Below are positions 1 through 64,000 of a stretch of 64,000 nucleotides of DNA, piece after piece. Source of the stretch: Catenovulum agarivorans DS-2. GTDB taxonomy: Bacteria; Pseudomonadota; Gammaproteobacteria; Enterobacterales; Alteromonadaceae. The DNA lies in contig NZ_ARZY01000012.1 in NCBI RefSeq assembly GCF_000568405.1, positions 1 through 64,000 on the forward strand. The letters run 5' to 3'. The notes beneath the pieces were generated by a model. The model had not been told where the DNA came from. It ran no database searches and saw nothing but the letters and a program-made list of their open reading frames with translations. Position 1 is the stretch's first letter; every line of letters begins with the position of its first letter. A program made the translations under genes and the position numbers.

Positions 1-2000
1 TAATGCTGCCACCTTCGGCCACACTTGGTGTGCCAGTCAGAGACAGAGTCACATCTGAAACTGTGTCCGAAACAACTGTCGTGACTGAGCTAGTGCCAAG
101 CACTAAGTTTTCGAAGTTACCGCCAGTCACATTATCTAATGACAGGTTTGCGGTAATATCATCCGCACCAACATAAACATCATCACCCACGTTAACATTA
201 ACTGAGCCAGTACTTTGACCTGCTGCAATATTAATCACTTCACCATTGCTTAAGGTGATGCTCATATCCGTTTCGGCTGCCGCACTTAAGCTTGCGGTAT
301 AAGTAATGCTGCCGCCTTCGGCTACACTTGGTGTACCAGTCAGAGACAGCGTCACATCTGAAACTGTGTCCGAAACAACTGTCGTGACTGAGGGTCACAC
401 CTGACACTGTGTCAGTAACCGTTGTCGTCACAGAACTATTACCAAGCACAAGATTTTCGAAGTTGCCGCCAGTCACATTATCTAATGACAGGCTTGCGGT
501 TATATCATCCGCGCCAACATAAACATCATCACTGACATCAACACTGACGCCAAGCACCAAGTTTTCGAAGTTACCACCCGTTATTGCTGGGCTTTGATCT
601 TCATTTAGTGCAATGCTGGCAGTGATATCATCCGCGCCAATATAAACATCATCACTGACATCAACACTGACTGAACCGCTGCTTTGGCCTGCCGCAATAT
701 TAATCACTTCACCATTGCTTAAGGTTGCCTGTACTTTGACCCGCTGCAATACTAATGACTTCACCATTGCTTAGGGTGATACTCATATCTGTTTCGGCTG
801 CAGCGCTTAAGCTTGCGGTATAAGTAATGCTGCCGCCTTCGGCTACACTTGGTGTACCAGTCAGAGACAGCGTCACATCTGTGCACTTAAGCTCGCGGTA
901 TAAGTAATGCTGCCACCTTCGGCCACACTTGGTGTACCAGTGAGTGATAGCGTTACATCTGAAACTGTGTCCGACACAACTGTCGTGACTTCACTGCTGC
1001 CAAGCACCAAGTTTTCGAAGTTGCCGCCAGTCACATTATCTAATGACAGGCTTGCGCTAATATCATCCGCACCAACATAAACATCATCACTGACATCTAC
1101 ACTGACTGTGCCTGTACTTTGACCCGCTGCAATACTAATGACTTCACCATTGCTTAGGGTGATGCTCATATCTGTTTCCGCGGCCGCACTTAAGCTTGCG
1201 GTATAAGTAATGCTGCCACCTTCGGCCACACTTGGGGTAGCAGATAAGTTCAAGGTCACATCTGACACTGTGTCAGTAACCGTTGTCGTCACAGAACTAT
1301 TGCCAAGCACCAAGTTTTCGAAGTTACCACCCGTTATTGCTGGGCTTTGATCTTCATTTAGTGCAATGCTGGCAGTGATATCATCCGCGCCAATATAAAC
1401 ATCATCACTGACATCTACACTGACTGTGCCTGTACTTTGACCCGCTGCAATACTAATGACTTCACCATTGCTTAGGGTGATGCTCATATCTGTTTCCGCG
1501 GCTGCACTTAAGCTCGCGGTATAAGTAATGCTGCCACCTTCGGCCACACTTGGTGTACCAGTGAGTGATAGCGTTACATCTGAAACTGTGTCCGACACAA
1601 CTGTCGTGACTTCACTGCTGCCAAGCACAAGATTTTCGAAGTTGCCGCCCGTTATTGCTGGGGTTTGATCTTCATTTAGCGCAATGCTGGCAGTGATATC
1701 ATCCGCACCCACATAAACATCATCACTGACATCAACACTGACTGTGCCGCTGCTTTGGCCTGCTGCAATATTAATCACTTCACCATTGCTTAAGGTGATG
1801 CTCATATCTGTTTCAGCTGCAGCACTTAAGCTTGCGGTATAAGTAATGCTGCCGCCTTCGGCCACACTTGGGGTACCGGTGAGAGACAGCGTTACATCTG
1901 ACACTGTGTCCGAAACACTTGTCGTCACAGAACTATTTCCGAGCACCAAGTTTTCGAAGTTGCCGCCAGTGATATTTAGTTCATCAATAGAAACTATTAA
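1..2000 (-). repeat. Near-identical adhesin repeat array with out-of-register junctions
   Basis: Tandem DNA repeats of about 303 or 318 bp encode the Calx-beta-like units; the short form lacks about five codons before the TGGNFENLVLG segment. Equivalent points recur near 8, 310, 830, 912, 1217, 1535 and 1853. From about 881 onward the array is in one frame. Below that, repeat pieces are joined out of register near 880/881, 726/727 and 391-394, each changing the reading frame, and in frame near 548. Homologous recombination between repeats would keep register, so these joins look more like repeat misassembly than natural rearrangement. Confidence 0.85.
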
Positions 2001-4745
2001 TGAGCTTTCACCAGAAGGCGCTGCAACGTCAACAAACCCAGAGGTAGACCCTGCTAACACAATCACCGTTTGCCCATTGGACAAAGGTACAGATAAATCA
2101 GTTGCTGCTGGTTCAGCTAGAGTAACTTCATAACGAATATTTTCACCAGCTTCTACTTGCTCGCTAGCAGAAAGGGTTAAGATTACTTCGGAACTAACGT
2201 CAGCAACGCTAGTGACAACACTCGACGTATCAATTTGCAGATCTTCAAAACCACCACCAATTACTGAGCCTGAGTCAATAGAGACATTAAATACACGAGC
2301 ATCCTGATAAACAGTATCTTGTGTTGTAAATACCGCTGAAGCTGATGTCTGGCCAGCTAAAATTGTCAGGGTTAAACCATTGGTAAGCTGAACTGTTAAA
2401 TCTGTTGCCGCAGGTGAAGAGGTAGACACTGTATAATTAATACCGTCACCTTCATCTACCTGACTATCAGCTGATAAAGATAAAGTTGTCGTTTCAACTA
2501 CATCATTTATTTCTGTCGTTACAACTTCAGTTGATATCTCTAATTGTTCGAACCCACCACCAATCACTGAACTCGGTTCAATTTGATTAGTTAACTGATC
2601 GGCATCTAACGTTGGGGTATTTTCGGTAGCGACAAAAACACTACCTGTAGTCTGGCCCGCATTGATTAAGATAGTTTCCCCATTAACTAAACTAATCGTC
2701 ATATCTGTGGCGGCTGGGTTAGAAAGAACCGCAGTGTATTCAATCTCATCACCTTCATTCACACGAGCATCTGCAAATAATGATAATTGAGTAACATCAA
2801 GGGTATCAGTCACTTGTGTAGAAACGGGATCTAGGGCAAACGATAAGCGCTCAAAATTACCACCACTTACAAGGCTAATACTGTCACTTACCGAGTCTTC
2901 TTCGGTATAAACATCATCAGATGGAGAAAAATCAACCTCTACTTGACCTTGAGACTCATTTGCTGCAATTAAAATTTCCACACCTGAAGCCAAGGTTACG
3001 GTTACATCTGTTTGCGCTGGATTTGACAGCGTCGCAGTGTATACAATTTGCCCGCCAGCTTCAGAAACCGACTCTGAAGCAGATAGAGTCAAGGTAGTTT
3101 CATTGATAGTATCTTCTACGTTTATAGATACTGGCGTTGAATCAATAACTAGATTATCAAAACTGCCGCCGGAAACCGCTAAAATGGAATCTGATATTGT
3201 CTCAGCGTCTAAATATACATCTTCATCGGCGTCAATTACTCTCTGTGCTGTGCCAAAATTTTGTCCCGCTTGAATAACGATATTGAGGCCACTTGCCAAC
3301 GTAACGGTAACATCTGACTCAGTCGCTTGAGTTAATAAAGCTGTATACTGAACTGGACCGCCAAGCTCATTCAAATCACCATCGACCTGAATCGACAATA
3401 CAGCAGAATTGTCGCCACGTGCAATTAGACTGTCGCCGTTTGCTACAGTAGTAAATTCTTGATCTGATACAGCAACAGAATAACCAATGCTCGTTAATGA
3501 AAGATCTTCATTTTGAATAGCATCAACACCCGCTTGGGTTAAAATGATCTGGCTGCCTGATATTTCGAAAAAACCGTTTTCATTACCAAGCAACTCAAAA
3601 CTGAGCGTATCACCATCAGGATCGTTAGCCTCAAATGTCGCAACCGCCTGACCGACAAAAACGTTATTTTCAGATAAGTTAACGCTTTGTAGGTCAACCA
3701 ACGGGGCTTCATTTATTTCAACCGTGACTGTACCCTGAGCATTGTTGGTATTACCTGCCAAATCGAAAAAAGTAACGGACACATCATGCTGTTGCTCCGC
3801 AAGCTCAGCTACAACATCATCGGCGAGTGTCCAGGTACCGTTACCATTATTAGTTGCTTCAAATGTTTGACCGTTTATAGAAACTAAAATTAAAGCTTCG
3901 GGATCATCAACCGTACCTGTAATTGCTGGAGTGACATCATCCGTTACAAATGAGTCAACCGTACCTTGAGGCAGAGATACATCAGCTGTAATAGTTGCAT
4001 CAACAAAGGTTTGGTTCCCACTTTGGTCAGTAAAAGTGAAATCAATATCATTACTACCTTCAACTAGGGTGAAATCCCCCGTAACAGTAAAGGTGCCGTC
4101 GCCATTATTAGTAACGGTTACCTCTGTGCCATTAATCGTTGCTGTGATAACTGCGTTAGGGTCATCTATCGTGCCAGTCAATGTAGGGTTTAAAGTATTA
4201 GTTAATAAGTCGTCAAACGAGCCATTCGGCGCGGTTGTATCAATTAAAATTGAAGTTACAGGTTGTGGTGGTGTAAATGTTCCACCATTACTAGTGGCCA
4301 CCGTAGAAGAAGAGGTTTCAAAGCCAGCACCTGCAATAGTTTGTTGCTCATTACGTTCAACAGAGGTAACCGTTGAACCACCTTCACTACCACTTGAACC
4401 ACCAGCTGCTGTTGCGCCTACATTAGATAAATCGCCTTCAGCGACCGCTTGTTGGATTTGCTCAATTTCAGAAAGAGTGTCGTCGTCTAAATCTTCGTTT
4501 GCATTATCAAAATTGCCCGTGATCTCAACTTCACTAGCTTGGTTCTCAGCGGCCACTATTTCAGCTTCTTCCCCATCAGCTTTAATAAACTTAATTTTTG
4601 CACCCGCTTCTAAAACTAGAATTTGCCCTGCAAAAACAGATTCACCGACAGAAACTGGAATTAACTGACCATCAGCCATACGATATACTAACCCCTGTAT
4701 ATCTGAAATTCGCCCTGATTCTTTTAATACTACTTCGCTAGCCAT
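873..4745 (-). CDS. LapA/BapA-type repetitive adhesin, N-terminal part (frameshifted at 3' end)
   Basis: This is a giant surface adhesin of the type I-secreted, outer-membrane-retained class. I place the start at the ATG at 4745 because a GAGGG ribosome site lies just upstream. Residues 1-110 look like the retention module of LapA-like proteins. They are followed by a TAAG tetrapeptide (residues 112-115), the type of dialanine site cut by the LapG protease, and a Gly/Ser linker. Two bacterial Ig-like domains (about 170-255 and 256-345), a cadherin-like domain with a DPDGD motif (about 347-435) and a long run of Calx-beta-like repeats of about 101-106 residues follow. The last repeats are nearly identical in DNA. 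The frame breaks at about 880 and a stop follows at 873, but repeat sequence continues in other frames to the window edge. The C-terminal RTX and secretion signal are not in view. No LapD, LapG or type I exporter is encoded in this window. Confidence 0.85.
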   Translation of the reverse strand: MASEVVLKESGRISDIQGLVYRMADGQLIPVSVGESVFAGQILVLEAGAKIKFIKADGEEAEIVAAENQASEVEITGNFDNANEDLDDDTLSEIEQIQQAVAEGDLSNVGATAAGGSSGSEGGSTVTSVERNEQQTIAGAGFETSSSTVATSNGGTFTPPQPVTSILIDTTAPNGSFDDLLTNTLNPTLTGTIDDPNAVITATINGTEVTVTNNGDGTFTVTGDFTLVEGSNDIDFTFTDQSGNQTFVDATITADVSLPQGTVDSFVTDDVTPAITGTVDDPEALILVSINGQTFEATNNGNGTWTLADDVVAELAEQQHDVSVTFFDLAGNTNNAQGTVTVEINEAPLVDLQSVNLSENNVFVGQAVATFEANDPDGDTLSFELLGNENGFFEISGSQIILTQAGVDAIQNEDLSLTSIGYSVAVSDQEFTTVANGDSLIARGDNSAVLSIQVDGDLNELGGPVQYTALLTQATESDVTVTLASGLNIVIQAGQNFGTAQRVIDADEDVYLDAETISDSILAVSGGSFDNLVIDSTPVSINVEDTINETTLTLSASESVSEAGGQIVYTATLSNPAQTDVTVTLASGVEILIAANESQGQVEVDFSPSDDVYTEEDSVSDSISLVSGGNFERLSFALDPVSTQVTDTLDVTQLSLFADARVNEGDEIEYTAVLSNPAATDMTISLVNGETILINAGQTTGSVFVATENTPTLDADQLTNQIEPSSVIGGGFEQLEISTEVVTTEINDVVETTTLSLSADSQVDEGDGINYTVSTSSPAATDLTVQLTNGLTLTILAGQTSASAVFTTQDTVYQDARVFNVSIDSGSVIGGGFEDLQIDTSSVVTSVADVSSEVILTLSASEQVEAGENIRYEVTLAEPAATDLSVPLSNGQTVIVLAGSTSGFVDVAAPSGESSLIVSIDELNITGGNFENLVLGNSSVTTSVSDTVSDVTLSLTGTPSVAEGGSITYTASLSAAAETDMSITLSNGEVINIAAGQSSGTVSVDVSDDVYVGADDITASIALNEDQTPAITGGNFENLVLGSSEVTTVVSDTVSDVTLSLTGTPSVAEGGSITYTASLSAAAETDMSITLSNGEVISIAAGQSTGTVSVDVSDDVYIGADDITASIALNEDQSPAITGGNFENLVLGNSSVTTTVTDTVSDVTLNLSATPSVAEGGSITYTASLSAAAETDMSITLSNGEVISIAAGQSTGTVSVDVSDDVYVGADDISASLSLDNVTGGNFENLVLGSSEVTTVVSDTVSDVTLSLTGTPSVAEGGSITYTASLSAQM

Positions 4746-5165
4746 ACAACCCTCACTTGGAGCAATGCTTCCCAAACTACAAACTTGACAACTTATAGAC
4801 TGAGTCTAGCCTAAAGGTATAACATTTCAAAGATGTACCAAGCTATAATCGGCCAGTTTGTGCGCGAATTGTTAGCCATTCGACATAAAAGTATCCCTAC
4901 AAGCCATAATAAAATCTCATCTTGCGAACACTTGTTGTATTCACAAGCCCATTGCTTTGATATAATCCGTCGCCTTGACGGGCTCAGCGTCGTAAAATTG
5001 TCATCAGAATCACATCAACTTGTACAAAAATGAATAATTCTAGTGCGTGATACTTGTATTCTGCAAAATAATGAATATGCTGGCTTACCCTATTTTTGGG
5101 TTAAAACCCATTTGTGATTTCGAATTAAAAGTTAGATTAAGGTTGAAGAGGGAGTAATTAACTCT
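4746..5165. other. Intergenic region between adhesin and asnB
   Basis: This 420-bp stretch separates two divergently transcribed genes, so it should carry both promoters. I see a TATAAT at 4961-4966 facing asnB. A short open frame at 4833-5033 has no ribosome site and no recognisable product, so I do not call it. A small GC-rich inverted segment lies near 4968-4992 (cgtcgcc then cgtcg) and may fold in the asnB leader. Confidence 0.5.
4935..4966 (+). promoter_or_regulatory. Possible asnB promoter
   Basis: A perfect TATAAT at 4961-4966 is the only good -10 box between the adhesin and asnB. The -35 is weak: TTGTAT at 4935-4940 leaves a long 20-bp spacer and TATTCA at 4938-4943 leaves 17 bp. Transcription from here would give asnB a leader of about 190 nt. 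Confidence 0.35.
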
Positions 5166-6836
5166 ATGTGCTCAATTTTTGGTATTCTCGATTTAAAAAC
5201 AGATCGAGCTGAACTTAGACAGCAAGCTTTAGAGCTGTCTAAATTATTACGTCACCGTGGTCCTGATTGGTCAGGTATCTACGCTGGTGAAAACGCTATT
5301 CTTGCTCATGAAAGACTTGCTATTGTCGATGTAGACACTGGTGCTCAGCCACTCTTTAATCAAAATCGAAATCACATATTGGCTGTAAATGGTGAAATCT
5401 ACAACCACAAAGAATTAGAAGCGGGTTTAACAATTGATTACAAACTTCAGACTAAATCAGACTGTGAAGTAATCTTAGCTAAATACGAAGAGAAAGGCAT
5501 CGATTTCATAGACGAGCTAAAAGGTATGTTTGCGTTCATCCTATATGATGAAACTAAAAACGAATATCTAATTGCTCGTGACCATATGGGTATTATCCCG
5601 CTATATATGGGTTGGGATGAGCACGGTAACTTCTACGTTGCTTCAGAAATGAAAGCTTTAGTACCTGTGTGTCGTTCAATTAAAGAATTCCCTCCAGGAC
5701 ACTATTTGCATAGTTCAACAGGTGAATTTACTAAATACTATGCTCGTGACTGGATGAGTTACGATGCGGTAAAAGATGCAGAAGCTAATCCTAAAGACAT
5801 CCACGATGCATTAGAAAAAGCAGTGAAAACTCACTTAATGTCTGACGTACCTTACGGTGTGTTATTGTCTGGTGGTTTAGATTCATCGGTTATTTCTGCG
5901 ATTACGCAAAAATTTGCTGCAAAACGCATAGAAGATAACGACCAATCTGATGCTTGGTGGCCAAAACTTCATTCATTTGCAGTTGGTTTAGAAGGTGCAC
6001 CTGATTTAATCGCAGCGAAAAAAGTTGCGGATGCAATTGGTACTGTTCACCACGAAATTCATTACACAGTACAAGATGGTATTGATGCGGTACGTGATGT
6101 TATCTATCACTTAGAAACTTATGACGTTACAACTATTCGTGCATCTACCCCAATGTACTTAATGGCGCGTAAGATCAAAGCCATGGGCATTAAAATGGTG
6201 TTGTCTGGTGAAGGTTCTGATGAAGTCTTTGGCGGTTACCTATATTTCCATAAGGCACCTAACGCTAAAGAATTCCATGAAGAAACTTTGCGTAAACTAA
6301 ATAAACTTCACATGTTTGACTGTGCGCGTGCAAACAAAGCTATGTCAGCTTGGGGTGTTGAGTCTCGGGTTCCATTCTTGGACAAAGACTTTATGGACAT
6401 TGCTATGTCTATCAATCCTGAAGCAAAAATGTGTAAAGATGGTAAAATCGAAAAACATATTTTACGTGAAGCATTTGATGGTTATTTACCAGAAGAAGTA
6501 TTGTGGCGTCAGAAAGAACAATTTAGCGACGGTGTAGGTTATAGCTGGATCGACAGCTTAAAAGAGCATGCTGCAGCGCAAGTTTCAGATGACCAATTAG
6601 CAAATGCTGAACACAAATTCGCTTACAATACTCCGGACACTAAAGAAGCATACTACTACAGAAGTATCTTTGAAGAGTTCTTCCCACACCCTAGCTGTGC
6701 AGAGTGTGTGCCTGGCGGTAAGTCAGTTGCCTGTAGCACGCCTGAAGCACTTGCTTGGGATGAGAGCTTTAGTAAAATGGCTGACCCTTCTGGTCGTGCG
6801 GTTTCTGCTGTACACAACGACTCATATAAAAGCTAA
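5166..6836 (+). CDS. asnB: Asparagine synthetase B (glutamine-hydrolysing)
   Basis: The enzyme makes asparagine from aspartate, glutamine and ATP in the cytoplasm. The protein is 556 residues, close to E. coli AsnB. It starts MCSIFGI, so Cys2 is the expected N-terminal nucleophile of the class II glutamine amidotransferase domain (about residues 2-190). The synthetase domain carries the ATP pyrophosphatase loop LSGGLDSS at about residue 234 and a SGEGSDEVFGGY motif further on. An AGAGGGA ribosome site precedes the ATG. It is a single-gene unit with a strong terminator right behind it. Confidence 0.97.
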   Translation: MCSIFGILDLKTDRAELRQQALELSKLLRHRGPDWSGIYAGENAILAHERLAIVDVDTGAQPLFNQNRNHILAVNGEIYNHKELEAGLTIDYKLQTKSDCEVILAKYEEKGIDFIDELKGMFAFILYDETKNEYLIARDHMGIIPLYMGWDEHGNFYVASEMKALVPVCRSIKEFPPGHYLHSSTGEFTKYYARDWMSYDAVKDAEANPKDIHDALEKAVKTHLMSDVPYGVLLSGGLDSSVISAITQKFAAKRIEDNDQSDAWWPKLHSFAVGLEGAPDLIAAKKVADAIGTVHHEIHYTVQDGIDAVRDVIYHLETYDVTTIRASTPMYLMARKIKAMGIKMVLSGEGSDEVFGGYLYFHKAPNAKEFHEETLRKLNKLHMFDCARANKAMSAWGVESRVPFLDKDFMDIAMSINPEAKMCKDGKIEKHILREAFDGYLPEEVLWRQKEQFSDGVGYSWIDSLKEHAAAQVSDDQLANAEHKFAYNTPDTKEAYYYRSIFEEFFPHPSCAECVPGGKSVACSTPEALAWDESFSKMADPSGRAVSAVHNDSYKS

Positions 6837-6864
6837 TTGAGCACCAGTTAGTTATATAGCTTCT

Positions 6865-6889
6865 AAAGCCCTCCATCGAGGGCTTTTTT
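6865..6889 (+). terminator. Rho-independent terminator of asnB
   Basis: A perfect 9-bp stem, AAAGCCCTC paired with GAGGGCTTT around a 4-nt loop, is followed by a T run. It begins 28 nt after the asnB stop. Confidence 0.9.
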
Positions 6890-7225
6890 GTAGCTACTCA
6901 AAAGTTCCCCTACTCGTATTTAGCGTGAATACCGCCCTTACCTGAGCCCTAAAAATCCCATTCTTGTGACTTATAGTCAGCAGCACGCTAGACTCAATTC
7001 TACCGCACTCAAGCTTTCACCTTAAAATGCATACAAGCAACAAATTTAGGGGGTGCTGAGACTAACAAAGAAAGAAGAGTATTGCTTCAGACTAACGGCA
7101 TTGCAAAACGAAAATAAATGATGACGAATGTCAGAGATCTGGTACTTAGATTTAGTTTAAATGGAAGTTTGTATTAAATGGGATTTAAATTTTGAAATAT
7201 GAGTTGCTTAACTCGGAGCAGAGAG
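6890..7225. other. Intergenic region without recognised features
   Basis: Between the asnB terminator and the 3' end of the tRNA gene I find no convincing open frame, repeat or structured element. Confidence 0.5.
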
Positions 7226-7316
7226 TGGCGGTGAGGCAGGGATTTGAACCCTGGGTACGCTATTAACGTACGCCGGTTTTCAAGACCGGTGCTTTCAACC
7301 ACTCAGCCACCTCACC
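7226..7316 (-). tRNA. tRNA-Ser(UGA)
   Basis: The 91-nt gene on the minus strand folds as a class II tRNA with a long variable arm. The acceptor stem pairs GGTGAGG with CCTCACC, the discriminator base is G, and the CCA end is encoded (its complement is TGG at 7226-7228). The anticodon TGA is read from 7280-7282 in a seven-base loop closed by CCGGT/ACCGG. The T arm contains GGTTCAAATCC. In E. coli the same tRNA (serT) also lies next to yccA and tusE, so this looks like an old neighbourhood. Confidence 0.97.
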
Positions 7317-7657
7317 GCAGTTCTGGACTGTTCCCTTGGGAACGCGGCGAATATTAAGGACTTCTCCGAGCTTTGTAAAGCATTAAAACAAACTTTTTTT
7401 AATTTTTTTGATCGTTCGGTTATATATCAACCAATCAGAGCAAATAATCGGCAAAACGCAGTAAATTAATCGTTTAAAACAATCAATTGGTAAATATTTT
7501 CCAATACACACTTGAGCTAAACTCATATTTAGCGCTCAGGCTAATCAATTTCCTCCTTAAAAATAACGCTAGATTGACTCAGTGATTTCTATTTGACAAA
7601 TAAACGTTCTTTCGCTATTTTGTATATACATTGCATATCATTAGTATATCAATAATT
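7317..7657. other. AT-rich intergenic region upstream of the RHH gene
   Basis: The stretch contains the tRNA promoter region on the minus strand and the likely promoter of the small gene at 7658. It is rich in A/T runs and has TATATACA/TATATC-type segments near 7621-7650. No further gene is visible. Confidence 0.4.
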
Positions 7658-7858
7658 ATGACGAATAAATCCGCTCGGAAAAAAAGCAATAAAAAAGATA
7701 GTCAGTTGCTCATTCGAATAAACAGTGAAGAGCGTGATGCTTTTATAGACCTGTGTGATCAACTTGATACCTCTGCTGCAAGAGAGGTTAGAAAATTTAT
7801 TCGTAAATTTTTGCAAAAGCATTCAGCTGAACTAACAAATGATAGTGACGCTAATTAA
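7658..7858 (+). CDS. Small ribbon-helix-helix-like protein
   Basis: The product is 66 residues from the ATG at 7658; a TTG at 7631 would add nine hydrophobic residues and looks less likely. A Lys-rich N-terminus is followed by a strand-like QLLIRINSEERDAF segment and two helices ending in KFIRKFL, the pattern of MetJ/Arc (CopG-like) ribbon-helix-helix DNA-binding proteins. No partner toxin gene is adjacent, so a plain small regulator is as likely as an antitoxin. The ribosome site is weak. It lies 73 nt before another tiny basic protein gene on the same strand. Confidence 0.65.
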   Translation: MTNKSARKKSNKKDSQLLIRINSEERDAFIDLCDQLDTSAAREVRKFIRKFLQKHSAELTNDSDAN

Positions 7859-7931
7859 CAGCCAATAACAATTGGTAACTGAAGGCCCTATTTTCTGGGC
7901 TGAATTAACTTAAACATAGAGGACTAAAACT

Positions 7932-8045
7932 ATGGCTAAAAAAGTAAAAGCACTAAAAAAAGAGTTGAAGGCAAGAAAAGCTAAAGTTGCTAAACAACAA
8001 TCAAAAATCAAGAAACTTAAAAAAGCTTTGAAAAAAGCTAAGTAA
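7932..8045 (+). CDS. 37-residue lysine/alanine-rich basic miniprotein
   Basis: The ATG at 7932 has a good GAGGA ribosome site ten bases upstream and the frame closes at TAA 8043-8045, just before a terminator hairpin. The protein is about half Lys/Arg with Ala and Leu between, has no Pro, Gly or aromatic residue, and should form one long amphipathic basic helix. I do not recognise the family. A nucleic-acid-binding role is a guess from charge alone. Confidence 0.7.
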   Translation: MAKKVKALKKELKARKAKVAKQQSKIKKLKKALKKAK

Positions 8046-8055
8046 TTTCTGAAAC

Positions 8056-8106
8056 AGAGCCTTAAGAATTTTTGATAAAAATTTTTGCTGAAATTCTTTA
8101 GGCTCT
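8056..8106 (+). terminator. Terminator-like hairpin after the basic miniprotein
   Basis: Two 16-nt arms (8056-8071 and 8091-8106) pair with a single mismatch around an AT-rich loop, followed by ATTTAT. It starts 11 nt after the stop of the 37-residue gene. Confidence 0.7.
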
Positions 8107-8291
8107 ATTTATACAGCTATTACCACCAAGCAAGCCTCTACCCAGCCACAAAACCTTCTTTTGACAAAATATGTCAAAAATTCCCTTGAAAAAACTAGAC
8201 TGCACCACAATATTCTGTAACATTAATTGCAACCAAATTAAAAATAACCGTTCTAACAAACGAGTCAATTTACTTAGCAAAGAGGTGTAAT

Positions 8292-8960
8292 ATGGAAAAC
8301 CGCACAACTTACGTTGATCATGCCAGTTCATCCGTACTTGAAACCAACAAGGTATTGCGTAATACCTATTCTTTATTAGCAATGACATTAGCCTTTAGTG
8401 CTGCCGTTGCCGGCATCACAGGTGCTATGAATTTACCTGCTCCGCACTGGATTGTTTTCTTAGTCGGCGCATATGGTTTAATGTTTTTGGTACATAAAAC
8501 AGCAAACTCTTCAGCTGGTATTTTAAGCTGTTTCGCGTTTACTGGTTTTATGGGTTATACCTTAGGGCCAATGTTGTCTATGGTGGTCGCAGCTGGTGCT
8601 AGTGATCTGATTGTATTAGCACTGGGCGGCACAGCACTAACCTTCTTTGGTTTATCTGCCTATGTATTAACAACCAAAAAAGATATGTCATTCCTAGGTG
8701 GCATGATGATGGCTGGTTTTGTTGTACTAATTGTAGCCGTTATCGCAAACCTATTTTTACAAATACCAGCAGTATCGTTGGCAATTAGCGCAATGTTCAT
8801 CTTGTTCTCATCTGGCGCAATTTTAATGCAAACCAGTGCAATTATTCATGGCGGCGAACGCAACTATATATTAGCAACAATTAGCTTATACGTTTCTATC
8901 TACAACATTTTTGTAAGCTTGTTGCAATTATTAATGGCATTTGCTGGCGGTGATGATTAA
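8292..8960 (+). CDS. yccA: Bax inhibitor-1/YccA family inner-membrane protein
   Basis: This is a 222-residue integral membrane protein with about seven hydrophobic helices after a 25-residue polar N-terminus, the topology of the BI-1/TMBIM family. E. coli YccA modulates the FtsH membrane protease. The C-terminal part has the conserved acidic end (GGDD) and the [17 protein letters not shown] segment of this family. An AGAGGTG ribosome site precedes the ATG. It sits directly upstream of tusDCBE, as yccA sits beside tusE in E. coli, but its own terminator separates it from the tus genes. Confidence 0.92.
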
Positions 8961-8985
8961 TCTCCACTAAAATTGCCTAAAGATT

Positions 8986-9010
8986 AAGGCCTCATATGAG
9001 GCCTTTTTTA
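8986..9010 (+). terminator. Rho-independent terminator of yccA
   Basis: A perfect 20-bp palindrome at 8986-9005 runs straight into a T run. It ends about 30 nt before tusD, so tusD needs its own promoter or read-through. Confidence 0.9.
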
Positions 9011-9039
9011 TTTGTACTGTTTAACAATCAGATTGAAAT

Positions 9040-9423
9040 ATGGCTAAAATTTTAATATTTGTAACCAGTGGGCCCGAGACAGATGATGGTCAAAGTGCAT
9101 TGAGTTACGCTCGGCATGCGTTGAAACACAATAAGTTATCAGCTGTATTCTTTTATTCAGATGCAGTATATGTTGCTAACAAGCTCCGTAAACCACCATC
9201 AGATGAATTAAACTTTCTTGAGGGCTGGCAAAGCTTACATAAAAAACATGGCGTAGAATTAATTGTATGCTCTGCTGCCGCCCAAAGACGAGGGGTTTTA
9301 GACGCCAGCGAAGCAGAATATCACGGCATATCCGGAGACAGTCTTGCAGAGCATTTTCGTATTGGCGGACTCGGCGAATATGTTGAGTTACAAATGTACG
9401 CAGACAGAGTGGTACAGTTTTAA
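9040..9423 (+). CDS. tusD: Sulfurtransferase complex subunit TusD
   Basis: TusD belongs to the TusBCD heterohexamer that passes persulfide sulfur from TusA to TusE for 2-thiolation of tRNA wobble uridine (mnm5s2U). The 127-residue DsrE-like protein has the conserved catalytic cysteine in the segment ELIVCSAAAQRRG (Cys77; Cys78 in E. coli). Its stop overlaps the tusC start (TAATG), so the two are translationally coupled. Confidence 0.95.
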   Translation: MAKILIFVTSGPETDDGQSALSYARHALKHNKLSAVFFYSDAVYVANKLRKPPSDELNFLEGWQSLHKKHGVELIVCSAAAQRRGVLDASEAEYHGISGDSLAEHFRIGGLGEYVELQMYADRVVQF

Positions 9424-9785
9424 TGCATAATCACAAACACGCTATCGTTTTTACCCAATCACCATTTGCAACTGACAAAGGCAAAGAAGGGCTTGAGCTT
9501 GCTCTAACGTTGGCCACGTACGAACAGCCTATTGCGTTATTCTTTACAGGACAAGCACCACTTCAATTAGCCAAAAATATAAATTCCGATTTATTACAGC
9601 GTAAAAACTATACCCAAGGTTTTAACGCGCTTGATTTATACGACATCGAACAGGTGTATATCAACGCACAATCATTAGATGAATTGCAGTTAAACCAGCG
9701 AGACCTGTCGATAGCAGCGCAAGTATTATCAACAGAAGAATTTGTCGCTAAATTGAGTCATTTCGACGTCGTCTTGCAGTTTTAA
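9423..9785 (+). CDS. tusC: Sulfurtransferase complex subunit TusC
   Basis: The 120-residue DsrF-like subunit is a structural member of the TusBCD complex. It shows the family start (AIVFTQSPFATDKGKEGLEL) and matches the E. coli length of 119. It overlaps tusD by one base and is followed by tusB after 9 nt, with an AGGGGA ribosome site in the gap. Confidence 0.95.
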   Translation: MHNHKHAIVFTQSPFATDKGKEGLELALTLATYEQPIALFFTGQAPLQLAKNINSDLLQRKNYTQGFNALDLYDIEQVYINAQSLDELQLNQRDLSIAAQVLSTEEFVAKLSHFDVVLQF

Positions 9786-9794
9786 GGGGATACT

Positions 9795-10082
9795 ATGCCA
9801 AGTCCACTACTAACGGTTAAACAGGTGTTAAGAGTGCCAGAGCTCGTTAAGCTGGCCTCACTGAACAACTACACGATTCTATTTCAGCAAGACGGTTGCT
9901 ATAATTTGCTCAAGGCAGAAATGAGCCAATTAAAGCAATGTTATATCCTAGCGGATGATGCACAAGCTAGAGGTTTATCAGTATACCAACAGGCCAATCA
10001 AACTTGGTTATCAACACTCGAATGGGTAGAATTAACCGTTAAACACCAGCCTATCATCCAATATAATTTAAACTCTGAATGA
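9795..10082 (+). CDS. tusB: Sulfurtransferase complex subunit TusB
   Basis: The 95-residue DsrH-like subunit has the same length as E. coli TusB. The family is poorly conserved; assignment rests on size, the segment DGCYNLLKAE with a Cys typical of DsrH proteins, the ILADDAQARGL motif and position as third gene of the tusDCB set. It works in the cytoplasm with TusC and TusD. Confidence 0.9.
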   Translation: MPSPLLTVKQVLRVPELVKLASLNNYTILFQQDGCYNLLKAEMSQLKQCYILADDAQARGLSVYQQANQTWLSTLEWVELTVKHQPIIQYNLNSE

Positions 10083-10158
10083 CAACGCATAGAATAATTT
10101 TCTATTCACGATTTAGGTTATTTAATTAAGTTTGGACGAGCAGTTTTAGAGATTATAG

Positions 10159-10494
10159 ATGAACGAAGTAAATTTTAATGGTCAGCCAATTGCTTTAGAC
10201 AAGCACGGATATTTGCAAAACTATTTAGATTGGGATGAAGCGCTTGCACCTATATTGGCAGAGCAAGAAAACATAGAGTTAACTGCAGCACATTGGGAAG
10301 TAATCTATTTTGTCCGCAACTTCTATTTAGAGTTTAAAACCAGTCCTGCGATTAGAATATTAGTTAAAGCCATTGCACAAAAGCTTGGCAAAGAAAAAGG
10401 CAATAGTCCATATTTATACAAACTGTTTCCAAAAGGCCCTGCGAAACAGGCGACCAAAATAGCGGGTTTACCCAAACCCGCTAAATGCATCTAA
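10159..10494 (+). CDS. tusE: TusE/DsrC-family sulfur relay protein
   Basis: TusE takes persulfide from TusD and hands it to the MnmA-tRNA complex. The 111-residue protein has the DsrC-fold signatures [12 protein letters not shown] and [12 protein letters not shown] and ends with the swinging C-terminal arm carrying the penultimate cysteine (Cys110, in PKPAKCI). It lies 76 nt behind tusB. The last codons form a perfect hairpin (AGCGGGTTT/AAACCCGCT), but no T run follows. Confidence 0.95.
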
Positions 10495-10504
10495 ACCTCA
10501 ATAA

Positions 10505-10527
10505 AATCAGCTAAGTATTAGCTGATT
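10505..10527 (-). terminator. Terminator of the rarA-crcB-serS operon
   Basis: AATCAGCTAA and TTAGCTGATT pair perfectly around a 3-nt loop. On the minus strand the hairpin is followed by TTTATT. The stop codon of the 45-residue gene lies inside one arm. Confidence 0.7.
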
Positions 10528-10648
10528 CCCAGGTTAAATAAGCATCAAATGCTAAAACCAATACGGAGCCAAATATGGCGACAATAAGCAGCCAATAAAC
10601 CACTTTTAAGAATAATTTAACCGGTGAGGGTTGTGTTTTTTTCGCCAT
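10511..10648 (-). CDS. 45-residue single-pass membrane protein
   Basis: A 45-codon frame starts at ATG 10648 with a GGAG ribosome site four bases upstream and ends at TAG inside the terminator hairpin. The peptide has a basic N-terminus (MAKKTQPSPVK), one hydrophobic segment of about 22 residues (residues 12-34) and a short acidic tail, so it should be a single-pass inner-membrane protein. It begins 18 nt after the serS stop and is probably the last gene of that operon. I do not recognise a family. Confidence 0.7.
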   Translation of the reverse strand: MAKKTQPSPVKLFLKVVYWLLIVAIFGSVLVLAFDAYLTWESANT

Positions 10649-10666
10649 AAAAACTCCAATACTAAA

Positions 10667-11977
<1,311 letters not shown>

Positions 11978-12352
11978 TTAAAATTTAAACCCGACTAATT
12001 TACTGCCTATCCAAGCAGCAAACAGACAAACAAAAACGTTTAATAATATATTTAGGCTCGCTTTAATCCATGCGCCCTGCTGTAGCAACAACAAAGAGTC
12101 CATAGAAAATGTCGAGAAGGTTGTTAACGCCCCCAAAAAGCCAATACCAACAAAAGTGCGCCAAGGAATTAATTGAACGTATCCTTGGGCGATTAAGGTA
12201 TAAAAGAAGCCAATAATCAACGAGCCTAAAACATTGACCAGCAGTGTACCAAAAGGAAACTCTTTACCAAACCAGATTAACGCTTGTTGCGAAAGAAAAT
12301 ATCTTAAACACGCCCCTAAAGCACCACCAATGGCAATAAACACATAAGTCAC
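11978..12352 (-). CDS. crcB: Fluoride ion channel CrcB/Fluc
   Basis: The 124-residue protein has four hydrophobic helices and the Fluc signatures GGALGACLRY, the NVLGSLIIGF segment with its pore Asn, and GFLGALTTFSTFS with the Na+-site and phenylalanine-box region. It forms a dual-topology dimer that expels fluoride. It starts only two bases after the rarA stop and so is expressed as part of the operon. No fluoride riboswitch precedes it. Confidence 0.95.
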   Translation of the reverse strand: MTYVFIAIGGALGACLRYFLSQQALIWFGKEFPFGTLLVNVLGSLIIGFFYTLIAQGYVQLIPWRTFVGIGFLGALTTFSTFSMDSLLLLQQGAWIKASLNILLNVFVCLFAAWIGSKLVGFKF

Positions 12353-12354
12353 GG

Positions 12355-13683
12355 TTATTCATACCTCTTATTTGTGCTCTGTTGGTCGAGATTTGCTAGG
12401 TAATCTAATTTTTGTTGGATTTTACTTTCAATGCCTCGCTCGGTTGGGAAATAATATTTTGTATCCTTAATTTCTACTGGCATATAACACTCGCCTGCCG
12501 CGTATGCGTTAACTTCGTTGTGTGCATATCGATATTCGGCACCGTGCCCTAGTGCTTTATTAATTTGTGTCGGCGCGTTACGCAAGTGAATTGGTACATC
12601 ATAACTGGGTAGCTGCTCAGCATCGCGTAATGCAGCTTTAAATGCTGTATAAACCGCATTACTTTTTGCTGCACATGCGAGATAAACCGCTGCTTGAGCA
12701 ATCGCTCTTTCGCCTTCAGCGGGTCCAACTCGGGTGTAACAATCCCACGCATTTAACGCAACTTGCATAGCTCTAGGATCGGCATTGCCAATATCTTCAG
12801 AGGCAATCGCTAATAATCGACGCGCAACATATAAAGGGTCAACACCCGACTTCAACATACGCGCGTACCAATATAATGCTCCGTCTGGAGATGAGCCGCG
12901 GACCGATTTATGAAAGGCAGAAATCATGTCATAAAACAAATCACCACCTTTATCACCTGCCACAACTTTATGCTCTAATAAAGTTTGCACATGTTCTTGT
13001 GTTATCAGCCGTTGGCCGTTTTCATCGGCATCAGACATATCTGTCAGAATTTCCAACAAATTGAGCAATTTGCGAGCATCTCCGTCGCTATAGTCGATGA
13101 GCGCATTTTGAATATCAGTCGGTATTTGTAAAGTTGCTGACTCCCCACTGTGCTGAGGACGTGCCTTGACCTGAGCAATTAATTGAACTAAATCTTCTTT
13201 GGTATGTTTTTTAAGTAAGTATACCCGAGCACGTGATAACAAGGCTCTATTTAACTCAAAACCCGGATTTTCAGTGGTTGCACCAACAAAGATAACCGTG
13301 CCATCTTCAATATATGGCAAAAAAGCATCTTGCTGAGATTTGTTGAACCTATGGACCTCGTCAACAAACAACACGGTTTTTTGCCCTTGCGCTTGCGCAA
13401 CACTTTTTGCATTTTCGATTGCTTGGCGAATATCTTTCACGCCTGAAGTCACAGCAGAAATTCGCTCAATATGTGCATTGGCATATTGAGCAATTAATTC
13501 GGCTAATGTGGTTTTGCCAGTCCCTGGGGGCCCCCACAAAATCAGCGAATGCACTCGGCCAGACTTTATCGCTTTAAATAAAGGTTTATCTGGCCCCAAT
13601 ATATGCGACTGACCAATGTACTGTTCAATAGTTTGTGCACGCATGCGCGCGGCTAATGGCTTGTTTAATTCATCAAATAACAT
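12355..13683 (-). CDS. rarA: Replication-associated recombination protein A (AAA+ ATPase)
   Basis: RarA (MgsA) is an AAA+ ATPase related to clamp loaders that acts at stalled replication forks. The 442-residue protein has Walker [10 protein letters not shown] at about residue 51, Walker [18 protein letters not shown], sensor 1 GATTENP and a C-terminal tetramerisation region ([24 protein letters not shown]). It lies between lolA and crcB, the usual gammaproteobacterial order. Confidence 0.96.
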
Positions 13684-13705
13684 GCTGGTGAATTATCCTA
13701 GCTTG

Positions 13706-14332
13706 TTATCTTTGGTCATCGACTTCAATACCATCAGTTATTGCAAATTTAAAGAAGTTAGCTGCATAATCGCCGCTATTTTTTTCAACAAAGGCTGAAA
13801 ACGCATATTCACTTAATTGATTTTGCCTGTCTTTAATATTAATTGCTGTCACTTGGTCAGTTTCCGAAAAAGCTAAGTCAACAAAATCGATTTGCTGCTC
13901 TTGCGATTTAGCTTTAATCCGATACGTTTTATCCGCTACTTTTGCAATTTCATATGCTTGCCACGCATCTGATGTTGGCTGCAACAGTAATAAAATTGGG
14001 TTCGAATCAACTAAACTGATGTAGTTATAAATTGATACTTGCTCAACAAAAGGGTCAAAAAACCACACACTTTGACCGTCTGATACTAATAAATTTTCAT
14101 TGGGTTCATAAGTTTGCCAACGAAATTTATTTGGTTGCACTATGTCTACTTGCCCTTGGGTGGTTTGTACCACTTTGCCTTGACTATCAGTCACCTTCTG
14201 CGAAAACTGTGCACTAAAACCAGCCAAAGATTGAAGTTTTTGTTGTAATTCAGCCACAAGCTCATTGGCATATGTAACATTCGACATCACCGCTATCGCG
14301 GCCCCTAAAACTATTTTTTTTATAAACTGCAT
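13706..14332 (-). CDS. lolA: Outer-membrane lipoprotein carrier protein LolA
   Basis: LolA ferries lipoproteins through the periplasm from LolCDE to LolB. The 208-residue protein has a Sec signal peptide (cleavage near TYA, residue 22) and the LolA features FSAQFSQKVTDSQGKVVQ, GQVDIVQPNKFRW and VWFFDPFVEQV. It starts two bases after the ftsK stop, so the two genes are tightly linked. Confidence 0.95.
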   Translation of the reverse strand: MQFIKKIVLGAAIAVMSNVTYANELVAELQQKLQSLAGFSAQFSQKVTDSQGKVVQTTQGQVDIVQPNKFRWQTYEPNENLLVSDGQSVWFFDPFVEQVSIYNYISLVDSNPILLLLQPTSDAWQAYEIAKVADKTYRIKAKSQEQQIDFVDLAFSETDQVTAINIKDRQNQLSEYAFSAFVEKNSGDYAANFFKFAITDGIEVDDQR

Positions 14333-14334
14333 TA

Positions 14335-17055
14335 TTAATCATCCAATTTTGGTGGCGCTGCCGCCAATACTTCGCGAGCCCCATTATGGCCAGCAGTAGA
14401 TACGACTCCTGCCATTTCCATTTGTTCCACAATTCGAGCTGCGCGATTATAGCCAATTCTAAATTTACGTTGAACGCTAGAAACCGACACTTTGCGTGTT
14501 TCTGTTACAAAAGCAACCGCTTCGTCATATAAAGCATCCGTTTCTTCGCCTTCAGCCATTTCTGGTTGTTCACCTGGCAATAAAATTTCTTCTTCCCCGC
14601 TTAACACCTCATCAATGTAATTAGGTTTACCACGCAGTTTCCAATCAGCAACAACCGCGTGCACTTCATGATCATCGACAAATGCACCATGAGCACGTGT
14701 TGGTATATTCGTACCTGAAGGTTGATAAAGCATATCACCCATACCTAACAAACTTTCCGCACCTTGTTGGTCTAAAATAGTTCGAGAGTCAATTTTTGAG
14801 GAAACCGACAAACCAATACGAGTTGGAATATTCGCTTTAATTAAGCCGGTAATAACATCTACTGACGGTCTTTGTGTCGCTAAAATTAAGTGAATACCAG
14901 CAGCACGCGCTTTTTGTGCTATACGCGCAATAAGTTCTTCGACTTTTTTACCAACTATCATCATCATATCGGCAAATTCGTCGATCACCACAACGATACT
15001 GGGTAACTTTTCAAGCTCTGGAGCACTTTCTGCCATGCTGTCACCAGGTTTCCACAATGGATCAGCCAATGGCGTACCCGCTTCAATGTTTTCTTCTACT
15101 TTAGCATTAAAACCTTTTAGATTACGTACCCCAACTGCAGCCATAAGTTTATAACGACGTTCCATTTCACCAACACACCAGCGCAGTGCATTCGATGCGT
15201 CTTTCATGTCGGTCACGACTTCACATAATAAATGAGGAATATCTTCGTAAATCGCCAACTCAAGCATTTTTGGGTCTATCATAATCAAGCGCAGTTCTGC
15301 AGGTGTCGCTTTGTATAAGAAACTTAAAATCATGGTATTCACCAATACAGATTTACCCGAGCCTGTCGTACCAGCAACCAAAACATGTGGCATTTTAGCT
15401 AAATCGGCAATAACTGGCTTACCCATGGTGTCGCATCCTAATACCATAGTCAGTGGTGATTTCGACTTTTCAAATGCTTCAGTCTCAATAACTTCACTTA
15501 ACCGCACGGTTTCACGGTTTTTATTTGGTAGCTCTAAACCGATATAAGGTTTGCCAGGGATCACTTCAACAACACGCACAGAAGCGGTTGACAATGAACG
15601 CGCTAAATCTTTTGACAAGTTGGTAATAGCTGAAACTTTAACACCTGGCGCTAAATCAAGCTCTAGCATTGTAATAACAGGGCCTGGATATACTCCAACT
15701 ACGTCGGCTTTAATTTTGTATTCAAGCAGCTTAGCTTCAACTAGACGCGCAACAGCATCCATTTGCTCTTGAGTAATTGGATTTTCTTTTTTATCTGCTC
15801 TGTCTAACAATTCAAATGAAGGCAATGGTGTAAGCGGAGCTCGTTCTGCTTCTTCTGCTGCAATTTTTTCTTGCTCGGCCATAAAATCTGCATACGAAGT
15901 TTGATCAGAAGAAACACGAATATGCGCTTTTTTCGGCTTATCTTTGACTTCATCTTTAGCTTGAGTTTGCTGCTCTGGTAATGGTAAAAGCGTTTGTAAT
16001 GTGTCTTCATCCATTTCAGCAATTTCTTTAAACTCATCTATCTCACCAATTACCGGCTCTTTTCGGTCGCCAATGTCAAGCTGTTCAGTGGTCTCTACTA
16101 TTGGTGGTATTGCTAACTTAGAGTCTGTAGCTGCTTGTTGTTTATTTGTTTGCTCTGGCGGAATTTCGCTTTCACTTGAACCGAAAATAGCATCTAAACT
16201 TGGCATCAAACGTTTTTTAGCAGATTCCGATTGCTGAGCGTCTTGTGCTTCCGGCTTGGTTTCCGTTTGTTCAGCCTCATCTTTTTGCCAGGGCAACTTA
16301 TTGGTGCCTAGCAAGCGAGTTTTTGGCTCCTCAGCCGCTTCTTCAGTCGCTTGCTTTTCACTGCTTGATTGCGCCTGAGCAACGTTGAGGTTAGCTTCAT
16401 CGGTTTCAGATGCGCTATCTTTGCTAAATCGCGATTTTAATGCCGCTAGCTTTTGCCATAGCAAATTTGCAGCAAAGATAACGTACTCGCCAGTTTTATC
16501 GATTAAAAACAGCCAAGAAACACCAAATAACAATGTCACACCGGTACAAAAAAAGCATAGCAACAATAAAGTAGAGCCGACAAAATTGAAGTACGGCAAC
16601 ATAGACTGGCTAACGACATCGCCTAATAATCCGCCAGACGAATAAACAAATACATCGGCGAAATTCATACTTGACAGCGCTGTGGTCGAAACCAGCAATA
16701 AAATAAAGCCAATAATGCGTAGACCTAGCGCAAGAAAATCTACTTCGAAAAAATTAGGTTTCTTTTGAAAGAGCACCCAACCGAGATAACTAATAGCGAC
16801 TGGCACTAAATAAGCAACCGCACCAAAAAAGAAAAGAAGAATATCCGCTAGCCAAGCGCCTATAGCACCCGCCATATTGCGAACTGGCATGTCATACCCT
16901 GACTGACTCCAACTAGGGTCGAGAGGGTCAAAAGAGACCAAAGCCAACATAAGATACAAAGCACAACAGCCACAGGCTAATAATCCAACTTCAAGAAGGC
17001 GTTGAATACCCGTTAACGATTTAGCTTGGGTGTTTTCGGTCAAAATCATACTCAC
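14335..17055 (-). CDS. ftsK: DNA translocase FtsK
   Basis: FtsK couples septation to chromosome dimer resolution by pumping DNA at the division site. The 906-residue protein has four to five N-terminal membrane segments (about residues 25-190), an acidic, Gln/Glu-rich linker (about 210-430), and the RecA-like motor with Walker A GTTGSGKS near residue 561 and Walker [13 protein letters not shown]. The C-terminal gamma domain (about 840-900, [20 protein letters not shown]) would read KOPS sites and activate XerD. The linker is shorter than in E. coli FtsK (1329 residues). Confidence 0.96.
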
Positions 17056-17189
17056 CTGTTATAGTTATTTCCGCGTGGTATTCTAACGTGAATTAAGTTA
17101 ATTCTCATCTATTAGCTTGAGTACTAATTAACACCTATACTCAATATTAAATTTCAAATCTGCTCAAATATGAAGGTAGGCAGCTTAAT

Positions 17190-18257
17190 ATGAATATTGG
17201 TGTAATAAAAGAAATAAAAGTTCATGAATACAGAGTTGGTTTAACCCCTGCAAGTGTTGCTGAGTTAGTTAAACAGAACCATTGGGTTTGGATTGAATCA
17301 GGCGCAGGTTTAGGTGCCAATTTTACTGACCAAATGTATCAACAAGCGGGCGCAATTGTTGGCACTAAAGAACAAGTGTTTGAACACGCCAACCTTATTG
17401 TAAAAGTTAAAGAGCCATTGATGCAGGAGGTAGGTTTGTTTAAACCGCACCACACCTTGTTTACCTACTTACACCTTGCAGCAAACAAACAGCTTACCCA
17501 AGCATTGGCCGAAACAGGCGCCACCTATATAGCATACGAAACAGTAACCAACCCAAATGGAAAACTGCCATTATTGCAGCCAATGTCTCAAATAGCTGGC
17601 CGCTTAGCCACACAAGTTGGTGCACAGTGTTTATTAAAATCACAAGGTGGCAAAGGTAAATTACTCAGTGGTTTACCTGGGGTCGCGCCGGCTCATGTGG
17701 TGGTAATTGGTGCCGGTAATGTAGGCGAACAAGCAGCTATTATTGCAATGGGCATGCAAGCTAAAGTAACCCTATTGGATACCAATATCGACCGCCTTGA
17801 CCAGTTAAAAAGCAAATATGCAGGGCAAATTAACTGTGTCATTGCGTCAGAAAACACCATAAAGGCAGCGGTTTTAGACGCTGATTTAGTTATTGGAGCA
17901 GTGTTGGTTGCTGGCGCAAGCTCCCCCAAATTAGTCAAACAACAATGGTTAAAAGAGATGGAGCAACACTCTGTATTAGTAGATGTTGCAATAGACCAAG
18001 GTGGCTGCTTTGAAACATCTCGACCAACAACTCATGATGAACCAACTTATGAAGTTGATGGAATAGTCCATTACTGTGTAACCAATATGCCTGGCGCTGT
18101 ACCTGTAACCTCAACCATGGCATTAAACAATGCCACCCTGCCCTATGTAAAACGCATCGCAGAGCTGGGTTTAGATCACGCTTTGGCTAAAGATGCGGGG
18201 TTAAATAATGGGGTGAATATTTTGCATGGAGAGGTGGTTTATAAGGGAATATTGTGA
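17190..18257 (+). CDS. ald: Alanine dehydrogenase
   Basis: The enzyme interconverts L-alanine and pyruvate plus ammonium with NAD. The 355-residue protein is slightly shorter than the usual 370. It begins MNIGVIKEIKVHEYRVGLTP, has the substrate-side Lys and His in VKVKEP and FTYLHLAA, and a Rossmann NAD motif (GAGNVGEQA) near residue 173. An AGGTAGGCAG stretch precedes the ATG. It is divergent from ftsK, with a shared 134-bp intergenic region. Confidence 0.93.
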   Translation: MNIGVIKEIKVHEYRVGLTPASVAELVKQNHWVWIESGAGLGANFTDQMYQQAGAIVGTKEQVFEHANLIVKVKEPLMQEVGLFKPHHTLFTYLHLAANKQLTQALAETGATYIAYETVTNPNGKLPLLQPMSQIAGRLATQVGAQCLLKSQGGKGKLLSGLPGVAPAHVVVIGAGNVGEQAAIIAMGMQAKVTLLDTNIDRLDQLKSKYAGQINCVIASENTIKAAVLDADLVIGAVLVAGASSPKLVKQQWLKEMEQHSVLVDVAIDQGGCFETSRPTTHDEPTYEVDGIVHYCVTNMPGAVPVTSTMALNNATLPYVKRIAELGLDHALAKDAGLNNGVNILHGEVVYKGIL

Positions 18258-18460
18258 CACTAGTTTCATGAAGTAACCGCAAATTATCTTCCCAATGATT
18301 CAGCAAAACGATAGTTCAGAGCGGATAACCTTAATCAACTCGAAATCTTCAAACACTTGAATGACTAGATAAAAATTGCTTTGTAGTTATAATTGGGAAC
18401 CAAATCTTCTTGTTAGTGCGCACAGAGCTAACTTACCTAAAACTAGCAATAGTGAATGAA

Positions 18461-20110
18461 ATGTCAAAAAAGCAAAAAAAGACCGTAGGCCAAGCAATTA
18501 AGTGGTGGTGGACAACCAGAATACTAGGATACTGGCGGATTAAAGTTGGTGGAAAAATTAAACAATCGCTATCAGAGAAGCCAGATATTATCCAATTCAA
18601 CAAAGATGCTGAACCGATGCCTTCCCCTAGTAAAGGTGACATAACTGTTATTTTAACGGCTTATCGAAGGGCTCAATATCTACCCGAACAAATTAAAGCT
18701 TTACGCGCTCAAACAGTGCCACCGAAAGAGATTTGGGTTTGGTCAAACCGCAGTGAGGATGATTTGGTAGACGTTTCTAAACTAGCTGATCGTGTTGTCG
18801 CATCAAACACTAACTTCTTATTTTGGGGTAGGTTTGCTTTAGCTAATCTCGCTCGAACTGAATACGTAGCCTTTTTCGACGATGACATTTTACCTCAGCC
18901 CAAATGGTTCGAAAGCTGCCTAAAAACTATTAAAGATGGTTTTGATGGTATTCTTGGTGGCTCAGGTGTTATCTTGCCCAAAGAAGGTGGCTATTCAAGC
19001 AAACACAAAGCTGGGTGGAACGGAAAACAACTATCTTTCCCAACTCAAGTTGATTTAGTTGGTCATTCTTGGTTCATGCGAAAAGAGTATGTGAATTATA
19101 TGTGGCGCGAAGAGCCACATTCATGGGACAACGGGGAAGATATTCATCTGAGCTATATGGCATTAAAGTATGGTGGAATCAAAACTTACGTGCCACCTCA
19201 CCCAACCAATACGCCAGATGTTTGGAGCTGCCGCCCTGATTTTGGTAAAGTTGTCGGACGATTAAAAGTTGCGACTTATCAAACTTCAGGTCACAAAAAT
19301 ACTAGAAGTGAGATTGTTGATGCTTACAGAAACAATGGCTGGAAAATTGTTGAAACGCAGCCTGAGTACACAATTCCAATGGAACGCTCATTTGCCAACG
19401 CTTTGCAGGAGATTAATCAAAAGCTATATAACAAAGAAAATTTTGCACTTGTAAGGTTTGGTGATGGTGAATTGGCTGTTATTAATGGTCAAGCTATCGA
19501 CTACTCTAACAAAGACAATGGTGAGCATAAATATACACCTAATGATAAAACTGATGAAAAGTTTAGGGAAATTTTAGAGCAATCTCTGCTATATCAAAGC
19601 GAAAACTACATCGTCGGCCTACCATGCCGTTGTTGTGTTGGAGACCAACATTGTGATGACTTGAGGGCTCAATCCAAGCAACCAGACAAACAACTAACTT
19701 GGGCAAACATTTTTGTGAACTCGAACTACCCAGTATTTCTTGAAGACACAGTTCAAGCACTGCAAGGTTCGAAAGTAAACATTATTTGTCACGAGAAAGC
19801 GAATATTAGTAAGTTACCGTTCGAAGTAATTGAAGATTTTCGCATTGGTAAAAACGCTTGGACCAATGACTACGACCAAACTTTATCTGCGATACAGCAA
19901 TACATCGAATCCAACGCCATTGAAAATCAAGTATTTATATTTTGTGCTGGTGTTTTAAGTAATATGGTTATTTATCAATTGTCTAAGCAATTCCCTAATA
20001 ATACCTACTTAGATGTTGGGTCAGTTTTTGACGATATTATGGAATTGGGTCAAACAAGAAAATATCTCAAAGGCAGTAAAAAACGATTAAAAAAAGTTTG
20101 TGTTTGGTAG
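18461..20110 (+). CDS. Two-domain glycosyltransferase (GT2 fused to GT-D)
   Basis: I start at ATG 18461; a TTG at 18410 would add 17 residues and neither start has a strong ribosome site. Residues about 60-290 form a GT-A fold glycosyltransferase of family 2 type with ITVILTAYRRAQYL and the metal-binding FFDDDILPQP. Residues about 310-545 match the GT-D glycosyltransferase domain (formerly DUF1792), recognised by ALVRFGDGELAVINGQ. The protein therefore probably adds two sugars in sequence to one acceptor. No membrane segment is present. It lies tail to tail with wecB, suggesting surface glycan synthesis. Acceptor and sugars cannot be read from the sequence. Confidence 0.82.
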   Translation: MSKKQKKTVGQAIKWWWTTRILGYWRIKVGGKIKQSLSEKPDIIQFNKDAEPMPSPSKGDITVILTAYRRAQYLPEQIKALRAQTVPPKEIWVWSNRSEDDLVDVSKLADRVVASNTNFLFWGRFALANLARTEYVAFFDDDILPQPKWFESCLKTIKDGFDGILGGSGVILPKEGGYSSKHKAGWNGKQLSFPTQVDLVGHSWFMRKEYVNYMWREEPHSWDNGEDIHLSYMALKYGGIKTYVPPHPTNTPDVWSCRPDFGKVVGRLKVATYQTSGHKNTRSEIVDAYRNNGWKIVETQPEYTIPMERSFANALQEINQKLYNKENFALVRFGDGELAVINGQAIDYSNKDNGEHKYTPNDKTDEKFREILEQSLLYQSENYIVGLPCRCCVGDQHCDDLRAQSKQPDKQLTWANIFVNSNYPVFLEDTVQALQGSKVNIICHEKANISKLPFEVIEDFRIGKNAWTNDYDQTLSAIQQYIESNAIENQVFIFCAGVLSNMVIYQLSKQFPNNTYLDVGSVFDDIMELGQTRKYLKGSKKRLKKVCVW

Positions 20111-20120
20111 CGACTAATAA

Positions 20121-20152
20121 TTTGGCACAACATCTTTAAATGTTGTGCCAAA
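20121..20152. terminator. Bidirectional terminator between the glycosyltransferase and wecB
   Basis: A perfect 13-bp stem with a 6-nt loop (arms 20121-20133 and 20140-20152) lies between the two convergent genes. It starts 11 nt after one stop and lies 5 nt from the other. Confidence 0.85.
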
Positions 20153-20157
20153 CTTAA

Positions 20158-21276
20158 CTAATTACCCATTAGCACGTCAATAATTCTCTGGCATGCTTTT
20201 CCATCTCCATATGGGTTGTGTGCAAAACTCATCGCACGGTATGCATCCTCACTATCCATCAACTCGCTGATACTTGAAACTATTAAGTTAACGTCGGTTC
20301 CAACGAGTTTAACCGTTCCAGCTTCAACAGCTTCCGGCCGCTCAGTTGTGTCTCTCATTACTAAAACGGGTTTACCTAATGATGGTGCTTCTTCTTGAAT
20401 ACCGCCTGAGTCAGTTAAAATAATATGAGCTCTATTCATAAGATAGACAAAGGGTAAATATTGCTGAGGTTCTATCAGGAAAATGTTGTCAACATCAGTT
20501 AAAATCCTATTAACAGGTTCTCTTACATTCGGATTTAAATGCATTGGATATAAAATTTGCGCTTCTGGGTATATTTGTGCAACATTTTTTAGCGCTTGGC
20601 AAATACGCTCGAAGCCCCCTCCAAAACTTTCTCGCCTATGGCCTGTAACCAATATTAACTTTTTAGAACTATCCAACATCGGAAAGCGATTTTCCATGTC
20701 AGCTTGAAGGGACGAATCCTCCGCTATTTTATCTTTAACCATCAGCAATGCATCAATTACTGTATTGCCTGTAACAAATACATTTGATTCATCATAATTC
20801 TCGCGAAGCAAATTCTCTTTTGATGTAGAAGTTGGTGCAAAGTGATAGCGCGTCAAAGCGCCAGTCAATTTCCTGTTTGCCTCTTCTGGCCAGGGAGAAT
20901 AAATATTGCCAGTACGCAATCCTGCTTCAACATGGCCAACTGGAATCTGTTGATAGTAAGCAGCCAAACTTGCTGCGAATGTGGTTGCTGTATCCCCATG
21001 AACTAACACAACATCCGGTTCAAAGCTCTCTAGTACGGGCTTTAAATTCAATAAAATTTTAGCCGTTACATCATTCAGGGTTTGACCTGACTTCATGAGG
21101 TTAAGATCAAAATCAGGCTCAATTTCAAATAGCTCGAGAACTTGATCTAACATTTCTCGATGTTGCGCTGTTACACATACCTTTGCATCAATTTGCTGGT
21201 GATTTGCTAAAGCATGGACTAACGGAGCCATTTTTATGGCTTCGGGTCTGGTACCGAAAACGGTTAAAACCTTCAT
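20158..21276 (-). CDS. wecB: UDP-N-acetylglucosamine 2-epimerase (non-hydrolysing)
   Basis: The enzyme converts UDP-GlcNAc to UDP-ManNAc, a precursor for enterobacterial common antigen-like or capsular sugars. The 372-residue protein starts with the family signature [19 protein letters not shown] and has [18 protein letters not shown], the GHRRE motif, and [19 protein letters not shown] near the C-terminus. The neighbouring glycosyltransferase supports a role in surface polysaccharide. No dehydrogenase (wecC) follows in the window. Confidence 0.95.
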
Positions 21277-21455
21277 ATAGATCTGTGCTCTCTATAAAAC
21301 ATAAAATAAATTTACTAGAATACTAAACTACTCACCAAAACTTATACGACTGATATAGTGTAAGATTCTGCTCTAGCGGATAGCCATAGGAAAGAAACTA
21401 CTCAGCAGCCAAAAATAAGTTTCCGACTGCTTGTTTAAAAACGCAATAAGTGTTT

Positions 21456-21923
21456 CTATTGACTAAGCTCAGCCATTTTTGCTTGGTCAACATACTTTTC
21501 AAAAGCGCCTATAGTTGCGGTGACTTGTTGATTGGTCATCAGTTCTTGCATCGCTACTTCGCCCACCAATCTGAATGCATTTTGAATGGCTAACGAGCCA
21601 CTTTCTTGTAGCGCTGCTTTTGCTTGGCTTGGGCAATCACTGGTTAACAAACGAGTAATAAGTCCACCAACAAAACGGTTCGTACCGTCTAAGTCTTTGT
21701 TAGTTACTTTAGCAAAAGGTTGAATTTCTGGGTGTGCTGACATAGCAAAGAATATCCACTTAGCTAAGTCCTTGCGCTCTTTACCATTTAGAGAATCTAC
21801 CAAACATGTGCCTAGTTGCTGAGTTGCGCTGTAACCTTGACTAGGAGCTGCGTTTAAGCTTGAAGTTGAAAACAATAGTCCGTTTGCTAGTACCAATGTT
21901 GTTATAAGTTTTTTCATATCCAT
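21456..21923 (-). CDS. Exported protein of unknown function
   Basis: The 155-residue protein has a Sec signal peptide (KKLITTLVLANGLLFSTSSLNA, cleavage near residue 26) and a mature, mostly helical domain with two cysteines (in GTCLVDSLNGKERKDL and TSDCPSQAKAAL) that could form a disulfide in the periplasm. I do not recognise the family. It is flanked by the GGDEF gene upstream (63 nt) and wecB downstream on the same strand, without an obvious operon link. Confidence 0.75.
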   Translation of the reverse strand: MDMKKLITTLVLANGLLFSTSSLNAAPSQGYSATQQLGTCLVDSLNGKERKDLAKWIFFAMSAHPEIQPFAKVTNKDLDGTNRFVGGLITRLLTSDCPSQAKAALQESGSLAIQNAFRLVGEVAMQELMTNQQVTATIGAFEKYVDQAKMAELSQ

Positions 21924-21986
21924 TTATCCAATTATTGAATGAGGATCTAGTTTCTAACAAACTTTAGTGCAAAATCCAAGTTTTGT

Positions 21987-23873
21987 TTATTGTGCTTTTT
22001 TCGCTTTACGCTTGCGTTTGTTGTCATATAACACTTCATCTGCCCGTTTTATAGCATATTCAATATCAACAAAATCGTTGCGTGCAAAGCTGTAGTACCC
22101 AATGCTAATGCCAAAGTGATAAACTAGGTTTTGTTGAAGGTTGATGGTTTCTACTTTCTGTTGCAGGCGGTTAATAATATTTTGTGCGGTAAATGCATCT
22201 ATATCAGCTGCAATCACAAACTCATCTCCTCCCATACGCGCAACAATATCAGTATCTCTAAACACCTTTTTTAAACAATCAGCTGCAAGTTTAATTGCAG
22301 TATCTCCAGCCGCATGGCTAAAGCTATCGTTTATTTTTTTCAAATTATCTAAATCGGCATAGAAAAAGGTAAATTGACTCGAATCGGAATTTTTAAACAA
22401 GTAGTCAAAGTTTTGATAAAAGCCCCGTCGGTTGTTCACTTGGGTCATATCATCAATTGTAGACATACGTTCAAGCGACTTATTGTGCGAAGCTAGCTGA
22501 GCATTTTTTTGTTGCAGCACATCGAGTAAATACTGATTTTTATGCGCCAGTTTTTGCATCTTGTCCAACATACGTATGGTATTTAACGTTGTTGCAATAG
22601 TGACACTGAGCTCTTGTAGATCCTGTAATCGACCTTGCTCGATATCAAACACCACAAATCCAAAATGGCTATTGGCATAAAACAAATTCCGTACAACCAA
22701 ACACGAAAAATCATCCGCCTTGAAATGCTCATCAGGCAGCAATTCTAACGTTGGAAACATGCAGCGAGATTCAAATGCTCTGCGCTGTCCTTTATGAAAA
22801 CAATATATAAGCTCTGAATATTGTGGTGGCTCGGTCGTCTCGCAAACTTCAAACGCATCGTCCAAATAACAACTAATATAACACCCAGTTATTCCTCGTA
22901 ACTCCAGCGCAGTCGTGAGTTTTGCAAAAAAGTCTGAATAATTAAGTGATTGAGTATTGTCGTATAAATTAAAGTCTTCGGTAAATAGGGTTTGTGCTGA
23001 GCTCTCGACACTTGTCTGAATATTACACCCACATGACTGACGATAGATGAGCGGTGTATCGTGTAAAATAGCCTGAGGCTCTTTCGGATTAGCTTGGGTT
23101 AATAACCGCACCGCATCCGCTGACATTTTTTCATGCGGGTGCTCGACTGTGGTTAATTGAGGTGATATCAATTTTGAATTGGTTGAGTTGTCAAAACCAA
23201 CGATGGCAATTTTGCCAGTCAACTCAGGTTTAAAATTGTTAATATAATCAAGCACAGCTATTGCTGATTCGTCATTTGGGAATATCATCGCTTGTGGCAA
23301 TGTATCTTGAGCGAGTATTTTTTTAGCCACCTGCAATGCTTCAGCTGAATTCCAAGTCAGTTGATAGACCTGAGTATGCTCAGCTAACCCGTGTTGCCGC
23401 AACACTTGCATTGACGCATCAAACCGCTGGTTTGCTTCAATAGAATTTACTGGCCCGCGCATTAGCGCAAAAGTTTTATAACCATGGTCTTTTACCAGAT
23501 GCTCTGTCATCAGTGCTGCACCTCCTCCGCTGCGCAAGCGAATGGAATGGCACATTGGTCGTTCAAAATAATAGTTAACCACATTATTATTTAAAGGCGC
23601 CAAAAAATGCCGATTAAAGTGCTCACCTGAATATTCATCTGGTGCTGCTGCGGTTGTTACAATTAAGCCATCAACTGATTGTTTCGACACAAAACGATAG
23701 ATAAAATTTTGTTGTTGATGGCCGTAATTTTGAGAGGTCAAACATCGCCCTTCAAACACCACCAACAGAGCATTATTTCTTGCACATTCCTGTTTAAGCG
23801 ACTTAAATATTCGCAAGTTATTATTGCGAACAATCTCAGTGATAATTAAACCAATTCGTTGACGTTTGACCAT
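21987..23873 (-). CDS. Diguanylate cyclase with LacI-like ligand-binding N-terminus
   Basis: The 628-residue protein should be a cytoplasmic diguanylate cyclase. Residues 1-270 resemble the periplasmic-binding-protein fold of LacI-family regulators (VKRQRIGLIITEI start, VDGLIVT, AIVGFDNS, LTTVEHP), but the helix-turn-helix is absent and there is no signal peptide. A middle domain (about 290-445) of unclear type and a coiled coil (KNQYLLDVLQQKNAQLASHN) follow. The C-terminal GGDEF domain has ARMGGDEF with an RxxD inhibitory site (RDTD) five residues upstream, so it should be active and product-inhibited. A small sugar or nucleoside-like ligand may set cyclic-di-GMP output; the ligand is unknown. 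Confidence 0.85.
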   Translation of the reverse strand: MVKRQRIGLIITEIVRNNNLRIFKSLKQECARNNALLVVFEGRCLTSQNYGHQQQNFIYRFVSKQSVDGLIVTTAAAPDEYSGEHFNRHFLAPLNNNVVNYYFERPMCHSIRLRSGGGAALMTEHLVKDHGYKTFALMRGPVNSIEANQRFDASMQVLRQHGLAEHTQVYQLTWNSAEALQVAKKILAQDTLPQAMIFPNDESAIAVLDYINNFKPELTGKIAIVGFDNSTNSKLISPQLTTVEHPHEKMSADAVRLLTQANPKEPQAILHDTPLIYRQSCGCNIQTSVESSAQTLFTEDFNLYDNTQSLNYSDFFAKLTTALELRGITGCYISCYLDDAFEVCETTEPPQYSELIYCFHKGQRRAFESRCMFPTLELLPDEHFKADDFSCLVVRNLFYANSHFGFVVFDIEQGRLQDLQELSVTIATTLNTIRMLDKMQKLAHKNQYLLDVLQQKNAQLASHNKSLERMSTIDDMTQVNNRRGFYQNFDYLFKNSDSSQFTFFYADLDNLKKINDSFSHAAGDTAIKLAADCLKKVFRDTDIVARMGGDEFVIAADIDAFTAQNIINRLQQKVETINLQQNLVYHFGISIGYYSFARNDFVDIEYAIKRADEVLYDNKRKRKAKKAQ

Positions 23874-23888
23874 CTAATATACATATAT

Positions 23889-23914
23889 GAACTAACCTCA
23901 TTTAAGGTTAGTTC
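23889..23914. other. Inverted repeat between cytochrome and GGDEF genes
   Basis: GAACTAACCT and AGGTTAGTTC pair perfectly around a 6-nt loop, just downstream of the cytochrome gene and 16 nt before the GGDEF start. It could be a terminator or an operator. There is no clear U run on the minus strand. Confidence 0.5.
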
Positions 23915-23947
23915 AAAATGTTTTATCCGCTAGAAAAATTACGCTAT

Positions 23948-26107
23948 TTATAACGCATTAATTCTTTGGTACATCATCCGATTATTCAGCTTTTGCGCCA
24001 TATATAAGGCCAAGTCTTTCAACTCTCGATTTATTGCTAAATCGCCTTTGTGCTGCCAGAGTTTTTGCAAAGCTTGATTGGTTTGGCCTAAATTATCCAT
24101 AAGCAAAGTATAAGTATACAAATACTGTGTAGGATTAAACGCGTTGGTATATGCCATTTCTGCATGTTTAAGAGCTTGTTGATACTGTTTAATGCGAATT
24201 AAGTGCAGTGCATAACTATAATGGATATCAGCTGATTGCGGATTATGTGTTAAACCTTGTTTAAGCACATTTTCGACCAAGTGGTTTTGTTGCATACTGC
24301 GATAAATATCAGCTAAGTTCACATAAGCAGGAGCGAAATAAGGCTCAACTTCTGTCGTGCGTTTGAATTCCTCTATCGCTTGATTCACTTCACCCTTGCG
24401 GTATAAATCGTTTGCATAGTTTAACCGCCCTTCAGCTCGCCAGCTGTTTATTTGCATAAACTGATTGTACTCATCGAATGCGAGTTTAAACGTTTTGCTG
24501 TCTAATTTTGCATCAATCAGGGCCTGTGCAGCAGCCACTCGTACAGCCTTCAGTTTATCTGCCAATAATGGGCTCACCAAGTTTGCACGCTCATTGGCTG
24601 GCACTAAACTAGCGACTTGTGCAGCCGCAATCCGAATGAGCGCATCGCTATGATTAATAAAAGGTGATAATTGCTTTGCACTCACCTGCTGAAAATAATA
24701 AGCCAACATACGTACAAGTGTTGCCCGCTTCATCACATCTAAATTGTGATTGGCAGCAAGTTTTAAATGTTTATCCAAACTAATTGGCTGGCCCGCGTGA
24801 ATTTGCATATATTGCAAAAGTTCATTTGGAGTATCAGCATCTCGACCAAACCATTGTTTAATTTGCGCAGCCGCCCATTGGTTATTTTTTTCATCGCTAT
24901 CATCGGCATGACATTGCACACAAGCATTTGGCGTATCAAACCTATCTGATAGGTGTGGGCGCGGAATGCTAAAGCTGTGATCTCGTCTAGCGTCTACCCC
25001 CATATAAGTGTTGGTTGGCATATGACAGCTAACACACTCTGCACCTTCACTGCCAATTGGGTGTTTATGGTGCTGTTCAACATTGTAGGTATTCGCTTCA
25101 TGGCATTGTAAACATAAGCCATTGGTGTCAGATTTTATCTTGTAGGTATGAGGGTCGTGACAATCTATACAGTTCACCCCTGCTTCAAACATTTTACTTT
25201 GTTTGAAAGAGCCATGAACATATACTTCTTCTTTAATTTGGCCATCCGCATGATACAAAGGTGGCACTAAAAACTCGGGTAAAAACTGATCTAAAAATGG
25301 ATTGTTCGCCGTTATACCATCGGTCAGTGGGCTTCTTAAAGCATGGCATGCATAACAGTTGTCCATAAACTCATTATCACGAGGCGTACCATCTTGGCTA
25401 TGCCAATGGGCAATTTTACTGTCTTCAGCAAATTTCCAGCTGCCTTTAACCTGCTCTGCACTTTGATAGTTGTCAGCACCATGATTTTTTTCAACCGTGT
25501 GACAAGAAACACAGCCAACGTTTATGTTATCCCACTCGGTTTCAAAACTATTCTTTACTGGATCATAATTACGTTCTAAACCATCTGAATGACAGTCAGC
25601 ACACATACCATTCCAATTTTGTAATGGTTGCAACCAGTGAAGTCGATCTTGCTCTTGAATAAATTCTTCGCTATGGATGTGATACCAGCGTTGCCCGCCT
25701 TCATCCTTACCTCGGCTGTCCCAAGTAAATGGAAATACTTGCTTTTTACCGTCAGGCATATCAACCAAATATTGTTGCAGTGGATAATGACCAAACACAT
25801 AATCCATTTGGTATTCGTTTACCTGTGCTGGTGTTTTAGATTTATCGGTAATTTTCGCTTTAAATTTGTTGTTATCTTTATAAAACTCTACCGTTTGCTG
25901 AAAATATTCCAATGTGGTGTTGTTAAAATCGCCCAATACAGTTTTACCAGTTGCGATATCCATCGCCTTGGCATGATCCGATTCAAGCCAATTATCCGCA
26001 ACTTGTTTATGACAACTGACACAGTTTTCAGATGCAAACGTTTTACCATACAGGGCTAAAAAAAAGGTGCCACAAAGAATTATTTTATTTAAGGTTTTTA
26101 ACCACAT
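23948..26107 (-). CDS. Octahaem c-type cytochrome with HEAT and TPR repeats
   Basis: From ATG 26107 the protein is 719 residues; an upstream TTG at 26116 adds three. A signal peptide (about residues 1-26) exports it. Eight CXXCH haem sites follow within about 400 residues (CVSCH, CADCH, CVSCH, CYACH, CIDCH, CLQCH, CVSCH, CVQCH), a paired-CXXCH/cytochrome c554-like arrangement. The C-terminal half changes to HEAT-like repeats (NHNLDVMKRATLVRML, VRVAAAQALIDAKL) and then tetratricopeptide repeats. It should be a periplasmic electron carrier or reductase with a docking domain. No nitrite reductase, quinol dehydrogenase or maturation gene adjoins it, so the substrate is unknown. Confidence 0.85.
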   Translation of the reverse strand: MWLKTLNKIILCGTFFLALYGKTFASENCVSCHKQVADNWLESDHAKAMDIATGKTVLGDFNNTTLEYFQQTVEFYKDNNKFKAKITDKSKTPAQVNEYQMDYVFGHYPLQQYLVDMPDGKKQVFPFTWDSRGKDEGGQRWYHIHSEEFIQEQDRLHWLQPLQNWNGMCADCHSDGLERNYDPVKNSFETEWDNINVGCVSCHTVEKNHGADNYQSAEQVKGSWKFAEDSKIAHWHSQDGTPRDNEFMDNCYACHALRSPLTDGITANNPFLDQFLPEFLVPPLYHADGQIKEEVYVHGSFKQSKMFEAGVNCIDCHDPHTYKIKSDTNGLCLQCHEANTYNVEQHHKHPIGSEGAECVSCHMPTNTYMGVDARRDHSFSIPRPHLSDRFDTPNACVQCHADDSDEKNNQWAAAQIKQWFGRDADTPNELLQYMQIHAGQPISLDKHLKLAANHNLDVMKRATLVRMLAYYFQQVSAKQLSPFINHSDALIRIAAAQVASLVPANERANLVSPLLADKLKAVRVAAAQALIDAKLDSKTFKLAFDEYNQFMQINSWRAEGRLNYANDLYRKGEVNQAIEEFKRTTEVEPYFAPAYVNLADIYRSMQQNHLVENVLKQGLTHNPQSADIHYSYALHLIRIKQYQQALKHAEMAYTNAFNPTQYLYTYTLLMDNLGQTNQALQKLWQHKGDLAINRELKDLALYMAQKLNNRMMYQRINAL

Positions 26108-26135
26108 AACAACCAACGCTCATTTTAAAATTCTA

Positions 26136-26161
26136 GGTTGGGTAAGCAAATGTACCCAACC
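26136..26161 (-). terminator. Hairpin downstream of the ion-channel gene
   Basis: GGTTGGGTA and TACCCAACC form a perfect 9-bp stem with an 8-nt loop, 12 nt after the channel stop. On the minus strand TAGAATTTT follows, so termination is plausible. Confidence 0.55.
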
Positions 26162-26172
26162 ATTTATGCGCA

Positions 26173-27024
26173 TTATGAAGATTTATTCTGCGCTTGTATA
26201 TGTTGCTGCAACATTTCTTTAACGATACGAAGTTCATTTTGTACATCGTCTAATGTTGGTTCAACCTTACCTTGTTCTTTATATTTTTCAGAGCGCGCTT
26301 TGGCATGCTCTTGCTCCATAACACTCACCACTATGCCAATTACCATATTCAAAAAGGCGAAAGCAGATAAAAAGATAAAGGTTAAATAATACACCCAACT
26401 TAGAGGGTAAACTTCCATGGTTTCGTACATTACATCGGTCCAATCTTCAAAGGTCATAACCCTAAACAAGGTTAATAAAGAGATTGTAATGTCACCCCAC
26501 AACACAGGATTGATGTTTTCAAACAAAGTGCTGCCAATTGCTGCGTAAATATAAAATATTATAAACATCAGCAGCATAACATAACCTAACTGCGGCAAAG
26601 CTTTGACCAATGAGGTTAGTAGTATGCGTAGCTCAGGAATAATCGATACCATACGCAGTACTCGGAATACCCGAATTAATCGGCCTATTACTGCCATTTC
26701 TGAATTATCGATAGGCACCAAACTAATAACTACAATTAAAGTGTCGAAGCAATTCCAAAACGAGGTAAAAAAGCGCTTTTTGTTTTTGTCAGCAATAAAG
26801 CGGATAGAAATCTCAATTAAGAAAAATACTGTAATAAAATAATCTAAAATGGTCGTAAGTTGATGAACACTATCAGGTAATGGGTAGGTTTTTGCACCAA
26901 TTAACAGTGCGGAAATAACAATGACGGATATAACAAAAATCTCAAAAGCTTTATTGCTTTTAATCTGCTCAAAACGATTCTGAATAATCTCAAATCGACT
27001 CATATTTGCACAGGTGTTTTCCAC
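26173..27024 (-). CDS. NavAb/NaChBac-family voltage-gated cation channel
   Basis: The 283-residue protein has one six-helix channel subunit, which would assemble as a tetramer. Helices S1-S4 lie at about residues 27-145. S4 carries Arg every third residue (RLIRVFRVLRM). The pore loop has the selectivity filter TFEDWTD at about residue 195, where sodium channels such as NavAb have TLESWSM, and S6 (FLNMVIGIVVSVMEQEH) follows. A C-terminal coiled coil (VQNELRIVKEMLQQHIQ) matches the tetramerisation helix of the family. I keep the GTG at 27024 because GGAG lies nine bases upstream; ATG 27003 is the alternative. The acidic filter could favour calcium. Confidence 0.88.
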   Translation of the reverse strand: MENTCANMSRFEIIQNRFEQIKSNKAFEIFVISVIVISALLIGAKTYPLPDSVHQLTTILDYFITVFFLIEISIRFIADKNKKRFFTSFWNCFDTLIVVISLVPIDNSEMAVIGRLIRVFRVLRMVSIIPELRILLTSLVKALPQLGYVMLLMFIIFYIYAAIGSTLFENINPVLWGDITISLLTLFRVMTFEDWTDVMYETMEVYPLSWVYYLTFIFLSAFAFLNMVIGIVVSVMEQEHAKARSEKYKEQGKVEPTLDDVQNELRIVKEMLQQHIQAQNKSS

Positions 27025-27122
27025 TTACATATGCTCCAAAAATGAACAAGGTTGGTCATAAAAATTGCGGCGATTTTAGCATATTCAATAGAAAAACCTG
27101 TGCTCTTTACAAAAATTTTAAT

Positions 27123-29351
27123 CTAGCTCTTCACCCTCAATCTATTGGCATTTAACACCACAGTTACCGACGACAAAGCCATTGCAAGCCCAGCTATCAT
27201 TGGGTTTAAGATAAAGCCTAAACTTGGGTATAACACACCTGCAGCAATCGGTATTGCCGCACTGTTGTAGGCAAATGCCGCAAATAAATTTTGTTTGATG
27301 TTTGTATAAGTAGCTTGGCTAACATCAATTGCCCCTATCACTGTGCTTAGTGAGCCGCGCATCAACACTATATCAGCACTTTGCATTGCGATGTCTGTAC
27401 CTTGCCCCATAGCAAAACCAATATCTGCGGTTGCCAGTGCGGGGGCATCGTTAATGCCGTCCCCCACCATAGCGATTATTGATTGTGGCTGTTGTTGTTT
27501 AATTTGAGCAATTATATCGCGCTTATCTACAGGGCTTAATTCTGCATAAACCTTGTCAATCCCCAAAGAACTAGCAACTTTATTGGCAACGGCTCGGTTG
27601 TCGCCAGTTAACATCACAATTTCGATACCTCGTTGTTGCAAGCTTTGAATGCTAGTTAAGCTGTCGTCCCTAATTTTATCTTCTATACAAAATGCGCTGT
27701 GTAATTGCTTATTTATCGCAACATACACCAGCGTATTTGCTTGTTGCTGAATCTTGTCAGGCAGAAGAAGGGAGTCAGTTGCTACCCCATTATTTTGCAA
27801 CCAACTAATATTACCAATTAACACCTGCTTGCCCTGACATATACCGACCACACCTTTGCCAACAGTTGCTGAAAATTCACTTACATCTATTGGTTTAATT
27901 GCATATTCGCCAGTTAAATAATTAACCATAGCTTGAGCTAATGGATGTTCGGATAAAGCCTCCACACTCGCAATACGCTGTAAATCATCTACATCAATAT
28001 CACTTTTCATAAAATGCACTTGGCTAACTTGCGGTTTGCCTTGGGTAATAGTGCCAGTTTTGTCTAAAACCAAAGTGGTAATTTTGCCAGCACGCTCAAT
28101 AGCATCGCCATTTTTATACAAGACACCTAATTTAGCCGCGTGCCCTACCCCCACCATAATTGACATAGGTGTAGCCAAACCTAAAGCGCAGGGGCAAGCT
28201 ATGATTAATACCGAAGTTGTTATAACTAGAGCATATGCTAGCTGGGGATCAGGCCCTATCAGCCACCAAACAATACCGCTAACAATGGCAATTAACATCA
28301 CCACTGGTACAAATACGCTGGCTATTTTGTCCACCAGCCGACTTATTTGAGGTTTGGTGTTTTGTGCTTGTTTTACTGTTGCAATAATTTGTGCAAGTAA
28401 AGTGTCTTGCCCGACTCGTTTGGCAATAAATTTAAGTGTGCCGGTTTGATTAATACTGCCAGCAACTAAGTTGTCGCCAGCCATTTTACTAACTGCGATT
28501 GGCTCGCCAGTTAACATAGACTCATCCACATAACTGGCACCACTTTGCACTTCACCATCAACAGGTATTTTTTCGCCGGGTTTAACCAAAACACAGTCGC
28601 CCTGTTGTACCTGCTCGAGTGCTATGGCTTGCGTGTTACCATTTCTTTCAACCCAAGCTGTTTTACTTTGCAATTGAATCAGTTGGCTAATGGCATCAGA
28701 TGCATTACTGCGTGCTTTTAGCTCTAAAGCTAAACCTAAATTAACTAAACCAATAATAACCACGGCTGCTTCAAAATACATAAATTTAGCATTTTGCGGA
28801 AAAAGCTCTGGCAAAACGACAACTAAAAATGAGTAACCCCAAGCGGTTAACGTGCCCAACGACACTAAAGTGTGCATATTAGCCTGTTTATGCTTAAGGT
28901 TTTGCCATGCACTTAGGTAGAAATGTTTGCCTGAGATAAACATGACTAACGCAATAGTCACAGCAACCACGAACCATATTATTTGCTGCAAGCTATTGGT
29001 TATTTGCATACTGCCACCAAACCATTCATACAGCATTAAGCCAGCACCAAAAGCCAAAGCAGTAGCCGCTTGTATATATTTTTTTCGATAATCTTCTATA
29101 GTTTGCTGCTGATTTTGTGCAAGTTGCTCAGCTTGGTTTTCGCTGGCAATTAATTTGGCACCGTAACCTAATTGTGTGACTACTTTAATTAACTCATCAA
29201 CATGACCGTTAGCTTCAACTTCAACTGTGCGATCAGCAAAATTCATTTTTGCTAGCGCAACACCTGCTTGTTTATTCAGAGTTGTTTCAATTTTATTGAC
29301 GCAAGAAGCACAAGATGCACCATCAATTGCTAAATTGTATTTAGTCATCAT
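27123..29351 (-). CDS. copA: Copper-exporting P1B-type ATPase
   Basis: CopA pumps Cu(I) (and Ag(I)) out of the cytoplasm. The protein is 742 residues from ATG 29351, preceded by GGGGCGG. It has one N-terminal heavy-metal-associated domain ([12 protein letters not shown]), eight membrane segments, the transport motif [10 protein letters not shown], the phosphorylation site [11 protein letters not shown], a HP motif (SEHPLAQAM), and [10 protein letters not shown]. It lies directly behind the MerR-type regulator (gap about 12 nt) and should be co-transcribed with it. Confidence 0.95.
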
Positions 29352-29363
29352 CCGCCCCATAGT

Positions 29364-29768
29364 TTATTGTTCAAACGAGCCAATTAAATGACAAATATGT
29401 TCACCGTCAGGTAATTGATCTTGTTGGTCTTGCCAGCTTTCCAGCGCCAGCGTCATTTTTTGATGCAATTGCTGCATCTGCTTAATTTTTTCTTCAACCT
29501 CTAACAAACGTTGCTCTATGAGTTTGCGTACTGTTGGACAAGCTGACTGCCCACAATCAGCTTTGTCTAAAATTTCACTAATATCAGCTACCGAAAACCC
29601 TAACTGCCGAGCCGATAAAATAAAACTTAATCTTGCCTGCTGTTCGCTATTAAACAATTTATAACCATTGGTCGATTTAGTCGCAGTTATTAAACCCAAA
29701 CGAGCATAATATCTAACTGTATCCGCCGTGGTGTTTAGCACTTTCGCTAGTTCGTTAACCTGTAACAT
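29364..29768 (-). CDS. MerR-family heavy-metal-responsive regulator
   Basis: The ATG at 29768 has an AGGAG site five bases upstream, giving 134 residues. The N-terminal winged helix starts LQVNELAKVLNTTADTVRYY, followed by a long dimerisation helix. Cysteines are Cys72, Cys77 and Cys126. By alignment from memory, Cys77 and Cys126 match Cys79 and Cys124 of ZntR, whereas the two-cysteine loop of CueR (Cys112/Cys120) is absent. Context (copA behind, cus genes ahead) argues for copper sensing, but the cysteine pattern argues for a ZntR/CadR/PbrR-like site, so I give no symbol. It is read from the MerR-type promoter at 29809-29839. Confidence 0.88.
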   Translation of the reverse strand: MLQVNELAKVLNTTADTVRYYARLGLITATKSTNGYKLFNSEQQARLSFILSARQLGFSVADISEILDKADCGQSACPTVRKLIEQRLLEVEEKIKQMQQLHQKMTLALESWQDQQDQLPDGEHICHLIGSFEQ

Positions 29769-29808
29769 AGTCACTCCTAATACAATTGTAACTTTTTAAA
29801 CTAACACC

Positions 29809-29839
29809 AGCTTAGACCTGCGTGTTACACACAGGTCAA
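29809..29839 (-). promoter_or_regulatory. MerR-type promoter/operator of the regulator-copA operon
   Basis: On the minus strand a -35 TTGACC (29834-29839) and a -10 TAAGCT (29809-29814) are separated by 19 bp, the over-long spacer typical of MerR-activated promoters. A dyad with 11-bp half-sites (GACCTGTGTGT and ACACGCAGGTC, one mismatch) fills the spacer. The site overlaps the last codons of the cusA-like gene. Confidence 0.85.
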
Positions 29840-32800
29840 GGATTTTTGTTTAACTAAAGTATAAATTGCCGGTAATACCAACAGAGCTAAAACAACTGCG
29901 CTGGTCATGCCACCAACCATGGGTGCGGCTATGCGACTCATCACCTCTGAGCCTGTACCAGTTCCATATAAAATAGGGATTAAGCCAATTACTATGGTCG
30001 CAACTGTCATCATGACAGGGCGAACACGTAAGCCAGCGCCTTGCATAACAGCTTGTTGGAATTGCTCAGCAGATATAGCGGCTGTATCTTGTTTTAACTG
30101 TGCAACAGCTTGATTTAAGTAAACAAGCATAATAACGCCGATTTCGACCGCCACCCCAGCAAGTGCGATAAAGCCAACCCCAACGGCGACAGAGAAGTTA
30201 AAACCTTCTAAATACAGCAGCCATAAGCCTCCTATCATAGCCATAGGTAAAGTACCTATTATCAATAATACATCTGTGACATTTCTGAAATTGAGATATA
30301 ACAAAACTAAGATAATGCCTAGGGTAAGCGGCAATACATAACTTAGTTTTTGTTGCGCACGCTGCATATACTCGTATTGGCCAGCCCAAGTTATCGAATA
30401 ACCAGCTGGTAATTTAAGTTGCTCGGCCAATACTTGCTGCGCATGGTTAACATAACTGCCAATATCTATATTTTCTATATCAATAAATGTCCAACCATTT
30501 ATACGAGCGTTTTCGCTTTTTATCCCAGGTGGGCCATCTTCAACTTTAATATCTGCAATATCAGATAAGATTAGTTGTTTGCCTTGCTCAGTGACAATTG
30601 GCATATTCGCCAATTGGTAAGGGGAATCGCGATAATCTTGTGGTAAACGCAAATTAATTGGATAACGCTCTTGTCCTTCTACGCTATAACTTAAGTTCAT
30701 CCCGCCAATTGCACTTGCAACAATTTGCTGCACATCTTGAATATTTAACCCATAACGCGCTGCATCTTGGCGGCGAATATCCAATTTTAAATATCGGCCA
30801 CCCGCTACTCGCTCAGAATATACAGATGCAGTGCCTGCAACAGGTTTTAGAATTTGCTCTATTTGCTGGCCAATTTGTTGTATTTGTTCAAGCTCAGGTC
30901 CAGCAACTTTAATCCCAACAGGGGTTTTAATACCCGTGGCCAACATATCTATACGAGTTTTAATTGGCATCACCCAAGCATTAGTTAAACCCGGTAATTT
31001 AACCACTTGATCAAGCTCTTTTATCAACTTATCCGTAGTCATTCCTGCTCGCCATTCGCTACGAGGTTTAAGCTGAATAAAGGTTTCTATCATAGTCAGT
31101 GGTGCAGGATCTGTTGCGGTTTCAGCCCGCCCAATTTTGCCAAATACGTTTTGCACTTCAGGAATGGTGCGAATAAGCTTGTCGGTTTGTTGTAAAACTT
31201 GCCTTGCTTTACCAATAGAGATGCCCGGATATGTAGTTGGCATATACATTAAATCACCTTCATCTAAAGGTGGCATAAACTCACTGCCAATTTTGTTGAT
31301 GGGATAAAAACCAACCACAGTTATCAGCAACGCTAACAGCAAAGTAGTTTTAGGATAAGTCACTACTTGTTTTAACACCGGCATATAGATGGCGATAAGC
31401 AAGCGGTTTAGTGGATTTTTCTTTTCTGGCAATATTTTACCGCGCACAAAATAACCCATTAACACAGGAATAAGGGTAATCGCCAAACCAGCGGCTGCAG
31501 CCATTGCATAGGTTTTGGTGTAAGCCAATGGCGCAAATAACCGGCCTTCTTGGGCTTCTAAAATAAACACTGGCAGAAAACTGACTGTGATTATCAATAA
31601 ACTAAAAAAGAGTGCAGGCCCTACTTCACTGGCTGATTGCGCAACAATTTGCCAGCGGTTTTGCTCTGTCAGCGGTGTTTTTTCCATATGTTTGTGCATA
31701 TTTTCAATCATAACAATAGCACCATCTGTCATTGCACCAATGGCAATCGCAATGCCACCTAACGACATGATGTTGGCGTTAATCCCCTGAAAATACATAA
31801 TGATAAAAGCGACTAAAATGCCAAGAGGCAAACTGACCACTGCGACAATAGACGAACGCAAATGAAATAAAAATACCGCACAGATAATGGCAACCACAGC
31901 CAGCTCTTCCATCAATTTGTGCCATAAATTATCCACTGCGTTATTGATAAGTTGCGATCTATCGTAAACAGGCACTATCTCCACTCCAGCGGGTAAGCTT
32001 TGTGCTAGCGCGGCAAGTTTGGCTTTTACCCCTTCAATGGTTTTTTGCGCGTTTTCGCCAAAACGCATCACTACAACACCGCCAACCACTTCACCTTCAC
32101 CATTTAGCTCAGCAATACCTCGGCGCATTTGTGGGCCAAACTGCACATTTGCCACATCTGCAATGGTTAACTGTTGGCCATTGCTGTTTATGCCTAATGG
32201 TATGGCTTTTAAATCACCAATTGATTGAATGTAACCTGTGGTGGTGACCATGTATTCGGCTTCAGCCATTTCAATAACCGAAGCGCCCGTTTCACCATTG
32301 CCACGTTTTATCGCCATTTGCACATGTTGTAGCGGTATGCCGTAATTGGCGAGTTTGATTGGATCTACTTCTACTTGGTACTGTTTCACCATGCCGCCAA
32401 TTGGCGCAACTTCGGCAACACCAGCAACTGTTTGTAATTCATATTTTAAGAACCAATCTTGAATTGAGCGCAATTCGGCTAAATCGTGTTGGCCAGTTTT
32501 ATCTTGCAAAGCATATAAATAAATCCAACCAACACCTGTGGCATCTGGCCCTAGTTGCGCTTTGGCACTGTCGGGTAAATTGGGCGCAACTTGGCTTAAA
32601 TATTCCAGCACTCGGCTGCGCGCCCAATATAAATCAGTGTCATCATCAAAAATGATGTATACGTACGAATCACCAAAAAATGAATACCCCCTAACTGTTT
32701 TTGCCCCAGGCACTGCTAAAAATGCCGAGGTTAACGGAAAGGTTATTTGGTCTTGCACTACTTGTGGCGACTGCCCCGGATAACTAGTTTTAACAATAAC

Positions 32801-32938
32801 CTGCACATCGGATAAATCTGGGATAGCATCAACTGGGGTATTTTTTAACGAGAATATCCCAGCACCAATAATGATAAAGGTACACAACAACACTAAAAAT
32901 CGATTGTGTACTGACCAATGGATAATTGCGCTAATCAT
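29825..32938 (-). CDS. CusA/CzcA-family heavy-metal RND efflux pump
   Basis: This is the inner-membrane, proton-driven component of a tripartite metal exporter. The 1037-residue protein has the RND layout of 12 membrane helices and two large periplasmic loops. The helix-4 segment GGIAIAIGAMTDGAIVMIEN is close to that of CusA, including the proton-relay acidic residues. That favours Cu(I)/Ag(I) over divalent metals, but I cannot align the Met relay fully. Its ATG overlaps the stop of the adaptor gene by one base (TAATG). Confidence 0.92.
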   Translation of the reverse strand: MISAIIHWSVHNRFLVLLCTFIIIGAGIFSLKNTPVDAIPDLSDVQVIVKTSYPGQSPQVVQDQITFPLTSAFLAVPGAKTVRGYSFFGDSYVYIIFDDDTDLYWARSRVLEYLSQVAPNLPDSAKAQLGPDATGVGWIYLYALQDKTGQHDLAELRSIQDWFLKYELQTVAGVAEVAPIGGMVKQYQVEVDPIKLANYGIPLQHVQMAIKRGNGETGASVIEMAEAEYMVTTTGYIQSIGDLKAIPLGINSNGQQLTIADVANVQFGPQMRRGIAELNGEGEVVGGVVVMRFGENAQKTIEGVKAKLAALAQSLPAGVEIVPVYDRSQLINNAVDNLWHKLMEELAVVAIICAVFLFHLRSSIVAVVSLPLGILVAFIIMYFQGINANIMSLGGIAIAIGAMTDGAIVMIENMHKHMEKTPLTEQNRWQIVAQSASEVGPALFFSLLIITVSFLPVFILEAQEGRLFAPLAYTKTYAMAAAAGLAITLIPVLMGYFVRGKILPEKKNPLNRLLIAIYMPVLKQVVTYPKTTLLLALLITVVGFYPINKIGSEFMPPLDEGDLMYMPTTYPGISIGKARQVLQQTDKLIRTIPEVQNVFGKIGRAETATDPAPLTMIETFIQLKPRSEWRAGMTTDKLIKELDQVVKLPGLTNAWVMPIKTRIDMLATGIKTPVGIKVAGPELEQIQQIGQQIEQILKPVAGTASVYSERVAGGRYLKLDIRRQDAARYGLNIQDVQQIVASAIGGMNLSYSVEGQERYPINLRLPQDYRDSPYQLANMPIVTEQGKQLILSDIADIKVEDGPPGIKSENARINGWTFIDIENIDIGSYVNHAQQVLAEQLKLPAGYSITWAGQYEYMQRAQQKLSYVLPLTLGIILVLLYLNFRNVTDVLLIIGTLPMAMIGGLWLLYLEGFNFSVAVGVGFIALAGVAVEIGVIMLVYLNQAVAQLKQDTAAISAEQFQQAVMQGAGLRVRPVMMTVATIVIGLIPILYGTGTGSEVMSRIAAPMVGGMTSAVVLALLVLPAIYTLVKQKSLTCV

Positions 32939-34482
32939 TAGTGGCCTCCATGCTGCATAATATCCATTTCCATCATACTGGTAATAACGAAATCATCGTG
33001 AATTTCAAAGGTAAAATGCACTGACATACCAGAGTTGAATTGGTGTAAATCTATCGAATCGGCAGCAATAAAATCCATAGTTGCTGGCGGTCTGTTCCAT
33101 TTTTCAATTGCATCGCGACTGATATTTAATATTCGGCTTTGAGCATCTATTGAGTTAATCACGCCCATAACAGTTGCCGATTGCACGGCTTGGTGAGCAA
33201 CCTGTTGTTCAGCTGGCATAGAGTGAGCCGAATGCTCATTTTCACTAGGCTGCATACGTAAAAAATCAGAGCTTTTGCTAGATTCAGAGTCCAATAAAAA
33301 CTGTGCAGAAGTAACAACCTTATCCCCTTCCATTACACCAGATAAGACTTCAACAAACTGATTTGATTGATGACCTAACTCTACTTCGACTGACTTAAAC
33401 TGACCTTTGGCTAATTCAAGCACAACACGATTTTGTTTACCGGTTTGAATAACCGCTTGTAACGGCACTAATATTTGCGCTTGTTCACTCTTTATTTGAG
33501 CTGCTACCCTGCCATACATGCCTGCTTTTAATTGATGTTTAGCATTATCCAATATAATACGCGCGCGAACTAAACGCGTTTTTTCATCCACCTGCGGGTA
33601 AATATAATCAACAAGCCCACTAAATTGCTGCTGTGGCAGTGCATCAGCTACAAAGTTAATGGCTAGATTATTTTTAACCAATGGACTCTGCTTCGCTGAA
33701 AATTGCGCTTCTACCCATACCTTATCTAAGGTCGCTATGCTCATGATGGTGGTACCCGGCTGGACATAAAAACCTTCGCGAATCGGCAGTTGATTTACCA
33801 CACCGGTTTGCGGCGCACTAAAGGTAATATAAGCTTGCACAGCTTGAGTGTTATTCAGCTTTTCGATGAGTTCTTTTGGCAATTGCAATGCAAGCAAACG
33901 CTCTTTAGCAGCTTTTATTAATGGGTTTTGCCCACGTTTTAACGCAATTAAATATTCTTCTTGGGCATTAACCAATTGCGGCGAATACAAAGTATAAAGC
34001 GGCTGACCTTTTTCAACTGGTTCACCTTGTGCTTTAACATAAAGTTTATCTAACCAACCTTCTACTCTGGGGTGCACATGCACAATTGAATTTTGGTCAT
34101 ATTCCACCACAGCGGATGCAGTAATGGGTAAAGTTAAAACATCCAACTTAGCTTGGGTGGTTTTAACCGCTAAATTATTCACCACTTCGGGCGAGATACT
34201 CACAACCCCTTCGCCAAATTGGTTGTTGGCGTTTTCTTCATATACTGGGACTAAATCCATCCCCATAGGTGATTTACCCGGTTTGTCACGGCGATAATTT
34301 GCATCCATTGGCGCAACCCAATACAAAGGCTTTTTTTCAGTGCTTGTTTCAGCATTTGAGGTTGGTGCCATATCTGAATGTGACTCAGATGTAGTTTGCA
34401 TAACAATAGAAGCAAGCAAAAATGCAGCAAGCCCACCTAAAGTGAGGCCAAATAAAAACGGTCGAGAAAAGATGCTAGCCAT
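32938..34482 (-). CDS. CusB-like periplasmic adaptor with fused CusF-like domain
   Basis: The 514-residue membrane fusion protein links the RND pump to the outer-membrane channel. After an N-terminal membrane anchor comes a heavy-metal-binding domain (YWVAPMDANYRRDKPGKS then PMGMDLVPVY), the barrel-sandwich and beta-barrel region (about 120-390), a His/Met-containing linker, and a C-terminal CusF-like domain (about 435-510) with WNRPPATMDF, resembling the Trp/Met copper site of CusF. Two TAATG overlaps couple it to its neighbours. Confidence 0.92.
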   Translation of the reverse strand: MASIFSRPFLFGLTLGGLAAFLLASIVMQTTSESHSDMAPTSNAETSTEKKPLYWVAPMDANYRRDKPGKSPMGMDLVPVYEENANNQFGEGVVSISPEVVNNLAVKTTQAKLDVLTLPITASAVVEYDQNSIVHVHPRVEGWLDKLYVKAQGEPVEKGQPLYTLYSPQLVNAQEEYLIALKRGQNPLIKAAKERLLALQLPKELIEKLNNTQAVQAYITFSAPQTGVVNQLPIREGFYVQPGTTIMSIATLDKVWVEAQFSAKQSPLVKNNLAINFVADALPQQQFSGLVDYIYPQVDEKTRLVRARIILDNAKHQLKAGMYGRVAAQIKSEQAQILVPLQAVIQTGKQNRVVLELAKGQFKSVEVELGHQSNQFVEVLSGVMEGDKVVTSAQFLLDSESSKSSDFLRMQPSENEHSAHSMPAEQQVAHQAVQSATVMGVINSIDAQSRILNISRDAIEKWNRPPATMDFIAADSIDLHQFNSGMSVHFTFEIHDDFVITSMMEMDIMQHGGH

Positions 34483-35819
34483 TAGTTAGCCTCCTGAATT
34501 GATAATACTGGGAAGAAATAATTAAGCTGGACAATTTGTTGCAGCTTTTGGGTGTGTAATTGCAAGCTTTGGATATGCGTATTGAGTTCGCCAATACGAG
34601 CGCGCACTACTTCAGCAAAGTCACCATCATCATTTGTATATGCGGTAATGGCGGCTTGTGCTTGCTGTTTGCTTTGGTCGAGTAAGGTATCTTGATAGAG
34701 CTGATGGCGCTGCTGTAATAGCAAATAAGATTCAGCTGCTGCTAATGCTTGTCCATACATAGTTTGTAACAAGAATTGCTTATCGGTTTTTACCGCTTCA
34801 GCTTTAGCTATGGCGGCTTTGTTGTTTTGATCTTGTTTATTGCTAGCAAAAATTGGCCAATCAAAACTCACGCCCACTGAAACAAAGTCCGCTCTATCCA
34901 TTTGTGCACCATCGGCACGGTAAGCATAACTCGCATTCACCATCCACTGCGGTTTATACGCTTGTTCGCTTAATTGCACATCCAATGCGCGGCTTTTAAA
35001 TTGATTATCCAATAGTTGTACTTGCGGATGCTGCATCAATTTTTTAATCACTGACATTTGCTGAAAACGCCAATTTGTGCTCATGTCAGGTTGGTTTAAC
35101 ACAATTTCAGCTGCTGTAGTATCAAGCTGATAGCTAAAAATATCTGGCAGCCATTGAGCTAATTGCGCCTGTATATTTTGTTGTTTTTGTTGCTGCAATA
35201 AACGTTTTTCATGCAACTGTGATAACTCTAATTCAGCGCGAATAATGTCTTGTTGACGGGTTTGCCCTATTGCACTGGCATAACGCGCTTTGGCTAATTC
35301 AACCATTTGTTCAAACAACACTTGGTCTTGGTTAATGCGCTGTTCAATTTGTTGTGCCAGTGCGTATTCAAGCCAAAGTAAACTGATTTGCTGGGTAAGT
35401 TGTAGCTGGCGGAGCTGGCGCTGAATTGGGTGCAGTGCAGCAACATTTTGCCACTGCTGTTGCTGAATTTGTTGTGAGTCGCCACGTGGCAACATTTGGC
35501 TAACGCCAAACTTAACTTGAGTCATGCCCTCTTGATTAAGTGACAAACTATCAATTGGCACATTCGCTAAAGCAATCGAAAAATTTGGGTCGGCCCAATT
35601 ATCCACCGCAACACTTTGTGCATTAGCGGCCTGCTCTGACAATTGATTACTCTTAAGCCATAAGTCTTGTTTGACCGCTTTGGTAATTAAAGCGTCTAAT
35701 GACAATTTATGTTGATGAATAGAAGTGAGATTCGTTTGATTTGCATCAGCCGTCGGCACACTTGCAAGAACCGATAAGCACAGTAATAAAACGGGATAAA
35801 TAAATAACTTGTTAACCAT
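34482..35819 (-). CDS. TolC-like outer-membrane efflux protein of the metal pump
   Basis: I start at ATG 35819, which begins directly with a signal peptide (MVNKLFIYPVLLLCLSVLAS); a TTG at 35855 is upstream. The 445-residue protein is largely helical, Gln-rich and of the CusC/CzcC outer-membrane factor type, with two repeats of long coiled-coil helices. It is the first gene of the pump operon and should complete the export path through the outer membrane. Confidence 0.88.
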   Translation of the reverse strand: MVNKLFIYPVLLLCLSVLASVPTADANQTNLTSIHQHKLSLDALITKAVKQDLWLKSNQLSEQAANAQSVAVDNWADPNFSIALANVPIDSLSLNQEGMTQVKFGVSQMLPRGDSQQIQQQQWQNVAALHPIQRQLRQLQLTQQISLLWLEYALAQQIEQRINQDQVLFEQMVELAKARYASAIGQTRQQDIIRAELELSQLHEKRLLQQQKQQNIQAQLAQWLPDIFSYQLDTTAAEIVLNQPDMSTNWRFQQMSVIKKLMQHPQVQLLDNQFKSRALDVQLSEQAYKPQWMVNASYAYRADGAQMDRADFVSVGVSFDWPIFASNKQDQNNKAAIAKAEAVKTDKQFLLQTMYGQALAAAESYLLLQQRHQLYQDTLLDQSKQQAQAAITAYTNDDGDFAEVVRARIGELNTHIQSLQLHTQKLQQIVQLNYFFPVLSIQEAN

Positions 35820-35904
35820 TTGAAAAATCGCATATTTAAATAACACATAGCACAAACATCATTTAGTTAGATAAATAAAATGCTTGGCAGTTAAAGTAAA
35901 TTTT

Positions 35905-35918
35905 GGATAGATCTATCC
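35905..35918. promoter_or_regulatory. 14-bp perfect palindrome upstream of the metal efflux operon
   Basis: GGATAGATCTATCC lies between the His/Met-rich protein gene and the TolC-like gene, 86 bp before its start. It may be an operator or a weak intergenic stem. No MerR-type promoter is seen here. Confidence 0.35.
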
Positions 35919-35925
35919 TAGGCTA

Positions 35926-36372
35926 TTAAGTTATCGGTGGGCGATATAAACTAGCTGAAGGTTGTGAAATAAAGTGGTTAATAGAGTTAGTAATTTTATT
36001 GGGCATGGCCACTAGCTGGCTGATTGCTAATTCATTTAAGACAATACCAGTGTTGTGACAAATCTGGTGAGGGCATTGGCATTCAGCTTTAGCCGTTTTA
36101 CAGCAGTCATGAGCACTACTATCCATACCTTGGTGTGCATCTTTCATCATCTGCATATCATGCCCAGCATGTATTGTATGGCCATGGCCTTGATATTCTG
36201 AAACTTGATGTTTAGAGTACGGTATTGATTTAGTCGGTGTATCCGCGGTTAAACTGGATGACATATGCATTTGGCAGTTTTGCATATCAACAGCTGCGGC
36301 TTGGCCTACCAACATAGTTAGTAAAGCAAAACAAGCCAGTAGTTTTGATTTTAAATTAGCCAATTGCAGCAT
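35926..36372 (-). CDS. Periplasmic His/Met/Cys-rich protein of the copper locus
   Basis: The 148-residue protein has a signal peptide (KLLACFALLTMLVGQAAA, cleavage near residue 27). The mature part is crowded with metal ligands: QNCQMHMSSS, HGHTIHAGHDMQMMKDAHQG, HDCCKTAKAECQCPHQICH. It ends SASLYRPPIT, a tail I recall in small exported proteins upstream of Cus-like operons in marine gammaproteobacteria. A periplasmic copper or silver buffer or chaperone is likely. It is the first gene ahead of the efflux operon on the same strand. Confidence 0.8.
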   Translation of the reverse strand: MLQLANLKSKLLACFALLTMLVGQAAAVDMQNCQMHMSSSLTADTPTKSIPYSKHQVSEYQGHGHTIHAGHDMQMMKDAHQGMDSSAHDCCKTAKAECQCPHQICHNTGIVLNELAISQLVAMPNKITNSINHFISQPSASLYRPPIT

Positions 36373-36436
36373 ACTCTTGTTTAAGTCCCATATGGAAGTT
36401 AGTTCACCTGAGGTTTAGGCATATTAAGTCTAGCGC

Positions 36437-37639
36437 TTATTCTACTGATTTTAAAGTCGCTAACTGGCTTTTAAGCTGTTTCGCCGCCATCGCATAACCA
36501 CCTCTAGTGGTATCTAAAAAATGTACATGGTCATGATTATAATCATTCACCATACAAGTAATTAGTGCACTCGGTGCCGAGTGAATGCCATAAGCCAACA
36601 AACCACTTTGCTGCAATTGCTTAAGCTTATTTTCTAGCTGTACCCTTTGTTCTTCGTTGCCAGAAATTACCATGCGCAACATATCGTCAAACTTTTGAAA
36701 ATCAGTATTTTCGACTAAACGTTGTTTGTAACCCCCCCACTCTGTTGCATCAGTTTTAACTTTATTTTTCATCAAATAATTGCCAACATGCCTGAGCAGT
36801 TTTAATTTAGCTATGTATTTATATTTTGTTAATTTGCCAACAAAACCACTACGAATTTTTGCTTCGTTTTGTAAATCAGCCACTTTGGACGACAACGACA
36901 TTTGCTTTGGGGTAATTGGATGATATGCCAGTTCATCACCATAACAGCCATTAATTGCCATTAATACAATTTGATAAATTTGGTCAGAAGAGAATTGTTC
37001 ATTGGGTAGTGCTTGAACCAATAATGCAATATGCTCTTTCGAACGGCTCGGAATTTCGTTCCAGCGGCATTCAAACCCTTCAAACAGGTCATTATTGTCC
37101 AAAGAATCCGATTCAACTGGCTCAATTAAATACTGAGAGTTCGCTTGTTTAATTAGGCTATCTGCCGCTGACAATCCATTCCCATCAAACATAGCCTGCG
37201 AAAAATGATCTTTAGGTTGAAACTTAGCAACACGGATATCTTTACCCAGCTGACGAATATCTGATACCGGAACAACCCCGGCCCTGATTTCTAATGAAAA
37301 TTGCTGTTTTGCGAGTATCACTGTTGCTTGCAAAGCTTGTTTAACTTGCTGTAGCACCGAGCTAGGCACACAAACGCTAGCACCGTCACCGCCAAAAATA
37401 TAAGGTACTTTCAATGGTTTAATGCTGTTCATAATCGCAACAATAGATGCAACACCAAGAGCATTCACTTGGCGGTATCGCCCGTCTTGAATAGCTTGAG
37501 TTGAATTTACCACATCGGTAATAACAACAAACCAATCATTCGGAACAGGCTGATAATGTTGTGGTTCGGCAAATTCGCTAAATAAATTGAACTGGTCTAA
37601 CTCTTGATAAAACAAGTCATTTTGCATGGATAAGTTCAC
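36437..37639 (-). CDS. DUF3095 protein related to class III nucleotidyl cyclases
   Basis: The 400-residue soluble protein has the class III cyclase-like motifs WFVVITDVVNSTQAI (metal-binding Asp region) and IFGGDGASVCVP in its first 130 residues, which fits the DUF3095 family. The C-terminal half (about 215-400) is family specific and unassigned. Whether it makes a cyclic nucleotide is not known to me. No partner gene is obvious; the copper-locus protein downstream is 64 nt away. Confidence 0.75.
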   Translation of the reverse strand: MNLSMQNDLFYQELDQFNLFSEFAEPQHYQPVPNDWFVVITDVVNSTQAIQDGRYRQVNALGVASIVAIMNSIKPLKVPYIFGGDGASVCVPSSVLQQVKQALQATVILAKQQFSLEIRAGVVPVSDIRQLGKDIRVAKFQPKDHFSQAMFDGNGLSAADSLIKQANSQYLIEPVESDSLDNNDLFEGFECRWNEIPSRSKEHIALLVQALPNEQFSSDQIYQIVLMAINGCYGDELAYHPITPKQMSLSSKVADLQNEAKIRSGFVGKLTKYKYIAKLKLLRHVGNYLMKNKVKTDATEWGGYKQRLVENTDFQKFDDMLRMVISGNEEQRVQLENKLKQLQQSGLLAYGIHSAPSALITCMVNDYNHDHVHFLDTTRGGYAMAAKQLKSQLATLKSVE

Positions 37640-37653
37640 TTATACATCAGAGA

Positions 37654-37689
37654 CTTGCACCATACAAAATATAACCAGTATGATGCAAG
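37654..37689. other. Inverted repeat upstream of the DUF3095 gene
   Basis: CTTGCACCATAC and GTATGATGCAAG form a 12-bp stem with one mismatch and a 12-nt loop, 15 nt before the DUF3095 start and 28 nt after the lipoprotein stop. There is no T run, so an operator or attenuator is as likely as a terminator. Confidence 0.5.
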
Positions 37690-37716
37690 CAAATAAACTT
37701 TATCCTAAATAAATTT

Positions 37717-38496
37717 TTATTGAACGTCGGCTCGCACATCAATCGACTGATTACGATTACGATATTGAATTTGAATAACCGCAGTGAGATCAGCGTTTAA
37801 ATACAGATTAATGACATCTGCGTCATCATCTGCCCCATAACTGAGCTGCACTCTAGGTTCATCTTGGATAAAAGTTCGATCTGAAATATTTTGAATATCG
37901 TCTTCAGTAAAGGCGACGTCTGTATCAAAATCAATCGTTAAATCGGTGCCTATGCTAACTGTGCCCCTAGAATGTGTGCCAGAACTGGCCGTGACATTAT
38001 AACTACCCGCGTACTTAACCACTAAGTCTGCATTGGGTATATCAGACCCTGGCTCAACATAATGGGTAAACTGGCCCAAAAAACTACCTGCAGAGCCGCT
38101 AACATTAATTTCATGAATACCACTACCAGTGAGCGAAACGGCGTAGTTGAAGCCATTAGTTTCGTCCATCCAAACATATTCACTGCCAATCATTTCAACT
38201 TTGTCTAGTTGCAATTCATCACCATCATCAGCTTCAGGGTTCGTATCAATAAACAAGGTACCTGAGCTCGAAAAGGTAAAATCAGCAAGTTGGTCTAAGT
38301 TATAGGGCGCACCCGCGTTCGCATGGGTAAATTGCATGTTTGCCTCTACACCCATAACTTCAGAGGGTAAAGTAACAATAGGATCACCACCAGAGTCATC
38401 ATCCATATCATCGTCGCCGTCAGATGATATATCTAACTTACAGGCAGAAAGTAACACAATCGAAGAGAGTAAAATTGCTTGAGAATATTTAAACAT
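37717..38496 (-). CDS. Predicted lipoprotein of unknown function
   Basis: The 259-residue protein has a lipoprotein signal (ILLSSIVLLSAC, lipidated Cys19) followed by an Asp-rich linker (SSDGDDDMDDDSGGD). The rest is beta-rich with acidic patches (NPEADDGDELQLD, ADDDADVINLYLNAD), possibly calcium binding. The residue after Cys is Lys, not Asp, so outer-membrane sorting is expected. I do not recognise the family. Confidence 0.75.
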   Translation of the reverse strand: MFKYSQAILLSSIVLLSACKLDISSDGDDDMDDDSGGDPIVTLPSEVMGVEANMQFTHANAGAPYNLDQLADFTFSSSGTLFIDTNPEADDGDELQLDKVEMIGSEYVWMDETNGFNYAVSLTGSGIHEINVSGSAGSFLGQFTHYVEPGSDIPNADLVVKYAGSYNVTASSGTHSRGTVSIGTDLTIDFDTDVAFTEDDIQNISDRTFIQDEPRVQLSYGADDDADVINLYLNADLTAVIQIQYRNRNQSIDVRADVQ

Positions 38497-38670
38497 AGCC
38501 CTTAATCCTTTTTGTATCGAATGGACCGCTCACTCATTCATTGTTAGTTTAAATAGTTTGGTTTATGTCTAAAAATTTTTCCAGTTTTATTGCTAAACCA
38601 GTTGAACTTTGATGTTGTAGTTAAAAGCTTTACAATAAAAACCAAGGTTAATTATTTAAAGGACGCTGTT

Positions 38671-39525
38671 TTGCCAACAAACTCAATTTGGGACGCACAA
38701 TTTGTATATTCAACAGCTTGCAAGCTGGCGAATATCGCAGTTGCCGAGCAACAAAAACTCACCACAGAAATTAAACCAGACAATTCGATTGTTACTCAAG
38801 CTGACAAACTTGTAGAAGACACAGCAATTGCGGCTTTGGCAAACCCAGACAATGATACTTACGTAATTGGCGAAGAAACCATTAAAGAGCTTAGTCAAGC
38901 TCAATTAGACCAAGCACTGGCAGGCAGCTGCTACATTATCGACCCAATAGACGGTACAGTGCCGTATGCTTCTTTAACACCTTTATGGGGTATATCCATT
39001 GGTTTTGCTGACAAAGGCGAGTTGGCCGAAGGCTGTATCATATTGCCGGGCACGTTTGAAGCCATTATCACTCACCAAGGTAAGGTATTGTACGGAAAAG
39101 GCGTTGGTGAACTGCCTAAATTTGAACAATTGGTTGAATTGTCTCCAGAGCTTAAGAATAACTGCGACCACCCATCACGTGTATTGGTTATTAACCAATT
39201 AATCGCAAAAACAAAACAAGTAGAAGGGTTAACCCGTGGGGTTACAACATACTACAGTATTGTTTTTCCTTACGTTTATTTGGCACAAGGTCGAATGGCA
39301 GGAATTTGTGCAGGATTAAATATTTGGGATGCTGCAGCTGGCAGTGCAATTTTGCGTAATTTAGGGTTTTACCAAAGTTTTATCGATGGAACGCCACTGA
39401 GCTTTAATATAACCCAAGACTATGACTTTTCTAAATTCAAGCAAGGCCAAGCGCGCTCAAGGCAAATGATGATTGCCTCTAAAGACCAACAGTTTAGCCA
39501 AGCGCTTGTTACATGTATTAAATAA
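38671..39525 (+). CDS. Inositol monophosphatase-family protein
   Basis: I choose the TTG at 38671 because AAAGGA lies seven bases upstream, giving 284 residues; a more upstream TTG at 38590 has no ribosome site. The three metal-site motifs of the IMPase/FIG superfamily are present: IGEETIKE, YIIDPIDGTVPY (usually DPIDGT-N) and WDAAAGSAILRN. It should be a Mg-dependent, Li-sensitive phosphomonoesterase for an inositol, histidinol or similar phosphate. The substrate cannot be assigned. It stands alone. Confidence 0.85.
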   Translation: MPTNSIWDAQFVYSTACKLANIAVAEQQKLTTEIKPDNSIVTQADKLVEDTAIAALANPDNDTYVIGEETIKELSQAQLDQALAGSCYIIDPIDGTVPYASLTPLWGISIGFADKGELAEGCIILPGTFEAIITHQGKVLYGKGVGELPKFEQLVELSPELKNNCDHPSRVLVINQLIAKTKQVEGLTRGVTTYYSIVFPYVYLAQGRMAGICAGLNIWDAAAGSAILRNLGFYQSFIDGTPLSFNITQDYDFSKFKQGQARSRQMMIASKDQQFSQALVTCIK

Positions 39526-39556
39526 ATACCTGCTGCGGCCTAATATTCTAATGCGA

Positions 39557-40237
39557 TTACAAACCATGTAATCGCATTAATAGAATGGCAAATACCGACT
39601 TAACCATAGATTCATCGTTATTCTCAAACTGTATTCCTAACAAAGCTTTATCTTGAATACGTGCATTTTTGATCATGCCATACAGCTGGAAATCTGATTC
39701 AAAATCATCATTTACCCCAAAATCAATGCTCACTCGTTCATCAACCAGCTCAGAGATAGTGTTTTTGTTTAGCTGGCTTTCTTGCGCTTCAGTTAGATTA
39801 AATTCACACTTCAAACCAGTTAACGAAAAATCACTCACCATAGTTAGAAACTCAAAATCTTTATTAAGCAATCTAACCCCAGCCATAGCCTCAACTTTCA
39901 ATCTTGGTTTAGACCTCAGTTGCTGACTGTGAGTCTGTGAAGGAAACGCAACCAATAACAGAGGCTCTCTTAGTTTGGATACACCTAATGATGGTGCTTT
40001 AAATGAAATGGCGTGAAGCATGTCTTTTGCAACCATAGTACGCAGGGTTAAATGCGTGCCAGGAACTAAGCCAAATTTATGATTGACCAGCGCACGTTTG
40101 TCTGGAAACTTTAAAATTAAATATTCCTGGTCGATCAAACCAACGTAGATCATTTGTACCGTTTGCATTTTATGACCAGTATCTAAATAAGTCACACTAA
40201 TCGGTGCACCCGGTTTAAGTTCCAACAATAAACTCAA
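39557..40237 (-). CDS. PilZ-domain cyclic-di-GMP receptor (YcgR-like)
   Basis: The 226-residue cytoplasmic protein has an N-terminal YcgR-N/flagellar-brake-like barrel (about 1-105) and a C-terminal PilZ domain with the cyclic-di-GMP motifs RSKPRLKV (RxxxR-type) and DFSLTGLKCEF (DxSxxG). It would bind cyclic-di-GMP and alter motility or surface behaviour. Several cyclic-di-GMP enzymes lie in this window, and the LapA-type adhesin would be a natural target of the same signal. Confidence 0.85.
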   Translation of the reverse strand: MSLLLELKPGAPISVTYLDTGHKMQTVQMIYVGLIDQEYLILKFPDKRALVNHKFGLVPGTHLTLRTMVAKDMLHAISFKAPSLGVSKLREPLLLVAFPSQTHSQQLRSKPRLKVEAMAGVRLLNKDFEFLTMVSDFSLTGLKCEFNLTEAQESQLNKNTISELVDERVSIDFGVNDDFESDFQLYGMIKNARIQDKALLGIQFENNDESMVKSVFAILLMRLHGL

Positions 40238-40395
40238 TATTTAGTCTCCGCCTCACTGCACTAGCACTAATTAAGGCATAGGCACAGCAAATGCGCAAGC
40301 GATTTCAATAAGTTAACAAAAACATTGGTTTTAAGTAACATGCATATACTTGATTGGGTATAATAGGCAAAATTACACTTAATTAACGGCAAGTT

Positions 40396-40992
40396 ATGAA
40401 AATTGCAGCTGTAATCATGGCCGCGGGGCAATCCAGCCGATTTAAAGATTGTAAACACCTCGCCCAAATTGGCGAAAGCTGCCTGCTGCGCCTTGTATAT
40501 AAGTCACTCCAGCAAACCAATATTGACGATATATATATCATCACCGGCCATTGGCACCAGCAAATCAGTCAATACTTTGCACAGCATACAAATCAACACA
40601 TCAACATACTATACAACCCCAACTGGCAAGCGGGCATAGGCAATTCCATTGCATTTGCGGTGTCGAAGCTAACAGACAAATACAATGCGATTTTGATTAC
40701 CCTTGCCGACCAAGTCGCAATCACGGGTGCAGAATACCAACAACTGCTCGATACTTTTACCAATCAACAGGCCGATATTAGCTGTGCCCAATACAATCAT
40801 ACTAAGGGGGTTCCTGCAATATTTCGTCACACCACTTTTGCAGAGTTGTGTAAATTAGCTGGCGACAAAGGAGCCAAAAAGCTATTGAATAGCAGACAAT
40901 TTAACTCGGTAACCTGTACGCTCGACAGTGCAGCTATTGATATAGATACTCAACAACAGTTACGCCAATACCTAGCGCACAAAATGGGTTAA
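40396..40992 (+). CDS. MobA/MocA-like nucleotidyltransferase
   Basis: The 198-residue protein starts IAAVIMAAGQSSRFK, the nucleotide-binding signature of the MobA-like NTP transferase family, and has ITLADQVAITGAEY as the metal-binding LADQP-like motif and GVPAIFRH. MocA homologues transfer CMP to molybdopterin, but relatives use other substrates. No molybdenum enzyme gene is near, so the role is open. Confidence 0.82.
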   Translation: MKIAAVIMAAGQSSRFKDCKHLAQIGESCLLRLVYKSLQQTNIDDIYIITGHWHQQISQYFAQHTNQHINILYNPNWQAGIGNSIAFAVSKLTDKYNAILITLADQVAITGAEYQQLLDTFTNQQADISCAQYNHTKGVPAIFRHTTFAELCKLAGDKGAKKLLNSRQFNSVTCTLDSAAIDIDTQQQLRQYLAHKMG

Positions 40993-41119
40993 CCGACATA
41001 ATAAAGTTTAAATGTACCCATTTGTTATCAATTGTTAACAAAGTGGCTTTTTACTGGCCTTTCTACTACAGATGCTCTAATCTAGCCGTTCTTTAATTTT
41101 AATAACTTAGTTTTTACTT

Positions 41120-42244
41120 ATGAATTACAAATCAATCGTAAACTTTGCCAAAATATCTTTGTTAAGCGCTTCTATTTTATCTACCTCAGCATTCGCAACC
41201 ATAGTCAAAATAAAAACCAACCAAGGTGATATCACAGTAAATTTATTTGACCAAACTACTCCTAAAACGGTCGAAAATTTCCTGCAATATGTAAATGACG
41301 ATTCTTACGATAACTCAGTATTTCATCGTTCAGTAAAAGACTTTATTGTACAAGCCGGCAGCTACTCGTGGAGCATGCAAGGTGAACAAACTAAACCTCA
41401 GTTTAATTCGATTGAATCAGGCGAGGTAGTTGAGAACGAACCTTTATGGTCAAACGTTAAAGGCACAATTGCGATGGCGAAAACAGGCCAGGAGCACAGT
41501 GCAACTTCAGGCTGGTTTATCAACCTAAATGACGACAACGTAGAAAACCTAGACCTTCAAGCCAGCGGTTTTACCGTTTTTGGTCAAGTTACTGAAGGTA
41601 TGGATATTGTTGAAAAAATTAATGCGCTAGAAATTTATAATGCAGGCAGTCCGTTTGACACAATTCCATTAGATAATGTACCAGACGATGCAAACTCTAT
41701 TGAAACTGAATATCTAGTTATTATTAGTGATATTGAAGTGTTAGATTCTGCAGAAGATACAGCTGATGACTTGCAACCTGTTGCGAACACATTAATTTAT
41801 CAAGAAAATATCGATACCATTGAAGACGGTATAGCAGCAATTGAAACGCTTATTGAGACATCTGAAAATAACCTAGCATTAGCCAAAACAGCACAAACTG
41901 CAGCCGCAGCGATTTCTGATGAAAAAGGTGAAACAGCTTCAGCCGCAGTGGTAAAAATTGAAGTAGCATTAAGCGCTTTAGACACGCTTCAAACAAAAGC
42001 GGAAGACATTTTAACCGATGCTAAAAATGGCCAAACCAATGGTGAATCAGTACTAACGATTATTGATTACCGCAACCAAATGGTTGACACCTATCAAGAA
42101 GTATTAAGTGAAGCAACGACCATTAGCAGTCAATTAAGCATAGCAGAAAGTGCAGCGAAAAAAGAAAGCTCTGGCGGCTCATTCTCATTTGGTTTTATTT
42201 TAGCCGCACTTGGCTTGTTGGGTTTTAGAAAAAAGTTTAATTAG
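41120..42244 (+). CDS. Exported cyclophilin-type prolyl isomerase with GlyGly-CTERM tail
   Basis: The 374-residue protein has a signal peptide (cleavage near AFA, residue 26), a cyclophilin domain (about 27-205: VKIKTNQGDITVNLF, FHRSVKDFIVQAGSY, TSGWFINLNDD), a helical Ala-rich region (about 215-345), and a C-terminal GlyGly-CTERM-like signal: SSGGSFSFG, a hydrophobic stretch, then GFRKKFN. Such tails are cut by rhombosortase in Shewanella and Vibrio relatives. Its stop codon overlaps that of the convergent kinase gene by four bases. Confidence 0.87.
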   Translation: MNYKSIVNFAKISLLSASILSTSAFATIVKIKTNQGDITVNLFDQTTPKTVENFLQYVNDDSYDNSVFHRSVKDFIVQAGSYSWSMQGEQTKPQFNSIESGEVVENEPLWSNVKGTIAMAKTGQEHSATSGWFINLNDDNVENLDLQASGFTVFGQVTEGMDIVEKINALEIYNAGSPFDTIPLDNVPDDANSIETEYLVIISDIEVLDSAEDTADDLQPVANTLIYQENIDTIEDGIAAIETLIETSENNLALAKTAQTAAAAISDEKGETASAAVVKIEVALSALDTLQTKAEDILTDAKNGQTNGESVLTIIDYRNQMVDTYQEVLSEATTISSQLSIAESAAKKESSGGSFSFGFILAALGLLGFRKKFN

Positions 42245-45200
42245 TCCCCCTGATTAAACTCGGCCAGCAAAGCTTGTGCTGCGGTAAAGTCAAATTGATT
42301 TATTGCTTGTGCCAACTCTGCTAACAAAGCCTCTTGGTTGCTTCCAGCAAACATTGGAAGCAACTGTTCTACAACATCGACCGCTGAAGTGTCAAAATCA
42401 GCGATAGCCGACTCTAACTCCGCCATTAACTCTGCAACTTTTTCTTCATCAAAGTTTTGCACTTGTTTTTCAGTCGTCAAATCAGCAGCAGATATAGCAG
42501 TCAATACTTTATTAAGTGCTTGTAAAAGCGTTTGCTTATGTACCTCAAGCGCTGCATCAGAACTGGATATTGCCTCTTCTAAGCTTTTTGCTGCTCGGTG
42601 AGTTTGTTCTGCACCAATATTGCCTGAAGTACCTTTGAGCGTATGCACTAACCTTTTAGCTAAATCAACATTATCCGCGTCAATCGCTTGTGTTAGCTCT
42701 TGTTCAAAGTTTTTGCTGTTGTTGTAAAAGCTCTGTAATAGCTTCAAATATAATTTCTTATTGCCTTGAGTAGTGGCTAACCCTTTGGTGCTATCAATCC
42801 CCTCTATTTCGGGCACGCTGATGCTGTCGTCATTTTCAATAACAACTGGCCCCTGCCCTTTGATTGGCTTAGCCGGCTTTATCCACTTGGCCATCACAAT
42901 AAACATATCATCAACATTGATAGGCTTAGCGATATGATCATTCATGCCTGCATCAATCACTTTTTCCCTATCGCCTGCCATTGCATTCGCAGTCATTGCG
43001 ATAATTGGGAAGTCTTTGAATTTCGCTTTTTCACGAATGATTCGCGTTGCAGTATAGCCATCCATTATCGGCATTTGGCAATCCATTAATACACCGTCAT
43101 AAACTTGTTTATCCAACATATCGACGGCTTCTTGGCCATTGTTTGCCAACTCTACCGATATATGGTTTTGATTTAATAGCTCAACCGCTAGCTCTTGGTT
43201 CATTTCATTGTCTTCTACCAATAAAATTTTCGCACCTTGTAAACTTTCAGCGGCTTGTTTTGCCAACTCATCGGTTGTGTCTGTGTTGGCAGGGCGAGCG
43301 ACCTCTTTACCCATTGCCAATAAAATTTCATCTAACATGCTTGAAGGCGTGATGGGTTTAGTTAAAAAGCCCTTGATATCTAGCTCTGATGCCGCATCAA
43401 TCGCATCTTCTTTGCCATATGCCGTCACCATAATAATTGAAGGTACATAACTAAGCTTGGCTTGAATTTGTTGCGCGGTTGCAACGCCATCCATCCCTGG
43501 CATTTTCCAATCCATAATAACCAAATGGAATGGGTCTGCTTCACTTGTATTTAGCAATATCGCTAACGCATCATGACCATCTTGCGCTTGTTCCGCTCTA
43601 AAACCGAACCCTGTAAGCATGGTGGTAAAAATATCACGTGCAGTTGCATTATCATCAACTACTAGAATACGTAACGCTCCCAACCGAGCAGAATCAACAC
43701 TATAATTATTTTGTGCATTTTTTTGTTTGTCTATTAACACTTTAAAGCAAAATTCACTACCGTGGCCTAACTCACTTTCAACCCAAATTTCGCCATTCAT
43801 CATTTCAGTAAGTTTTTTGCAAATTGTTAGGCCTAGGCCAGTACCACCGTATTTACGGGTAGTCGAGCTATCAGCTTGTGAAAACGATTGAAACAGTTTG
43901 TTTTGATGCTCGGCACTCATGCCGATACCTGTGTCCTTTACACAGCAATTTAATACAATTTGCTCTTGTTCAACGTCTTCTGCCCACAAGCTGACAACCA
44001 CTTCACCGCCAGTTTCGGTAAATTTGACCGCGTTATTACCCAAATTGACCAGTATCTGCCCTAACCTTAGCGGATCACCAATTAATGCTAATGGCATATC
44101 AGCTGCAACACTGTAGTGTAATTCAATGCCTTTTTCTTCTGCTTTTAAACCAACTAAATTGGTTAAATCATCAAGGACATCCTCTAGCCTAAACGGAACT
44201 TTTTCGATGTTGAGTTTGCCAGCTTCGATTTTTGAAAAATCTAAAATATCGTTAATAATGCCCAATAGCGCTTCGGCGCTGCGGTGGACCTTATCAATGT
44301 AACTTCGTTGTTTTTGATCTAAATCAGTTTGCAATGCGAGATGACTCATACCTATTATCGCATTCATTGGTGTACGAATTTCATGTGACATATTCGCCAA
44401 AAAGTCACTCTTTGCTTGATTCGCCTGATTCGCATATTCTCGGGCTTGCACTAACTCGGTAATGTCGGTCGAAATTCCGCCTACCGCCATTAAATTTCCA
44501 TCGGCATCATGCACAGGAAATTTATACGACATAAATATTTCCACTCGTCCATCTTCACGCGTCAACGTCTCTTCTGTTTGCAATGTTTCTAAACTTTGTG
44601 CAACTTTAAGGTCATTTTCGATGAATTTATCCGCTATTTTTGCTGGGAAGAGCTGTTTGTCGGTAAGGCCGACTAAATCATCTAAATCTAACTTAGTTAT
44701 CTTTCTCCATTCTTTATTCACCAGCATATAACGGCCCTGTAAATCTTTTAAATAGATAAGCGCCGGCGAATTATCAATAACGGTTTGCAATAGCTGTCTA
44801 CTTTCAGCAATGGCTTTTTCAGCCGCTTTACGGTCGGTAATGTCGCGAAGAGAGCTTGCAACCAATAAACCTTCGTCCGATTCAATCGGGCTAAGGCTAA
44901 TCTCAACTGGAATCAACCGACCTGTTTTAGTCAATGCTTCTAAGTTGCGGTTTTGCCGCATCCCTCTGAATTCGGGACGTTTTAAATAGCTTGCTCTATA
45001 GCTTACATGCGCTTGGCGGTATTCTGCTGGCATTAGTATTTCAACGTTTTGCCCCAACAATTCAGCGCGCTCATAGCCGAACATTTCTTCGGCTCGCCGA
45101 TTCACAATAGATATCGCCCCCTTGGCATTGGTGACTACCATAGGATCAGGCGCAGACTCAATTAAGTTATACAGTTGCGTTTGACTTTTAGTTAAATCAG

Positions 45201-47625
45201 CAGTGCGTTCATTAACTTTTTCTTCTAATTCATCGCGGGCTTTCAATAAAGAACGGTTAGCACGCTCTGCAACCCATGCGTTGATCGCCATTAAACTAAA
45301 TGACAAAAATAGCGTAACGCCTAACACTGAATACAGGGTATTACGCGAAATGCTAAAGGCTTGCATTGCCTCCTGCTCATCTATTTCAGAGATAACCCCT
45401 AACTTAAGTTCATCATTCCACACCCATGCACCAAAGACGGGTTTTCCTCTAAAATCTACATAAGTTTCAGTTCGAACATTGCTAGTGCCATATAAAACCT
45501 GTTGAGCCGCGACAGTCAGTTCCGAGTTGTTGGCAACTCTGACATTCAGTAAACTCGATTGAGCAGGTTGGAGCTGTGATCTAGCAATCAATTCATCATT
45601 AAAGCGGCTTTCGCTAATTAAATAACCAGCTTGATTTATCGCATAGGTTTCACCAGTTTGACCTATCCGCCCGTTTTTAAAAATGTTTGAAAACTCTTCA
45701 TTCGGATCAATTTCAGCCACCACAGCCGCTATGGCTTTGCCAGAATAGTCCAATACAGGTGCTGCAAAGTATAAATAAGCAGGGTCTTGTGGTGAACGCC
45801 GAGTAGGAGGTAAAAATAACGGGCGGCCACCAAACACAACCTTGTTTATTTGGCTTTGAATATGCGTAAATGATGGCGTGCCTTTAAATACGGCTGTTCC
45901 ATCTGTTAACAGCATATAAATCTTCCAATTTTTGGCGTTTAAATCATCCAGCTCAAGTAAAGAGCGATAATCGGATAATGCGCTTGGTTCTTCACTCGCT
46001 CGAGTAGCCTCAGAAAACAAGGTATTCAATGAAGATTCACTGGCAATTAAAGATATTAATCTAAGCCTATCTTTAACCCAGTTATCTAAAGTCGCATGTG
46101 TAGACCTAAGTACAGTTGTTAATGTTTGTCCTGTTCGTTGTTTGGCAATACTTTCCTCGCGCTGCAGCGAGTTCCAAGTCAGAGCAAATACCACCACCAA
46201 CACTGCAGCCAGAGACAACATAGCAAACATTCGCAACCTGCCCGACTGAAAAAACGACAAAACCTCACCACTGTTTTTGCTTAAATACAAAGCTAGAACA
46301 AGAAACGCCACTGCTAAACCTAGGGTGATAACAACCAACTGCACGAGTGGAAATTCATGACCTTGTTGAATATTTTTAATGTCTGATAAAACGACTTGCT
46401 CTTCTAATTGCTTAGTTAGCCAAGTTCTGCGGATTTGCTCGCGTTGAACAGGCGTGATTGTAGCCAACACTAAATTGAGAATTTCAACTAGCTCAGGCCA
46501 GTCTTTACGCACCCCCATAGCTACTTCAAAAACAAATTCAGTATCAAAATTAACTTTTAAATTTGTTAACGCCAATGCATTTACTCTTTCGATTGCACTG
46601 AGTTTGTTGGCAAGCATCCCGTCTAACTGCGATTCAGAAACGGCTTTTAAACCCTTGCTTATCGAATCAACAAATACGTAGTTAATATCAGGGTATTGCG
46701 CTTGCGCCCACTCGGTATTGGCATAGCCCTTTACAACGCCAACTTTAAGTGCTCTAACATTGGCCAACCCTTTAATCTTTGGAACCTCTCGGCGAGTAAC
46801 CAACACAGTCGGAATTTTTAAATAAGGATCAGAAAAAAGTAAGTTTTCACTCCGCTGTGGCGTTTTAGCTAATCCAGGTATGACATCAATCTGACGAGCA
46901 TTGGCCATGCTCATAACATCTTCCCACGAATCAGCGTCAACAACCTGAAAGTTAATATTGAGTTTTTGTTCTATTATCTTTCGATAGTCACTGATAATGC
47001 CCTGATGTTGTCCAGCAAGATCAACAAACTCAAAAGGTCGCCAATCTGGATCAACGCCAATTCGCATATGCTTGTTTTGCAACAACCAATTTTTTTGCTG
47101 TACGGTTAAATTTAATTTTTTGTTTGGCTCAATTACACTAAAGGCGTTCTCAAATTGCTCCACCAACTGACTCAGTATTTGAGAAAACGCTTGTTTATCA
47201 GCTTTGTAATTAGCTTGATTTAACAAGCCACGTGCAACAGTCAATTGTTGTTGTTTCACTTGAGCAATAACCAAGTGCTCGTGGTTATATAAAGCTTGAT
47301 TCACATCGAGCAAAGACTGATACAACCCAGCGTATTGATTGTTAAGAATGAGCTTTAAATCAACCAAAGATTGCGCTAGCTTTTGTACGGCACCAGCATA
47401 TTTTTCCTGCCATTTTTCATCGCCTGTGTAAGCGTAGGTGACTAATGAGCTGGTTAGAACCTCTTCTTGCAATTTAACTTCTGAAGTTAATTCAACAAAA
47501 TGAATATAGTCTTGAGTTTGGTTTTTTTGTACCGCAGCTACCTTGGTTAAACCAACTAACAACACAGAGACGGTTAATCCAATAAACCCTAAAAATTTAC
47601 ACAAGTGGCTATTTTTTCCAGTCAT
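42241..47625 (-). CDS. Multidomain hybrid sensor histidine kinase
   Basis: The 1794-residue membrane kinase is built as follows: a membrane segment (about 10-30) and helical periplasmic region; a type 3 solute-binding domain (about 185-415, [11 protein letters not shown]); two membrane segments (about 430-490); a Cache-type domain (about 500-790) and membrane segment; a coiled coil; two PAS domains (about 845-1085); HisKA with the phospho-His in [16 protein letters not shown] (about 1120); HATPase ([15 protein letters not shown]); two receiver domains ([31 protein letters not shown]); and a C-terminal Hpt domain ([15 protein letters not shown]). It can run a full four-step phosphorelay. It overlaps the preceding solute-binding gene by four bases (ATGA). 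Confidence 0.92.
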
Positions 47626-48425
47626 AGCGCATCTCCCAAAATCACAGACTCATACTTAAAGCCATTGCGCTGTAAAATTTGTTTATAAGCATCCGTTTTT
47701 ATTAAAACTTGCACTTGTTGTTCAATTTGTTTGATTAACGCCTCTGCCTGTGGATGTTTTTTAGAAACTGCGATAGAAACGGGCAACTTATAAATGCTGG
47801 GCGTTAATACTTTAAATGCACTATTCAACCCCAATTTATCCGACAGCTTGCGAAAGAAATGTTGATTATTAAGGGCAATATCATAACGGCCTGCAAATAA
47901 ACCTCTTAGCTGCTCTTGCGAATCGTTTACAAATCGCTTTTTAAGATATTTGGCGGTGTCAAACTGGTCACCATAAGTCCAGCCGTATATAACACCTAGT
48001 TTATAGGGCGCAAGCTGCAATAATTGGCCTGTGTATGCCACCGAACTGTCCGCACGAACAATTAAGTCTTGAGTTTCATAAATGTGTGGCGTTTTCGTGA
48101 ACAGCGCTATTTTGTTGCGTTCATCGGTAGCCGACAAATTCATCACCACATCTTGCTGGCCAGCTTCTAATTCAGCCAGCAGCAAACGCATATTCGGATA
48201 TCGAGTCAGCTCAATTTGGTAATTCAATTGGTTAGCAATTAAACTAAATACCTCGTACGATACCCCTTTGAATACGCCGTTGTTATCCACGTAATAAAAA
48301 GGTGGGAAGTCTTGCGGTGCCCCAACACGCAGGGTTTTAACCTTATCATTTGCAACGGCCAAATGTACTGAAAAAATCATTACAAGCTTTAGTGAAAAGC
48401 TAACCCAGTAACGCATTGTCTTCAC
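47622..48425 (-). CDS. Periplasmic type 3 solute-binding protein
   Basis: The 267-residue protein has a signal peptide (about 1-26) and an amino-acid-binding fold (LRVGAPQDFPPFYYVDNNGV, GVSYEVFSLIANQL, DVVMNLSATDERNKIA). No permease or ATPase gene accompanies it. Instead its last four bases overlap the start of a kinase that carries its own domain of the same family, so it is more likely a ligand-capturing sensor subunit than a transporter part. Confidence 0.88.
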   Translation of the reverse strand: MKTMRYWVSFSLKLVMIFSVHLAVANDKVKTLRVGAPQDFPPFYYVDNNGVFKGVSYEVFSLIANQLNYQIELTRYPNMRLLLAELEAGQQDVVMNLSATDERNKIALFTKTPHIYETQDLIVRADSSVAYTGQLLQLAPYKLGVIYGWTYGDQFDTAKYLKKRFVNDSQEQLRGLFAGRYDIALNNQHFFRKLSDKLGLNSAFKVLTPSIYKLPVSIAVSKKHPQAEALIKQIEQQVQVLIKTDAYKQILQRNGFKYESVILGDAL

Positions 48426-48477
48426 CTTGTTTTTGCTATTTGTTTAACCACGTTTAATGCTTAGTTAATTAAACAAA

Positions 48478-49512
48478 TTAGTCTATTTGATCTTTATACT
48501 TTTGCTGAATTTCACGAACTCTAGGCAAACATTCAATAAATAATGGAACAAGTTGAGGGTCAAAATGCTGGCCAGCTTCCTCTTGCAACAAAGCGATAGC
48601 TTGTTCTTCTGACCAAGCTTTTTTGTAGGGACGCTCACTGGTTAATGCATCAAATACATCAGCAATTGCGACAATACGACCAGACAATGGAATATCTTCT
48701 CCAACCAAGCCAGATGGATAACCTTTGCCATTCCATTTTTCATGATGGGTTAAAGCAACTTCTCGTGCTAGTTGCAGTATGGGTGACGGGTGGTCTCCGA
48801 TAATATCAACGCCATATTGCGTGTGTTTTTGCATAATGGCCCACTCTTCGGCATCTAATTTTCCTGGCTTTAATAAAACGCGATCAGGAATACCTATTTT
48901 GCCAATATCGTGCATCGGCGCTGCATTGTACAAAAGTTCGCACCACTCTTCTGGTTGACCCATTGCTTCAGCCAGAAAACGTGCAAACCAACTCATACGA
49001 ATAACATGTGTACCAGTTTCGTTGTCTTTATATTCGGCAGCGCGACCAAGCCTACGAATAATTTCGATACGAGATTCATTTAATTCACGGGTTCGTTCTT
49101 TAACTAAAGCTTCTAAATGGCGAGATTGATTATATAACGACAATTGCGAGTGAACGCGCGCTAATACAATTGCTGGGCTAACAGGCTTAGTGATGTAGTC
49201 GACTGCTCCTAATTCGAATCCATGTTGCTCGTCTTGCGTTTCAGTTTTTGCAGTAACAAAAATAATTGGAATATGCGCGGTAGCAGGGTTTGACTTTAAC
49301 GCTTGACATACTTGGTAACCATCCATCTCTGGCATCATGACATCAAGTAATATTAAGTCGGGTTTGTCTTGTCCTTGGGCAATTTGTAGCGCTAGTTTGC
49401 CAGTTAAGGCGGCTTTTATCTTATATTCATGCTTAAGTATACCTGAGAGTATTGCAATATTGTCAGGTGTATCGTCTACCACTAATATGGTTGCTTTGGT
49501 TTGTTCTGTCAT
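48478..49512 (-). CDS. Response regulator with HD-GYP phosphodiesterase domain
   Basis: ATG 49512 has GGAGA seven bases upstream, giving 344 residues. The receiver domain (about 1-125) has ILVVDDTPDN and the phospho-Asp in LLDVMMPEMDGY. A coiled coil (HLEALVKERTRELNESR) leads to an HD-GYP domain with HDIGKIGIPDRVLLKPG and HHEKWNGKGYPSGL, which should hydrolyse cyclic-di-GMP. The gene is first in line before the solute-binding protein (52-nt gap) and hybrid kinase, so it is the probable output of that kinase. Confidence 0.92.
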   Translation of the reverse strand: MTEQTKATILVVDDTPDNIAILSGILKHEYKIKAALTGKLALQIAQGQDKPDLILLDVMMPEMDGYQVCQALKSNPATAHIPIIFVTAKTETQDEQHGFELGAVDYITKPVSPAIVLARVHSQLSLYNQSRHLEALVKERTRELNESRIEIIRRLGRAAEYKDNETGTHVIRMSWFARFLAEAMGQPEEWCELLYNAAPMHDIGKIGIPDRVLLKPGKLDAEEWAIMQKHTQYGVDIIGDHPSPILQLAREVALTHHEKWNGKGYPSGLVGEDIPLSGRIVAIADVFDALTSERPYKKAWSEEQAIALLQEEAGQHFDPQLVPLFIECLPRVREIQQKYKDQID

Positions 49513-49832
49513 AATGCGTCTCCATACAAAAACCACTAACTAAAGCAATTAGTTAAGTCAGTTGGGCCCAACACAGCGAAGCGGTGCTTGAACTTTAATT
49601 CGAGCTATACATCTCTATTTAAAGTGCAATTTTCACCCTGCCCACACAAAGATTAGCAGATTTTGTAGATTATAGTAATCTTCTAACTGATGGATATGAC
49701 GATAAAATGACCATGGGTAGTTACAAACAGAACGAAAGTCACATTGCGACACTTTCGCTTATAACAATTAAACCTAAACCACCTGCACACCGTACTAATA
49801 ACAACTAACAAATTATAAGCAGGACATTAAAT
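49513..49832. other. Intergenic region between the signalling operon and DUF6435-like gene
   Basis: This 320-bp stretch lies between divergent genes and should hold both promoters. CGAAAGT (49733-49739) and ACTTTCG (49751-49757) form a perfect 7-bp inverted repeat. I see no open frame worth calling. Confidence 0.45.
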
Positions 49833-50009
49833 ATGTTGTCATTTTTCAAAAAAGATCCAATCAAAAAACTGAATAAACTATATGCAGCTAAACTTGAACA
49901 AGCGATGTGGGCGCAAAGAAATGGGGACATCAGGTCTTATGCCATGCTAACCGCAGAGGCAGAGAAAATAGCTGAAGAAATTGAACAGCTAAAAAATTCG
50001 AGCCAGTAA
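49833..50009 (+). CDS. Small DUF6435/Lacal_2735-like protein
   Basis: The 58-residue protein starts MLSFFKKDPIKKLNKLY and continues with charged helices (AKLEQAMWAQRNGDIRSY, AEAEKIAEEIEQLK), the pattern I recall for the widespread DUF6435 (Lacal_2735) family of small cytoplasmic proteins of unknown function. An AGGA ribosome site lies about nine bases before the ATG. It is a single gene. Confidence 0.75.
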   Translation: MLSFFKKDPIKKLNKLYAAKLEQAMWAQRNGDIRSYAMLTAEAEKIAEEIEQLKNSSQ

Positions 50010-50084
50010 GTATAAACCGTTAAACAAGCAAAGTAGACTTTTGTGTGAAATAAATAAAACGCAATATAAAATATGCGGGAAAAC

Positions 50085-50113
50085 AACTAAAGCAACATTG
50101 CGTCGCTTTAGTT
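50085..50113. terminator. Terminator between DUF6435-like gene and efpL
   Basis: AACTAAAGC and GCTTTAGTT form a perfect 9-bp stem with an 11-nt loop, 10 nt after the efpL stop. On the minus strand GTTTTCC follows and on the plus strand TTAG, so it could serve both convergent genes. Confidence 0.7.
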
Positions 50114-50123
50114 TTAGCAAACT

Positions 50124-50690
50124 TTATGCTCGACCCATAAAACGAACTTCTTCAGTGTTCACTTTTACCCGGTCACCAGTAGAAATATGCTCTGGTACTT
50201 GAATAACCAAACCTGTGGTCAAAGTAGCAGGTTTAGTACGTGCACTAGCAGATGCACCTTTAATTGATGGTGCGGTTTCAGTAATCACTAGCTCAACACT
50301 CGGTGGTAATTCAACCATTACTGGGTTGCCTTCAACCAATACCACAACCAAACCTTGGGTATCGTCAGCAATAAATTTAGCTTCTTCTTCAATGGTCTCT
50401 TTATTTAAGTGGTACGGCGTATAGTCTTCGCTGTCCATAAATACAAACTCATCACCATCCATATAAGAGAAAGTCACAGGACGACGCGCTAAATCAGCCA
50501 CATTCAGCATATCTTCGGCTTTAAATGTATGGTCAATTTTGCCACCCGTAACCACATTGTACATGCGCATACGGTACAAACTTCCACCAGCTCTACCTTG
50601 TGGCACAGAGCGCTCAATATCTCGAACAATTACCACACCACCATCAAACTCGATGGCCATATTTTTTTTAATTTCACTTGCCTTTGGCAT
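50124..50690 (-). CDS. efpL: Elongation factor P-like protein (EfpL/YeiP)
   Basis: The 188-residue protein is the EF-P paralogue EfpL (YeiP), which rescues ribosomes stalled on polyproline and related motifs. It has [14 protein letters not shown] at the start, an extended beta3-loop (VPQGRAGGS) with Arg at the tip instead of the modified lysine of EF-P, and the conserved [19 protein letters not shown] near the C-terminus, ending RFMGRA. This identifies it as EfpL, not EF-P. Confidence 0.94.
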
Positions 50691-50780
50691 AACTAAGCCC
50701 TTAAACGCTTATAGAAAATTTTCGCGAATTTAGCAGAAAGCGTAAGCGTCGCCAAGTAGAGTTTAGTTAGATTTTTTTAC

Positions 50781-50812
50781 ATCATGTGATATATTAAAAT
50801 CTATCATTTGAT
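50781..50812 (+). promoter_or_regulatory. Paired ATCA-NN-TGAT operator sites of the Xre-RES operon
   Basis: ATCATGTGAT (50781-50790) and ATCATTTGAT (50803-50812) share the palindrome ATCA-NN-TGAT and start 22 bp apart, two helical turns. The second is part of a 14-bp palindrome, CTATCATTTGATAG (50801-50814), next to the ribosome site. A TATATT (50790-50795) between them could be the -10. Binding of the Xre antitoxin here would shut its own promoter. Confidence 0.6.
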
Positions 50813-50824
50813 AGGAGTGCATCT

Positions 50825-51262
50825 ATGAATCAATTTAATCCAATTATTGAAGAAACAACGAGCGTTTGGGACAGTGTAGGTATTCCACCACGTGGGAATG
50901 AATTGTACGCAGCACTCAACAAAGGATTATCATTTGATGTTTTTCGACAAATATCAGAGTTAACTCAGTTAGATAAAAAAGAAATTGCCAATGTTATTCA
51001 TTTGGCACCTGCTACATTGGCAAGGCGGGCAAAAGCGGGACATTTTAATCGTGAAGAAAGCGATAAGTTTTACCGCTTCACCGAAGTGGTGAACGCCGCG
51101 GTTGAATTATTTGAAGGTGACCTTACGGCCGCTAATCAATGGCTTAAACGCCCAGTTAAAGGCTTAGGTGGAAAAAAGCCGATTGAAATGTTAGGCACCA
51201 GCGCTGAGAGCGAAGCTGTGTTAGACCTAATCGGACGACTAGAACACGGCGTATTTGCGTGA
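50825..51262 (+). CDS. Xre/MbcA/ParS-family antitoxin
   Basis: The 145-residue protein has an Xre-like helix-turn-helix (ISELTQLDKKEIANVIHL, PATLARRAK) followed by the toxin-binding MbcA/ParS/Xre C-terminal domain (FTEVVNAAVELFEGD, ANQWLKRPVKGLGGKKP). It should neutralise the RES toxin encoded next and repress the operon. A TAGGAG ribosome site lies eight bases upstream of ATG. The stop overlaps the toxin start by four bases (GTGA). Confidence 0.93.
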   Translation: MNQFNPIIEETTSVWDSVGIPPRGNELYAALNKGLSFDVFRQISELTQLDKKEIANVIHLAPATLARRAKAGHFNREESDKFYRFTEVVNAAVELFEGDLTAANQWLKRPVKGLGGKKPIEMLGTSAESEAVLDLIGRLEHGVFA

Positions 51263-51714
51263 TAGCCATCTATAGAATTGTTAAAAAGAAATGGGCAGCT
51301 TCAGCTTTTGATGGTGAAGGCGCACGTTTATTTGGCGGCCGTTGGAATAACAAAGGCAAAGCCTGTATTTATGCTGCAAGCAGTGAATCTTTAGCCTTGT
51401 TGGAAATTCTGGTTCACTTGGAATCAGATGCAATTTTAAACTCATACACCCTGCTAAAATCAAAACTTCCAACTACAGAAATAATGACATTAGGTACACT
51501 ACCTAAAAATTGGCAAGCAGAGCCTGCACCAGCACAAACAGCCGTAATTGGTGATCAGTGGCTCAAAAGTGGAAAGAGTTTAGCCTTACAAGTACCAAGC
51601 GTAATCGTACCGCGTGAATATAACTATTTAATAAACCCCTTACATCCAGCAATGAAAACTGTGTTAGCGTCAGTTGAAGAAATTGAAATTAGTATAGATT
51701 CAAGATTGGTTTGA
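51259..51714 (+). CDS. RES-domain toxin
   Basis: The 151-residue protein starts at GTG 51259 inside the antitoxin stop. RES toxins (MbcT, ParT and relatives) resemble ADP-ribosyltransferases and either destroy NAD+ or modify a target. The conserved Arg, Glu and Ser region is visible in LFGGRWNNKGKACIYAASS and ESLALLEILVH, and VPSVIVPREYNYLINPLHP is typical of the C-terminal half. The length is normal, so the toxin appears intact. Confidence 0.93.
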   Translation: MIAIYRIVKKKWAASAFDGEGARLFGGRWNNKGKACIYAASSESLALLEILVHLESDAILNSYTLLKSKLPTTEIMTLGTLPKNWQAEPAPAQTAVIGDQWLKSGKSLALQVPSVIVPREYNYLINPLHPAMKTVLASVEEIEISIDSRLV

Positions 51715-51830
51715 GCCATAGCTACTGATACGCCTCTCCAGACACCTCTGAAAACTGAATAAACTTTAGCCTAGTACTAAATGGAAGTTGTGTTAAAATC
51801 AATTCAAAGTTAAACACTGAGGGTGTCTCA

Positions 51831-52088
51831 ATGCCAAACGTAATTGTGAATAAAAAAGCTAAGGTAAGCCGCAGTCAAAAAAATGCGTTAGGTGATTGGA
51901 AAAAACTTAGTACCTATGCCCATTACGGCTCTGTAGCCGCACAAAAACTGGCTAAACAACAAGGTGTTGCAATAACTGTAATTGAGAACGGTAGTGTGGT
52001 AAAAATTGCGCCAGATGGCAGTAAAACAAAGGTTGAACGCAAATCAACTTCAACACCTGCAACCTTCCATCCTCTTCAACTTGGCTAA
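51831..52088 (+). CDS. Small basic protein, putative partner of the zeta-like kinase
   Basis: The 85-residue protein (MPNVIVNKKAKVSRSQKNAL) is basic, with a helical centre (GSVAAQKLAKQQG) and a short beta-like segment (ITVIENGSVVKIAPDGSK). A GAGGGT site precedes the ATG. It ends two bases before the kinase gene, the usual layout of an antitoxin-toxin pair. I do not recognise the family, and it does not look like the classic epsilon antitoxin. Confidence 0.75.
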   Translation: MPNVIVNKKAKVSRSQKNALGDWKKLSTYAHYGSVAAQKLAKQQGVAITVIENGSVVKIAPDGSKTKVERKSTSTPATFHPLQLG

Positions 52089-52090
52089 AC

Positions 52091-52741
52091 ATGCCTAGAG
52101 TAAGATTAATTGCAGGGCCGAATGGTTCTGGTAAAACGACCCTTTTCAAAACGCTTCAACAACACCAAGACGTACATTTTGGCCAATATATAAACCCAGA
52201 TGACGTCGCAGACACTTTAAAAGGCTTCAAACCAACAAATTCTGCCAAGCCACTTATTGACGATGATAGATATAAAGCAGCACAAAATATATGTGTAGGG
52301 TTGCGTGACAAGTATTTAGAACAGGGTTTATCTTTAACCTATGAATCTGTGATGAGCCATGCGAGCCACCTCGACTATATTAAAACGGCAAACTCCAAAG
52401 GCTTTAAAACTTACCTGTACTACACTTGCATTAACGACCCTGACGTCAATATTGAGCGTGTTTCTGCACGAGTTAAAACAGGAGGCCACCCTGTACCAAC
52501 CGACAAAATTGTAAAGCGCTATTTTGCTAGCCTAGAGCAGCTATTTGAAATGGCTTCAATTTGCCACAGAGCTTACTTTTTTGACAACTCGTTTACCCAA
52601 GAATTATTTGCCGAAAAATCAGAAAATAACCTATTAAAAATAGACCAATCGAGATACAACCAAATTGCCCCAATTTGGTTTCAAGAATATGTACTAAGCA
52701 AGTGGGATAAGGATTTACTGAGGTTGATTGAGTATTCGTAA
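52091..52741 (+). CDS. Zeta-toxin-like P-loop kinase
   Basis: The 216-residue protein begins with a Walker A loop at residues 9-17 (GPNGSGKTT) and continues NPDDVA, LTYESVMSHASHLDYI and RVKTGGHPVP, the layout of the zeta-toxin family. Zeta toxins phosphorylate UDP-GlcNAc and block cell wall synthesis, but homologues of this short, single-domain type are little characterised. The small gene just upstream is its likely antidote. It ends 19 nt before the convergent RayT gene. Confidence 0.85.
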   Translation: MPRVRLIAGPNGSGKTTLFKTLQQHQDVHFGQYINPDDVADTLKGFKPTNSAKPLIDDDRYKAAQNICVGLRDKYLEQGLSLTYESVMSHASHLDYIKTANSKGFKTYLYYTCINDPDVNIERVSARVKTGGHPVPTDKIVKRYFASLEQLFEMASICHRAYFFDNSFTQELFAEKSENNLLKIDQSRYNQIAPIWFQEYVLSKWDKDLLRLIEYS

Positions 52742-52760
52742 ATCTATGGTGGCCTGATGT

Positions 52761-53255
52761 TTAACCGCACCAATTTATTGAATAATACCCATCAGCCACA
52801 GCACGATGAAAACTCGAATAGGGCCAGTCTTTTACCTGACAAACCAAACCATGTTTTAGCGGATTAATATGTACATAATTGATATGGTTGATCAAATCAG
52901 CCTCATTACGAATGGTATGTTCCCAGAACCGCTTTTGCCAGATTGGGCTATCAGTAAAATGTGATCTTGTGCCAGATGACATTTCCGATTTAGATAAAAG
53001 ATAGCGAAATCGTTTTTTGATTTCGCGCCAACGCCCAGAATAATCACAATCCCCTTCAGGCAAAGTCCAGACTGCATGTAAATGATTTGGCAACACCACC
53101 CAAGCTTCAATTGTAAACGGCCTCTGCTGCTTTACTCGACGTACCGCCTCACGCAATAAATCCACTTGCTCAACCAGCAACTGACTCTTTTTATCCTGCA
53201 AACTCACCGTAAAAAAATATGACCCACCTTCCACATACATCCTTCTATACCGCAT
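52761..53255 (-). CDS. REP-associated tyrosine transposase (RayT)
   Basis: The 164-residue single-strand DNA transposase of the Y1 HUH type has the metal-binding motif LPNHLHAVWTLPEGD, the RAYT-typical IKKRFRYLLSKSE and IWQKRFWEHTIRNEAD segments, and a catalytic-Tyr region near INYVHINPLKHGLV. RAYTs act on REP hairpins. A REP-type sequence begins 36 bp upstream of its start, and its perfect inverted copy lies 4.4 kb away. The gene looks complete. Confidence 0.93.
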   Translation of the reverse strand: MRYRRMYVEGGSYFFTVSLQDKKSQLLVEQVDLLREAVRRVKQQRPFTIEAWVVLPNHLHAVWTLPEGDCDYSGRWREIKKRFRYLLSKSEMSSGTRSHFTDSPIWQKRFWEHTIRNEADLINHINYVHINPLKHGLVCQVKDWPYSSFHRAVADGYYSINWCG

Positions 53256-53290
53256 CCCTGCCCTCCATTTTTATCTTTGCCACATCCTAT

Positions 53291-53322
53291 TGTAGGTCTG
53301 GTAAGCCAGAGGCGCACCTGAC
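53291..53322 (+). repeat. Left copy of a perfect 32-bp REP-type inverted repeat
   Basis: This sequence is the exact reverse complement of 57738-57769. It contains an imperfect palindrome, GTCTGGT and ACCTGAC around AAGCCAGAGGCGC. It lies between the RayT gene and the 3' end of the SIR2 locus. Confidence 0.9.
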
Positions 53323-53445
53323 AATTTTGAGGTGAGTCGAAGATTGGCATCCGTTCACTGAACAGCCGTCTTATCTTGAGCTCACTTCCCACTTAGAACA
53401 AAACACCACTTGTAACTGCTTGGCCCAGCTCCCCTTGAGCGAAAT

Positions 53446-54588
53446 TTAATATTTCTCCCAGGCATTCCTAACTTCCGAAAATTCAATGTCAGATTTAGAT
53501 ATATCAAACCAATCATTAACAACGTTCGGTATAGTCATATTTTTGAGTGAATAATAGTCTTTCAACGCAGAAGCCAACCTTACGGCACAGCTTCTTAAAT
53601 TTATTTTAAATTCAAACTCGATATTTAACTCTTGAGTACTCGGATTCGTCTCGGTCAATAATCTCAACAATCTATTTTGAACTTTTTTATCTAAATTTGA
53701 GGTAAACGATTGAGGATTATTTTTTACGATATCAATTACAACCCAAAGAGCTTGCGTAAGCATGTTTGTATTATTCCAAGTAATAAATTGCCCCAACATT
53801 TCAGTTAAGTCTGTTTGGTATTCCTTACCGCTTTGAGTTTTTAACATAACTGGAATCGCTAGAAGTGCATCTCTTTGAACTTCGATATCACATGACAGCA
53901 TATTTGTTTCAATTTTATTTAAAACAATATCAACACTTTCTGGTTTTAAATCACAAAACGCAGCTTCAGCCTTTAAGGTATTTATACCTAGCTCTTCCAT
54001 TCCTACTATTATGCGGGTTAATTCTAGAATTATTGCTTGCTCATTATTATCTAATTTTGGTAAGACTACCGAGCTAAGAATTTTGACTACTTCGTTGAAT
54101 CTCAGATTAAACTCTTTGTCACCCCCAAAAAACAAATACCGTTCTTTTGGCTCATTTTTTTCTTGTTCGACCCATTGTTTGTCTGTATCCCACCACTCAA
54201 TCAATTTATGCGCAAAATATTTGATATCGTCTTGCCCCCAGATGTTTATATGAGGGCGACTTGCACCAGCTATCTCATCTAACAAACTAATTTTGCCACC
54301 TAACAAACTAAACCCATTTTCCTTACCTCTAATGGGAAAAGTCTCGGTATAAATATACTTTTTAAAATTTGCCAAAGTATCGACATCTTGAGGTTTAGGT
54401 AAGTTTAAATATGCAAATCTGTAGTAAATAGATTTTTCAGGCAAACCAAATTTATCAGTTTGTTGGTATAAACCATCTGCAAATTTGTTCTGCTCTTCAC
54501 TATTAAGTAAATCAAGCGAAATTAAAGTGTCACAGCTTGCTATTGCCCATTCACGCTTTGCTTGATTTTTTGTAGTTAAATTATCCAA
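53446..54588 (-). CDS. Downstream part of the SIR2 locus (helical protein, TTG start)
   Basis: Read alone this is a 380-residue soluble helical protein with a TTG start at 54588 and no good ribosome site. The frame stays open upstream as far as the amber stop of the SIR2 gene (54643-54645), 398 codons in all and in the same phase. Its start (KREWAIASCDTLISLDLL, then GLYQQTDKFGLP and YRFAYLNLPKP) reads like a continuation of the helical-repeat C-terminus of large SIR2 proteins. I therefore think it is the C-terminal third of one interrupted protein. An independent partner subunit remains possible. Confidence 0.7.
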   Translation of the reverse strand: MDNLTTKNQAKREWAIASCDTLISLDLLNSEEQNKFADGLYQQTDKFGLPEKSIYYRFAYLNLPKPQDVDTLANFKKYIYTETFPIRGKENGFSLLGGKISLLDEIAGASRPHINIWGQDDIKYFAHKLIEWWDTDKQWVEQEKNEPKERYLFFGGDKEFNLRFNEVVKILSSVVLPKLDNNEQAIILELTRIIVGMEELGINTLKAEAAFCDLKPESVDIVLNKIETNMLSCDIEVQRDALLAIPVMLKTQSGKEYQTDLTEMLGQFITWNNTNMLTQALWVVIDIVKNNPQSFTSNLDKKVQNRLLRLLTETNPSTQELNIEFEFKINLRSCAVRLASALKDYYSLKNMTIPNVVNDWFDISKSDIEFSEVRNAWEKY

Positions 54589-54642
54589 TAATGTGCGAAT
54601 TTTATCTCTATCAAGCCCTAACGAGCTTTCATCTGATAGGGC

Positions 54643-57414
54643 CTACTTTTTAATATTCAATCTCAAAAACGGATTGAAAAAATCGTCTTCGGTTCTTGGA
54701 TTTATATCTTCTGGAAAATCGATTTCCAGTAGCTTCGGAATCAATTGATATTGTTCAATATCCGTAAAAGATTCAATTAAACGCCTAACCAAATGTCCAA
54801 AGTTCATATATCTTCGTTTGTGGGAAGATTTATACGTTTTTACCACAAAATCTAACACTTCAATTCTCGTATTGTAACTCGCTTTACAGCACAGCCTTGA
54901 AACTACCTCTGGTAAAATTTTTGCCAAACGAGATGCTAAATTGGACTGGCTGTAATCGACCAACAAACTGAGCTCTGCTGCCGAATCATTCAGTGCTTGT
55001 ATACATTGGTTAATGAGCAAATCAATTTCACCCGTTGGAAAGGCGAATATAAACTCTCGACTGAATAAATTATCTACAACCTTTAATTCACCTGTTCGCA
55101 CTAAAGTTGCAATAGTCCAAAACGGCAAATCTTTTTGAATGAATTTCAAACTATTTTCTGCGCTTTTTTTAGTGTTCAAATGCCAATTTTTAACAGCAAA
55201 GGGTAAACCTATTTCTTCAGAAAAACGTAGGATTGAAGTAGCCTTTACCAGAGAACCGTAACCATTATTATGATGAGAGCTTGATGTTTGCCTACCAATA
55301 TCGAAACTTGGTTTAATTGTATTTGTGCTTGGCGAATCAACAGAAATAGATAGTTTAAATTCGAATAATTTAATTTCCCCCCAAGGATCAACCCTTTTAT
55401 CCAGTAACTCATCCCACCGTTCCCGCAGTATTTTATTTTCAAGATTTTTATTATTCTGCCGAACCTCCGTCAATAATCGCCTCCATTCTTCACAACGACT
55501 ATTACCCTTTTCTTTATTTGCTAACAAATCTTCCCAATCATCTTCAGGATTAAGAGCGACAGGTTCGTGCTCGTACTTTATTGTGGACGCGCCTATCGCG
55601 GAAACACTATCTCTTGAATTTTGCCGCTGTGTAACAAACAGCTCTTTGATTTGATTACGTTCTTCTGGTGTTTCTGGCGATGGATCCCTGAATGAATCGT
55701 GATTAATATCTCTTAAACTTCTGTAGATTAGAATTTGGTAGGCCTCATGACTTGCGTACAAGCAACTCAAACCATTAATATCTGAAATCGCCTTTTTTCT
55801 TGTTGCAGCTAATGCTAACTTTGCTTTTTTATCTGCATCGTCAAGAACACCACACTCAGCCAGCGCCATAATTCGTTTGCTTTGCCAATAAGGTAATGTT
55901 GGTGCAGACTGCCAACTTTTAATTGCTTCGTGAACTTTTTTGATGTCAAAAGTGAAAACAGCAAATAAATATCTTTCGTAATACACAAATTGTTTTTGTT
56001 CTTCACTTAAAAAAGCAAAAAAGACATTTGTTTGTGCATTAAGTTTTTCCCATTCTTCGAGTTTCCCATCTTCACGATAAAATCGAAATAATGACAGAAA
56101 AACTTCTAACCATGCTTTTTGAATTAACTTCCAGTTAAAACCCCTGTTATGAATATTATTCGGCCGGCCATTAGTTGATGCCTTGCTAACCTTTTGCTCA
56201 AAAGGTTCATATTTTTTCAATAATTCCTCGCATGTATTGGCCAATAAATCAGAGATGAGTGGAACTAAGCATCTATCTAAACGCCACAATAATTCAGCCA
56301 TTAATAAAATATCTAATTCATCATCCGTAAAATAATTAGAATCGCCTTCTTTACTCTCGAAAAATTGAACCCAGTGATTTGTTTGAAACCAAAGTGTTTC
56401 CCTGTTGGCATTTGGTAAGATTAACCACCCTGGATAATTCTTTCGCGCTTCCTGCCAAACTGACAATAATTTTTTAAACTCTTGAGGTGAATCAGTTGGA
56501 TTCATTTTCTGATGTTCAGGAAAAGTCATGCTATCGGAATGAGGCCAATCGAGGTGGTAAACATTTTGATCGTTTAAGTATTCAATAACTTTGTTTAAAG
56601 CAAGGCCATGATCTTTATAGTCTTCTCCGCTACAAAGTCCAATGTTAACAATATTAATATTTTGTTTCGCTAACATGCTCTGCCTAGCCGACGTCAAATT
56701 AAATACACCTATCAAATAAATTTTTTGGGTATTTTGGCTCTCTAGTTGATCTCTCAGCCACCCAATCCATTGCAGAAAATTGGGGTCGTCCCCAGAAAAT
56801 CCAATTAAACAAATCGTATTTTCCATAAATGATTGCCTAACTGTATTAACAAATGGCGCAAATTTTTCAGGGTAAGTACGATAATCTTCTTCGGTTAAAA
56901 TAAAAGGTCTTTGTGACGGGAAACTACCATGAAGTTTAACGATTCGTGGAGAACAGGCAGACGCTAAATCAAGCTTATTGTGGACTGGTGTATATTTTCG
57001 TTTTGTAACGTTATCAGTAGCACGCTCCAACAATGTATCATAGTTGGTCGTGAATACATCAACCCAAGGTAACTCAAGCAGTTTTGAGTGTAATTCAGAC
57101 GGTTCAACACTCTCATCAGGGATCAATTTTCTAAGTAAATCATCTAACGCTGGACGGCCGATAGTCGCTTCAGCTTCTTCTGCAATACGCAATAAACTCG
57201 AATATCTTTTAGCATCTTCGTTTGGCTCGCATCCATGTGCTTGCTCATACAACCGATCTCCCAATTCTCCCCAGAGAGGGAAATTGTTGCTTGCATTACG
57301 GCTAAACCCGGAGCCAACCAATACAGATGCTCTGCCAGCATATAACCTCTCAGCAATTTTATTTAAGTGGGCAAGTATAGATTTAGGGAATTGATGTTTT
57401 TTAGCTGATGACAT
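54643..57414 (-). CDS. SIR2-domain defence-type protein, upstream part
   Basis: The 923-residue protein begins with a SIR2-like NADase domain (about 20-250): GSGFSR (34-39), FTTNYDTLLE with the catalytic Asn (Asn124), IVKLHGSF with the catalytic His (His162), and GFSGDDPNFLQWIG (about 205). Such domains in DSR1, DSR2, ThsA and similar antiphage proteins cut NAD+ after phage sensing. The remaining 670 residues are helical, probably repeat-like and sensory. It ends in TAG at 54643-54645, yet the same frame continues open for 398 codons, giving about 1320 codons in total. It lies in an island with toxin-antitoxin genes. Confidence 0.85.
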   Translation of the reverse strand: MSSAKKHQFPKSILAHLNKIAERLYAGRASVLVGSGFSRNASNNFPLWGELGDRLYEQAHGCEPNEDAKRYSSLLRIAEEAEATIGRPALDDLLRKLIPDESVEPSELHSKLLELPWVDVFTTNYDTLLERATDNVTKRKYTPVHNKLDLASACSPRIVKLHGSFPSQRPFILTEEDYRTYPEKFAPFVNTVRQSFMENTICLIGFSGDDPNFLQWIGWLRDQLESQNTQKIYLIGVFNLTSARQSMLAKQNINIVNIGLCSGEDYKDHGLALNKVIEYLNDQNVYHLDWPHSDSMTFPEHQKMNPTDSPQEFKKLLSVWQEARKNYPGWLILPNANRETLWFQTNHWVQFFESKEGDSNYFTDDELDILLMAELLWRLDRCLVPLISDLLANTCEELLKKYEPFEQKVSKASTNGRPNNIHNRGFNWKLIQKAWLEVFLSLFRFYREDGKLEEWEKLNAQTNVFFAFLSEEQKQFVYYERYLFAVFTFDIKKVHEAIKSWQSAPTLPYWQSKRIMALAECGVLDDADKKAKLALAATRKKAISDINGLSCLYASHEAYQILIYRSLRDINHDSFRDPSPETPEERNQIKELFVTQRQNSRDSVSAIGASTIKYEHEPVALNPEDDWEDLLANKEKGNSRCEEWRRLLTEVRQNNKNLENKILRERWDELLDKRVDPWGEIKLFEFKLSISVDSPSTNTIKPSFDIGRQTSSSHHNNGYGSLVKATSILRFSEEIGLPFAVKNWHLNTKKSAENSLKFIQKDLPFWTIATLVRTGELKVVDNLFSREFIFAFPTGEIDLLINQCIQALNDSAAELSLLVDYSQSNLASRLAKILPEVVSRLCCKASYNTRIEVLDFVVKTYKSSHKRRYMNFGHLVRRLIESFTDIEQYQLIPKLLEIDFPEDINPRTEDDFFNPFLRLNIKK

Positions 57415-57573
57415 ATTTCATCCTTGATGAATTTATTTTTGCACACAACAAACCATATACCACAACCGTAAAAATTCCAATAAAAACAGCACATTGAACT
57501 GACGTTTTTTTGTATCTACAAGTTCAATATAACTGCGAGTTTGATAGAGACAAACGACCCATAAACAAAAAAC

Positions 57574-57600
57574 GTTAGATGCGCCTTTAGTTTATCTAAC
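57574..57600. repeat. REP-like hairpin a
   Basis: GTTAGAT and ATCTAAC pair perfectly around GCGCCTTTAGTTT. The stem differs from the other copies while the loop keeps GCGCCT. Confidence 0.75.
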
Positions 57601-57706
57601 CTACATTAGCTTCATTTATCGGACGCTATTTTTCGAGTTGGTCGACGCGCAAACAAAATTGAAGGCAACTCGGAAGCTGAGTAAATGTCAGACTTACCAG
57701 ACAACA

Positions 57707-57731
57707 TTACATGCGCCTACGGCTTATGTAA
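57707..57731. repeat. REP-like hairpin b
   Basis: TTACAT and ATGTAA pair perfectly around GCGCCTACGGCTT. It begins 31 bp before hairpin c and has the same orientation. Confidence 0.75.
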
Positions 57732-57737
57732 CAGAAA

Positions 57738-57769
57738 GTCAGGTGCGCCTCTGGCTTACCAGACCTACA
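57738..57769 (-). repeat. Right copy of the 32-bp REP-type inverted repeat
   Basis: This is the exact reverse complement of 53291-53322. Its hairpin pairs GTCAGGT with ACCAGAC (one mismatch) around GCGCCTCTGGCTT. Confidence 0.9.
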
Positions 57770-57811
57770 AAATGTATGAATAGTTCAAAATTTAAGCGGG
57801 GTAAAAACGAA

Positions 57812-57835
57812 AAAAGCGGCTGTTAAGCCGCTTTT
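57812..57835 (-). terminator. Rho-independent terminator of gcvP
   Basis: AAAAGCGGCT and AGCCGCTTTT pair perfectly around a 4-nt loop. On the minus strand a T-rich run follows. It lies 26 nt beyond the gcvP stop. Confidence 0.9.
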
Positions 57836-57861
57836 GAGTGATTTAACAAAGTAAAACCAAT

Positions 57862-60753
57862 TTACTCCGCATAACTCTCCGTTGTCGGGCAGCTACAAAT
57901 CAGGTTACGGTCGCCGTATACGTCATCAATGCGGTTTACGGTTGGCCAGAACTTGTTGTTGCGGGCTTGTTCTGTTGGGAACACTGCTAGTTCGCGGCTG
58001 TATGGGTGGTTCCATTCAGCTTGGCTTAAATCGCTCATAGTATGTGGGGCATTGCCTAGTGGGTTGTCTTCTAACGGCCATACGCCTTTTTCCACTTGGT
58101 CAATTTCGTTTTTAATAGCGATCATAGCTTCTATAAATCTGTCTACTTCGCAAAGTGGCTCAGATTCTGTAGGTTCTACCATTAGTGTACCCGCAACAGG
58201 AAAACTCATAGTTGGCGCATGAAAGCCATAATCCATTAAACGTTTTGCTACGTCCATTTCGGTTACGCCTGAGCTCGCTTTTAATGGGCGAATATCAATA
58301 ATACATTCGTGCGCTACACGGTCGTTTTGGCCGGTGTACAAAATTGGATAGTGTTCAGACAAACGTTTTGCAATATAGTTAGCGCTTAAAATTGCCACTT
58401 CAGTTGCTTTACGTAAACCTTGCGCACCCATTAATGCAATGTATACCCAAGAAATTGGCAATATACCTGCACTACCCCATGGCGCGGCTGAAACCGCTCC
58501 ATTGGCTTGGTCTAACTCGTCAATTTGTACTACTGGGTGGTTTGGTAAAAATGGGGCTAAATGTGATTTAACGCCAATTGGTCCCATACCTGGGCCGCCG
58601 CCACCATGTGGAATACAAAATGTTTTATGCAGGTTTAAGTGCGATACATCTGAGCCAATAAAGCCAGGCGATGTAACACCAACCTGAGCGTTCATATTTG
58701 CACCATCCATATACACTTGACCACCGTGGCCATGTACTATGTCGCAAATTTCACGAATGGTTTGCTCGTATACACCATGAGTTGATGGATAAGTGATCAT
58801 GATGCAGGATAAGTTGTCTGCAACTTCTGCCGCTTTTTTGCGTAAGTCGTCTAAATCTACATTACCTTTGGCATCACACGCGGTTACTACTACTTTCATA
58901 CCGGCCATTTGTGCTGATGCAGGGTTAGTACCATGCGCTGACGATGGAATTAAACAGATGTTTCTGTGGCTGTCGCCGCGGCTTTCGTGATATTTACGAA
59001 TGGCCAACAAACCTGCGTACTCACCTTGTGCACCTGAGTTTGGTTGCATGCTGATTGCGTCGTAACCAGTAATTTCAATTAACCAGTCGTTCAATTGGCG
59101 GATCATACGTTGATAACCTTGCGCTTGCTCAATTGGCGCAAATGGGTGCATATTGGCAAATTCAGGCCAAGTTACTGGGATCATCTCTGCTGTTGCGTTT
59201 AATTTCATGGTACAAGAGCCCAATGAAATCATTGAATGATTTAAGGCTAAATCTTTATTTTCTAAAGATTTAATATAACGCAACATTTCAGTTTCTGAAT
59301 GATGGGTATTAAATACTGGATGAGTTAAATATTCGCTGGTACGTTTGTACTCTGCAGGTATGCCTGATGTTTGTTGGCTTGTTATTACCTTGTCTAACGC
59401 TTTAACGTCTAAACCATGGCCTTCGCCAAATACAATATCAAATAGCTCTACTACGTCGTTGGCTGTTTTAGTTTCATCAAAGCTAACAGCTACCACGCCT
59501 TCTAAGTCGGTACGTAAGTTAACTTGTTTTTGTTGTGCACGCGCAACAATTTGTGTTTTGCTGTCGGTTGCAAAGGCAACTGTATCAAAGTAGTTTTTAT
59601 TTTTAACTTCTATGCCTTTGTGTTTTAAACCTTCTACAAAAATAGAGGTTAAGCGCTCAACGCGTTTTGCAATGGTGTCTAAACCTTTCGCACCGTGGTA
59701 AACCGCATAAAACGCGGCCATGTTGGCTAATAATACTTGTGCAGTACATATGTTTGAATTGGCTTTTTCACGGCGGATATGTTGCTCACGAGTTTGCAAC
59801 GCCATACGTAAAGCGAGTTTGCCTTTGCTGTCTTTTGACACACCAATAATACGACCCGGCAATGAACGCTTTAATTTATCACGTGTTGCAAAAAATGCCG
59901 CGTGTGGCCCACCATAACACATAGGTACGCCAAAACGTTGTGCACTGCCTACGGCTACGTCTGCACCTAATTCACCTGGTGTTTTTAATTGAGTTAATGC
60001 TAATAAGTCAGTAACAACTGTGGTTATACCTTTGCTATCAGCTACATGCGCAATCAATTTTTCAATTGGGTTAATGTCGCCATAGGTATTTGGATATTGG
60101 AATAACGCACCAAATACGTCTAGCTCTAATACTTTGTCAGCTGGGGCAATTTCAACTTCAAAACCAAATAACTCAGCACGTGTTACTACAACATTGATGG
60201 TTTGTGGGTGAACATCATCAGCAATAAAAAATAGGTTCGACTTTTTGTTTTTGCTGGTACGTTTTGCAAACGCCATTGCTTCGGCTGCTGCTGTGCCTTC
60301 ATCTAATAATGATGCATTGGCAATTTCTAAACCTGTTAAGTCAATAACCATTTGTTGGTAATTCAACAAGCTCTCTAAACGGCCTTGCGCTACTTCTGGT
60401 TGATAAGGCGTATAAGCTGTGTACCAACCTGGATTTTCTAACACGTTACGTAAAATAACGTTTGGTGTATGCGTTGGGTAGTAACCTAAACCAATATATG
60501 ATTTATTTACCTGATTCTGCGAGGCAATTTGTTTTAACCAGCTTAAAACTTCTACTTCACTTTGAGCTTCACCTAACGCCATTTGCTCGTTAATCAAAAT
60601 GTTCTCTGGAACAGTTTGTTTGATTAGGTCGTCCAATGACGTTGCACCAATTGTGGCTAACATATGTTGCTGCTCGGCAGCATCTGGGCCTATATGGCGT
60701 TGAATAAAATCATCTCTATTTTCTAATTGCGATAAAGATACAGGTTCGCTCAT
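57862..60753 (-). CDS. gcvP: Glycine dehydrogenase (decarboxylating), P-protein
   Basis: The P-protein decarboxylates glycine and loads the aminomethyl group on lipoyl-GcvH. The 963-residue protein is a full-length, single-chain P-protein (957 in E. coli), starting [17 protein letters not shown] after a short leader. The C-terminal half has the PLP lysine in [18 protein letters not shown]. It is separated from gcvH by 327 bp containing a terminator and a structured element, so it may be expressed partly apart from gcvTH. Confidence 0.97.
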
Positions 60754-60810
60754 GAATCGGGATTCCTAAATCAAATTAGTTTGCTAATTTTTGCTATGTT
60801 CAGTGTTCAC

Positions 60811-60922
60811 GCCCCAGAGCACTGCCATCTTCACGCCAAACGCTTTAAATCCTCCTTGGAACGCTCTAACACAACATCCCTATTGTGTAACATTGCCTTA
60901 GCTGATGCCAGTGCTCTGTGGC
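60811..60922. other. Unexplained 112-nt structured element between gcvH and gcvP
   Basis: Arms at 60811-60829 and 60904-60922 are 19 nt long and pair with two mismatches. The 74-nt interior holds a second stem (ACACAA 60869-60874 with TTGTGT 60883-60888) and two AACGCT copies. It lies in what would be the gcvP leader. It does not show the conserved glycine-riboswitch core on either strand. It could be a small RNA, a leader structure or a short mobile repeat. Confidence 0.55.
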
Positions 60923-60994
60923 TTAATTGACATTGGAGTTGCAAGCCTTTTCCAACCTGCAGCACCTAAATTATCCACTGAACTAAAAATAAAA

Positions 60995-61018
60995 AACCCC
61001 GAGTACAAGCTCGAGGTT
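60995..61018 (-). terminator. Terminator downstream of gcvH
   Basis: On the minus strand AACCTCGAG and CTCGGGGTT pair (one G-U) around a 6-nt loop and are followed by TTTTATTTTTAG. This should limit read-through from gcvTH into gcvP. Confidence 0.85.
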
Positions 61019-61080
61019 ATAAATTCAAATTTTCTACAATTTAAACTCAGCTATTATGCGTAACTGAGCACAAATTGGCT

Positions 61081-61470
61081 TTATTCGTCGTCTAATGCTT
61101 GCTCGTAGCCTTCAGCATCTAACAACGAATCTAATTCACCTTCGTCTTCAACTTTTAATTTAAACAACCAACCATCGTTGTATGGGTCTGTGTTTACAAG
61201 CTCAGGTGAATCTTCTAATTCTTCGTTAACTTCTACAACTTCACCAGCAATTGGAGCATATACGTCAGAAGCTGCTTTTACAGACTCAACCACTGCAATT
61301 TCGTCACCTGCAGTAAAACCCGCACCAACATCTGGCAAGTCAACGTGAACTAAGTCGCCTAATAAGTCTTGTGCGTGATCTGAAATACCAATAGTCACAA
61401 TGCCATTGCCTTCGTCACGTACCCATTCGTGGCTGTCAGTGTATTTTAATTCTGGAAGGATCTTGCTCAT
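61081..61470 (-). CDS. gcvH: Glycine cleavage system H-protein
   Basis: GcvH carries the lipoyl arm that moves the aminomethyl group between the P-, T- and L-proteins. The 129-residue protein has the lipoyl-lysine motif [15 protein letters not shown] (Lys about residue 65) and ends in the usual acidic helix. It follows gcvT by 29 nt with a GAGGAA-type ribosome site. Confidence 0.97.
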
Positions 61471-61499
61471 TAAAATATTCCTCTGTAAAAGTTTTAAAA

Positions 61500-62582
61500 T
61501 TAGTTCAACAAAGACTTACCGTTGCGAACAAACGCAGGTTTAACTACTTTCACTGTAACCCACTTTTTGCGCATTTCAACTTCAACTTCCTCACCTGTAG
61601 CAACAGGCACACGCGCAAATGCAATGCTGTGGCCTAAAGTTGGTGAAAAGGTACCACTGGTAATTATGCCTTCTCCTGCTTCGCAGCGAATTTTGCTGCC
61701 AGCACGAAGTACACCTTTGTCTAACATAACCAAACCAACTAATTTTTCAGTTTGGTTATTTTTGTATTCGGTTAATGCTTGGCGACCTATAAAGTCGCGC
61801 TCTTCCGGCTGCCATGCGATTGTCCAGCCCATATTTGCTGCTAATGGCGACACATTTTCATCCATGTCTTGGCCATATAAATTCATGCCAGCTTCTAAAC
61901 GCAAAGTATCACGAGCGCCTAAACCACACGGCGCAACACCAGCATCTAATAATTTTTGCCAAAAATCTGCGGCTTGTTCATTCGCCAATAAAATTTCGTA
62001 GCCTGCTTCACCTGTATAGCCAGTTGTCGCAATAAATAAATCATCAGCTTGTACACCAAAAAATGGTTTCATACCGGCAACGGCTTGTTTTTGTGCTTCG
62101 GTTAATAAACTGCCAACAATTGAAATTGCTTCGGGACCTTGCACTGCAATCATTGCAAGCTCCTCACGCTCAGTTAAATTAACATCAAAGTCTGCTGCAA
62201 CTTTATTTAACCAAGCTAAATCTTTTTCACGTGTGGCTGAGTTCACAACCAAACGATAATCAGTTTCGCTGAAATAATAAACAATTAAATCGTCAATCAC
62301 CCCACCATGCTCATTTAACATGCCTGAATATAAGGCCTTGCCTTTTACCGTTAATTTAGCTACGTCGTTGGCTAATAACTTTTGTAAAAAGGCTTGTGCT
62401 TGTGCACCTTTAACATCTACAACTGTCATGTGCGACACGTCAAACATACCCGCTTTTTCACGCACTACTTGATGTTCTTCAATTTGTGAACCATACCGAA
62501 TTGGCATTTCCCAACCGTGAAAGTCGACCAATTTTGCGCCAGCTTCTATGTGTTTTGCATGTAATACAGTTTTGAGTGTCAT
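61500..62582 (-). CDS. gcvT: Glycine cleavage system T-protein (aminomethyltransferase)
   Basis: GcvT moves the methylene group from aminomethyl-GcvH to tetrahydrofolate and releases ammonia. The 360-residue protein has [29 protein letters not shown], the folate-site DDLIVYYF segment and [11 protein letters not shown]. It heads the gcvT-gcvH-(gcvP) series. The 72-bp gap upstream has a minus-strand TATAAT (complement at 62629-62634) but is too short for a tandem glycine riboswitch. Confidence 0.97.
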
Positions 62583-62654
62583 AACGAGTTGTAAACCAGT
62601 TTTGTGGGGGTCAAAATTTAGGCGGCGAATTATAACCGAGTTGTTGTAACAAAC

Positions 62655-63596
62655 CTAGTTTTTATCCAAATTTTTGTTGCAGTCATCATTTAATTGTTTG
62701 GCTAACTGGTACAAAGAATCTGAATCGACAATGTGGGTATAAGCCTCGCCGTATACACGCGCAAGCAATGCCTCGTTAATATAATAATCTTGATAACAAG
62801 CATTTAAGTACATAGATTGCTCAGGAATTCGGTAATTCAAAAATTTCAGCTTGGCAGTCAGCAACATATTCGAATAATCAGCATAACTCGCTACCATAGC
62901 ACCCGCTTTAAAACTACCTGAGGAAAAACCGACACTAATCAAACGTTGTTGAAACAAAAACTGTAAAACGACTCTGCCAGTTGCATCATTATAAAATGCA
63001 TCATCTGGTAGCATGACATAAACATCACCTTGGCGACTCGCCTGCTTTATCAACTCAAATTCTTTAATACTGTCGTTGTGTTGAATAATCTTTAATTCTG
63101 GCCATTGGTTGGTCAGTTGTTGTGCAGCCGCTTTATCTTTGGTTACCGTGACCAACTGATGTTCACCATTCAATGCGCTGGCTAAATGCTTTAATCGCTG
63201 GTACGAAGCATTCTCATTAATATAGATCCAAGGGGTGCATGACGGCTTTCCATGACAACGAAGTTGCTCTAATTTTGCTCCTTCAACTTGATTTACCCCT
63301 AACACGACAGCAAAAAAGCTATGAGCATTTTCAACATGAGCAACTAAGTGGTAGGTATTGTCATACCCAGATACTAATACATCTTTTTGTTCACTGCGAT
63401 TAGCGTAAAAAGGCACAATTTCAATTTCGGGGGCTAATAATGTCTGCGTGTATTGAAATTGGGCTTTTGAGAACTGATTTGGCGGAAAATAAAAACCGAC
63501 CGAAAACAAATTATTTTCAGCTAAAACAGAAGCTGGCAGCATACCAATCCAGCACAAAACTAAAATAAACCAGTATTTAGTCAGTTTTACCCACAT
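62655..63596 (-). CDS. Exported protein with solute-binding-like features
   Basis: The 313-residue protein has a signal peptide (about 1-26, ending SVLAEN) and a two-lobed, alternating alpha/beta pattern resembling ABC-type substrate-binding proteins (LFSVGFYFPPNQF start, LISVGFSSGSFKAGAMVASYAD). It also has a Cys pair (RCHGKPSCTPW) and a further Cys pair near the C-terminus. No transporter genes adjoin it. It is divergent from a membrane sensor gene 104 bp away, suggesting a ligand-sensing partnership. Family assignment is tentative. Confidence 0.75.
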   Translation of the reverse strand: MWVKLTKYWFILVLCWIGMLPASVLAENNLFSVGFYFPPNQFSKAQFQYTQTLLAPEIEIVPFYANRSEQKDVLVSGYDNTYHLVAHVENAHSFFAVVLGVNQVEGAKLEQLRCHGKPSCTPWIYINENASYQRLKHLASALNGEHQLVTVTKDKAAAQQLTNQWPELKIIQHNDSIKEFELIKQASRQGDVYVMLPDDAFYNDATGRVVLQFLFQQRLISVGFSSGSFKAGAMVASYADYSNMLLTAKLKFLNYRIPEQSMYLNACYQDYYINEALLARVYGEAYTHIVDSDSLYQLAKQLNDDCNKNLDKN

Positions 63597-63700
63597 AATG
63601 ACCCTTTACTCACAAAATAGTTATTCCGTTTTAGGTAAATTTAACGTTATAGTTAGTAGCATTAAAAACTCATTAATTTACATTAACCGTTAGAGTTAAC

Positions 63701-64000
63701 ATGTTCAAACCTAGCATTCTGTTTAACGCAATCTTTTTTGCAATTATTCCAAGCATCCTGATGACGATAGGGATATGCGGTTATATTGTGCACGCAACCA
63801 GTATAGAGCGCGACAAATTAATTGAAGAGCAAGCGGTCAACCTTGTTGATTCTATCGCTTACGCCAGCGAATATAACTTAATTAGTTTAAACAAAGTAGG
63901 TTTGCAGAGTAAATTACGAGATATTAATGCCACTTCATCGCTGCCGATATCAAATATTTTAATTTACGATGATACTGGTGAGTTATTTGTTGCGGCAAAT
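63701..64000 (+). CDS. BarA-like membrane sensor, N-terminal fragment (cut by window end)
   Basis: One hundred codons are present from ATG 63701 and the frame is open at the window end. A hydrophobic segment (about residues 6-30, LFNAIFFAIIPSILMTIG) is followed by a periplasmic sensor region with EEQAVNLVDSIAYASEYNL and ILIYDDTGELFVAAN, which resembles the sensor domain of BarA/UhpB-type kinases. The output domain (kinase, GGDEF or other) is out of view. The ribosome site is weak (GAG). Confidence 0.75.
   Translation, partial: MFKPSILFNAIFFAIIPSILMTIGICGYIVHATSIERDKLIEEQAVNLVDSIAYASEYNLISLNKVGLQSKLRDINATSSLPISNILIYDDTGELFVAAN

Follow-up and report, generated by a model that had tools for sequence, protein, structure and literature searches.

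A single reading frame interrupted by an amber codon

In Catenovulum agarivorans DS-2, a frame of 923 codons that begins with a SIR2 domain ends in TAG, and the same phase then stays open for another 398 codons. This raises the question of whether the locus is one antiphage gene broken by a mutation, an error in the sequence, or a stop that the cell reads through or uses to separate two chains. The window, as used here, is the whole stretch of 64,000 nucleotides that was analysed, and all positions refer to it. The features of the gene are as follows.

57421..57425, minus strand: AAGGA, probable ribosome-binding site for the DSR2-like gene (by-eye reading of the sequence)
54643..57414, minus strand: SIR2 NADase domain and most of the helical region, DSR2-like (923-codon open frame ending in TAG)
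56560..57390, minus strand: SIR2 domain, residues about 9-285 (Pfam SIR2_2, 2.1e-22; fold match 8wyc_C)
54643..54645, minus strand: in-frame TAG, placed in the variable linker that joins two helical-repeat modules
53446..54642, minus strand: C-terminal HEAT/ARM-like third, DSR2-like (398 codons continuing that frame, then TAA; own start signal absent)

The coordinates of the 923-codon frame, its TAG and the 398 codons behind it were as given in a preliminary description of this DNA. The downstream part is closed by the TAA at 53446-53448, and the chance of 398 open codons is approximately 1e-15 at the base composition of the window. The AAGGA stands six bases 5′ of the ATG at the start of the gene (57414). 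The earlier statement that there is no ATG behind the stop proved incorrect, since ATG codons do exist there, the first being codon 215 of the downstream part as counted on the translation. The first start codon of any kind after the TAG is a TTG, 18 codons on, and by-eye inspection 5′ of this codon showed no Shine-Dalgarno-like sequence, as had been claimed before.

Both parts match consecutive stretches of the DSR2 family

Profile NF041819, the NCBIfam equivalog for Dsr2 with 1215 positions, matched the 923-codon part over positions 1-823 (950.5 bits) and the 398-codon part over positions 833-1215 (278.5 bits, E = 1.3e-82), while the joined frame gave one match of 1239.3 bits with '1 TAG' inside it. 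Since this score falls short of the curated 1400-bit cut-off, the joined frame was filed as DSR2-like; intact relatives at the order level likewise remained under the cut-off, and none of the 394 genomes in the same search exceeded it. The PADLOC Dsr2 profile (PDLC02184; 1222 positions) matched the first part with 925.4 bits (1.6e-278; best stretch 3-559 and a second stretch) and the second part over positions 839-1221 (8.1e-81). These N- and C-terminal matches are strong, but they fall on two frames and not on one chain. This was in agreement with the earlier proposal that the downstream part continues the C-terminus of a large SIR2 protein.

The window gene thus shares with the DSR2 of both profiles the order of its parts along the profile, and with DSR2 of the NCBIfam and PADLOC type the catalytic SIR2 residues, but it differs by the TAG interruption and by the joined score below 1400 bits. 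As anticipated, the catalytic residues Asn124 and His162 are both present in the window protein; Asn124 is kept in all 47 aligned relatives and His162 in 46 of the 47, and these residues are probably equivalent to N133 and H171 of Bacillus subtilis DSR2. The translated part is also predicted to have a helical layout like that of solved DSR2, whereas the frame for one chain with an intact distal sensor is interrupted by the TAG at 54643-54645. ThsA and other SIR2 NADases have the SIR2 fold in common with the window protein, but their matches were weaker, with far lower scores, and were confined to the SIR2 region (best stretch of ThsA, 15-235).

Most homologues cross the position of the stop in one open frame

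A total of 299 genome homologues was found, and the best 80 were examined at the point homologous to the stop. This point was crossed in one open frame by 72 of the 80 and, among 11 viral loci, by 8. Seven relatives from genomes, 1309-1339 codons long, match the total length of the window gene. They align across the TAG, six of them lacking one residue and the seventh none, an outcome that the preliminary description had named, for homologues of this size, as support for one interrupted gene. Their identity to the window gene amounts to 41 to 46% in the N-part and 31 to 33% in the C-part. An in-frame stop at the TAG site was seen in none of the 80 genome loci, nor did any of them have a clear two-gene organisation at this point, one locus (L144) being frame-shifted near it. 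Neither of the two patterns named beforehand as contrary to a single interrupted gene, namely parts that are always separate or homologues that all end near residue 923, was encountered. Judged by homology across the stop and by the consecutive profile matches, this is one gene split by a single amber codon, as originally suggested.

Six of the 80 genome homologues (L144, L160, L162, L167, L172 and L192) are broken other than by a contig end, and by title all six come from metagenome assemblies, a hint that some of these breaks are artefactual. L160 carries two TAA codons, L167 a TAG and L172 a TGA, all at places other than the TAG site of the window, and L144, L162 and L192 carry frame shifts. 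The frame shift of L144 lies in an A-run near the same linker, on a contig with a coverage of about 4 by title, and the break in L162 lies about 430 bases 5′ of its contig end. With breaks this scattered, and consisting of TAA, TGA, TAG or a frame shift, a recurrent programmed stop was ruled out. A pattern spanning the stop had no match in viral contigs. No plasmid match of the C-part was found, while 331 plasmid records matched the N-part, all with less than 60% identity, and two phage records matched, neither covering 80% of the N-part.

The predicted product lacks the end of the sensor

The gene would encode an N-terminal SIR2 NADase followed by a long helical-repeat sensor, laid out as 923 codons, the stop and 398 codons. 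Proteins of this family destroy NAD and thereby kill cells that a phage has infected. Translation from 57414 to 54643 would yield a 923-residue protein with the catalytic and adjoining helical domains intact and the distal sensor absent, and the last third would not be made because it lacks a start of its own.

In fold, the 923-residue model came closest to solved DSR2 (8wyd_B; Foldseek E 7.4e-16), and VIA-align gave a Z of 29.5 with 607 aligned residues and an rmsd of 16.1. Residues 9-285 of the model alone superimposed on chain 8wyc_C with a Z of 29.4 and an rmsd of 2.5 over 265 residues. In most full-length VIA-align rows, model residue 923 fell on chain residue 813 or 814, an approximate equivalence in view of the high rmsd (about 15 to 18 Ångstrom over about 600 residues). 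B. subtilis DSR2 has 1005 residues, and the model matches it as far as about residue 814; the terminal portion of the sensor would therefore be missing from the product. The read-through model of the C-half resembled HEAT/ARM solenoids and other large helical proteins (importin beta, CAND1) with Z up to 12.6; DSR2 was absent among the matches listed, and such Z values are not decisive for repeat proteins. In this model the TAG corresponds to local residue 264, within a short predicted helix (263-266) in the irregular segment that separates helix 232-236 from helix 276-287. The downstream TTG, by our placement, corresponds to local residue 283, inside predicted helix 276-287, which is the first long helix of the next module.

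B. subtilis DSR2 (1005 residues; cryo-EM structures 8wy8, 8wyd and 8wkt) appears, from the model, to share its SIR2 domain and helical layout with the window product, but detectable sequence similarity is confined to SIR2, and B. subtilis DSR2 was not among the best 60 of the 66 family-profile matches. As the sequence search reaches it through SIR2 only, its mechanism is carried over to the window product by inference. In passages of the study of this protein (PMC10973363), the SIR2 domain alone is described as inactive, even with the activator, and deletion of the last subdomain, H4, which leaves residues 1-860, as substantially impairing NAD cleavage. By analogy, the 923-residue product may well be inert: it would be expected to stay silent, providing neither defence nor self-poisoning, as the phage tail tube protein cannot strongly activate B. 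subtilis DSR2 without its distal part.

The part behind the stop remains conserved

In a comparison of 48 sequences, the C-part of the window gene was the best conserved relative to its own N-part (residual +4.2, rank 48 of 48), and it ranked 45 of 48 when set against the helical N-part only. There was no sign of relaxed constraint in the C-part in this comparison. Since the C-part is so well conserved and its codon usage is not worse than that of the N-part, the stop looks young and the nonsense mutation would be recent; this lack of decay has limited power, as no relative exceeds 46% identity in the N-part. The greatest departure from the family is found in the N-part. Here the window gene retains 0.94 of the 147 columns that at least 90% of the relatives conserve, the lowest share among the 48 (median 0.98); the test is biased towards the relatives, from which the columns were defined. 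Non-mild changes include Glu at residue 225, where 46 of 47 relatives have Gly, and Val at residue 276, where all 47 have Phe.

No amber suppressor among the tRNAs examined

The check for a suppressor tRNA proposed earlier yielded no amber suppressor among the tRNAs examined. An RF00005 search of the organism's own genome, in which 150 of 292 first-look candidates were scored, gave at least 59 tRNA matches; tRNA-His was absent among the 59 listed. ARAGORN, applied to 38 stretches covering all 59, assigned an anticodon to 58 of them, in no case CTA, and the remaining match (C18:19061-19140), which it did not call, showed no CTA mid-sequence. A tRNA-like pattern with CTA occurred at 27 places, fewer than in the reversed control (44). 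ARAGORN on 23 of these 27 loci found only a known tRNA-Glu and tRNA-Ala cluster, and the four omitted loci carry the same matched letters as one of the loci analysed, L117. Furthermore, no pyrrolysyl-tRNA synthetase scored above the cut-off in the genome, where two sub-threshold matches were obtained; among 14 control genomes, 13 gave matches, one of them over the cut-off.

Weighing the explanations

We consider it probable that the locus is one DSR2-like antiphage gene broken by a single nonsense mutation, with a silent product; most likely, the locus represents no new type of system but a defence gene that lost its function recently. The stop itself is probably real. It is unlikely, if conceivable, that the TAG is a sequencing or assembly error and that the organism carries an intact gene for an ordinary DSR2-like defence. 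The undecayed downstream part would fit such an error, as would the metagenomic origin of all six broken homologues, but the window holds no other split of this kind: three further same-frame pairs with at least 100 open codons (crcB/serS; a MerR-type gene and a P-type ATPase; an unassigned gene and then gcvT) are all separate genes. In addition, the listed completeness of the genome is 100% and its contamination 0.55%. Isolated substitution errors are rare in assembled genomes.

A regulated or leaky read-through of UAG that keeps the NADase dose low, or a phage-borne suppressor tRNA that raises it during infection, is very unlikely. The C-part is conserved, and phages are known whose suppressor tRNAs decode UAG (PMC10879173). 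Against this stand the lack of any in-frame stop at the site in the 80 genome loci with their otherwise scattered breaks, the results of the tRNA and synthetase searches, and the fact that TAG ends 8 of the 41 window frames of at least 150 codons (this frame and antisense frames counted) and so serves as a stop elsewhere. We give even less credence to the amber codon as a safety catch, whereby full-length NADase would arise by rare read-through, or abundantly when a phage brings an amber suppressor tRNA. A split protein of two assembling chains is equally improbable: the stop does lie in a linker between helical modules, but the first possible start is the TTG inside a predicted helix, devoid of a ribosome site, and the 80 loci hold no clear two-gene layout at this point, L144 being split near it by a frame shift. 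Beyond the conserved C-part, we found no positive evidence for read-through or for two chains, both of which had been put forward at the outset. A truncated NADase that is toxic or constitutively active, also raised as a possibility then, is hardly more credible than these. The catalytic residues are intact, and passages of PMC10973363 describe B. subtilis DSR2 as able to self-activate through H2 mutations, but the same passages argue against toxicity, since the form of residues 1-860 is already impaired and the window product ends at the equivalent of about residue 814. Presumably, a constitutively active form would also be lost quickly.

Genomic neighbourhood and implications

With a nonsense mutation as the preferred explanation, the locus presents a DSR2-like defence gene apparently early in its loss, with a conserved sensor behind the stop. 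A gene caller would report a seemingly complete 923-residue SIR2 protein without part of its sensor, and counts of defence systems that ignore protein length would accordingly be too high. The PADLOC article (PMC9252829) notes that pseudogene annotation is frequent among putative defence genes. If read-through were true after all, it would be a new way of restraining a lethal defence. Among the matches listed for a literature search on DSR2 and pseudogenes, none was on the defence protein by title, and a search for antiphage systems inactivated by a premature stop codon found no paper. The following features surround the gene.

57812..57835, minus strand: terminator-like hairpin after gcvP (consensus match only)
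57738..57770, minus strand: REP-like element, flanking the DSR2-like gene opposite the copy listed next
53290..53322, plus strand: REP-like element, 33 nt, a perfect inverted copy of 57738-57770
52761..53255, minus strand: REP-associated tyrosine transposase adjoining the DSR2-like gene (NF047646, 4.2e-57)

The hairpin after gcvP suggests, as far as the sequence can tell, that the DSR2-like gene may have its own promoter. The REP-like element occurs at five places in the organism's own genome with at most three mismatches, both flanking copies counted. Finally, six related genomes have other defence genes in the slot beside gcvP; Gabija, a DNA methyltransferase and DRT3 are among those that occupy this chromosomal site in the relatives.

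The SIR2 frame and its continuation

The elements of the interrupted gene, on the minus strand, are as follows:
57414-54643, minus strand: N-part, a SIR2 frame of 923 codons that starts with ATG at 57414, preceded by AAGGA
54643-54645, minus strand: TAG that closes the N-part
beyond the TAG to 53446, minus strand: C-part, 398 further codons open in the same phase, closed by TAA at 53446

This layout is just as the preliminary description gave it, and at the composition of the window 398 codons would stay open by chance with p ~1e-15. The same description held that the C-part has no ATG, only a TTG. Indeed, the earliest start codon past the TAG is a TTG, 18 codons on, with no ribosome site visible on inspection of the sequence ahead of it; an ATG does occur, however, at codon 215 of the C-part as counted on the translation. 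The observation of a split gene is real, and its first reading was mostly right.

The Dsr2 profile NF041819 was matched by the N-part at positions 1-823 (950.5 bits) and by the C-part at positions 833-1215 (278.5 bits), and the PADLOC Dsr2 profile matched both. These consecutive matches uphold the proposal that the C-part continues the helical C-terminus of a large SIR2 antiphage protein, and by this profile evidence the two parts are one gene. Since the joined match, 1239 bits with one TAG inside, is below the curated cut-off of 1400 bits, we refer to the gene as DSR2-like; none of the 394 genomes in an order-wide search exceeded this cut-off, including those whose unbroken copies scored 1368 and 1219 bits. 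The most likely reading is that of one DSR2-like gene, recently inactivated, and inactivation of such a gene is ordinary for defence genes.

Relatives and the age of the stop

A scan of genome contigs yielded 299 relatives, of which the best 80 were kept, and a scan of viral contigs yielded 11. One open frame crosses the homologous point in 72 of these best 80 genome loci and in 8 of the 11 viral loci, a count that takes in four loci broken elsewhere (L160, L167, L172 and L192). Among the remaining eight genome loci, five end at a contig end or no more than 300 bases from one, two (L144 and L162) are fragmented, the former near this point and the latter before it, and one (L196) has no match that far; in the remaining viral loci (L214-L216) the match does not reach the point. 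Breaks other than by contig end affect 6 of the 80 loci, all from metagenome assemblies by title; they are frame shifts or TAA, TAG or TGA codons that lie at scattered sites.

The window gene was aligned with 47 of the 91 loci, selected by hand, the other 44 being omitted as partial, broken or more distant. In this alignment an NPF-like motif precedes the TAG, which itself sits in a variable linker. A subgroup of seven long relatives (L126-L130, L181 and L182; 1309-1339 codons), full-length homologues of the kind put forward as support for one interrupted gene, shares the overall length of the window gene and aligns across the TAG; its linker is one residue shorter in six members and equal in one. 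In a FastTree tree the window gene has its own long branch and clusters with four shorter relatives and all of the long ones but L129 (support 0.995); L129 joined at 1.0. Identity to the seven was 41-46% before the stop and 31-33% after it.

Compared with a regression fitted to all the other pairs, the C-part of the window gene was better conserved than its N-part would predict (rank 48 of 48, the highest), and it ranked 45 of 48 when set against the helical N-part alone; with relatives this distant, a brief spell of decay would escape such a test. The N-part is somewhat off relative to the family: of its 147 best-conserved columns the window gene keeps a smaller share than any relative aligned (0.94 versus a median of 0.98), and near-invariant positions of its SIR2 part, outside the intact catalytic residues, have changed (Gly to Glu at 225, Phe to Val at 276). 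As the C-part is well conserved and its codon usage is no worse than that of the N-part, the stop would be either young or an error.

Conservation of the C-part could conceivably also reflect read-through of the UAG, and it is the one positive point for that explanation. Against it, TAG terminates 8 of the 41 window frames of at least 150 codons (this frame and antisense frames counted), and no pyrrolysine synthetase scored above its cut-off. The suggested suppressor tRNA did not turn up either: no CTA anticodon was present among the tRNAs read (150 of 292 candidates scored) or in the pattern loci scanned. We favour recent inactivation over read-through.

Two other homologues are recorded separately. 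The Enterovibrio metagenome contig copy at L160:527-4225 contains two in-frame TAA codons, with all three pieces in the same frame. The copy at L097:6806-10045 matches that of L095 at 1035 of 1036 aligned positions. Its first 200 residues, which make up most of SIR2, are missing near the end of a contig, through either a deletion or an assembly chimera.

The predicted product

AlphaFold modelled the 923 residues with pLDDT 84.1 and pTM 0.74, and in a Foldseek search of the PDB this model was closest to the solved structure of B. subtilis DSR2 (E 7.4e-16). VIA-align superposed 607 residues (Z 29.5, rmsd 16.1), the alignment running from residue 9 to 923 of the model and from 22 to 814 of the chain, and fitted the SIR2 part by itself at 2.5 Angstrom over 265 residues. 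According to PMC10973363, H3 and H4 of B. subtilis DSR2 comprise residues 551-860 and 861-1005. In that study the isolated SIR2 domain is a monomer that stays inactive when tail tube protein is present; once H4 is deleted, inhibitor binding is compromised and NAD cleavage substantially impaired, whereas mutating H2 residues in contact with SIR2 makes the enzyme self-activating. Compared with that protein, the modelled window product would lack what corresponds to the last section of H3 and to the whole of H4, and would keep the H2-like region. Although a truncated but toxic NADase had been thought possible from the intact catalytic residues, a silent product is the likely outcome; this reading is one of structural analogy, because the sequence search ties the two proteins through SIR2 only.

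The C-half modelled as read through is a predicted helical-repeat solenoid (pLDDT 86.6), in which the stop would fall within an irregular stretch that separates two modules. Its fold search returned general HEAT/ARM proteins, and DSR2 was not among the matches listed. Structure prediction, proposed as a check, pointed to DSR2 for the N-part; for the C-half, any resemblance to the distal sensor of B. subtilis DSR2 is conjectural.

The slot beside gcvP

Family searches confirmed gcvP and gcvT in the window. Seven of the eight genus genomes, the window's own included, carry gcvP, and at E 0.001 the SIR2 part found no match in any of the other seven genomes of the genus. Window positions 53330-57860 were compared with the slot beside gcvP in six related genomes (L224-L229).

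Genes beside gcvP in six related genomes
G001: HamB-like and SngC/BrxHI-like helicases
G003: DNA methyltransferase with a weak restriction-enzyme match
G004: Gabija
G005: DRT3
G006: PDC-S49-like protein
G007: PDC-S49-like protein

G004 is 94% identical to the window over 50080-53329, and Gabija fills the stretch from there to the end of gcvP. Given these varied defence genes, the slot is a defence hotspot and a turnover site, and the loss of one such gene is unsurprising. The Drt3a gene of G005 (L229:11168-12413) is itself frame-shifted, its pieces matching Drt3a 1-102 and 104-414.

A REP-associated transposase adjoins the DSR2-like gene, and two REP-like elements of 33 nt, perfect inverted copies of each other, bracket that gene (53290-53322 and 57738-57770); the element occurs at five places in its own genome at up to 3 mismatches. 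Nearby, 50825-51714 and 51831-52741 hold a RES/Xre toxin-antitoxin pair and a Zeta-toxin-like P-loop protein with a small upstream partner.
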